Origin: Mugil cephalus
Taxonomy: Eukaryota; Chordata; Actinopteri; Mugiliformes; Mugilidae
DNA length: 64,000 bases
Direction of reading: 5' to 3'
NCBI RefSeq assembly: GCF_022458985.1
Contig: NC_061787.1
Span: forward strand, 219,001-283,000
In this document: one piece after another, positions 1 through 64,000 of the stretch
Layout of the letters: every line of letters starts with the position of its first letter
Numbering within the stretch: the first letter of the stretch is position 1
Translations under genes and position numbers: made by a program
Notes under the pieces: model-generated
Databases searched by the model: none
Told to the model about the DNA's origin: nothing
Seen by the model: the letters and a program-made list of their open reading frames with translations, nothing else

Positions 1-399
1 GCCGCGAGGCTCATTCCAGTAATTAATCTGACAAAAGAAATGAAAATGAAGAATTCATTCCAGTAACAGAACTCCTTAGAGATGAAAGAACCATTCCTCA
101 GCTCTAAATCTGTCACATGGACTAACAGGGGGGGGGGCTCTAGGGATTTCAATGCGAGTGACTGTAACATTCATGGAGACATGAATGTGCATGGACTTAC
201 ATAGAATAACCAGTGGGGAGACCCACAACTAGTAAACAAAGAATATGGCCTGTGACTGGAGGTAAATACCATCACAGGGCGATTCTCATAAAGCCTGTAA
301 ATGCAGCCAGTAGGAGGCGCTAGAGTCAACTGTTCTCTCATAACATTTGTATTAGAGTAACTGGTTGTTATCACATTTGCCTTTAACTGCCTGAAATGA
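1..399. other. Intergenic, no gene seen
   Basis: No exon-like or conserved coding signal is visible. A short direct repeat of CATTCCAGTAA occurs twice in the first 70 bases, and a G9 run lies near 129. Confidence 0.5.
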
Positions 400-565
400 C
401 TGAGATCATCCTCGGAAAAAAATACCTGATGTGTATTTGAGTGTTTTACTTTGTCCCAAGCCCCGCCCACTAACATAGAGGGGGAGGAGCTTATAATCTA
501 TACTGCAGTGTCCAGCCACCAGGGGGAGCTCTGCTAGCTCTGCTTCATTTACAGGAGCTGTACCA
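400..565 (-). repeat. Dispersed repeat R1, copy 1
   Basis: The reverse complement matches copies at about 1636-1830, 17040-17225 and 33185-33480. The shared core is a 'CCCCCTGGTGGCTGG' box, then 'CTGCAGTATAG', then 'CTATGTTAGTGGGCGGG' and an 'AACTAAAACAC' segment. No coding potential. The class is unknown; it behaves like a non-autonomous dispersed element. Confidence 0.75.
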
Positions 566-738
566 TCATCCGTCTTTATCCGTCCCCTGTCTCCTGTGGG
601 TGTGTCATCTGAGGACGTGTGGAGCCCCGTCCTCCCGGAAAGAGTGTGCGCTCCACATGCACACGGACTCACACATGTGGTCTGGTCTCTGCAGCAGCTG
701 CCGTCTCCTCATGTGAACCTGTTCGTCTCTGCCGCATT

Positions 739-1080
739 ACACACACACACACACACTACACACACATTACACAATACACACACACACACAATGCACACAC
801 AATTCACAGACACACACACACAATATACACATACACACAATGCACAGACACACACACACAATGCACACACAATGCACAGACACACACACACACAATACAC
901 ACACACACACATTACACACACACAATACACACATACACACACACAATATACACATACACACAATGCACAGACACACACACACAATATACACATGCACACA
1001 CACACACACAATGCACGCACACAATACACACACACACACATTACACACACACACACAATGCACACACACACACACACACA
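739..1080. repeat. (AC)n-rich compound microsatellite
   Basis: About 340 bp of CA dinucleotides interrupted by TTACAC, AATGCAC and AATATAC variants. Long open frames on both strands (Thr-His on +, Cys-Val on -) follow from the repeat and are not genes. Confidence 0.95.
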
Positions 1081-1208
1081 TCTGGATCGAAGTCTCCCAC
1101 GGCTGAATCATTAGTCACAGAGAAAATGGTTTGGACGTGATCACACACAGACACACACTCGTTAACCTCCATCAACCTCTGGTCTATAATCTCACAACAC
1201 CACTGAGT

Positions 1209-1259
1209 GAAGGAAGGAAGGAAGGAAGGAAGGAAGGAAGAAAGGAAGGAAGGAAGGAA

Positions 1260-1305
<46 letters not shown>

Positions 1306-1306
1306 G
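1209..1306. repeat. (GGAA)n/(GAAA)n microsatellite
   Basis: A homopurine tract that switches from GGAA units to GAAA units around 1260. A second AGAA run lies at about 1553-1583. Confidence 0.95.
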
Positions 1307-1483
1307 GAAGCTGATGTTTGGGTGAAAGAAGTAGTTCATGAGTTCATATGAGGTGAGTGGAATGTTTCCAGAATAATTCCTTCCTGTGGATTCACAGAGC
1401 GAAGCTGAACTAAAGATGAAAACACAGTGAACACATCGACTGATGAGAAAACCCGTGAGGAAGCTGTGACCTTCATCACGTCT

Positions 1484-1583
1484 GCAGGAGGAGGAGGAGG
1501 GGAGGAAGAGGAGGAGGAGGGGAGGATGGTGAAGGGCAGAGCCGGCCCTTAAAAGAAGAAAGAAAGAAAGAAAGAAAGAAAGA
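1484..1583. repeat. Purine-rich GGA and AGAA tract
   Basis: GAGGAGGAGG-type sequence (1484-1526) is followed, after a short spacer, by an AGAA run (1553-1583). Low complexity, no gene. Confidence 0.8.
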
Positions 1584-1635
1584 CACCGGAGTCAGTCAGA
1601 ACCCAGATGAGTCTGATTCCTCTTATTATTTCATC

Positions 1636-1830
1636 TCCACCACAGACTGTAAATAAATATGAACAGTTCCTCTAAAGTGAAGCTGAAGCTAGTAGAGCGC
1701 CCCCTGGTGTCTGGCTGCAGTATAGGTTATAAGCCCCACCCCCTCTATGTTAGTGGGCGGGGCTTGGGCCGAACTAAAACACGTTAATACGTCAGATACA
1801 TTTTTTTTAATTATTTGTTTCTGTCGTTTC
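1636..1830 (+). repeat. Dispersed repeat R1, copy 2
   Basis: Contains the R1 core in forward orientation (CCCCCTGGTG, CTGCAGTATAGG, CTATGTTAGTGGGCGGGGC), followed by a T-rich stretch. It lies inverted relative to copy 1, about 1.1 kb away. Confidence 0.8.
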
Positions 1831-2317
1831 ATGTAGTTTGATGTAGCTCCGCCCTGCGTCCGTACTGATCAGACACCACCTGTGTCTCTGTCCAATGAGA
1901 GGAAGTGGAGACGTGCTTATTACGCACAGTTCAGTGTTTTTAGTGTGGACACTTTCAGATTGTAGGAAACGTGAACGTCCTCCCAAGCTGAACTCAGGTT
2001 GAGCTGAGGACAGCTGCTCCTCACACGATCAAAGACGCTGGTTCACAGAAAGCAGCATGAGGCCGTGTGCTTGAAATAATGGGCTGAACAGGGAAACAAA
2101 CTGCAGCAGCAGCAGAAATGAGTGGATGGACGGGCTGGATGTATGTTCGCATGCATATGCTAATAAATCTAGAATAAAATATTATAATCCAGCTGTTAAT
2201 TACTCTCAAAGGCAGCATTTCATCAGCATCCTTCAGCCGCCGCCATCTGCTGCTGATTTAGTCTAAAATTACACATGTAGTGGAGGAGAAGCTGCAGAAG
2301 AATGACTGACAGAAACC
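1831..2317. other. Intergenic, nothing recognised
   Basis: Unique-looking sequence with no convincing exon, RNA gene or repeat apart from a short CAG run near 2103. Confidence 0.5.
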
Positions 2318-2530
2318 AGCTTTAAACAGGATCCTCCACAAGATCCATGTGGACGCTCACAGGTTTATAAGGAGGAAGCTTTAAACAGGATCCTCCACAA
2401 GATCCTCCACAGGATCCTCCACAGGATCACTGTGGACGCTCACAGCTTTAATAAGGAGGAAGCTTTAAACAGGATCCTCCACAGGATCCTCCACAGGATC
2501 CATGTGGACGCTCACAGGTTTATAAGGGAG
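2318..2530. repeat. GGATCCTCCACA minisatellite, higher-order
   Basis: Short units CAGGATCCTCCA(CA) are embedded in about three copies of a larger block that also contains ATGTGGACGCTCACAGG and TTTATAAGGAGGAAGC. Unit number varies between blocks. Confidence 0.85.
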
Positions 2531-2701
2531 AGCAGCTGCTTTCAGTCACATTTACCAGAGTTTGGTAAGACTCCACTTAAATTTCATTGTGGGCGTATTT
2601 CAATGGATATAGAGGAAAAAAACACAGAGGAGATAAAGACAGAACCTTAATAAGCACTAAATGATTAATAGTGCAAATGACTCCTTGCACTTTAAATCGC
2701 A

Positions 2702-2786
2702 CAGAACCTCAGAACCTCAGAACCACAGAACCACAGAACCTCAGAACCTCAGAACCACAGAACCTCAGAACCTCAGAACCTGACCA
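2702..2786. repeat. AGAACCTC/AGAACCAC minisatellite
   Basis: Eight- to nine-base units alternate between CAGAACCTC and CAGAACCAC, ending in GAACCTGACCAG. Confidence 0.85.
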
Positions 2787-2909
2787 GCAGGATCTATCTC
2801 TGCTCTTCATTCCATTATCCAGCCATGAGCTGTGTGTTACTTCTAATGCTGCTGGAGTCCTGCGACAAAGAGGCTGAGCTCTAGGAAGCACTGGACCACG
2901 TCCACATCC

Positions 2910-3292
2910 ATCCATGGAGCAACTACACCTCCTCCCATCCATGGAGCAACTACACCTCCTCCCATCAATGGAGCAACCACACCTCCTCCCATCCATGGAG
3001 CAACTACACCTCCTCCCATCAATGGAGCAACCACACCTCCTCCCATCCATGGAGCAACTACACCTCCTCCCATCCATGGAGCAACTACACCTCCTCCCAT
3101 CAATGGAGCAACCACACCTCCTCCCATCCATGGAGCAACTACACCTCCTTCCATCCATGGAGCAACTACACCTCCTCCCATCAATGGAGCAACCACACCT
3201 CCTCCCATCCATGGAGCAACTACACCTCCTCCCATCAATGGAGCAACTACACCTCCTTCCATCCATGGAGCAACTACACCTCCTCCCGACCT
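2910..3292. repeat. 27-bp minisatellite, about 14 copies
   Basis: The unit is CATGGAGCAACTACACCTCCTCC plus four bases, with CCATCC/CCATCA and CAACTA/CAACCA variants. Because 27 is a multiple of three and the unit has no stop, + gives a repeated MEQLHLLPS frame and - gives GGGVVAPWM and GRRCSCSMD frames. No splice or family evidence supports a gene. Confidence 0.95.
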
Positions 3293-3456
3293 CCAGGCGC
3301 TTTGTCTGACCACTGCTAACCAACACATGTGGCCTCAGTGACTCTCATCCTGTCGCACTCACATCCATCAAAGATTCAAGAACGTCATCATGAAGCACAT
3401 TAAGACCTTTACTGAACCCAACAGTTTTTTTAGTATCATTATCATCATTCCTCCTG

Positions 3457-3480
3457 CAAAAAAAAAAAAAAAAAAAAAAC
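3457..3480. repeat. Poly(A) run
   Basis: About 20 consecutive A residues. It may be a retroelement tail, but no flanking duplication was identified. Confidence 0.7.
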
Positions 3481-3830
3481 CTCTCAAATATCTAAAGCTA
3501 AAACATATTTACACTCTCATGAGTGAGAAAGTGTATCACAAAAGTGTAATGGAAACACTTTTCCACATTTCCCCGTCACTGGAGATGATGCGGGGGTCAT
3601 GTGACCAGTTCATTAGAAATCTACTTCCTGAAAGTGAAGTTTTAGTTCATTTGTAAAACACATTTCAATAGAAACACACATAAAGAACAACTGCACTTTA
3701 TCAAAATTACAGAAATGTCGATTTTATTTAGTGAAAACACTGTGACGTGACCACATAGTGACCACATGGTGACCACTCTCTGCTGGCTATCAACCCCCCC
3801 ACGCTCCATAACAAACATTTACACCACTGA

Positions 3831-3864
<34 letters not shown>
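3831..3864. repeat. (CA)n microsatellite
   Basis: About 17 uninterrupted CA units. Confidence 0.95.
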
Positions 3865-3867
<3 letters not shown>

Positions 3868-4486
3868 GGAAAAGGTATTGGATTGTCGAGCAAACACAAC
3901 CACACTGTGTAACAGTTTCTTCCTTTAAGGACTCTTGAATTTCCTGAGACTGAACTGAACACACACAATGTTTACGCACAGTTACAAAGATACACAACAT
4001 ACACACTCTCTCACAATCCAATCATTAGATATTCAGGCCATTGCACAAACTGTGCTGCTCATCAGTCACATCTTTACAATCTACCTAACTTATAATTATC
4101 TGCTTATTATCGGAGCTGCTCTCTGTTGTTGTGTCTTCTGGCTTCGTATTGTCTGTGTTGAACAGTTTGTCTTTGCACCGTCTCTCATCTCTGAACTGTT
4201 TGTTCTCTTTGTGTTGTTTCAAGATTCTCACTTCATGATTGTAAAGTGCAGCGAGGTGCAGAGGATGTGAACATTTCTAAAAGCAAAATAAAGTCCTACC
4301 TCTGCAGTTTGCTTTCATCTGAAATGTATTTATCTTTACTCTGGTTATTTATTGAATTTTATTTATTTATCATTTTATCTTTTTAGTGGCTTTTAATAGA
4401 ATTTTATTTATTTTTACGTGTGTGTGTGTGCGTTTTTTTGTGTGGCCTCTTGTGTCTGCTGTTTTATTTAAGTTTGTTTGTTTGTT
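3865..4486. other. Intergenic, nothing recognised
   Basis: AT-rich sequence with an AAATAAAG-type hexamer near 4287 but no coding region upstream that it could serve. Confidence 0.4.
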
Positions 4487-4500
4487 TGATTGTTTGATTG

Positions 4501-4566
<66 letters not shown>
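4487..4566. repeat. (TTGA)n microsatellite
   Basis: TTTG units grade into TTGA units; about 15 uninterrupted TTGA copies follow. Confidence 0.95.
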
Positions 4567-5409
4567 GTGTCATCTTCTCTCACTACGTGGTGCACCTGCT
4601 ATAAACGGTAGAACTGACCACAGAAAACCTCTTGATGTGATCGTGTCTCCAGAGATGACGTCGTCATTGTCTTCACAGTTACTTATGGTTCTGGTGACTA
4701 AAGCAACTCTTTTCTGTCTCATTTAACCTCTCATGGTGCCAGAAGACGGACAGCGATGGCTGAAGTTAATGAAGATCACCAGGTCTGTCTTCTTGATGTT
4801 CCTGGAGCCATGAAGGTAAAATAAATAAAATGAAATAAGAGGACCTCAGCATGGAGCCTTGTGGTACTCCACAGGAGATTGCTGCAGAAAATGGCAAAAA
4901 TGCAAAAATACCAAAAATGTGATGACTGGTAATGATGTTGCACTGTTACTTAGAACATGAAACCTTGTGTCTTCATTCAATGGGCATCGCTTGGTTTTGT
5001 TGACTGGGATTATAATTCGGAAGCTCTCAGAAAAAATCAGTCGTCACATGTGTGATGTGTTCAGGTTTATCCCCAGACAGCAGCACATCACTTTCTATAT
5101 GAGAAATATCAGAGATTATTAGCTAAGATTATTAACAAAAAAAAAAAAAAAACACCTTCAGGTTCACTGTGTTCACCTCATTTGAATGAGACAGCCTGTC
5201 CTTCAGCCGTCTGCTGTGTTTGTTTCTATAGAGTCCATTAGACCTCAGCTCGGGAAATTACAGTGTAAATGAGAGAGTGAAAGAGAGAGGAGGACTCTGG
5301 ATGCCTAGCAACAACCACTTGCTGCTTTCTCCCCGTGAATCTGAGACAGTCTCTCATACTGACTCAATCAGACGCCTTCAGCCTCTAGAGCCACGGGCTG
5401 ATTTTATCT

Positions 5410-5665
5410 CTCAGAACACTGATAATTTAGCCAATTAAACTCTGTGTTTATTTGTCCAATTAAGCCTCGTATTAAGTGATCATCTCACAGGTGCAGTTGG
5501 GTCTAATTGGGAAGATGTCATCTGCCCAACACATTAACACAGAGACGTTAATTGAGGCAGCTCATTAAGGAATTAGCTCATTAACACAGATCACAGTTAT
5601 TTTACATGACAGTTAGATGCGGTGGTGATGCACCTGAATGTTCAGCTGATATTCATTTACAGTAT
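5410..5665. promoter_or_regulatory. ATTA/TAAT-dense candidate enhancer
   Basis: This stretch is unlike its surroundings: it has a cluster of homeodomain-type cores, including CCAATTAAAC, TCCAATTAAG, TCTAATTGGG, TTAATTGAGG, CTCATTAAGG, AATTAGC and CATTAACAC, with no open frame or repeat. Dense TAAT clusters of this kind are common in vertebrate conserved noncoding elements. The call rests on motif density only, because conservation cannot be tested here. Confidence 0.3.
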
Positions 5666-5769
5666 ATTATGACCCCAGCGTGTCCCTGCTGAAGATCTAG
5701 AGCTCTTCACTTCTGTCTTGGCCTGATTTCTGAGATCAAAGATTATTATACATGAACCGAGTTAGAGGA

Positions 5770-5985
5770 GTTTTACCTTGGGACTAAAACACTGAAGTAC
5801 ACGTCAGATATATTCTTTTCATGGTTATTTGACGCTAAAGAAACAGGACGTGATATCATGATGACTTCAGAGTAGGAAAAATAAATACAAGTGCAGTGTT
5901 TAAACCAATATTTGGGGGTAAAGCAGAGCGCAGTATTAATCAGAACTAAACTACAGGAAAACTCTCAGAAAATAGCGCCGGTACA
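5770..5985 (+). repeat. Diverged 3' part of repeat R1
   Basis: Contains ACTAAAACACTG, ACACGTCAGATA, GAAACAGGACGTGAT and a CAGAGCGCAGT segment in the same order as the 3' portion of R1 copies at 1780 and 33330. The 5' core is missing. Confidence 0.5.
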
Positions 5986-8900
5986 GTCACTGCAAGGAAG
6001 TGGAGAAATGTCGTCCATGTTATTATACAGTCTAGTCTAACTCTCCTGAGTGTCTGCTCCCTGGTCTTACAGTTTGTGCAGATGTTTCCTAAATGTGAGG
6101 ATATTTTGATCAGGTGGACACTTTAAAAAGCCCTGTTAAAGATGTCCTGTCGGGAGACTAAAGAACCTCCTACAGTCAGGAACAGGTTCTGGTCAAACCT
6201 GGTTCAGCATTACAGAAGCTTTTCTCTTTATTCTGCGTTCGAGGTCATGATCCTTGGACGTGAACTTGACAAACAGTCTAAACTTTTAAGGAGTTTTTTG
6301 CCTTGAACTACCTATAACCGAATGTGGCTGTTATACTTTTGCCCGGTTGGTTTTTAGCTGCTGCTCCACAGTGAGCTAACCTTAACCTGAAGCACTTTCA
6401 GACTGACAGTCTGAGTTCAGGGTTAAAGAGTCCGTTTCCCGTTACCACCCCCACTCTTTAGGTTTTCTATAAGAAGAGTACAGTTCATCCTCCTTCACTT
6501 CCCATGTGGTTCTTGCTCTTTTCTCTTTCTGTCCTACTAGTCCGCACAGACGCCGCCCAGCACCACATTAAACATTCATGCTGCCAACAAACAGAGGAAA
6601 ATGGTTTCATCTGGAGTGTGTGAGGTCAGCGGATGAAGCGATGAAAAACTGGAGGGAACAGAAGACGGCGGCTGTGTTTGAAAAGACAAATTGTTTCAGC
6701 GGTGAGCAAACACAAGGCGAGAGAGCGTCTCACCCTTCTTCATAATTCAGAGACGTTGTGACAAAAGACTTTTGGTGAACTAACCTCAACTTTGAGGCGG
6801 CTGATTGACACATGAGTTCCCCAAACACTTACGTGGAGGAAACGCTGTCTACTACCCACCACTAAATTCACCATTTAATCCACCATGCTAGTGGTCAGGT
6901 GAGCTGGTAGACTTTCTAGCTCCGCCCCATTGTTTCAGTCCTTATGTATCGTCCCCATTTTCAATGTAAATTTTCTACAGATTTGTGTTTTTGTTTATCA
7001 GTTCATCCTGAAGCTACTTCCGACCTGTTGTCATTCTGCATTTCAGTTCAGTTCCCAAATACATGGTTCCATTTCATTTGGATCTGCATTGGCTTTGGCT
7101 AAAACTGTCCCTATTCTTCCTGGAGTCCACACCCAACACAATACTGCAGTAATGAATTACTTAGCAGTACTCCATTAGGTTTCAATACATGGTCAGCAAA
7201 TCTTTTTTGCAAATTTTTTTAGACCACTTGCTGGGCTCCTCATTAATGGAACTTGTTACCAGCTCACATTAGAAACTGTTCCAGTCTAAATCCATTCAAG
7301 ATGCAAACAAAACATCTTTTATTGGACCAAGTGAGGATTTCAAATTCACAATCCATCCACTTACATAATATTTAATGTTATATCATCTCCACAACTTTGT
7401 CTGCATTTGGTTAAACCCCACAGGACGTCAGCGTTATGAGACTGATGGAGTTTTATTCTTGTAGCTGAATATTTTATGGTTTCGGTGTGTGCGACCATCG
7501 CTGGCCTCCCTGGACCTGGTTCATGGATCTTTACTGAGTGGACTGACCTTGTGTGGCAGAGAGGACAGTGCTACACCTCAGTGAATGGAGGGAGAAGGAA
7601 GGACAGGAAAGTGGAGGAAACTGCGTAAGTTTCGCATGTTTCATGTCTCATAACAGCAGCATTAATGTTGGACTGGAGGCTGGTGACGGTGCTTTGTCAG
7701 ATACTGGCCCCTGATACTACACCACTACGATGAATTAAAAAGAATTACAGGCTGTATGTTTGTATACGGTGTGTAGTGATGATGCTCATGCGCCGCCTCT
7801 TCTACGTTTTTTGGTTTGGAGTTCTGTAGCGCCACACATAGGCCTGGGATATGTACTACAGTCTTTCCTTTTGTAATGGACCCACTTTTATGGAGAAATT
7901 CTCGACGTGACTCTAAGAAAAACTGGAGAAAAAAAGGCCTGAGTCACGTCACACAGGATTACTAGAGTCCAGAGGGTTTCCCTGTAGATTTCTGGAGAGA
8001 TGAGTCCAGGAGGGGAAGGGGTCCCAGTGGAGGAGCTAAGTCAAAGTCAGGGCTGCAGCCTCTAAGGACTGTGCCCAGCAGTTTGTGGATTGGATGTTTG
8101 ATCAGGACACAAGAGACATGGATATAGAGGCAAACCTGGGACCCCTCAATCCCAAGCTGCAGCTCTAAACCACTACTGGACAGGCCCATCATGGCGACTG
8201 GGGGGCTGTGATGGGATGCTGCTGGAGCTGGAGGACGCCTGTAGGAAGCCAACGCTTCTTTATAGAGAGTCATTTAATGCAGTATTTCTCCGTTTCATTC
8301 AATAATGACTTGTTCTGAGGTGCAGATTTGAACACGTCATGTGGACCGGATATGGGACGGGCCAAGCAAACGTCAGAGAACCTCTCACTGCATCTGGGTC
8401 ACATGACCTTTCACGAGTTCTTCGATCTTATCGATCTTTAGATTCAGTAGCTTAATGCTCCAGGATACAAAGGGTTGGATTGGATATATTTCCTGTTTCT
8501 GTGAGAGCATTAGTCCTGAGTCCTTCTGACTCATTTACCTCTCAACACTGAGTGATGCTAAATATGCCCTGAATATTATAATGCAATCAGCCGAAGCACA
8601 ACAGCAATGACGTGTGAAATCGCTGTGTAGTTGGTGCTGAGGTGGCTGCAGCTTTATTACCTGAACATTAGGCAACATTAAACATCCACCAGGGTTTTCC
8701 CCCACACACTAATTAACAGTCCACAACCACTAAATGTTAGTCTAACTTCCCCTGACCTGTCCTCTCGTTTTTCTGTCTCTGCTCTGACGTTAATGGAAAC
8801 TGTTGCAGATACGTGGCCTCTTCACATGAAAAGAAGTCGGACTGAAATGTGAAGGACGCTCGGATGTTGTGGCTGCATATTGTGAAAGCAGAAGAGTTGG

Positions 8901-9072
8901 CCTCACTGGTGCTGAAGTAGATCTGATCAACGTTAACATTATCATCCGTCCTCAGAGATCAGATCATAAGTGTCCAGTTTAAAGTACAAGTGTGAACACT
9001 GATCTGATCTCAGACCATATTTGGAGGCGGCCTGAGACACATTTGACCTTATTCCTTAGAAGCTTCTATTCA
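5986..9072. other. Intergenic, no supported gene
   Basis: About 3 kb with scattered short open frames lacking any family match. A stretch near 7540-7625 reads like an exon next to a GTAAGT-like donor, but it has no recognisable protein or acceptor partner. No RNA gene seen. Confidence 0.4.
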
Positions 9073-9318
9073 TTCATTCATTTTCTATAACCGCGGTAGT
9101 AACCAGACTGATCTGGTTCCAGTGAGTGTTTAATTAGCTTAGCCTCCTTAGCTCTACAGCTGCATGGATGGAAGTGAAGCTTCAACACGTCTGAGACCAA
9201 ACGTTTGTCTAAAGTTTGTCTGGACTTCACCTCTAAAGATGCAACACGGAGGAAACACCTGGAATTAGATTCAACATCTGACCACACATAGCATTAGCAT
9301 TAGCATTAGCATTTTATT
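9073..9318 (-). repeat. Dispersed repeat R2, copy 1 (inverted)
   Basis: Near-identical, in inverted orientation, to 61965-62172 inside acp5. Shared landmarks are GTAACCAGACTGATCTGGTTCC, TTAATTAGCTTAGCCTCCTTAG, AACGTTTGTCTAAAGTTTGTC, and a terminal block of repeated TAGCATTAGCAT. Probably a non-autonomous DNA element; class uncertain. Confidence 0.8.
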
Positions 9319-10410
9319 AAAAGCCTTAGTTGTATTTATGTTTTTTGAATCAATATTCTATCTTAATGATACCCATCGCTAGTCTGAAACCTCCAGAGCA
9401 AACATGTACAGGTTCATGTGGAGGAACCTGAAGCCGGCCGGGTAGAAGCAGCAGGTAAAGAAAGGCAAAGCTGGACAGGTGTAATCAGATGATGCAGGTC
9501 TGATGTCAGTGAAAGCTCTGAATGTGGACAAAGTTTTGTTCTTACAGACGCAACTCGTACTGTTAATCCCCAACACTTTTATTTCTTCTTCAAACTGAGA
9601 ACAGAAAGACGAAAATATTTCCTATGTCATAAAAAACTTTCCTCCACTAAAAATGTTGCTGGTGGCTTTCGCAAGAAACACAAAGATGCTCTTCTGCATG
9701 TTTCTGTTTTGTTTTATCCATTTCTGAATCCTAGATAACATCTACATGCAACACAGGCAACTGGCACAGAGTCAGAGGAGGCTGAAGGAAGCTTTTTGGT
9801 TCAGTCCGTGAACTCCTTAATATTTCCATCAATAGTAGAGAAATGCTAATTTGAATAATATTTCCACAGAGTACATGTACAACAGCTTCCATTGGCTGTT
9901 TGTGTCTGGGTTCATGTGTCCTGTAAAGCTCCTGTGTGTTTAATGACACGCTGGATCTTCCTCCACCTAATAAAAGCTGTGAGTCAGGTGACTTTTATTC
10001 ACACACACAGATTAGATTTCTTCCTCAAATATCTTCTCTTTCACCCTCATCCATCCGGGGTCGATGGATGCTCGGCTCTTTTTTCTCCCTCACATCCAAA
10101 CTGTTCAATAAAAGCTGAAACACTGTCTGATTGATTGGGAGCGTCCGAGGCTCCGTGCTCAGAGGTCAGACTGTATGAGACACAGGAAAACTAAAAATCT
10201 CCTGTTTCACTTCCTCCATCGATGGCGGCTGGTTCTTAGTAGGTGGAGTGGGTCGTCCACGAACCGAAGGGTCAGGGTTAGAACAGGGTCATAAAACAAA
10301 CAAACAAAAAGATCATTTACTTCTGTAGAAACAAAGCGTTATCACAGACATAGACTTATTTATCACTTTTATCAATGACTGGCTAATTGGCAACACTACA
10401 TTACAGCGAC
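9319..10410. other. Intergenic, nothing recognised
   Basis: Short overlapping open frames without family resemblance. No splice-compatible exon chain or structural RNA could be supported. Confidence 0.4.
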
Positions 10411-10429
10411 TATGCTAAGCTAAAGTTAA

Positions 10430-10720
10430 CAGCTGTGCTGCTGGATCAGTTTCTCCAGCTCATCCCAAACATTCTCTCTGGGTTCAGGTCTGGACTCTGG
10501 TCTGGTCTCATGCTCCCTGAACCTCTTTCTCTATCTGAGCCCCATGAATCCTGGTGGTGTCATCTTGGAATATGGAAGACATTCCCCAGACAGTGTATTT
10601 CTGTTCCAGTTGTTTGACTGAGTGTCTGTCTACTTTCAGAATGATGATCCATGAAGCAACAGATTTTAACGTGTTCTTGTTCAGCGTGTTCCTCCGACGC
10701 TGATGTTTGAACTGCATTCA
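10430..10720 (-). pseudogene. Tc1/mariner transposase relic
   Basis: Read on the minus strand, the frame gives an 'IFQDDTTRIHGAQIEKE' stretch, which matches the region around the second catalytic Asp in Tc1-like DDE transposases. Just downstream the DNA reads QSPDLNP and then, after a shift of frame, ENVWDEL. That corresponds to the conserved PPQSPDLNPIENLW block of the family. Stops and a frameshift show it is dead. The N-terminal paired-like DNA-binding domain and terminal inverted repeats were not found nearby. Confidence 0.7.
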
Positions 10721-10989
10721 CTGATTATCTGTCACCTCTTTAAGTTTAGCGGTTAAACAGTGACATGATCTTTTGTTGTCTCACTTGATGAATCTCTAAA
10801 GTAAAGACTGCTGAACTAGTTGGGTTTCTCCAATCTATCCTAAAGTCTTAGTAGACATAAAATGTCTCTTCCAAATTTCTGGGGATTTAAAACGTCTGAC
10901 TGTTTGGTTTCTGCCTGTATCCAGTTGTGATGAATTGTTAAAGAATTCAGTCTTCTGACCTATTTAAGACTTTTTTCTAGTCTTGGATG

Positions 10990-11760
10990 AGTCCTCTGCG
11001 TTCCCCGTCTTCCCCGTCCTGGATCAGGCTAATGATGCAGAGTTACTCAGTCAGAGAGGCTCCTGTGCTGCAGACATCCACATCAGGGTCAGGTGGTCCA
11101 GTATCCAGATGTGAGGTCGTGGACCACTCCTGTGTGCCCCCAGCTCTTTCCAGGTCAAAGCTGAGGTGTCATCCACTCCGATGGACTGAAGAGAGAAGCC
11201 TCTCAGTGTCTTCATCAGGTGAGACATCAGTGCCACTGGTCTGTAGCTGCTCAGGTCTTTGGGTTGTGGGATCTTAGGTCCAGGTAACGCACAGCTGTGG
11301 TACCTTTCCACAGCTGTGGTATCTTTCCCAACCTCTTGCTAAGGCTGAAGATGTGCCAGCTGAAGCCACTGATGCCATCCAGACCTGCAGCTTTCCCTTC
11401 GTCGAGTGGTTGCAGCAGAAGAAGCACGGAGGCTGAAGACTGATCTGTTGGACAAGATAATCAGGTCATCCAACATTTTCTCTTCGCCCTCTGTTACAAA
11501 GTGCGTGAGGCTGTTGATTTCATCTCCATGATCCTCTGAAAACACTTTCATTCCCTGACTGGTGATTTCTTTTCTCTGTGAACACTGGCTGGTTTACCAG
11601 AGGTTTGCACACAGGCAGGAGGTTCTCCAGGTTGTGGTCTGATCCTCCCAGAGGAGGCAGTAATGTAAACATGTTAGTCGGACTAATGTCAGAGTTCTCC
11701 TTATCAGACGAACAAACAGAAATAATGAGATTGGAAATCAATTTTCTCAATCATGTATAC
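10990..11760 (-). pseudogene. LINE retrotransposon relic
   Basis: On the minus strand, in order from 11750 down: a segment with 'PPLGGSDHNLENLLPVCKP' (the end of the endonuclease domain and the linker typical of Rex1/CR1/L2-type LINEs), then 'AAGLDGISG' (reverse-transcriptase entry motif, KAAGPDGI in intact copies), then 'PKIPQPKDLSSYRPVALMSH' (RT block containing SYRPVAL). The blocks are in at least three frames with stops, so it is a degraded copy truncated before the YADD box. Confidence 0.75.
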
Positions 11761-13690
11761 GAATTAATCTGAGTTTAACTAGACAACGTGTGTGTTCATG
11801 CTCCACAACCACTGTGTTGGTGTATGAGCCCAGAACAAAAACATCCAAGAAAGCCGGTCACAGAAGAAGAAGAAGGTAAACACAGCCGGTAGAATAACCA
11901 CCTGAGGGATAGCGCCATCTATCTGCAACACAGGTAGCGCACACATTACGTTTGAGATTAAAAAGCTGAACTATTCTCCCTCTGGTTGTTGTTTAAATGC
12001 CGGTCTGCTGCATGAACGAGTTCAACCGAGTTCAACCAGAGAGACGCCGTATTAACCTGCTGAAAAGACACATATCGCCCCCTAGTGTGGAGGAGGAGGA
12101 GGAGCACATGTTCCCGTCAGTTATTCTATTTTCTCTACTGCATGTGAACTGGAACAAGCTGTTCATGTAAACACAATGATTTTCTCTGAAGGGACAATGA
12201 TGAACCAGGTGAAGGTGAGCAGAGTGACTTGTGAGTGTGTGCGGTCCATCCCAGGATGTACCGGCATTAGCAGAGCGAGGTACGTACACCACCACGGTGA
12301 CGACCTGTGTGAAATCCCTCAGCCCAGCTCCCTCCTTGTCCTCAGAGTCGAGCTGCTCCTTAATCTATCCTTAACAAGCGTGGCCAGTCCTCCACCTTTC
12401 CTCTTAACACTCCTTAGTTCTGTCTGACCTCACCAGCCGAAAACCTTCCAGAATAAGAGTCCAGTGTTAGTGCAGCCGTTCCTCCACAACTTTCCATTCC
12501 CCATGATGATGGAGGGGAGAGCTGGTTTATACTGTCTCCTCCTGGCTCAGTTCCCTCATCTCTTCCTCCTCTTCAACCCACGGGGGAACTACTACAAACT
12601 AAAAGGTCTTCAAGTAAAGTTAGAAATAACGGAAGAAATGAAAAACCTCCAAAAGCAAATAATCTCAAAGTAAGAGGAGAAACTGCTGAAAATAAACCCT
12701 TCCTGGCCTCACTGTGTGTCTCCATCAGCAAAGCTTTAAGGAGAATCCATGCATTAGTTATCAGCTTTGCTCAGAGTTTTCTCTTTCTGCTCAGGGCTCA
12801 GGCTGATGTAACACTGCTAACAGCACACTGGTTTTCATGTCTTGCATCGCCTTCATGATGATTTAAATATTCGCTTCTCCAACTTTATTTTGTCTCTTTG
12901 TAGTTACAGAAACTTTTCGTCTAATATTAACCTGAAGTTATCACTGATTCAAGGAGAAGCTGGAAGAAGTTTAGAGCTACTTACCACTATGTTAAGGGTT
13001 TAAAAGATTTACCTTCTCAATGTGTTACAAAAGCACAACAACAAAAAGGTCAAATAGAAAAAATAGAGAACCACATCCACTTTAAAACTTGAGGAAATGG
13101 TCTGATTATAGTTTGCAGAGATGGCGGCGTGGGGAGGGCGGGGGGGGGGGGCACAGCCTTTCTCCTCCACTCAGAGTGAGTCAACGTCTGGACTCTCACA
13201 ATTAACTGAGAGAGAAGCGCAGAGAACAGACAGATATGAGAGTGGAAACCAACACGAGCTCAGAGAACAAAGACAGATGTCATGAAACTGTGCGCTGTTG
13301 AAATGCACTCGTCTGCTGTTTGTTTCTGTGTCTCCTGAACTCAACTTCACAATTGTTAGTTTTCTATAGCTGAGAGCAGATTTTAATTACATTTCGAAGA
13401 AGCGTCATGATCACAGTGCTGAATGTGAAGGATGCAAACAAAGAGTTTGATGCCACAGATTCAAGTTGGAGAAAAAAAATAAAATTTAAAAAATATGGAA
13501 AACAGAGTTTCTCTTTTCACTTCGTGCCGTCTGATGTTTTTATTATTGTACAGTATTTATATATGTGATCCAGTCTGGATAACTGAACAGGGTTGTGTCA
13601 GTAAAGGCAGTAAAATATGTTGCCAAATTAAACATGCACATCACAAATATGTGGTTTAGAACACAACATTCTTTCTTTTTAAAATGGAAA
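11761..13690. other. Intergenic, no supported gene
   Basis: Contains a GAAGAAGAAGG run near 11870, GGAGGAGGAGGAG near 12090 and a G-rich run near 13140. A small frame at 12464-12673 has no recognisable family features. Nothing else is supported. Confidence 0.4.
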
Positions 13691-13699
13691 TAAGATATT

Positions 13700-13930
13700 T
13701 TCCAGAGAGTTCCTGTCTCTCGTAGGGAGCTTTGCTTTCACTCTTCTGAAACCAGCTCCATGGGGCTAAAGTCTAGAGACTGGGACGTGGTCCCTCCATG
13801 GTTTCAAGCTTTCCATCTGGTTTTTATCCTGAGGTAGTTCTGGTAGAGCTCGGACTGAAGGTTTGGGTCATTATGTTGCTGTAGGATGAAGCTCTGACCA
13901 ACTATACCAGAGGAGACTGATGCTGGTCTA
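13700..13930 (-). pseudogene. Second Tc1/mariner transposase relic
   Basis: The minus strand reads 'SFILQQHNDPNLQSELYQNYL' and then 'SQSLDFSPMELV', the decayed counterparts of the LQQDNDPKHTS...KNYL and QSPDLNPIELLW blocks of Tc1-like transposases. Residue differences from the relic at 10430-10720 point to a different Tc1 lineage. Only about 70 codons are recognisable. Confidence 0.65.
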
Positions 13931-14179
13931 GAACTTTAGACCCGTATGTGGTTTTTCCTTTATGTATATACTCTGTATTATTCTGTTATTTATTTTATTT
14001 TATTTTTTTGCTTCTTAAAAGTGTTCTTGCATGTCATGCTGCTCACTGCCTTAAATTGGACAAATAAAGTTTTCTGAATGTGACCGTCTGCTTGTGAGGA
14101 GCTTCCATTGACATAATATGCCGCTTAGGACATTTACCGAACCTAACCAGAGAGAGACATGGACAAGGAATCAATCCAC

Positions 14180-14667
14180 AATCCACTGTGATCTCCTCCT
14201 CCCCTACTCCCAGTCATGGTCCCTGGGCTCCACAGAGAAGGACCTACTTTCCATTCCCAACACCACACTGTAAACCTATGGGGAACTGCCTCTGCCCTGT
14301 GGAGCAATCTACCACTTCACATCCGTCCTGTTCAAAAGGTACCAACCGTCTTGGTCCAAACCTGTTCAAAATCTGCATAAATAACATTGTAGTTCTCATA
14401 TCCATTTATATGCCGACGACACCATCTTGTACACACCCAGCGCCTCCCTGGACACTGCCCTGACTTCCCTACAAATTAGCTTCAATGATATCAAACCTTC
14501 ACTCAAACGCCAATAAACCAAAATGCATCATATTCAACTGGAATCTACCCTGTGAAAAACTCCAGTTTGTTAATTCTTATAAATATCAGGGTATTTGGCT
14601 CAACGTTCACTCTCTTTTGATGCACATTAACACACTGACATGACTGGTTTTCTGTTCCACTCTGGTT
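14180..14667 (+). pseudogene. LINE reverse-transcriptase relic
   Basis: The + strand contains a YADDT box (14409-14423), followed by ILYTPSASLDTALTSLQ. This is the arrangement seen in the palm and following segment of CR1/L2/Rex-type LINE reverse transcriptases. Upstream, LGPNLFKICINNI matches the LGPLLFSIYIND motif. Downstream, a frame-shifted segment resembles YKYLGIWL. Several stops and shifts are present. It is in the opposite orientation to the relic at 10990-11760. Confidence 0.75.
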
Positions 14668-15190
14668 AACCTCCTGAGACCCTGTGTCCTCATATGGGGA
14701 CGTTAAGTTTATAGCTTCTCATTCTGCTTCATTTAAACCAGTTGTCCTCATTGTTGGACACGTTAGTCTGACATCTAGTGGTAGCAAATGATCACTACAC
14801 TATTCAGTAAAAACATGATGATCACAGGACAGAAGTGGACGAGGTAAAAACATCATTGAAACTTGATTTCTTCTGCTTATTAATGCTTCTAGTTTCTTAT
14901 GATGCACAAATTTAGCAAATATTATCAACAGCAACGAGCAACAATGTTGCCAAATAGCAAGTACTCGTTTGAGGACGTTGGGACTTTGTTCTGTCTTTGC
15001 TCAGCCATGTTCAGGTTTTAAAATAAAGTGTTTTATATTTGTCACACATTGGTGACTTTATTATAATAAAACTAATGAAATAATTGGACCGTCCACATAT
15101 GAGGACAAAAAGCACTACCTCCTGTTCAAAGACGATGCTTAGTTTTGCTATGCTTTTAGTTTTTTTAAAAACACAGACCAAATAAAAGTT
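14668..15190 (+). repeat. Dispersed repeat R3, copy 1
   Basis: Starts CCTCCTGAGACCCTGTGTCC and GGGGACGTTA, and ends in a segment with AAAGACGATGCTTAGTTTT. The same start and end appear at 20549-20905. The shared termini flank different internal lengths, as expected for a degraded transposable element. Confidence 0.75.
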
Positions 15191-16845
15191 AAAATCCTCG
15201 ATTCCAAGGCCCTGATACATAGACCTGCCTCTAAAGCTCTTCTCAGTAAACGTCCATCCACTCTGCAGGTGCTACTTTCAACACCCTGGACCCAGTTTAT
15301 CCTCCCTGGACCAGCCCTGTCCCTTCTAGCTCCTGCTTTTCTTATGTGTTGTGTGTTTCTGTTTATTGTGTCTGCCTCTCTGTACTGTCTCTTGCACAGG
15401 TCGTCATTATAAATAAGAAGTTGTTCTCAGTAAAGATCCGATAAATATAACAAGCACCTAACAACAGGCAGATCTTTGCTGGAGCGTAATCATCCCAGCA
15501 GACAGACTCCTGACCAGCGTTAATCCACTGAACACTGGTGTGTGAGGGATGTTGCTCTGACTTCCTGTAAATGTCGCTCTTTCTATGTGTTGGCGGAGCT
15601 GCACACAACAGTAACGCTCTTATTGTGAAAGGTGTGGGTGCAGCGATCGATGGTGTGGCTGCAGCATCAAACCTCTGAGGACACGAGGAGCCTCCGTGAG
15701 GCCTGTGTGTTGTGTGAGGCGCTGTGTGTGTGTGTGTGTGTGTGTTGTATGCATGTGGCATGTGAGTGCAGGAGTGTGTATGGTGGTGTGTTCAGACATG
15801 TTGCTCTGCTCGCGTCTCTGACTTCTTGGATGTGTTTGATGAGGAGTTTGATGCCGAGCCAAGAATAACACAGCTGTCTGGTGCATGTCTGCATTTTGTC
15901 TGAACTTATGTAACATCAGCTGACGGCAGAGAGGCCACAGACGCTCACACCACAAACATCAAGGAGCTTCACCTGAAGCTTTTCTCTAAACGCAGCTTCA
16001 TCCTCAGGTCTGGAAGCAAGTGTTAGTTTTCATTTCATCCACCAGAGAAACAGAAGAACTTATTCACACACAAGAACACGTCACCATAAAACTGAAGCCA
16101 CAGGCCGAAGTCACTCTTTACCCAAATACGTTCCAGATGTGACACTTACTGTGTTTTTCATTTAACTCCTTCCGGAACAATTGGCCGCTGAGTCCATGTG
16201 AGCCGACCAGTCCGGTTCATGATGCAGGTGTAGACCCAGGTACCAGGTCTGAACCAGCTCTACACGCTCCCTGTTGGTGGTTTCAGGTGCAGAAATCCAC
16301 CATCTCTTCAGTGTTAGTATTGATCAGAAGGAGGTTCTGTCCGTTACTGTTACTGTATCACCTGAGAACTTCTGCACATGACATGACTCTGTGTTTGTTT
16401 GTATCCTTTAACTGTTACTATGTGGACGTATATTAAATGAATGAAGAAGAGTTTTTATCCCCTAAATGAATAAAATTTGATTGATTGATGTATGAGCCGC
16501 CGCCCTCGTCCCCTTTAAGTTTACAATCTAAATTAACAGTTTACAGTTTTAGTTTTCTCTGTCATACGTCTGTGACAAATAAAACCGTATCCTCTGAATA
16601 AATATATAATAATAGTTCATATTTCCAGTATATAAAACTGACTACGGGTTAAAGGTTATTCCTATGGTTATTTTCATATTTCTTATATCTAATATAATGT
16701 GATGGTTTCCATGTTCCTTTGATTGACCTAACGACCTCCTGTGGAGTTCTCCAGGGACCTGCATATTACCCGTCATGCACCTGTGACCATAATATCTCCA
16801 GCATCAGCTGTTGGAGGAGCTGAATCTTTCATGGCATTCCTACTT
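15191..16845. other. Intergenic, no supported gene
   Basis: Contains a (TG)n run at about 15721-15746. No exon chain, RNA gene or transposon protein is recognisable in the remainder. Confidence 0.45.
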
Positions 16846-16846
16846 T

Positions 16847-16851
<5 letters not shown>

Positions 16852-16882
<31 letters not shown>

Positions 16883-16905
16883 CCCTCTCCCTCCCTCTCT
16901 CTCTA
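16852..16905. repeat. Poly(C) and CT-rich run
   Basis: About 28 consecutive C residues followed by CCCTCTCC/CTCT low-complexity sequence. Confidence 0.9.
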
Positions 16906-17039
16906 GGAGCCATCTTGGACTCAGTTCACCAAACACTGTCAAAACCCCCAACACGACAGAAACCACTTCCGGTCCGCATTGTCAAAATAAAAGGAATCTC
17001 TTCCTGCTGCCGAGTCTCTGATTGTGATAGAAAACATGG

Positions 17040-17225
17040 ATCAGAACCTGTTCTTAAAGCTGCTCCGTGGACTCTGTGGACTCTGTGGACTCGCTCCACC
17101 TGGAAATAAAACCAGAACCGTGTCAGTCAGAAGCTCCACCTCCTCCAGGTTAGTGGGCGGGACTTGTGTCAAACTAAAATACACGTCAAATATTTTATTC
17201 AAGGATGGTTTCTGTCTTTTTAGGT
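17040..17225 (+). repeat. Dispersed repeat R1, copy 3
   Basis: Shares the GTTAGTGGGCGGGACTTG, CAAACTAAAATACACGTCAAATA and TTTCTGTC landmarks with the other R1 copies. The stretch around 17068-17096 holds a short triplicated GGACTCTGT unit. Confidence 0.65.
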
Positions 17226-17254
17226 AGTAAATATGAGTGTCACATATGATTTAA

Positions 17255-17640
17255 GAGGGGATCCCACTATCTGTATGCTACATTTAAAAAGACGTGGAAT
17301 GATATGAAGGAGGAAATAAAAATGTGCAATAACATCACACATTTTAAAAACAAACATAGGTTTTATCTAATAATTAAGTATTTGGAGGATGATACTTTTA
17401 AAAACAATTTAGACTCTTTTACAGAGAAATCATCTTAAATATGTTTAATGTTTAGAATGTTTAAAATGATGAATGATTTGTGTTTTTGTGTGTAATAAGC
17501 TGGTACAGAGGAGGCAGAACCAGAAAAGCTTCTTGTCCCTTCTCATTTTTTGTGGTTCTTGATTTGTCTTTGTGGAATTGTTTCTTATTGTTGTTGGAAA
17601 TTGATGCAACTTTGAAAAAAATAAAATAAAATAAAAGTTT
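17255..17640 (+). pseudogene. Possible LINE 3' tail
   Basis: A degraded frame (ATFKKTWNDMKEEI, then HFKNKHRFYLI) followed by non-coding sequence ending in an A-rich AAAATAAAATAAAATAAAAG tail resembles the C-terminal end and A-rich tail of a non-LTR element. The family is not identified and the call is weak. Confidence 0.25.
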
Positions 17641-18218
17641 TTGTATTTTTACAAACAGAATGTGATGATCATTTCAATGTGAAATGATGCCGCGGTGCTG
17701 AGAGAGTGGTAAAAATATATTTTTAAAAATAGATCCAGTGTGTAATCCAACATTTCCTTGTAGCTGGTGGAGGCAGAGCAGAGCGTAGTGTTAATTTAAT
17801 AGAAACACTGCGTCAGTTTAGCCAATGAGAGGAAGTGGGGCCGTGGTATATACATTTATGTGCAGTCTATGCTCTGTAGCTGCTGTTTTCATTCACCAAC
17901 AACAGCCTTTTATTTTGAAGGAGGAGTCCTGTGACGCGTGCGCGCTCGGCGCAGCTTGACGGCACCGCCTGTGCGCTTGTCCCCAGCAGCCCCGACCAGA
18001 GAGGGGGAGAGAGGACAAGGCGGCGGAGAGAGGAGCACGGAGCGTGAGACAGAGGAAGAGAAAGAGACAGAGAGGAGGAGAGCGGAGGAGAGAGGAGGAG
18101 GAGGAGGAGGAGAGCTGCTGCGCAGGCTGTTTCCACCTCCTACTGGCCGCTGGCGTCTGCTGCTTTTTGCGGGCTGGTTGTGGAGCCTCCGTGGAGCCGT
18201 GCGGGTCTGGTGCGTTTT

Positions 18219-18258
18219 GGAGGAGGAGGAGGAGGAGGAGGAGGAGGAGGAGGAAGAG
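18219..18258 (+). repeat. (GGA)n tract in the acvr2b leader
   Basis: About a dozen GGA repeats on the sense strand, about 230 bp before the start codon. Repeated GG pairs could in principle form quadruplex structures in DNA or in the leader RNA. Confidence 0.9.
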
Positions 18259-18404
18259 GAGCCTGTTGGCTGGATTATTACACACATATACATTGACATA
18301 TACACACACGCTCCCCGCTCCCGCCCGGTCCTCGGAGCCCGGATCTCGGAGCCCGGAGCCCGGATCGGTTTTTGCGCGGCGCTCCTCTGGAGCTCGTCTT
18401 CTAA

Positions 18405-18473
18405 ATGTTGGAGGAGGACCCGGAGGACAGCAGGAGCAAGGCTGGCGGCGCAGCGGCGACCGCCTCCGACTAG
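18405..18473 (+). promoter_or_regulatory. acvr2b upstream ORF (22 codons)
   Basis: An ATG at 18405 opens a frame of 22 sense codons (MLEEDPEDSRSK...) that ends with TAG at 18471-18473, seven bases before the acvr2b ATG. If the transcript starts upstream of it, this short uORF would limit re-initiation at the main start. Translation is inferred, not shown. Confidence 0.4.
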
Positions 18474-18480
18474 AGGAAAT

Positions 18481-34668
<16,188 letters not shown>

Positions 34669-37600
34669 AGAGAAAGCAGCTGATTTTCCTCCAGTTCGGT
34701 GCAACTACTTCCTCAAAAATCCCAGAAAGATGCGGAACGTGTCACCTTTCCTCTGTGGAGTCTCACATCCAGAAACCGGACTGAAAGAAGCTGCTACTTC
34801 ACGTCTACAGACGTCCCTCTCTTCGTCCTCCTCGGGCAAATATTACCAGCACACATCCGGGTTTTTCTTAAGTTTTCCTCAGTACTGACTCATTTTTTTA
34901 ACCAAGTGTGTGTTTGATGAGAAAACAAAGTGAACACACTAACGGGTAAAGCCCACACTGAAACGCATTCAGGTCCCGACTCAGTGAATGCTCGTCTATC
35001 TCCAGGTACCTCAGCGACTGCTTTCCTTACTTTACTCTTTCTTGCGCATTCTTCCCTTCCTTCCGCCATCGTCCGTTCACTCAACACATCTTATCTACCT
35101 ACCTGGACACTCGGCAACCGCGTCACCTAGCAACCCTCTACCATCAGGAGACCGTTGGGAATTCTTTTGGTTTCCTACGATGCTGCAAAACCCTTCTAGG
35201 AACAACAAGACTGTTACACAGGATGCCGGCAGAAATCTCTCTCTTTTTTTTATTGTTCTTCTGTGGCCGCATGCTGCCATTCACCTTCGGATCCAACGGG
35301 TTGCGTTCAAAGAGACGGGAACAGGAAGTGATGTCAGCAGGAACAAGGCGTGGATGGCGTAGGGGCACATCTTGCATGCAGAGATTGATTGACTTGGCTC
35401 AACCACAGCATTTTGGTTGGGCTGGAAATAAAACTTCTCAGGGCGGGGGCGGGGGCAGGGCTGGGAGGGGAGGGGAGGGGAGGGGCTGCAGGTTTCCACA
35501 CTGAGAGGGGGCGGTGCCAACATCAGGTGTTGGCCTTTGGTAGGAGGGGCTTATCTTAGGGTGCTGAATCCTGAATATGTAAGCTGCCCAGACAAGGGTA
35601 ACTAAAAAAAAAAAAAAAAAAAAAAAAATGGTGCAAGACCTTGTGATGCATCGAGCGCATTCAGGTCGATGTGTGTGAATGTTTTTCTGTTTCATGCTGG
35701 TTTTATACTGCTGATTTATGTCCGTCCGTGTCCTCGTTTGTTACCTGGAGGTCAGGTGGTGACTTTGGTCCCAGAGCCGTTTTTTTTTTTATCAGAGAGA
35801 CTCTGTCCAACCAGGGAACAGAGCATCTGAGCTGTCCCTCTATGCTGATTGGTTCTGATCTAACCAATATTCACCCATAGAGAAGTGGCAACAACAGAGA
35901 ATAGAGTTGGATTAAAAGTTAAAATATGCCACAGGATCAGGAAAACACGGAGGAAACTCCACCGTTTCCCCAGGGAACAAAAACAGAGAAAGTTATGGAG
36001 CAGAAGATTAAAAGAAGAACTGGACGTCAGCTGGTTTCTCTCTATTATGTGATGAGGTAAATTTCAATGTCTCTGTTTGACGTTTGTTAAGATTTTATAT
36101 AGAAAAATAAAGTCACACCATCATTAATGTGAACCGTGTGCTAATGCTATAATGCTAACCCTAAATAACAGTGAGACTAGTTTAATAGTATTTCTAATTA
36201 TTAGAGTAATTTGAACTTTTAATGGTGATGGATGAACACGGAGACTGAGGAGAAGGTAAACACAGCATCATGACTGATGAGGTGATTTTACAGAATCATT
36301 TAAGATATTTAAAGGAAGTAGACGCTGGGATATTTAAGTGAGGACCATTTACATATTAATAACATTTATAGGCCTGTTAATGGTGGAAATAAGACATTTA
36401 TTTCAACCCCATAGGGTTACGCTGTAGAATCTAACCTGTAGCAAACATGGCGCCATGGTTTGAGTTGGACAGACTCTCTCTTATATACGTTTACAGTTTT
36501 GTGCTACTCGCTTCTGCCCCCTTCAGGCTGGTGAATCTCTCTTCTTCACCTGCAAACTCTGCTTCACATCCCGGCTTTAAAACATGTTCTCATGTTGGAG
36601 GTAAACTGAAATCTCATTCATCCGCTGCTGCAAAGACGTCAGCGTTTCAGGCAATGAAACTAAACCATTAAAGTTAAAAGAGTTTAAGGTTTAAAAGAGT
36701 CACATTTCTCTCGGTTTAAAGCTCCATTTCCATCGGTTCAGAGGTCAAAGGTCACCACTCGCCTCCTTCCTTCCTCCTTCTAACCTGAAGCGGCTCCTCT
36801 GAGTCCAGGTCTCGAACCCTTGTGTTTTTGTGTCCTCTCTGTGATGCCATACATGTAACGGTGAATGTCTACGATGCTGCTGATGATTCAAAGATGAATA
36901 TATTTCTGTAGATTCCTTTTTATTGTTCGTTTTACTCGGGCTGCACTGAACACGTGCATCTCACGCGCATGAAGCCAGCGAAGCGGGAGAATAACCGAGA
37001 GAAGGCGGCGTCGACCTGGTGGAAACAATACGGCTCATGAAGCACAGATCACCTCAATACAGCAGAAATACCTCAAAAGACTTTTCTACGTGTCAAACTT
37101 CTGTTTCTAGAGTTTATTCGTTCATTTTTGATGACGTGTAATCGCATAATGTTTTAACCGTGTACTGTTTTTATCGTGTTTCTTTTCCATCACATGTTCA
37201 AACCGATGGAGAACAAGACCCTGGAATAATCACTGGAGTGATTTTCTTGTTGGACTGAGCTGGACGTCCATGTCCTCCTCCCACCTCCTCACCGCCCCCC
37301 CGTCTCCAACCTTACCGTTGCCTCCTTCACTTCTTCCTCTTGCTTCCTTGTTTCCTTCCTGTGAACAGAGGGGTCCTAAATATCACAACAGTGTCTAAAC
37401 ATGCCAACACGCGTCTTCATGAGGCCCAAACTGAACAAGCGAGTGAAGACTGGATCCGAGTGTTTTCAGGAACATATTACCTCATTAAAGCCTCACAGGC
37501 AGAACGTGGGCATGGGGGGGGGGGGCATTAAGGCCGGACGAAGGGTCATTTTTTCTTACTTTCACAGATCATTGACCAAAAAGCATTTTAGCTTCAGCTT

Positions 37601-39160
37601 CCATCAAGGTCGAAAATATACATGTTCAGTTCAGTGTGTCACGGTTTATCGGTTGTGTTCTTAAGAAAGACGTCATCAGCCAAAAACTCTCAGCTACAAC
37701 AACGTACAAAAGTCCTTCACAGCCTCGCTGTGCAACTTTATCCAACTTAAGCAAGACTCATACTGAGTGTTACAAAGTGACGTCAGACGGTTCATCAGAA
37801 AGCGCGTTACTACAAGAAGAAATGATGAAATGCTTGATGATGCAGCCTTGTATCGAGGTGACACAGCGCTCTTAAAGGTGCAGCGTGTAGCGTTAGCTTA
37901 ACAAGCTAACGTATCAGCGTGATAGCTTGTAACTTTATGGTGAAGATGGAGGCTCATCTTTCAGGTGTCTAAAGCAGCCCAGTCCAGTGCAGCGGAGAGT
38001 TTGGTCGTTTAAAGGATCACTGTGTAGGATGCAGAGACATCTAGTGGTGGTGTTGCAGATTGCAGCAGCCTCCCTTTGCAGGCGTGTAGCGACATCCGTA
38101 GACACGAAGGACGTTGGGACTAGGATTAATACATTAACACATGATCCTCCGGAGAGATTCATTCACACATCAACAGTGATGTCAGATTTTAGAGTTTCCC
38201 ACTTATTTCCCATTTGTCATACGCAGCTGTGAGACCAGACGCTGAAGCCTGAGAACAAAATACCAAAGTCACGAGAAAGAGGAAATATCTGCAGCTCATA
38301 GACAGAGATCTCTAAATGTCAAACTGTAGGAAGGACGATTAAACACGTGAGGAGAGAATAGAATTTGACTTCAGGGACTCTGCACATGCTCAGACAGCTC
38401 CTCTCTGACGTTTCTCAGCAGAGATCAAACTCCGTCCGTCTCCAGTCTTGTGAGGAGTGAAACGTACTTTTTGTACTTTGTGTTCCACCGTTGTGACTGG
38501 ACTTGTAGAAGAACCTGTACTACTGATTTAACCGACACAGACGCATCTCTGTGAAAAAACACAAAACAAAAAAACTAAACCATGTGTTGGAGTGAAGGAG
38601 TGTAGGAAGGAAAAGCTGCTTGTGTCTTATAAATATATAAATATGAATGTATGTCTGTGCGCAGCAGAGCAGAGCGGACGAGGAACATTTAACAAAATAA
38701 AAGCCCCTCCTTCCCCAGGTTCGTCCGTCCTGTAACGAGCTGTTTCATGGTTTAACTCTGAGAAGCAACGGTTGCTGTAACATAGACGTTTACGTTGATG
38801 GAGATGCTCCGGTTGGAATGATCTTGTTTTGTTACTTTACTGTGGTGGTTTGTAGAGAAGTTCTCCAGACGTGGAGCTGTTCGTAGAGAAGAAGAAAAAA
38901 TAAGTGTGTGTGTGTGTGTGTGGGTGGCATCCCTCTCTTTTCTTATCTATTTTTGTAACTATTGTATATTTCTCTATCTTCCTCTCTCCATCCAGTGCCA
39001 GGATCATTACTGTATGAATGAATGTAGTTATAGTCCTCAGCGCAGCGATGCCAACCACACACACACAGTTAGTGAAAAAAAATCCATCTGTAGAAAAAGA
39101 AGCATCGCTTCAGATTCATCTTTTTGTATATGTAAACAATAAATACTGTCAAGTCATTTT
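34669..39160 (+). other. Probable long acvr2b 3' UTR
   Basis: No coding exon is found for 4.5 kb after the stop. Long 3' UTRs are known for ACVR2B in other vertebrates. Candidate cleavage signals are AATAAA at 36106, 38696 and 39138. The region includes a G-rich GGGGAGGGGA run (35443-35484), a poly(A) run of about 24 (35605-35628) and a G-run at 37515. How far the transcript extends is inferred. Confidence 0.4.
39138..39143 (+). terminator. Candidate distal poly(A) signal for acvr2b
   Basis: AATAAA followed within 40 bp by a T/G-rich stretch, a suitable arrangement for cleavage. It could instead be one of several alternatives (36106, 38696). Confidence 0.35.
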
Positions 39161-40290
39161 ACATGGCCGTCTCCTTTTCCTTTCTGTTAATTCACCCTAA
39201 GGAGTGACTGTGTGACACATTTAGGCCCGGTTCATAAAATGTCTGATGTAATTCAGTCCGTCACCATGGGGGGCGCTAATGAATGTGATGAACTTATTAA
39301 CCCAGAAGTCTGCAACGTTTTTCAGACCAAGGAGCCAAACTGATTAATTACCCTTAAAAACCTCAAGTAAAAAGAAAAATACAATAAAATAATGTTAGAT
39401 TAAAATAAAATAAACAATCAACAATAAACAATAAACAACAATCAAATGTACAAATGATCCATCTGCATAACAACAGTGGCACGGATCGTGTTGCATGCAA
39501 CAGCAGGGCGGCTGTGCAACTGCTGTAAAGATTAATACTTTACAGAAATTAAATAATTGACAGATTCAACTTTAAACTTAGGGGCTGAGGCTTAGATTGA
39601 GAGGTCTAGTGCAGCACTCTCATGAATCACTGAATGAGTGAAGGACTGAAAGAGAAAGAACGTCTTCTGCCTCCATCGATCCCTTGACTAAAATATGTTG
39701 GATTCATTTTAATGTGCATTTAAAGAAATTTGAATTTGTGGGTGAAAATAAAAATATAAATATATATTAAGACCTCCGTATGTGTTAACCACTGTGTTAA
39801 CAGAACATAACAGAAACCCATTCAAAAGCAGAAATAAAACAACCAAAGACTAGTGTCCAAAAATGAGTAGGTGGAATTAATACTTGTATATATATTGTAT
39901 ATCCTTTCTTACTTATTCATAATTCAATAAATAATGCACGTGTCCTGAGGAGATATCTTTTGATATTTTTGAGACTTCACCTCTGAGCTGTTCATAGAAA
40001 TAATAATATCTCAATATAGGCTGTGTTTCACCTGTCACTGCTGCCCCCTGCTCTCTGGCTGGTGTATTGCATTTCACTAATGGCCCGTGCGTCGTGTGTC
40101 CACAGGTCTAACTCTCTATAACTCTAGAATCAAAGCCCCTGAATCTGATCAGGCCGGATAATATATCTGATTTTATTTGATGTCCATAACCATAAACTAA
40201 ATAAAGGTCGACAAAGTGACAGATCCTCAACAGCGAAGCCAAAGCATGTTTCAATTTCAATTTCAATTTATTTATTGAATTGGGACAATG
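39161..40290. other. Intergenic between acvr2b and abcd3
   Basis: AT-rich, no exon. Contains a tract of AAACAATCAACAATAAACAATAAAC near 39411 and no recognisable element. Confidence 0.5.
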
Positions 40291-40294
40291 CACA

Positions 40295-40576
<282 letters not shown>

Positions 40577-40686
40577 ATGGCGGCTTTCAGCAAACATTTG
40601 ACAGCTAAAAACTCGTCCATAGCAGGAGGAGTGTTGCTGGTTTTATATCTCCTGAAGCACAGGTACCGGAAGCCCAAACCGAACAG
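40577..40686 (+). CDS. abcd3 exon 1
   Basis: [20 protein letters not shown] and the hydrophobic LVLYLL, then basic HRYRKPKPN. Donor CAG|GTAAGC. Carries the probable PEX19-dependent membrane-targeting region. Confidence 0.95.
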
Positions 40687-43600
40687 GTAAGCGGGCGTCG
40701 AGGTTTGCAGAAAACACACGTTTCAACCCGGTTTCTGCCCGAGGATAAATGAAATTAACAGCTGCTATCTTAAAGTTACTTTGCCGTTGGATGTTGGACC
40801 AGTTCCCTGTCATTCAGCTTGTGCCTGCTCGGTTTCACATCGTAAAAACAGAAAAGAAAAAGAAAAATGCGCACACGGTGAGGTCACATTGACTCTTAAA
40901 CAACGAGATTTGGTTTAAATTACCGACCGATTGACTTAAACCAGTGTAATTCTTTCCGCCTTTCTGCTTCTCTGCACAGAAGTTGAACGTTGACATGGTT
41001 TTAGGTGATTATTTTGTTGGATTAAACTTTTACTCTTTTAGTATTGCACAATGCATTGATCAGGCATAACATTATGACCATCTTCCTGATGTTTTGTTTG
41101 CTGACCCGTCCCCCAGTCATGGACTCCTCTAGACCTGCGAAGACATCAGCAGCAGGTCCTGTAAGTTCCTGTAAGTTCCTGTTAGTTCCAGCCTGTCCCA
41201 CAGATGCTGGACTGGATTGTTGACTGTTACCTGGGATGCTGCACTTGAAGGTGACAGCCCTGATGGAGTCCAGTGTTTATTAGCAGAGCGTTGTCCAAAG
41301 CGTCACAGCGTCTCCACCCTTCACCTCTTCAGTAGTTAACGTTGTTATAAATGTCTTAACGTGAACCAGACGTCAAACTAACTTTTCTCACTGTCCCACG
41401 GTGAAGAGGAAAAGTGCACAGGCACAACACATAAAGGACACGTTATCCTAACGCAGGATTCAGTTTGGAAAATCAAAACTAGTGTTTGGAAGATTTCCAA
41501 GTTCCAAGGCTGTTACCAAATTATAAATGTGTAAAAAAATATAAATGCTTCCATGTGGCAGCTCAAATGTTTGTGTGAGAGCACAATGTCACTACAGAGA
41601 TGATATAAAACACAGAATTTATCTGGTTTGTTCTTAACTTATCTGCATGAGCTACGTTAGCTTTAAAACAATTAAACAACATAACGACATATATTCAGAT
41701 TAATGACAACGAACTATTGGTTCCATCATTTATTTACATGAATGATGGGTCCAGATGACACAGTCATATGACACAGTCAGGCTTCATGACGACGTCCAGC
41801 AGCCAAATGCTCCGTTATAAGCTCATCTTTAATGATGTTATCACCGTTTAAGTGAATGTCTTAAACACACAGTTATTCTTTGGTTTATATTATCATGCAG
41901 GTGCATTGTCCTGTGTTCAGTGACATAATCACAATAACAAGTCACTGTTTAATCCTTCGTTAATACTTCGTTCTCCTTGTGTTTATTTCTGAATGAGTAA
42001 CTTCCCTTTGTTAATCCACATTATAAACATTAGTCTAACTTTCCTTTCTGAACAGAAATCTGTTAACGTGGTGATTAAATAAACAGGACATTCTGTGGCT
42101 GATGGGAAGTGATCAGGTCAAACCTGTTCCTTCTCTCGTTTTACTGCCGTGATCTGACGTGAATCCTATAAAACCATTTCCAGTTTTCTTGTCCCTGACT
42201 GTTCTGGCATCCGGGGGAACCAGAGGCTCCGGTTCATTAGTGAGATGCTCACGGTAGTTTATCATTAGAGAAACACGCTCTCCTGCCAATACAGCGACTG
42301 GATTAAAGGAGCTCCAGGAACTCTGAGCTCTATATTCTTTACACATCATACATCACATCTCCGACTCTTTCTGTGCGTTGAAGCTACGTCACAAATTCCC
42401 TCTGGGCTCAATAAAGCGTCTGTGTGTTTTAAGTGGTTCTCTCAGAATTAGCATCAATCGATCGAACCGGACCAGCCTCCACTCGCCGTGTGTGTCACTG
42501 AGCCTCGGCGGCTGGTTCACGGCTGTTCACGGCTGTTCACGGCTGTTCCTTCCTCGGGCCACAGGAGACAGACCTGGGAACAGCCCACAGGGGTCACAGG
42601 GTCACAGGTCAAACACAAACCGTCTGAGGACGCTGCAGGTTCTCTGCCGCCCACTAACAACATAACCTGTGTTATTCACTGCTCCTGTCAGTGGTCATAA
42701 TGTTATGCCTGATCAGTTCGTCTGCTGCTCCGTGAGCTGAGACGTAGGAGGCAGGAATCTGTCTCAGTGCAGGAGGAGGACATATTCCTTCCTATAAGGA
42801 GCCTTTTGAGTGGAGTCGTATGTTAAATACTCAGTTATTTCTGCTGTAATGTAATTTAATGTAAATAAAAGTTTACAGTGAGTCTATAAACTCAGTATAA
42901 GGACTTTATCAGGAGTGTTTCCCTTCACAGAGTAAGTGAAACGTCCACGGTGGCGTTAAGGTAACGGGTTAGATCAGGAGCTTCACTGGAACGTCCTCAT
43001 TTATTAAAGGTGTGATTTGACATCGTGAACCCAGGACTCAGACTCGTCCTCCTGGATTCACTGAGACGTTGCACCAGTGGAGCTGGTTTTCACAGCAGCT
43101 CATCTTCACACCTGCTCTGGGGCATCTGTTGGTTCCCTGGAGGTTTCCACTGGTTGAACTGGTTCCCTGTAACTTAATAACAGAACGTTTGTGGTTTTCA
43201 CTTCTAACAGTGATGTGACATTTTTCTTGTCATGTGATACTTTATGACAGTAAAGATTGTGTGTGTTTTGTGCAGTAAGAAAGGAGGCCCGGCTCAGGTG
43301 CTGAACTTAGAGGTACGTCACCGTCATTCAGTAGTTTTACATATTTTTATTATTCTGATTTAAGAGTTTAAAGTCAGAATCAGAAAAGACTTTATTGCCA
43401 AGTTCACATGCACTGAAACAACGTGTTCACTGTCTGTTCACAATGAAAGGAACGTTTCCTGTTTGATCTCCACTAATCAAGTCTGCGTTTTGTTTTAAAT
43501 GTCTCTGCTTGTAGAAAGATGTGAAGAAGGAACGTGCAGCCGTGGACAAAGTCTTCTTCCTCCGAATCCTCCAGATTCTGGGCATCTTGGTGCCTCGAGT

Positions 43601-46600
43601 CTTCTGCATGGAGGTCTGGCTACGCTGCTACGCTCTTAATATCTCACTAAATATGTAGAGATGATCAGAGAAACGTTATCACTGTTATTACCAGTGTGTC
43701 ACAGACAGAATAACACTGAAGGAGATGTGACGTTACTGCAGAGATGCTGTGTAGATCTTTTCATTCCTTCAGTCTTTCATTGAGCGAGATGTTGTTTAGA
43801 TCAACAGGTTTTAGGGTTAAACTATTTTTTCCTTCTATGAACCGTATCATTTTTGTGTTGGTGTGTATTAGAAAGTTTAAAGGCTCCTTTAAACACAGAA
43901 CTCATCTTGTTGTTTAGTCTTGTTCATGACCATGAACCGTTCAGGACGTAGGTTTTGGCTTTTAAAGGTTAAATGTCCTCATTATCTTCCATGTAACCGT
44001 CGCTAGTTCATCCCTCGTGTTATTCTGACTCCTGACACTCAGACGTGTCCAGCTTTGAGTGTTTGTCTTAAAGCGTTCAGCATGAATACAGCATGTTTCT
44101 AAATGACATGTGAATGATTATAGGGCAGAAAACACGATGTGGACATTCTCCTGAAGAGGTTAAAGTCTCTGTGCTCATTCATTCATTAAAACAATATGAG
44201 CAGATGTTAAATAAACCGTACATGTTTAAATGCAGTGCAAAGTGCACGTCTGGAAATATTCATAGATAAGGAGTAAATGATGAAAGTTCGGTGCATGTTT
44301 CATTAGTTCTGTTGCTATAGAAGTGGATTTAATTTAAAGCTTTCAGCACGTGATTTTGTTTTTACGCTGGTAATCAAGTTTTCATATTCGCTGTGAACCT
44401 CAGAGATTATTTCACATAAATCCCGGATTAACGTGAGATTTGTCTGTCGAGCTGTGATTTACTGGTGTAAACCAACAAGTCCATGATCTGAACCTTTCCT
44501 AACACTGTCCTGATGTGGTGGAGCCGGTTATTTGTCAGCCAGTGTGAGGAGAACTAGACGTGAGCGATAGCTGAGCCCTTTGACACCGAAACGTTGGCTC
44601 CATAGGCCAAGGTCTCGCTGTGTTCCACCTCTGGTCCCTCCCTATCTTATCCAGTCTGGCAGATATGAGCCGAGTCAAGGGCACCGCCACAAGTGACTCA
44701 GGAAACAGCTCTGATTTCCAGCCTCTGCTAATAACTCTCTGCTTGTGTCCTCTCAGACCGGCTACCTGATCCTCATCGCCTCCATGCTGGTTGCCAGGAC
44801 CTACTGTGATGTGTGGACCATCCAGAACGGCACCATGATCGAAAGGTCAGGCTGTGGCTTCAGGCCTGGGTTCTCTTTATGTGACGGTTATAATCCTGAT
44901 TCCTCATTTATTTCCTGAGGAGTCTACGTTAAGCTTTCACACAACTGTCACCATCTACATCTACATCATGACTCAACAGCAGCACATTCAACAAACCAAA
45001 ACCTGCACATGACGTTGAAACGGCCGCGTCCTAATTACTCGCTTCACACTGGAAAATGTTTTTATTTTTTAGATTTATTTCAGGGGGCGAGGATTCACGA
45101 TGATACTCTACATAGTTCACCGAGAAATTTTAAATGCAGCTTAAAATACACGTTGTATATATGAACATCAGTGAGAAATAAAATAGTAATCCAGACTTTT
45201 TCTTTTAACATGGATATTTCTTGTTGCACGTAGTCGGCTCCCAGCAGCTCTTAATGTCATCATACATTAATAATAATAATAGTAATATCATTATTTTATT
45301 CATTGATTTAAAATAGCAGCCAACTCACTACCAGGAACCATGAGTCAGTTACAGTATCAGACTTTTTAAATGTTGACGCTAATGCAGCTTTTTTTATTCT
45401 CATTCGCTTTATTTCTACATATCAGTGAAACTGTTCTTTCATTGAACTCATATCAGACTTTACGTAGTAAATGTTACAGCAGAATAAGGACATGTCCAAA
45501 CTCTGAACATCCAGACATGAAGTCGTTCTGTCCCATGTTCCCTCGTATCTGCGTTTGTTCATTACATTCTCAGGACTGAATCACATGAATATCACACTGC
45601 AGGAAACAAACCGTGTGCATCAGCAGCCTGCAGCTCTTCTTACACCTTCAGTGTCTGTGCAGGAGGCTTTAACGTGCATCAGGCCTTATATATAAATACA
45701 TACATATATATAAATATATATAAACACAGAGCACTTGTGTCACTTTTTGCTCGTTTTGTTTTGCAGTGCGATCATCGGCCGCTCCAGGAAGGATTTCAAG
45801 ACTTTCTTGTACAACTTCATCAGATTCATGCCAGTGGTGAGTTTGCTGCTCGTTATGTCAGTTTGTTGCTCGTTATGTCAGTTTGTTGCTCGTTATGTCA
45901 GTTTGTTGCTCGTTATGTCAGTTTGTTGCTCGTTATGTCAGTTTGTTGCTCGTTATGTCAGTTTGTTGCTCGTTATGTCAGTTTGCTGCTCGTTATGTCA
46001 GTTTGCTGCTCGTTATGTCAGTTTGCTGCTCGTTATGTCAGTTTGTTGCTCGTTATGTCAGTTTGTTGCTCGTTATGTCAGTTTGTTGCTCGTTATGTCA
46101 GTTTGCTGCTCGTTATGTCAGTTTGTTGTTCGTTATGTCAGTTTGCTGCTCGTTATGTCAGTTTGTTGCTCGTTATGTCAGTTTGCTGCTCGTTATGTCA
46201 GTTTGCTGCTCGTTATGTCAGTTTGTTGCTCGTTATGTCAGTTTGCTGCTCGTTATGTCAGTTTGCTGCTCGTTATGTCAGTTTGCTGCTCGTTATGTCA
46301 GTTTGCTGCTCGTTATGTCAGTTTGCTGCTTGTTATGTCAGTTTGCTGCTCGTTATGTCAGTTTGCTGCTAGTTATGTCAGTTTGCTGCTCGTTATGTCA
46401 GTTTGCTGCTCGTTATGTCAGTTTGCTGCTCGTTATGTCAGTTTGTTGCTCGTTATGTCAGTTTGCTGCAGCCCCGTGAGCAGATTATTTCTGGACTGGT
46501 TCTTTTCATTGTGGCTTCTTCTGCAAACTCTTCGTTCCCTTTTTGTGCTTAAAAGTATTTTTAAAACCTCCCTCTCGTACGGCTGAGAGTTCATTCAGCG

Positions 46601-49600
46601 TTTTTATTTGTGACTGGCTCCTTCCAGATTGCCTTGGTGAACAATTTCTTGAAGTTGGGCCTAAACGAGCTGAAGCTGAGGTTCCGTGAGCGTCTGACAA
46701 AGAGCCTGTACGACCAGTACCTGGAGTAAGTACAGCGCCATCATTTATCATCTATTCCTTCATGTAATTTACCATAAACCTCCTGTTCACCTACAGGTCA
46801 CTGCATCTTATAATCGATGAGTAAAATCAGTGGTTTAAGTCTCACTCTTAATCATTTACAACAGCCTGTTTATTTACGGCCGCTGTCTGTTAAATTACAG
46901 TGAACTTGTTTCCTCTCCTTAGCTCTGTCACATGTTTTCACATGTGTGATCTGTAACTCAGTGTTCCCATGGATGAACACACTTACTCCCCAGTAATGAT
47001 ATAACCAGCAGTTTACCTGCTGCATCTGCACTAGAAGAACGTGTGCACTAACGTGGACACGGCTGCATCCATCAGAGTCTTTACATTTCTGCAGAAAAAC
47101 TTCTCAAACTGACTAAAAAACTTCAGATTGTCACATAAATCCCCCTGGAAACTAATTTGCTGTTAATGTGTCTTTGGACCTGATCAAAAACTGTGACTCT
47201 GTAAGAAGTTGGTTCTGGTTCAGGTTTTATCTGATGCCGGAGACAAAACGGTGCCGATGCTTAAAGAATGAAAACTTACTCACTCTGTCCACGACGCCTG
47301 TCACAATATTAATGTAAATAATATAAATCCAACCGAGACTAAGAAGTAAATGAACCGACACGAAATAAAATTCAGGCAGGAGACAAACTGACGTGACGTC
47401 TCGTGTAGCGTCGAGCTACGGATGCTAAGCTAATGAAAGACTGGCAGCAGGTGAAGCACCAGACCAGTCTGGTTACCACCGTTACAGCTGAACTCTGACC
47501 ATGTTGTGTCTCCTCAGAGGCTTCACTTACTATAAAATGGGAAACTTGGACAACAGGATAGCTAACGCCGACCAGCTGCTCACACAGGACGTGGAGAAGT
47601 TCTGCAACAGTGTCGTGGATCTTTACTCCAACCTCAGCAAGGTACCGTCTGCTGATGTGGTCGCCTCAGCCCGATGTGTAGTGTGTTAGTGAACGGATCA
47701 GATCCTCCATGAGGCGTTACCGGGGTGATGGTTTCTAGAAACATGTTAAATGTCCTTTTATCCATGAACCAGGTTTTAAGAAGAAACAGACGTTAAATAA
47801 ATGGAGCTCTGTCTCTTTTTAATCTGTTTGTCTGTGTGTTTCAGCCCTTGTTGGATATTGGTCTGTACATCTTCAAGCTGTCCAGTGCCATTGGTGCTCA
47901 GGTACGGTTACCGTGACAACCGGCTCTTCATGTTTCATGTTTGTAACGTATGTATACACCGATCAGGCATAACATTATGACCACTGACAGGATCCCTTCA
48001 TCATTTTTAGACAGTAAGTGAACGTTTTTGATGTGTTAGAAGCAGGAAAAAGGGAAAGTGTGAGGATTTGACTGAGTTTGACCAGGACCAGAACGAGTTA
48101 GAGGTGTAGACTCGGCCTCTAAAGTCCTCAGGTCTCAGTCCAACTGAGCTTCGTACAGGATCTGCTGCTGCTGCCGGACCCCGTCCATGTGGTCTTAATG
48201 TCGTGCCTGATCGGTGGAGGTTGTTTTAATGTATTTATGTGGGTTAAGTCGGGTCTTGTCTTGTATTTAATGACTTAAAAAGAGTCTTCGCTGTCTTCGC
48301 TGTGTCCAGGGCCCAGCCATCATGATGGCCTACCTGGTGATCTCAGGCCTGTTTCTGACCCGGCTGAGGAGACCTATCGGGAAAATGACGGTGACCGAGC
48401 AGCGCTATGAGGGCGAGTACCGCTACGTCAACTCTCGCCTCATAACCAACAGGTAAACAGGACACGGCCTCTACTAAAACCTGCCGAGGTTCTTACTTTA
48501 CTATAGGACAGGACAGAACAGAGCGGCCTTTATGTCCCTTTATTACAACGAGGTTAGAGACAAACATGTACAAAATACTGCAATGAAGGTTTTATTTCCA
48601 AGCTGAAGTTAAACTACTGATAAGATGATAAAATACATGTTGTTTTATAGCAGCAGAGGTAAAGACAGCGAAGCAGCTTCATGTCATGTGAGCGTTCATG
48701 GATGTTTCTGTGTTTTCAGTGAGGAAATCGCTTTCTACAACGGAAACACGAGGGAGAAACAGACCATTTACGCCACATTCAAAAAACTGGTGCGTTTCAG
48801 TGTAAAAAAACACAAATTCCTGGCAGAGACTGTATCGCTGTGAACAGCTGTGTGATGCCCCCCCCCCCCCCCCCCCCCCCCGAAAGGCAGCGAGACCTGA
48901 ACCACCTCTGCATTTAATGATGTGACTTCATTAGTTATGTTGTGAAGGAGTTTGAATCTGTGTCTGTGTCTGAGTCTGAGTCTGAGTCTGAGTCTGAGTC
49001 TGTGTCTGAGTCTGAGTCTGAGTCTGAGTCTGTGTCTGTGTGTGTGTGGTTTCTTGACGTCAGAATACATTTGTTGTTCCTTTCTTCTTCCAGGTCGACC
49101 ACCTGCATAACTTCATCTTCTTCCGCTTCTCCATGGGGTTTGTGGACAGTATAATAGCCAAGTGTAAGTGGATGCATGTATATTAGTCTTTAAGTCTTAT
49201 AAATGATAGTGTCTCTTAGTTTGAAAACACAAGATTAAAACTTAAAACTCCCTCCATGCTCCTTTCTGTCCCTCTGACATATCGGGGACATAATGTGTGA
49301 TGTCCCACCTGACGATGACGATATATAATCTGTGTTGTGGTCATGATGGTCTGTGTGGTGTTAACATGCTGTATGAGGGTGGAGTTAACCCGTCTGTCCT
49401 TTATGTCCCCCCCGTCCTTTATGCCCCCCCTCCTTTATGTCCCCCCCCCCTCCCTTATGCCCCCCCCCCCCCTGCAGACGTGGCCACTGTGGTGGGGTAT
49501 CTGGTGGTCAGTCGGCCCTTTCTAAACCTGTCGGACCCGCGGCACCTGCACAGCACACACTCTGAGCTGCTTGAGGTGAGCACACGTGTGAACGTTTAAC

Positions 49601-52600
49601 ACAAAAATACTTTGTTTCATTTCATTATTATTATTATTTATAGGGTTTAATGAGCCTGAAACACGGCAGCTCGTATTTAAATGAATATAATGACGTAGGG
49701 TGAGGATCAGTGTAGAGAAGCATCCACACACTGTTCTGTCTTTATCAGAGGTTGACATCTTGTCTGTCTGCAGGACTACTACCAGAGTGGACGGATGCTG
49801 CTCAGGATGTCCCAGGCTCTGGGCAGGATCGTACTGGCCGGCCGAGACATGACTCGCCTCTCAGGGTGAGTATTGTTACAGAGAACACAGAAACATACGC
49901 TCGTAGATTGTAGATAAGTGGAGGACATGGGGCTGTTTGTGGGTTCATGCTACACACCTACACACCTACACACCTACACACCGCTGTGTTTCCATGAGGT
50001 CATGTGATCTCTTATTCTACAGTATTCACTCATCACATTAAATGAAAGGGTTCGTTAAGTGAATCTGCCGCATTAATTCTTCTCTCAACCAGAAGAAAAC
50101 ACCTGATTTTACATGAAACAAACATTTTAGTTCCTTTTATGTTGTGTTTACGTCTGTGTGTGTCAGAACTTCTACCTGAACATACGTCGGTTATTTTCTC
50201 GTCCTCCACAGGTTTACAGCTCGTATCACGGAGCTGATGAAGGTCCTGAAGGATCTGAACGCTGGCAGATATGAACGCACCATGGTGTCTCAGCAGAACG
50301 GTACCAGAGACGTCGCTCTAGAGAAGCACAGAAGGTGGAGGTCTGTCTGAATGCTGACGTTGTCCTTACTCCCTCCTCTCCCCATGCAGACGCTGTCGCA
50401 GAACACAAGCTGGTGCCTGGAAGAGGACAGGTCATCAACAGAGACAACATCATCAAGTTTGACCACACTCCTCTGTCCACGCCCAACGGAGACGTCCTCA
50501 TCACAGACCTCACCTTCGAGGTAAAACGTTCGTCCAGGACGTGTTTGGGTTAAAGGTTTATTTTAACGTGTGGACGTGGATTATTCTGTGTCACATGTTG
50601 TTACTTGTGCTCTGAAGGTGAGATCTGGAACCAACGTCCTGGTGTGTGGACCGAACGGCTGTGGGAAGAGTTCTCTGTTTAGGGTTCTAGGAGAGGTAAG
50701 ACTCATTAAAGAGTTATTAGCAAAGCAGGTTCTAAAGCTAATCAGCGTTTTGTCTTAACAGCTGTGGCCTCTGTTTGGTGGACACCTGACGAAACCGGAC
50801 AGAGGGAAACTCTTCTATGTCCCACAGGTAAAACCTGCCACAGATCTCACGGTTTCTGTTCTGTGGTGGATGAACAGCAGAACATGAAGCTGGTCTCACA
50901 TCTCAGTGTTTCTGAACTCAAATAATAAAACTCCTCAATGATTATTATCATTAAGACAAAGTCAAATAACACGTTTAGCCCGTTTAGACCAGCCGTGTCC
51001 ATAGCGACAGTCTGCGGATTTATTAGTGTTATGACATTTCTTCACCCATCAGACAAATAAAAACATAAATACAATAAATAAAAACAAAAAAACAATAAAT
51101 AAAATATAAAAACAATATGTAAAAACATTAAACATAAAAACAATAAATAAAAATAATGAATAAAATATAAAACATAAAAACAATAAATAAAATATAAAAA
51201 CATAAAAACAATAAATAAAAATAAAAACAATAAATAAAATATAAAAAATAATAAATAAAAACAATATATAAAATATAAAAACAATAAATACAAACATAAA
51301 AACAATAAATAAAAACATAAAAAGCAATAAATAAAATATAAAAACAATAAATACAAACATAAAAACAATAAATAAAATATAAAACCAATAAATAAAAACA
51401 AAAACAATAAATAAAATATAAAAACAATAAATAAAAACATAAAAAACAATAAATAAAATATAAAAACAATAAATAAAAACAAAAACAATAAATAAAATTA
51501 AAAATAAAAACTTAAAAATTAATAAATAAAATATAAAAACAATAAATAAAAACATAAAACCAATAAATAAAACATAAAAACAATAAATAAAAACGAAAAA
51601 CCATAAATAAAAATGTAAAAACAACACATGAACTGGAACCTTGAGGTCGTATAAATGTGAACCTCCTGTGTTTCATCAAACCTTCAAACTAAACACTGCT
51701 GACAGAGGAAGCAGCTTGTAAATGCTCAGTCTGTCTGTGAATAAACCGGTGGAGTAACGGTGGATGATGACGGTACGGAGGAGAACATGTGGAGCAGGAA
51801 CTAAACCCACCTCTGCCCGTTTGTCCAGAGGCCGTACATGACGCTGGGTTCTCTGCGGGACCAGGTCATCTACCCCGACACCCAGGAAGAGCAGAGGAAG
51901 AAAGGCATCTCTGACCAGGTGGGACCCAACACGGTGTGACACACTAACCCAGACCTGCTGAACTCGGCCTGTGGTTCTGAACACGTTCTGCTCCGTGCTG
52001 TGTTCAGGTGCTGAAGGAATATCTGGACAACGTTCAGCTGGGACACATCCTGGATCGGGAGGGAACTTGGGACTCGGTCCAGGACTGGATGGACGTCCTC
52101 AGTGGAGGGGAGAAGCAGAGGATGGCTGTAAGTTACTCAGGGATGGAGGGGTGGGGACTAATCTTCTCTGGACAGACGCTGATTGGAGGCTCCTGGTCTC
52201 TGTCGTCTCTGTTGTCTCTGTCGTCTCTGTCGTCTCTGTCGTCTCTGTCGTCTCTGTCGTCTCTGTCGTCTCTGTCCCTGACGTAGATGGCCAGACTGTT
52301 CTACCACAAGCCCCAGTTTGCCATCCTGGACGAGTGCACCAGTGCAGTGAGCGTGGATGTGGAGGATTACATCTACAGCCACTGCAGGACGGTACGTCAC
52401 GTAACCACGGCAACGCCCGTCCATCCCAGCGCATGTCCTCATGTGTCTCTCACCCGCTGATCATTCTCCTCACTCCTGCACACACGGCAAATATAAACAT
52501 CGACAGCATTTAGTTATTTATGATTTAAAATCTAACGTATCAACACCAGAAGAGACTGTTATCATGAATGATTTCTGAATGACTTCCTTTAACCCACAGG

Positions 52601-53551
52601 TGGGCATCACCTTGTTCACAGTGTCCCATAGAAAGTCCCTGTGGAAACACCATGAGGTAAGGACATGAGGTTATGACCCACAGCTTTACTGCTGTTATCT
52701 GTTCTCATCCAAACACGAAGCTTTAGAAATGTTTCTGTTACGTCGACTACACAGTGACGTCTACAGTTTATCACAGTTTATCACAGTTTATTATAGTTTC
52801 CAGGCCTAAAACCAACATGGCCGCCTATAACATGACATTTTTACTAAATATTATTTATACAAGAGAGTAAGTTGAAAGTTATTCATAAATATATTGTAGT
52901 GACACTGTGATAAATTCACTCCTTTATATTAAATAACTAATAAAGAGGAGGAGCAGGTCATGTGATCTGGGTTTAACTTCCTGGACACGTGTGATGTCAT
53001 GTGTTTATAATATTACTATTTGTTATTTTCCATATAAAATCTGAAATATCTGTCATGATTATCTCAACTTGACTCATTTTGAATGAGTTCATTTTATTGT
53101 TCAGCTTTAATGAGGAGGTGGTTATTATTAAATGAATTAATAGTGATATCTGGTCATGTTTTATTAATAAGTGATTGTTTCCATGATAAATAATTATGGG
53201 TTTTGTAAAGAAGTGTTTATAATGAACATAAAAGCATTTATTGTTCTTAGTTTAATAAAAATGTGTGAGATATATCGGAGTCCGTCCGTTAAACGCTGGA
53301 GCTCAGTCGATGCTGCAGCTGTTTGGTGACGTGGGAGTTTGAAATAAGCTGTGAAATGAGCCGTGAACGTGACCAGATGCAGCTCAGCGCTCTGACGTGT
53401 TTCAGTTTATTCAGTTTGGACGTGTGGTTTCTTCTACTCAGTTTCTCTTTGTCTCTTCTCGTTTGTCATCTAGTATTATCTCCGCATGGACGGTCGAGGG
53501 AACTACGAGTTCAAGCCCATCACAGAGGAAACTATCGAGTTTGGCTCTTAA
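40577..53551 (+). CDS. Peroxisomal ABC half-transporter ABCD3 (PMP70)
   Basis: Half-transporter of the peroxisomal membrane that, as a homodimer, imports branched-chain, dicarboxylic and bile-acid-precursor acyl-CoAs using ATP. The 22 coding exons join into one 656-aa frame (human about 659). Recognisable in order: N-terminal targeting segment [14 protein letters not shown], membrane domain ([20 protein letters not shown]), the EAA-like [10 protein letters not shown] motif, [19 protein letters not shown], then the nucleotide-binding domain with Walker [11 protein letters not shown]-loop [10 protein letters not shown], signature LSGGEKQR, Walker B FAILDEC and the H-loop TVSHR. The C terminus ends in [10 protein letters not shown]. 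It is closer to ABCD3 than to ABCD1 or ABCD2 throughout. All catalytic motifs are intact. ATG at 40577 has A at -3 and G at +4. Confidence 0.97.
41058..42715. mobile_element. DNA transposon with TIRs in abcd3 intron 1
   Basis: TIRs are TGATCAGGCATAACATTATG at the left and its near-perfect complement CATAATGTTATGCCTGATCA at the right, 1.66 kb apart. No transposase frame survives. The right half has a triplicated TTCACGGCTG unit. It could be one element or two ends with unrelated DNA between. Confidence 0.7.
42716..43275 (+). other. abcd3 intron 1, 3' part
   Basis: Unique sequence, no exon or repeat recognised. Confidence 0.5.
43276..43312 (+). CDS. abcd3 exon 2 (37 bp micro-exon)
   Basis: Acceptor TGCAG, donor GAG|GTACGT. 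Encodes [13 protein letters not shown] across the junction. The phase fits exactly, and the segment aligns with the variable linker after the targeting region. Confidence 0.9.
43368..43436. repeat. Short dispersed repeat fragment
   Basis: GTCAGAATCAGAAAAGACTT followed by TATTGCCAAG is a string seen widely in fish genomes as part of SINE/LINE 3' tails. A similar ATCAAAATCACCCTTTATTC occurs at 24026. Confidence 0.35.
43515..43613 (+). CDS. abcd3 exon 3
   Basis: Acceptor TTGTAG, donor GAG|GTCTGG. Encodes [33 protein letters not shown]; start of the membrane domain. Confidence 0.96.
43614..44756 (+). other. abcd3 intron 3
   Basis: 1.1 kb, no exon or element recognised. Confidence 0.6.
44757..44845 (+). 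CDS. abcd3 exon 4
   Basis: Acceptor TCTCAG, donor AAG|GTCAGG. Encodes [20 protein letters not shown] and TIQNGTMIE; a transmembrane helix. Confidence 0.97.
44846..45766 (+). other. abcd3 intron 4
   Basis: AT-rich, with TAATAATAATAG near 45270 and an ATATATAAATATATATAAAC stretch near 45700. No exon. Confidence 0.6.
45767..45836 (+). CDS. abcd3 exon 5
   Basis: Acceptor TTGCAG, donor GTG|GTGAGT. Encodes [20 protein letters not shown] and MPV. The donor's last bases are the first bases of the following minisatellite. Confidence 0.97.
45841..46470. repeat. 20-bp minisatellite, about 31 copies
   Basis: The unit is GTTTG(C/T)TGCTCGTTATGTCA, nearly perfect and starting four bases into abcd3 intron 5. 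Since 20 is not a multiple of three and the unit has no stop, all three + frames stay open (repeats of [14 protein letters not shown]). Copies differ mainly at one C/T site, with rarer single-base variants. Confidence 0.99.
46628..46725 (+). CDS. abcd3 exon 6
   Basis: Acceptor TTCCAG, donor GGA|GTAAGT. Encodes [20 protein letters not shown] and [12 protein letters not shown]. Confidence 0.97.
47205..47490 (+). repeat. Dispersed repeat R2, copy 2
   Basis: Matches 61707-62172: GGTTCAGGTTTTATCTG, ACGGTGCCGATGCTTAAAG, TAATGTAAATAATATAAATCC, then, after an internal deletion, CCAGACCAGTCTGGTTACCACCG. Located in abcd3 intron 6. Confidence 0.75.
47518..47641 (+). CDS. abcd3 exon 7
   Basis: Acceptor CCTCAG, donor AAG|GTACCG. 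Encodes [20 protein letters not shown] and [20 protein letters not shown], a highly conserved ABCD3 stretch. Confidence 0.98.
47845..47901 (+). CDS. abcd3 exon 8
   Basis: Acceptor TTTCAG, donor CAG|GTACGG. Encodes [19 protein letters not shown]. Confidence 0.97.
47957..48216. mobile_element. Short TIR element (MITE) in abcd3 intron 8
   Basis: 260 bp bounded by CACCGATCAGGCATAACATT at the left and GTCGTGCCTGATCGGTG at the right, near-perfect inverted repeats. The TIRs match those at 41058-42715, so the two belong to one family. Confidence 0.8.
48310..48452 (+). CDS. abcd3 exon 9
   Basis: Acceptor GTCCAG, donor CAG|GTAAAC. Encodes [40 protein letters not shown] and NSRLITN. Confidence 0.98.
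48720..48789 (+). CDS. abcd3 exon 10 (EAA-like motif)
   Basis: Acceptor TTTCAG, donor CTG|GTGCGT. Encodes [20 protein letters not shown] and FKKL. The EEIAFYNG motif couples the membrane and ATPase domains in ABCD proteins. Confidence 0.98.
48857..49050. repeat. Poly(C) run and (GAGTCT)n array
   Basis: About 24 C residues (48857-48880) and, at about 48959-49044, GAGTCT/GTGTCT hexamers, all in abcd3 intron 10. Confidence 0.95.
49094..49163 (+). CDS. abcd3 exon 11
   Basis: Acceptor TTCCAG, donor AGT|GTAAGT. Encodes [20 protein letters not shown] and IAK. Confidence 0.97.
49409..49477. repeat. C-run array before the exon 12 acceptor
   Basis: Repeats of TCCTTTATG(T/C) followed by runs of 7-13 C, ending in CCTGCAG. 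The expanded array forms the pyrimidine tract of the acceptor. Confidence 0.9.
49478..49575 (+). CDS. abcd3 exon 12
   Basis: Acceptor CTGCAG, donor GAG|GTGAGC. Encodes [20 protein letters not shown] and [12 protein letters not shown]. Confidence 0.98.
49774..49865 (+). CDS. abcd3 exon 13
   Basis: Acceptor CTGCAG, donor AGG|GTGAGT. Encodes [20 protein letters not shown] and [10 protein letters not shown]. Confidence 0.98.
50212..50300 (+). CDS. abcd3 exon 14
   Basis: Acceptor CCACAG, donor ACG|GTACCA. Encodes [20 protein letters not shown] and ERTMVSQQN. The following intron is only 89 bp. Confidence 0.97.
50390..50520 (+). CDS. abcd3 exon 15 (start of ATPase domain)
   Basis: Acceptor ATGCAG, donor GAG|GTAAAA. 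Encodes the variable linker [14 protein letters not shown], then [20 protein letters not shown] and VLITDLTFE. Confidence 0.97.
50618..50695 (+). CDS. abcd3 exon 16 (Walker A)
   Basis: Acceptor TGAAG, donor GAG|GTAAGA. Encodes [20 protein letters not shown] and FRVLGE; the intact P-loop binds ATP phosphates. The acceptor has a poor pyrimidine tract. Confidence 0.97.
50762..50827 (+). CDS. abcd3 exon 17 (Q-loop)
   Basis: Acceptor AACAG, donor CAG|GTAAAA. Encodes [20 protein letters not shown] and PQ, the start of the Q-loop. Confidence 0.98.
51053..51625 (+). repeat. A-rich AATAAA array in abcd3 intron 17
   Basis: About 570 bp of ACAATAAATAAAA, ATATAAAA and CATAAAAA units. About two dozen CAATAAATAAA-type blocks each carry one or two overlapping AATAAA hexamers on the sense strand. 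The minus strand reads as Phe/Leu/Tyr-rich frames, which are not genes. Confidence 0.97.
51829..51918 (+). CDS. abcd3 exon 18
   Basis: Acceptor GTCCAG, donor CAG|GTGGGA. Encodes [20 protein letters not shown] and [10 protein letters not shown]. Confidence 0.98.
52008..52127 (+). CDS. abcd3 exon 19 (ABC signature)
   Basis: Acceptor TTCAG, donor GCT|GTAAGT. Encodes [20 protein letters not shown] and [20 protein letters not shown]; the LSGGEKQ signature contacts ATP across the dimer. Confidence 0.98.
52196..52278. repeat. (TCTCTGTCG)n array, abcd3 intron 19
   Basis: About nine copies of the 9-bp unit GTCTCTGTC occupy half of a 159-bp intron and end 8 bp before the ACGTAG acceptor, so they form its pyrimidine tract. 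Confidence 0.97.
52287..52391 (+). CDS. abcd3 exon 20 (Walker B)
   Basis: Acceptor ACGTAG, donor ACG|GTACGT. Encodes [20 protein letters not shown] and [15 protein letters not shown]; Walker B Asp and catalytic Glu are present (LDE). Confidence 0.98.
52600..52656 (+). CDS. abcd3 exon 21 (H-loop)
   Basis: Acceptor CCACAG, donor GAG|GTAAGG. Encodes [19 protein letters not shown] with the switch His. Confidence 0.98.
52657..53473 (+). other. abcd3 intron 21
   Basis: AT-rich, no exon. A triplicated AGTTTATCAC string lies near 52765-52790. Confidence 0.6.
53474..53551 (+). CDS. abcd3 exon 22 (C terminus)
   Basis: Acceptor ATCTAG. Encodes [20 protein letters not shown] and IEFGS, then TAA. Matches the end of ABCD3. 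Confidence 0.98.
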   Translation, partial: YYLRMDGRGNYEFKPITEETIEFGS

Positions 53552-54150
53552 CCGGCGCCGACGTGAGACACAACTGCACTGCTCCATAAAAACGGTCTAA
53601 TCTTTGCACTCGAGACAGAAATGAAAACTAAAGCTAGTAAATAATGTTTTTTAATAATTTTGTCGACCACGGTTCATCTGTGTTTCCTGTTATTTAAAGC
53701 CCTATCTCACCATTAATTTATGTGTGATTACAAAACAAGCTGGTAATTTATCTCTAGGATTGGTTTTGCAATCACAAAATGTTTGAGTAGACGACACTGT
53801 TTTTATTCTGCCCGTGTTTCTAACAACGTACCAAGTCTGAAGGTTGGAATGAGCTGAACACTACAACCGTCTTAGTTGTGTTCATAGTCGCACTCGTTAA
53901 CGTGGAGCTGGACGCTCAGATCAGCGGGTTCACTCTCTTTTATCTGAAACTGAGACTCATTTATGAGCTGCCAAGTAGTTTTTCCTCATGAACCAGATAA
54001 AAAGCCACATGGATATTATGTGAAGTAATGATTCTAACCAGAAACGACTCCGATGTCTCTAGAAATGAATAAAATCTAAAGCTCGGAAAAGCTTTAAAAC
54101 TTGAATATTTGTTATGTACAGAGGATGCAATAAACAAGAGGAAGTCACAT
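53552..54150 (+). other. abcd3 3' UTR
   Basis: Runs from the stop codon to just beyond AATAAA at 54129-54134 (an earlier AATAAA lies at 54068). A few small AT-rich runs, no repeats. Confidence 0.55.
54129..54134 (+). terminator. abcd3 poly(A) signal
   Basis: AATAAA in GATGCAATAAACAAG, about 580 bp after the stop. A second candidate is AATAAA at 54068. Confidence 0.5.
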
Positions 54151-54880
54151 GACCAAGTGCCTAAATAGTAATAATGATCCCAAGCTGCTCTCTGCTCATG
54201 TAAAAGTAACGGAAGGTTTAATCTGCGTCAGTGTCACGTCACACGGTCACATCCAGGAAACGTTCACAGCTAAAACACATTGGTCTTAATGAAAGTGAAG
54301 CAGGAAGTAGAAACCGAAATGAAGCGGACTGAGCTGCTGCTGTGGATCCTGGTGCCATGGACGTCAGTGCCGGGTCTGTTTAAATCAGAGATGGTACCGG
54401 ACTCATTGGTTGCGTTTCCTTCCTCAGCCCCAGCGGTAAAAGCTTCAGTAGTAGTAGAGGCTCAGATAGACACAGACCTACAGCCATTTAAGTTTTATTT
54501 TTATAGCGTCACTAACGATATAAATTGTCTGAAGACGTTTTACAAAACCTGCCCTGAAACGTCCAGAGCAGCATGAAGCCGACGGTGGAAAGAAAAAACG
54601 TCTGCTTCAGGCCGAGCGGGCGGAGGAAGGAGGTGAACTTACACCTGACTGACCTTTAACCTCCAGCACCAGGACGTCTTCTGTTAGTTCTGTCCGTCCA
54701 TCCGTCACATTAGTGCCTCATCTGAAGAGAGTTGGTCCGAGCGCAGAACGTTTGTATGAATGGAAGAATCATTGCGGTTTAAACCAGTTTAATGTTGTTC
54801 CTTGGACCTTGATCACACTTTCAATTATTATTATTATTATTAATTAAAACACACTATAGATCAGTAGAGTCAGAGGCAGA

Positions 54881-55034
54881 GACGAGTCCAGGGACGAGTC
54901 CAGAGACGAGTCCAGGGACGAGTCCGGGGACAAGTCCAGAGACGAGTCCAGGGACGAGTCCGGGGACGAGTCCAGAGACGAGTCCAGGGACGAGTCCAGG
55001 GACGAGTCCTGAGACGAGTCCTGAGACGAGTCCA
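54881..55034. repeat. 12-bp GACGAGTCCAGG minisatellite
   Basis: About 13 copies of GACGAGTCC(A/G)(G/A)G with variants. The antisense frame reads LVPGLVSG repeats and is not a gene. Confidence 0.97.
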
Positions 55035-55039
55035 GGGTC

Positions 55040-56130
55040 TGAAGAAGAGATGATCGGTAACGTTACCTGAGCTGGTTCTGTTCTGGGATGAGCTCTAAAA
55101 CCGGACTGAAACTCTTCAGACAAACTGTTCCTGTTTAGATGTTTTAAAGAATTTAAAGATTAAATGAAGGTGTGTTTACAGTCTAACATCGGGGTCTAGA
55201 GTTGGTTTTTAAGGAACGGGTCGACACATTGATCTGGTTTAAGTTGTTAAATGACTCTTCTTCATGATTAGTGGAGTGATAAGTTCTGTCCATCTTTGCG
55301 TTTGCCTCCGGCTGAAAGTTACACCAGAGGCCGAGCTGCTGCGCTCGCAGCCAAATGATCCGTTAGTGTGGAGTTAATGGAGTTAATGGAGCTAATGCTG
55401 CTGTATTATCATAAATAACGAAGCAGTTAAGTCCTTCTATCCAGTTCAGACCAGCATCAACCTCTGGATCCACTGTCCAGATGTTAAGAAACGGTCTGAA
55501 ATTCAGCCAAATAAAAATGAAACTAAATGTTAGAAAATCTGCGTATGAGGCCTTTTAGTTTTCAGATAGTTTTAAATGGTTGAGCTCGAGGCAGAGCTGA
55601 GGAAGAGGAAGAGGAAAAGGAAGAGTGGTTGAACTGGAGCGACAGAACAGATTCACTGTCTCAGTCACTAGTTTGTTGGTCGTGTTTAGCAGAAATCTGA
55701 ACTCATCTCATCTTACAGCGAATCATTCATATCATTAATCATCTGTTATCGTTAATTAACTGGGTTCATGTGAAGTCTGTGTATATAGACAGTGGGAGTG
55801 ATGACGGCTGTGTTATCACTGTATCACTGTTCACTTACTCTGAATGTATCATGACTAAAGAGGGAACCTCAGCTGTTCCAGAGGTTTTATAGAAACGATC
55901 ATCTGTTATAATTTCACTCTGCAATTAAAAAAATAAATGAAAATATAACCAGGATCTTCTCTTCTTGTTCCTGTGTGACACTAGAATTAATGTCCACGTC
56001 ATTACTCCGGTTTATGTTGTAGATGCATGAAGAATATAATAGTTACATGTTCAGGTTATAGGTAAATTATAAGGTGCTTAGTAAAAGCTTGTCCTCCATC
56101 TTTATACTCGTTTGTCTGGTTTCATCATGA
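55040..56130. other. Intergenic, nothing recognised
   Basis: No gene, RNA or transposon protein supported. Contains a GAGGAAGAGGAAGAGG purine stretch near 55597. Confidence 0.5.
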
Positions 56131-56139
56131 CGTCCCACA

Positions 56140-56225
56140 ACCTCCACTATATATATTTATATATTTATCACACCTCCACTATATATATTTATATATTTAT
56201 CACACCACCTCCACTATATATATTT
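56140..56225. repeat. 32-35 bp AT-rich tandem repeat
   Basis: Three copies of CCTCCACTATATATATTTAT with ATATTTATCACA linkers. Confidence 0.9.
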
Positions 56226-56397
56226 ATGATATTTAAATGTTTTATGCTTCAGACCCGGAGCTGTTCTAAGTCTGTCTCATAGTTTCTCCTTCTCGCCCTC
56301 CTGGCTCATGTTCATGTCTTTGTATCTGTCCAGAACTTTGCTCTGTAAAGGTTTCGTTACCTGCTGATCTCATGTAGGATGAGTCTCCTCTTCAGAC

Positions 56398-56460
56398 GGA
56401 CTCCTCCTCCTCCTCCTCCTCCTCCTCCTCCTCCTCCACCTCCAGCTCCACCTCCACCTT
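56398..56460. repeat. (TCC)n microsatellite
   Basis: About 13 TCC units at 56398-56437 followed by CACCTCCAGCTCCACC variants. Confidence 0.95.
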
Positions 56461-57070
56461 TTTCTTTTTGAAATAAGAATCGTCTACACTTTAAGGTCAT
56501 TATAGGAAACTTACATATGTTCCAGTAAACGGGTAGAATTAGGTTGTTGTCCTAAAATGTCAGAGTCTAACTGTATATTTCATGTTTTTGGACTTTATTC
56601 AAACAATTCAAATATAAAAAGTCCAACGATACCTGGACATTTCTATCAGTCACGAGAATTAGTCTTTATTCTCATTGTGAGAACATCACAGGCCAACTTC
56701 AAGGCATAAATACATTTAAATGACACTTAAAAATGGAAAAAGTAAAAACATATGTAAAGAGAAAATGTAACAATGCTCATAAAGTGCAGCTTAGTGCAGG
56801 TTGAGTTTATACGGTTTATAATAAAAGCACAGAAATAACAGGATTTATCTAGGAACCTTAAAACCCATTTTTATTCCTTGTCTGATGCTTTTACTGTGTT
56901 TTATTTTAATTGTTTGTTTTACGTCTCGTGTTCTTATTTTACTCAGATAAACCACTTTGTTCCAGCTGGAGCTGTTTTTTTAAGTGCTATATAAATAGAG
57001 TTGAACAGGAGTCGTCCAGTCAGGACCTTTATGATGCCTGATCATGTCTGATCATGTCTGGGGATGCTGC
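56461..57070. other. Intergenic, nothing recognised
   Basis: AT-rich, with no exon or repeat recognised. Duplicated TGATCATGTCTG near 57038-57060. Confidence 0.45.
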
Positions 57071-57077
57071 TGCCATC

Positions 57078-57290
57078 TGGTCCTGGTCTGGTCCTGGTCT
57101 AGTCCTGGTCCGGTCCTGGTCCTGGTCCTGGTCCGTTACGGTCCCGGTCCCGGTCCCGGTCCCGGTCCTGGTCTAGTCCTGGTCCGGTCCTGGTCTAGTC
57201 CTGGTCCGGTCCTGGTCTGGTCCAGGTCCTGGTCCAGGTCCTGGTCCTGGTCCGGTCCTTGTCTGGTCCGGTCCTGGTCCGGTCCTGGTG
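57078..57290. repeat. (GGTCCT)n minisatellite
   Basis: GGTCCTGGTC, GGTCCGGTCC and GGTCTAGTCC modules mixed with GGTCCC hexamers, about 210 bp. Confidence 0.96.
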
Positions 57291-58291
57291 GGGGCTACAT
57301 GTCTAAGTAACAGGGCTATCGCAGGGCTTCTGTATTTCATCTTCTTTGGCTAATTGAGCCCAGTCTGGTGCTTTAAGGCTTTTTATTCCTGTTGGAATAA
57401 AAGGCTTTTAGTCCAGATGGTGAAGATCATAGGTTTGTGTCATGACAATGAAACAATGAAAGTGTTTGTAGAGCTGACAGTGACAGTGACTGTGGGGCAG
57501 TGCTCAGTATTGGGCAGTAGTGTGTCCTGTATTATTATGGGACTTGTTTACCTGAGTATGGAATCACTCCTCACACTTCTCCTTAACCACTGGAGCTTTG
57601 AGACGAGCAACAATATCGTGATAAAAAGACGAATCCATCAGGGAATATTCTGAGTGAAAGGTGAGTAAGAGTTCAGCAACAAGGCTTAGGCAGCAAAATA
57701 AAACCAACAGAAGAACCTCAGCCAAAGCCTCACAGCGCCTCCTCCTGTTTCTACAGGTTTACAGAACCCACGACCACCTGCTGGTGCTGAACCAAACACA
57801 CCTGCTCTCAGATAAGTTCGTTTTAAAAATGAATTTGGCTTCACTTCCATAAAAAGCTGAGGAACTTAGCGACGTCCTGCTGCCGCATGAGAACAACCTT
57901 TGACATCCAACTCTCATGTCTGTGGATCATTGACACACTTCTTATCTGCACAACAAACATTCAGAGTCGAGAGGAGGAAGGAAACGAGTCCGTTAAAAGT
58001 ATAATGATGACACCAGTCATCTCCAGAGGTGATGTGTTCAAATCTAAAGCCAAAACAAACCCTTTGTTATAAATCTATTCTCTGGGTGAAGGTCTTTACC
58101 TTCTCCACGCTGTCGCTGCCATCACGTGTTCACTGGACTTCGTCCAACAACAATAACGCTGTGACTCTTGGTCGTGCTGATCAGCTGATTTCCTGTTTTT
58201 CTCGCCTTGTGTTTGAGGAAGTCAAGTCGAACGAACAGTTTCACTTTCAAACCGCGTGTGAACAGAAAACCGTTTCAGACCAAGAACAATC
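57291..58291 (+). promoter_or_regulatory. acp5 upstream region and leader
   Basis: No other gene intervenes. A TATA-like CATAAAAAGC lies at about 57850, but the transcription start is unknown. Small frames here show no family resemblance. Confidence 0.25.
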
Positions 58292-58367
58292 ATGGGGAGG
58301 ATCAAGTGGGCAGCGCTGGTGTTCTGCTTCCAAAACTGCTGGCTCCTGTTTCAAGCTCTGGAACCAG
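58292..58367 (+). CDS. acp5 exon 1 (signal peptide)
   Basis: Encodes [20 protein letters not shown] and QALEP plus one base. The donor GAACCAG|GTACGT is also the first unit of the following minisatellite. Confidence 0.85.
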
Positions 58368-61300
58368 GTACGTAGAGAACCAGGTACCGTAGAGAACCAG
58401 CTACTGTAGAGAACCAGCTAGAGAACCAGGTACAGAACCAGCTACTGTAGAGAACCAGCTAGAGAACCAGGTACCATAGAGAACCAGGTACAGAACCAGC
58501 TACTGTAGAGAACCAGCTACCGTAGAGAACCAGCTACCGTAGAGAACTAGCTACTGTAGAGAACCAGCTAGAGAACCAGCTACCGTAGAGAACCAGGTAC
58601 AGAACCAGCTACTGTAGAAAACCAGGTACAGAACCAGCTACTGTAGAAAACCAGGTACCGTAGAGAACCAGCTAGAGAACCAGGTACTGTAGAGAACCAG
58701 GTACAGAACTCATTCAGACCAAGTAAATGTTTGAATGTTAACAGCAGATATTTAATTTTATGGACATTGATTCTCATTCATTAGTTTAATGAGGTCAGTT
58801 CCTTAGTTTCAGATAAACAGTGAGAGGAACAACACAAGGTTCATGTTTTTTTGTGTTGTTCCTAAAACGTTTTAACGAGGGTGCGGTGGTGTATTGTACT
58901 ATTGTGTATATGTGTGTATATATATGTGTATATATATCTGTGTATATATATATGCGTATATGTGTATATATATGTATGTATACAGTGCTATTGGTGTAGT
59001 AGAGTCACAGAAAAACAAAAGACCAGAGGCTCATGATGTAGATGCTGCTGATTCTGCACAATTTAATCAGACACTGAAAACTTTCTAAAGGGTTTGGGAT
59101 AATTAGGAAGTCGATTATTGGCTATAAAGAAGTTATTTAAAAAGACATTTATTTAATAAACCAAATGCAATTTGGGGATTGTTGATTTGATGAATATTAA
59201 ATATACTAAGTTTGACGTCTCGGAGCAGAGAAGGAACTGGTTCTAGTTCAGATGGATGAGAACTGGTCCAGACAATATTAATAATAAATAAAAGAATAAA
59301 TCACTGAGTAATAAAGAAAATAATAAACAAAGGAAATAATGGCAGCGCGTAGTTCAGTTAGTGACGTCATTCAAACCGGTGGCTCGTGTCATAGTGAATG
59401 TTTCTGAAGACTAAACAGCAGATAAAAACATACAAAGAAGTGAAGAGTGGTCCAGGTCCAGAAGAACAATGAATTGTCACAAGATGTTCAGTGGTCATAA
59501 TGTTGTGGCTGATGGGTGTATGTAGTAAATGTTGGTTGAATCTAAGAACGGAGCCTGTTGTTCACAGCTGCTCTGCGGTTCGTCGGGCTCGGGGACTGGG
59601 GGGGCATCCCCATCCCTCCCTACTACAGCCCTCATGAGGAGGCCGTGGCTGCAGAGCTGGACCGGCTGGTCCGGTCCGAGGGCGTCGACTTCGTCCTCAG
59701 CCTGGGCGACCACTTCTACTTCAGTGGTGTCAAAGACGTGGAAGACCCTCGCTTCAAGGTCAGTGACTGGAGGAAACGTTCGTTTTTATCAGGTTACAAA
59801 ATGCAAAGAGCAAAGAAAAGAAAAGTCTAAGTCCCATCAGTACCTGGTGTTTCTAGAACGTTCCCTTCAGTCCAGCATCAGTTCATCCAGGTCCTCTGGT
59901 CCCATGTGTCTCCCATCGGCCTCTGTAGCCTCTGTGAGACCTGGGGAGTGGCACAAAAATTCACAGCCAGTTACCACCCACAAGCTAACTTACCAGAAAG
60001 GGCTGATCGGACAGTTAAGACAATGAAATCCTCCTATGTGGGAGACAAACACAATAAATGGGATCCGTGGATCTCAGAGTTCTGTTTTACAATTAAAACC
60101 ATGACCATGAAACCACAGGTGAAACCCCAGCAGAACTAGCCCAGGGAAGGATCCTTAAGGGGCCAAAATAAATAAAAAATGAAGCGAGCGTAGCCCGTAA
60201 AGCAATAAAATGGAAGTTGTAGTAAAACAACGTGTTTTCTCTGTCATATGAAGAATTAAAAAATGTGAGTTTTCCGTTAGATGGTGATTTTTCCTAAATA
60301 TACGTAATATAAAACCTTATTTCTGTTAAATGAGGGACCCCATATATCCGTGATGGATTTTTTGTGTGTTTTTCTATGGGTTTATGGGAATAGTGTGTGT
60401 TTTCTTGCTGTATATTATTCATTTCACTTAGAGGAAAATAATTATCCTGAAAAGATCCCGTGATCTGTAAAGCGTGTTTTCCCATCCACAGCACACGTAC
60501 GAGCAGGTCTTCTCTGAGCCGTCTCTCCTGGACGTCCCGTGGTACCTGACCGCTGGAAACCACGACCACAGGGGCAACATCTCGGCTCAGGTGGCTTATT
60601 CAGACGTGTCCCACAGATGGTAAACGTCCAGTCGTCCTGTCACGTCCACCTTGGCTCTTACTGTTACTGTTTCATGGTGTCCTCAGCTGCCCTTGGTTTT
60701 AACATATAAGCTTTTATTTTGTTTGTGCTGTAGGAACTACCCCAGTCTATATTATGACCTCCACTTTACTGTCCCTCGCTCCAACGTGTCCGTGGACATC
60801 CTGATGATTGACACCGTGGTCCTATGTGGAAACACCTACGATCAGGTGCAGCCTTCGGGCCCAGAGGATCCGGACACAGCGGATCGTCAGTGGGACTGGA
60901 TCAGGACTAAACTAGCCAGCAGCTTGTAAGTTGGTATCAGAGCTCAGACAGAGGCTGTTTGGATGTAGACAGATTCACACTGACGTCTTTTTACCAGGGC
61001 CGACTACGTGGTGGTGGCCGGTCATTATCCCGTGTGGTCCATTGGACACCATGGACCTACGTCCTGTCTGGTCAACAAGCTGAGACCTCTCCTGAAAAAA
61101 TACAGAGTCTCTGTGTATTTGTCCGGCCACGATCATGATCTGCAGGTACGTACGGTATAATGACAAGATGAATACATGGAAAACAGAGAAATGAAGGTCA
61201 ATAAAGAACCTCCATCTCCATCTCATGAACCAATCAGAGCTGTGTCTGAGTAAATGCTGAATGATGCAACATGTCATTTTCTTCTGGTTTCACTGATAAA

Positions 61301-62474
61301 AGTCATTATAGGATTCAACCAACAAAACAACTTGTTATTTTTTAACTGTGTTCCAGCTTTGATTCCTCTAGAACTAAACCACGTAGAGAGATTCTGACTT
61401 TTATGTAGAAACTTCAGAGTCTTGTCTTTGAAAAGAGACAAAGACCATGAATGATCCAACACGTTCATCAGCAGCATTCACTTTATTCTCGCTACGTCCT
61501 CAACAGGAGTTAAACTACATGATTTCTACTATTACGCTCATTTTTCCGTCATCTTATCAAAGACAAACCTTTACAAATAATAGAAAAGAGCTAGAAACCC
61601 AGACACAGGCTAGTGGTTCAACACGTACTCGTACTGGTTTGGTCCGACGCTGATTTATGCCTTAATTGGGTAAAAAAAAGACTGTGGTCCCATGTGTGAG
61701 GTCTGGGTCTGGTTCAGGTTTTATCTGGTACCGGAGCCAAACTGGTTCTTTAGAAACGGTGCCGCTGCTTAAAGAATGACAACATACAAACGGAGCCTTT
61801 TTATTTTTAAGGGATTTAGTGACGTGTTGGTTAAACAGAATATTAATGTAAATAATATAAATACAACTAAGACTAAGAAGTAAATGAATAATAATAATAA
61901 TGAACCAGTGTGGTGGGGTCTGTCAGGCATCAGAGATTCTACATCTCTGGTCCTTTAATAAAATGCTATGCTAATGCTATGCTAATGCTATGTGTGGTCA
62001 GATGTTTCCTCCTTGTTGCATCTTTAGAGCTGAAGTCCAGACAAACTTTAGACAAACGTTTGGTCTCAGACGTGTTGAAGCTTCACTTCCATCCATGCAG
62101 CTATAGAGCTAAGGAGGCTAAGCTAATTAAACACTCACTGGAACCAGATCAGTCTGGTTACTACCGTTAGCATCATGGTTCCCAGTGTCAGGGCCCGTCC
62201 CCACTGATGCTTCCTTCCAACCCTCCACCAGTTCATCAGAGAAGAGCGTGGGCCCTCGTACGTGGTGAGTGGGAGTGGGACTGTCAGCGACCCGTCCTCC
62301 AGGAACCAGGACTCCATCCCCCGGTCCTGGCAGCTCTACTCCAGCCCTGTCAACCGCACAGACGGAGGCCTGGCCTACTTCCACATCACTGAGCGTCAGA
62401 TGACGGTCGGCTTCATGCAGACTGATGGAAAGTGTGTTTACCAGGCGGAGATACCGCGACGAGATACGGCCTGA
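58292..62474 (+). CDS. Tartrate-resistant acid phosphatase (acp5-like)
   Basis: Purple acid phosphatase with an Fe-Fe centre that hydrolyses phosphomonoesters at acid pH; secreted or lysosomal, the osteoclast and macrophage marker enzyme in vertebrates. Six exons join into a 325-aa frame, the same length as human ACP5. Signal peptide [20 protein letters not shown], then the metallophosphatase blocks in order: [32 protein letters not shown] and SGHDHDLQ. These supply the expected metal ligands (Asp, Asp and Tyr, Asn, His, His-x-His). Potential sequons: NIS, NVS and NRT. The residue after the bridging Asp is His here; human has Asn (GDNFYF). Teleosts have more than one acp5 copy, so the paralogue is not assigned. 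Start ATG has A at -3 and G at +4. Confidence 0.95.
58361..58707 (+). repeat. Minisatellite built on the acp5 exon 1 donor
   Basis: Units AGAACCAG(G/C)TAC(C/T)GTAG with truncated forms (AGAACCAGCTAG, GTACAG), about 23 copies. Nine copies after the true donor keep CCAGGTAC exactly; the others have CCAGCTA, which lacks GT. Confidence 0.97.
58708..59486 (+). other. acp5 intron 1, 3' part
   Basis: AT-rich with a TATATA/TGTGTA compound microsatellite at about 58899-58985. No exon. Confidence 0.6.
59487..59518. repeat. Solitary TIR-like end
   Basis: AGTGGTCATAATGTTGTGGC then TGATGGGTG resembles the right TIR of the elements in abcd3 introns 1 and 8. No matching left end was found upstream. Confidence 0.5.
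59568..59758 (+). CDS. acp5 exon 2 (first metal-binding blocks)
   Basis: Acceptor TTCACAG, donor AAG|GTCAGT. Encodes [20 protein letters not shown], continuing to [20 protein letters not shown]. Confidence 0.97.
59906..60140 (+). pseudogene. LTR (Gypsy-type) integrase fragment
   Basis: The + frame contains [20 protein letters not shown], then [20 protein letters not shown] and KWDPWISEF. This is the catalytic-core end of a retrotransposon integrase (the YHPQ(A/S)N...ER.NR.LK block with the final Glu). The frame ends in a stop. No LTRs or other domains are seen, so it is a short relic in acp5 intron 2. Confidence 0.8.
60492..60619 (+). CDS. acp5 exon 3
   Basis: Acceptor CCACAG, donor ATG|GTAAAC. 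Encodes [20 protein letters not shown] and [18 protein letters not shown]; Asn of GNHDH is a metal ligand. Confidence 0.97.
60734..60925 (+). CDS. acp5 exon 4
   Basis: Acceptor CTGTAG, donor CTT|GTAAGT. Encodes [37 protein letters not shown] and a [11 protein letters not shown] helix. Confidence 0.96.
60998..61145 (+). CDS. acp5 exon 5 (histidine ligands)
   Basis: Acceptor TACCAG, donor CAG|GTACGT. Encodes [20 protein letters not shown] and [17 protein letters not shown]; three metal-binding His residues are present. Confidence 0.97.
61146..61706 (+). other. acp5 intron 5, 5' part
   Basis: No exon or element recognised. Confidence 0.5.
61707..62172 (+). repeat. Dispersed repeat R2, copy 3 (longest)
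   Basis: Shares its first half with 47205-47490 (GGTTCAGGTTTTATCTGGTA, ACGGTGCCG, TAATGTAAATAATATAAAT) and its second half with the inverted copy at 9073-9318 (GCTATGCTAATGCTATGTG, AAACTTTAGACAAACGTTTGG, AGTCTGGTTACTACCG). It ends 60 bp before exon 6. Confidence 0.8.
62232..62474 (+). CDS. acp5 exon 6 (C terminus)
   Basis: Acceptor CCACCAG. 80 codons plus [23 protein letters not shown], then [20 protein letters not shown] and a basic end EIPRRDTA. Confidence 0.95.
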   Translation, partial: FIREERGPSYVVSGSGTVSDPSSRNQDSIPRSWQLYSSPVNRTDGGLAYFHITERQMTVGFMQTDGKCVYQAEIPRRDTA

Positions 62475-62609
62475 GACTTTCCACCACTGCAGTCAGAAGA
62501 GGAGGTGACATGTCATTTATTTATTTATGATCGTCTCATTCGTTCAGTTTGTCTGTTAGGAGCTGATTTCTCCTGGTTGTCTCACCACTTAACACGCTAA
62601 ATCTAAAAA
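62475..62609 (+). other. acp5 3' UTR start
   Basis: Short AT-rich stretch with TTTATTTATTTATG. The nearest AATAAA (62885) lies inside the following repeat. Confidence 0.4.
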
Positions 62610-63003
62610 TCGATTCTCAAACCCAAACATCGATACCTTGGATACTTCAGTCACTGGAGGTGATGTAGGAACTAAACTACTGAACCTGTGGAACAGCTCA
62701 GGTTAAACCACAGCACAGAATACGAGGCGTTTATGAGGAGGAGAGAACATTTATACTTAAACTGTCATTTATGTTCATGCTCTTATTATTTCACTTATTG
62801 TGTTGTGTGATTGTCTTTCTGTTGTTGTATTATCTCGGCTTTATAGTAAATGAGGCCACTACCTCAACATACGTCAGAGTTTAAAATAAATAAATGACTG
62901 TGGCGTCTTGTGTTCTTCATGAAGCTGTGATTTACCAGACACAGAGTTTATTTACACAAAGCATCAGTATCGGATCAGTATCATTGTATCAGTATCGGAC
63001 CAG
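62610..63003 (-). repeat. Dispersed repeat R4, copy 2 (inverted)
   Basis: Reverse-complement match to 21437-21860: CTCAAACCCAAACATCGATACC, CACAGCACAGAATACGAGGCG, AAATGAGGCCACTACCTCAAC, GACTGTGGCGTCTTGTGTTC. An AATAAA in this copy (62885) may serve as the acp5 cleavage signal. Confidence 0.85.
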
Positions 63004-63207
63004 AAAGGAAATCGGTGGCATCGAACACATCACATCACTACGGTCTGTTCCTCTGAGCTGTCACCTCTCAGGTTCCAGCGTCTACGTCGCTCAGCTGCTG
63101 TTTAGGAGCTGACATGAAAGGAAACGTGTCTGTAAAGACCAACGTGAAAATGTGTAGATTTCATTTGGAAGTGAGTGCATACGTTTTGTAAAAGCAGAAC
63201 ATTGGCA

Positions 63208-63926
63208 GTGAAGGAGTGAAGGAGTAAAGGAGTGAAGGAATAAAGGAGTGAAGGAGTGAAGGAGTGAAGGAGTAAAGGAGTGAAGGAATAAAGGAGTGAA
63301 GGAGTAAAGGAGTGAAGGAGTGAAGGAGTAAAGGAGTAAAGGAGTAAAGGAATGAAGGAGTAAAGGAGTAAAGGAGTGAATGAGTAAAGGAGTAAAGGAG
63401 TAAAGGAGTAAAGGAATGAAGGAATGAAGGAGTGAAGGAGTAAAGGAGTAAAGGAGTGAATGAGTAAAGGAGTAAAGGAGTAAAGGAATGAAGGAGTAAA
63501 GGAATGAAGGAGTGAAGGAGTAAAGGAGTAAAGGAATGAAGGAGTGAAGGAGTGAAGGAGTAAAGGAGTGAAGGAGTAAAGGAGTAAAGGAGTGAAGGAG
63601 TAAAGGAGTAAAGGAGTGAAGGAGTGAAGGAGTAAAGGAGTGAAGGAGTAAAGGAGTAAGGAGTGAAGGAGTAAAGGAGTGAAGGAGTAAAGGAGTAAAG
63701 GAGTAAAGGAGTAAAGGAATGAAGGAGTGAAGGAGTGAAGGAGTAAAGGAGTGAAGGAGTAAAGGAGTAAAGGAATGAAGGAGTAAAGGAATGAAGGAGT
63801 GAAGGAGTAAAGGAGTGAATGAGTAAAGGAGTGAAGGAGTAAAGGAGTAAAGGAGTAAAGGAGTAAAGGAGTGAATGAGTAAAGGAGTAAAGGAGTGAAG
63901 GAGTAAAGGAGTGAAGGAGTAAAGGA
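63208..63926. repeat. C-free (GGAGTGAA/GGAGTAAA)n satellite
   Basis: About 720 bp of 8-bp GGAGTGAA, GGAGTAAA, GGAATGAA and GAGTGAAT units with no C on the + strand. The minus strand reads as repeated SFTPLLLY and is not a gene. Confidence 0.97.
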
Positions 63927-64000
63927 AGTCATCGTGGAGGAACCAGAGAAACTCTGCAGCCTCTGATTAATGGTTAGAGAAGTGGTTCTCATGCTGGGGT

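Follow-up and report, generated by a model that had tools for sequence, protein, structure and literature searches.

The modeled splice donor of coding exon 1 in the acp5 gene of Mugil cephalus lies inside the first unit of a minisatellite that runs on from the exon edge into intron 1, and nine further units of this array repeat the exon-end and donor core. On balance, we favor a reading in which a tandem duplication of approximately 16-17 bp across the exon 1/intron 1 junction founded the minisatellite, which then expanded into intron 1 with copies that were weaker donors than the original, leaving the first donor dominant and the array mostly passive. We examined this locus in a 64-kb window (C18:219001-283000, i.e., the whole stretch of DNA analyzed) of a genome of 634.8 Mb in 24 contigs.

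The gene model that hosts the array has six coding exons on the + strand, which together encode a protein of 325 aa. The coding part of exon 1 (58292..58367) ends in phase 1 and, judged by eye, corresponds to a signal peptide region of 25 residues; it is followed by an intron 1 of 1200 bp (58368..59567) and by coding exons 2 (59568-59758), 3 (60492-60619), 4 (60734-60925), 5 (60998-61145), and 6 (62232-62474), which were matched exon by exon. A search of PDB sequences settled the identity of the predicted protein as acp5, with human purple acid phosphatase 1war matching query residues 26-322 (E = 1.1e-108), i.e., homology to tartrate-resistant acid phosphatase (TRAP) over its full length. The alignment to 1qhw, which we take to be the rat structure, starts at query residue 20. 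The flanks of the gene hold two other features. Approximately 45-55 bases upstream of the start codon, at 58238-58248, is a stretch, GTTTCACTTTC (reverse complement GAAAGTGAAAC), which we take to be ISRE-like, and approximately 730 bp past the stop codon TRF reports a separate array of about 90 copies of the 8-bp unit AGTAAAGG (63207-63926).

A preliminary description of this DNA, made from the letters alone, had placed a repeat array directly against the exon 1 donor, and TRF bears this out, with a minisatellite called at 58361-58704 (period 17, 22.6 copies, score 261) and a second row of period 58 over the same array. Splitting the array at its GAACCAG core gives 23 units in all, a total that agrees with the roughly 23 repeats said to follow the junction, except that the junction unit is one of them and 22 follow. 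Unit 1 (58361..58376, + strand) is 16 bp long and contains the modeled donor, and its first seven bases, which are the repeat core, are also the last seven bases of exon 1 (58361-58367). Units 2-23 (58377..58705, + strand) are a mixture of 17-mers and 12-mers, and unit 23, a 12-mer, is followed by a degenerate core, GAACTCA. The repeat had been written as AGAACCAG(G/C)TAC, which is the core common to the units and not the period.

Examination of the units showed that CCAGGTAC occurs ten times in the array, once at the modeled junction (donor after 58367) and nine times further on, just as the preliminary description had counted, with possible donors after 58383, 58429, 58470, 58487, 58596, 58625, 58654, 58683, and 58700. 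The same CAG|GTAC core is thus found ten times in approximately 340 bases, with differences at positions +5 and +6. The remaining 13 of the 23 units carry a C for the G of GT; 12 of these read CCAGCTA, the form that had been given for all of them, and one reads CTAGCTA. The density of CAGGTAC in the array is far above chance, since the rest of the 64-kb window holds six on the + strand (one being the exon 5 donor) and three on the - strand, where approximately 3.5 per strand are expected. With head-to-tail copies of a unit longer than 9 bp, the array has the form of a minisatellite, a class whose units span approximately 10-100 bp. All three genomic occurrences of the 20-base word AGAACCAGGTACAGAACCAG fall inside it. 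The predicted RNA fold of 58350-58760 was unremarkable (z = -1.40, with 8 of 100 shuffles as good), and a scan of the array for bacterial promoters and terminators, a type of scan unsuited to a fish gene, gave no matches.

The simplest origin for this arrangement would be a duplication that spanned the junction, because unit 1 includes seven exon bases. The paralogue of acp5, located on C2, offers a comparison. It is 45% identical to acp5 over 299 aligned positions and has five coding exons, and it contains an intron at the same place, also in phase 1, of 110 bp and with the donor GTA|GTAAGT. This 110-bp intron contains no CAGGT, no GAACCAG, and no array. As the phase-1 intron is common to both genes, it is older than the split between them and need not have arrived with the array, which is either new in acp5 or lost from the paralogue. 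A comparable divergence, 42.27% similarity, is given for tilapia TRAP5 isoform X1 and TRAP5b (PMC10138680); naming our two copies acp5a and acp5b would be a guess made from pairwise identity rather than from a tree.

The preliminary description held that the array had grown from the exon edge. The position of the donor inside unit 1, the identity of the last seven exon bases with the core, and the absence of the array from the paralogue intron all speak for this; the distribution of the core in the genome speaks against any need for it. Three GAACCAG cores in a row give 913 + 917 (1,830) overlapping matches across the whole genome versus 6 + 9 (15) for the reversed control, and within the window but outside the acp5 array GAACCAG occurs 16 + 20 times versus approximately 5 and 6 expected, about a threefold excess. 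GAACCAG recurs widely as a minisatellite core here, and with its arrays so abundant nothing particular about the exon edge is required. By our own count, 100 of the 1,830 places, all on C1, form 20 separate arrays (gaps of more than 1 kb), which if C1 is typical would mean perhaps 370 arrays genome-wide. A hand estimate that assumes approximately 200,000 introns then gives roughly one array edge expected by chance within 8 bases of a donor on the same strand. One could therefore suppose that a prolific core happened to give rise to an array where an exon ended in GAACCAG, with the splice site playing no causal part; we regard this as possible but rather unlikely. Since the GTAC that lies past the end of the exon belongs to the repeat, the initial duplication must have spanned the junction in either case, and the two accounts part only over whether the splice site had a role.

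Donor-like words are also found in other repeats. Ladders of three CAGGTRAG, a strong donor word, give 352 + 502 (854) overlapping matches in the whole genome versus 7 + 33 (40) in the reversed control, and together with the abundance of the GAACCAG ladders this indicates that donor-like words in repeats are ordinary in this genome. The ladders listed for both words (100 of the 1,830 for GAACCAG and part of the 854 for CAGGTRAG) all lie at 23.8-28.5 Mb of the 54.5-Mb C1, and if the listing follows position the first 23.8 Mb of C1 is free of them. C1 has roughly double the length of C18 (23.5 Mb), which would be consistent with a chromosome that arose by fusion and whose former ends are rich in repeats. 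At the start of C18 (positions 1-9000) we found no TTAGGG and a single CCCTAA.

Under the favored reading, in which the duplication spanned the junction and its copies were weakened, the nine copies should be poorer donors than the original, and the letters after the core point in that direction. Only unit 1 has a G at +5, reading CAG|GTACGT, and the nine copies read GTACAG (five), GTACCG (two), GTACCA (one), and GTACTG (one). The GT-keeping 17-mers exceed unit 1 by one base, which sits at +5, and the GT-keeping 12-mers are four bases shorter than unit 1 through a shortened tail; both differences shift the G off +5. The expansion would thus have kept CAG|GTAC and lost the +5 G in these copies, with the 13 other units additionally swapping the G of GT for C. 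Among the modeled donors of acp5 and its paralogue, a set taken from the gene models alone, 8 of 9 have a G at +5 versus 0 of 9 copies; the Fisher p value of 0.0004 overstates the evidence, since the copies descend from one another and are not independent. The modeled exon 3 donor, GTAAAC, also has no G at +5. The importance that this position can have is illustrated by human MSTN, for which one paper describes a G to A change at +5 of intron 1 after which splicing shifts 108 bp downstream, to a cryptic site, and a premature stop results (PMC3045353). When all 104 GT sites from 58292 to 59566 were ranked by a self-compiled donor matrix, the exon 1 donor came first (score 9.27) and the nine copies took ranks 9-16 and 18 (scores 3.58-4.26). 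Seven GT sites that do not belong to the array, of which one is in exon 1 and the other six are in intron 1, ranked above the copies (the best at 58793, score 7.54).

The energies of pairing to U1 separate the sites poorly, at -7.6 kcal/mol for the exon 1 donor versus -7.1 kcal/mol for the copies, all nine of which retain CAG|GTA and with it six uninterrupted base pairs to U1. The donors of exons 2, 3, and 4 pair less well than the copies do (-6.2, -5.3, and -5.1 kcal/mol), and with copy energies this close to that of the exon 1 donor some use of the decoys is plausible. The ladder of decoy 5' splice sites that had been proposed is real as a pattern, comprising the nine further occurrences of CCAGGTAC, but judged from the sequence its rungs are putative sites that appear to be weakened rather than equal donors, even though the U1 energy differs little. 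The exon 5 donor (61143-61151) is the same 9-mer, CAGGTACGT, as the exon 1 donor, and TRF lists no array there.

What a decoy would produce can be read from unit 1. Continuing from exon 1, the frame reads GGT ACG TAG (58367-58375), and this TAG (58373-58375) would terminate any read-through product as well as every one of the nine possible decoy products. Whatever length a decoy added, it would retain unit 1, and splicing at any of the nine copies would yield one and the same 27-residue product ending in EPGT, with the stop at codon 28. The earlier expectation that decoys would give varied stops or frameshifts after the signal peptide does not hold. Messages spliced at a decoy would presumably be degraded, and rare decoy use would yield nothing more than a transcript truncated at codon 28; we infer that the exon 1 donor remains the best site and is used nearly always, and that the array is probably variable in length.

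A shared early stop could also serve a purpose, with some transcripts using a copy, stopping at codon 28, and presumably undergoing nonsense-mediated decay, so that repeat number tunes acp5 output. Such a throttle would draw on the six U1 pairs of every copy and on the single outcome from all of them, and two downstream repeat units of human IFI6 are reported to act as donors (PMC4526556, accessible part); against it, no copy has a +5 G and 13 of the 23 units have no GT, and we consider it improbable. It is compatible with either origin of the array, and the confidence that we place in the favored reading and in its rivals is not mutually exclusive. A related idea, to which we give still less credence, is that the run of CAG|GTA sites forms a landing strip on which nine weak donors would hold U1 snRNP near the promoter, one that would aid exon 1 definition or transcription, go unspliced for want of the +5 G, and let repeat number tune expression between individuals. 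Also very improbable is that exon 1 is mis-modeled and the gene starts elsewhere, which would make the array intergenic or part of a 5' untranslated intron: exon 1 is a modeled exon and its frame is only the 10th of the best 10 ATG frames by peak hydrophobicity (scan of 56000-59559), but the join between exons 1 and 2 has the phase (1) found in the paralogue, the 1qhw alignment already starts at query residue 20, the 325-aa model is close to the 324 aa given for tilapia TRAP5b in the accessible part of the source (PMC10138680), and visual inspection of the nine remaining listed candidates revealed no equally good phase-1 donor among the up to six donors listed for each.

A junction-spanning duplication followed by the weakening of its copies therefore remains our preferred account, and the array itself is most likely a mostly passive feature of the intron. 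It offers a natural test of how a cell chooses the right donor among many recurrences of one core, and it suggests that arrays are able to grow outward from the end of an exon provided that the donor copies are weakened. If the decoys did serve as donors, the length of the repeat would offer a simple means of controlling the gene of an osteoclast and macrophage enzyme.

Several known systems resemble the acp5 array in part. Introns can be gained by tandem duplication of proto-splice sites of the AGGT type, which like acp5 involves the copying of a short stretch with a splice-site core; that process creates a new intron, whereas the acp5 intron is an old one common to the paralogue and none was made. 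In the fish Sparus aurata, the first introns of GH and MSTN-2 contain repeats that are polymorphic in copy number, and the MSTN-2 block resembles the acp5 array in lying at the 5' end of intron 1, with extra splice sites predicted in that intron (PMC3045353). It differs in being a block of approximately 150 bp that is present once or twice, and the accessible part of that paper makes no mention of a donor as part of the unit (PMC3045353). DDX3Y with the MSY2 minisatellite was considered as a parallel and set aside, as the accessible part of the report concerns transcription starts within the minisatellite and not donors (PMC3039753). A literature search by titles and abstract openings gave no pointer to the acp5 array itself.

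The closest parallel is the human gene IFI6 (6-16, G1P3), for which Turri, Cuin and Porter reportedly described in 1995 a minisatellite that gives multiple splice donor sites. In IFI6, the real exon donor is one of the units, the unit is 12 bases long, and the reading frame is kept. If the class is defined by an exon donor within a repeat unit and by further units that repeat the donor core, acp5 is alike in that its modeled exon donor sits in a repeat unit and nine further units repeat CCAGGTAC. The two differ in outcome, since in IFI6 the downstream units are used and give three mRNA species and different isoforms (PMC4526556, accessible part), whereas in acp5 the predicted decoys have no +5 G and all would be stopped in unit 1. 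Alternative proteins from downstream units, a trait of IFI6 that is perhaps not a defining one, are not predicted for acp5, where the stop in unit 1 means that decoy use could give no longer protein, only the one short product. The acp5 array is probably an oddity that the gene tolerates, of a type for which IFI6 already provides an example, and as it stands a curiosity with a human precedent.
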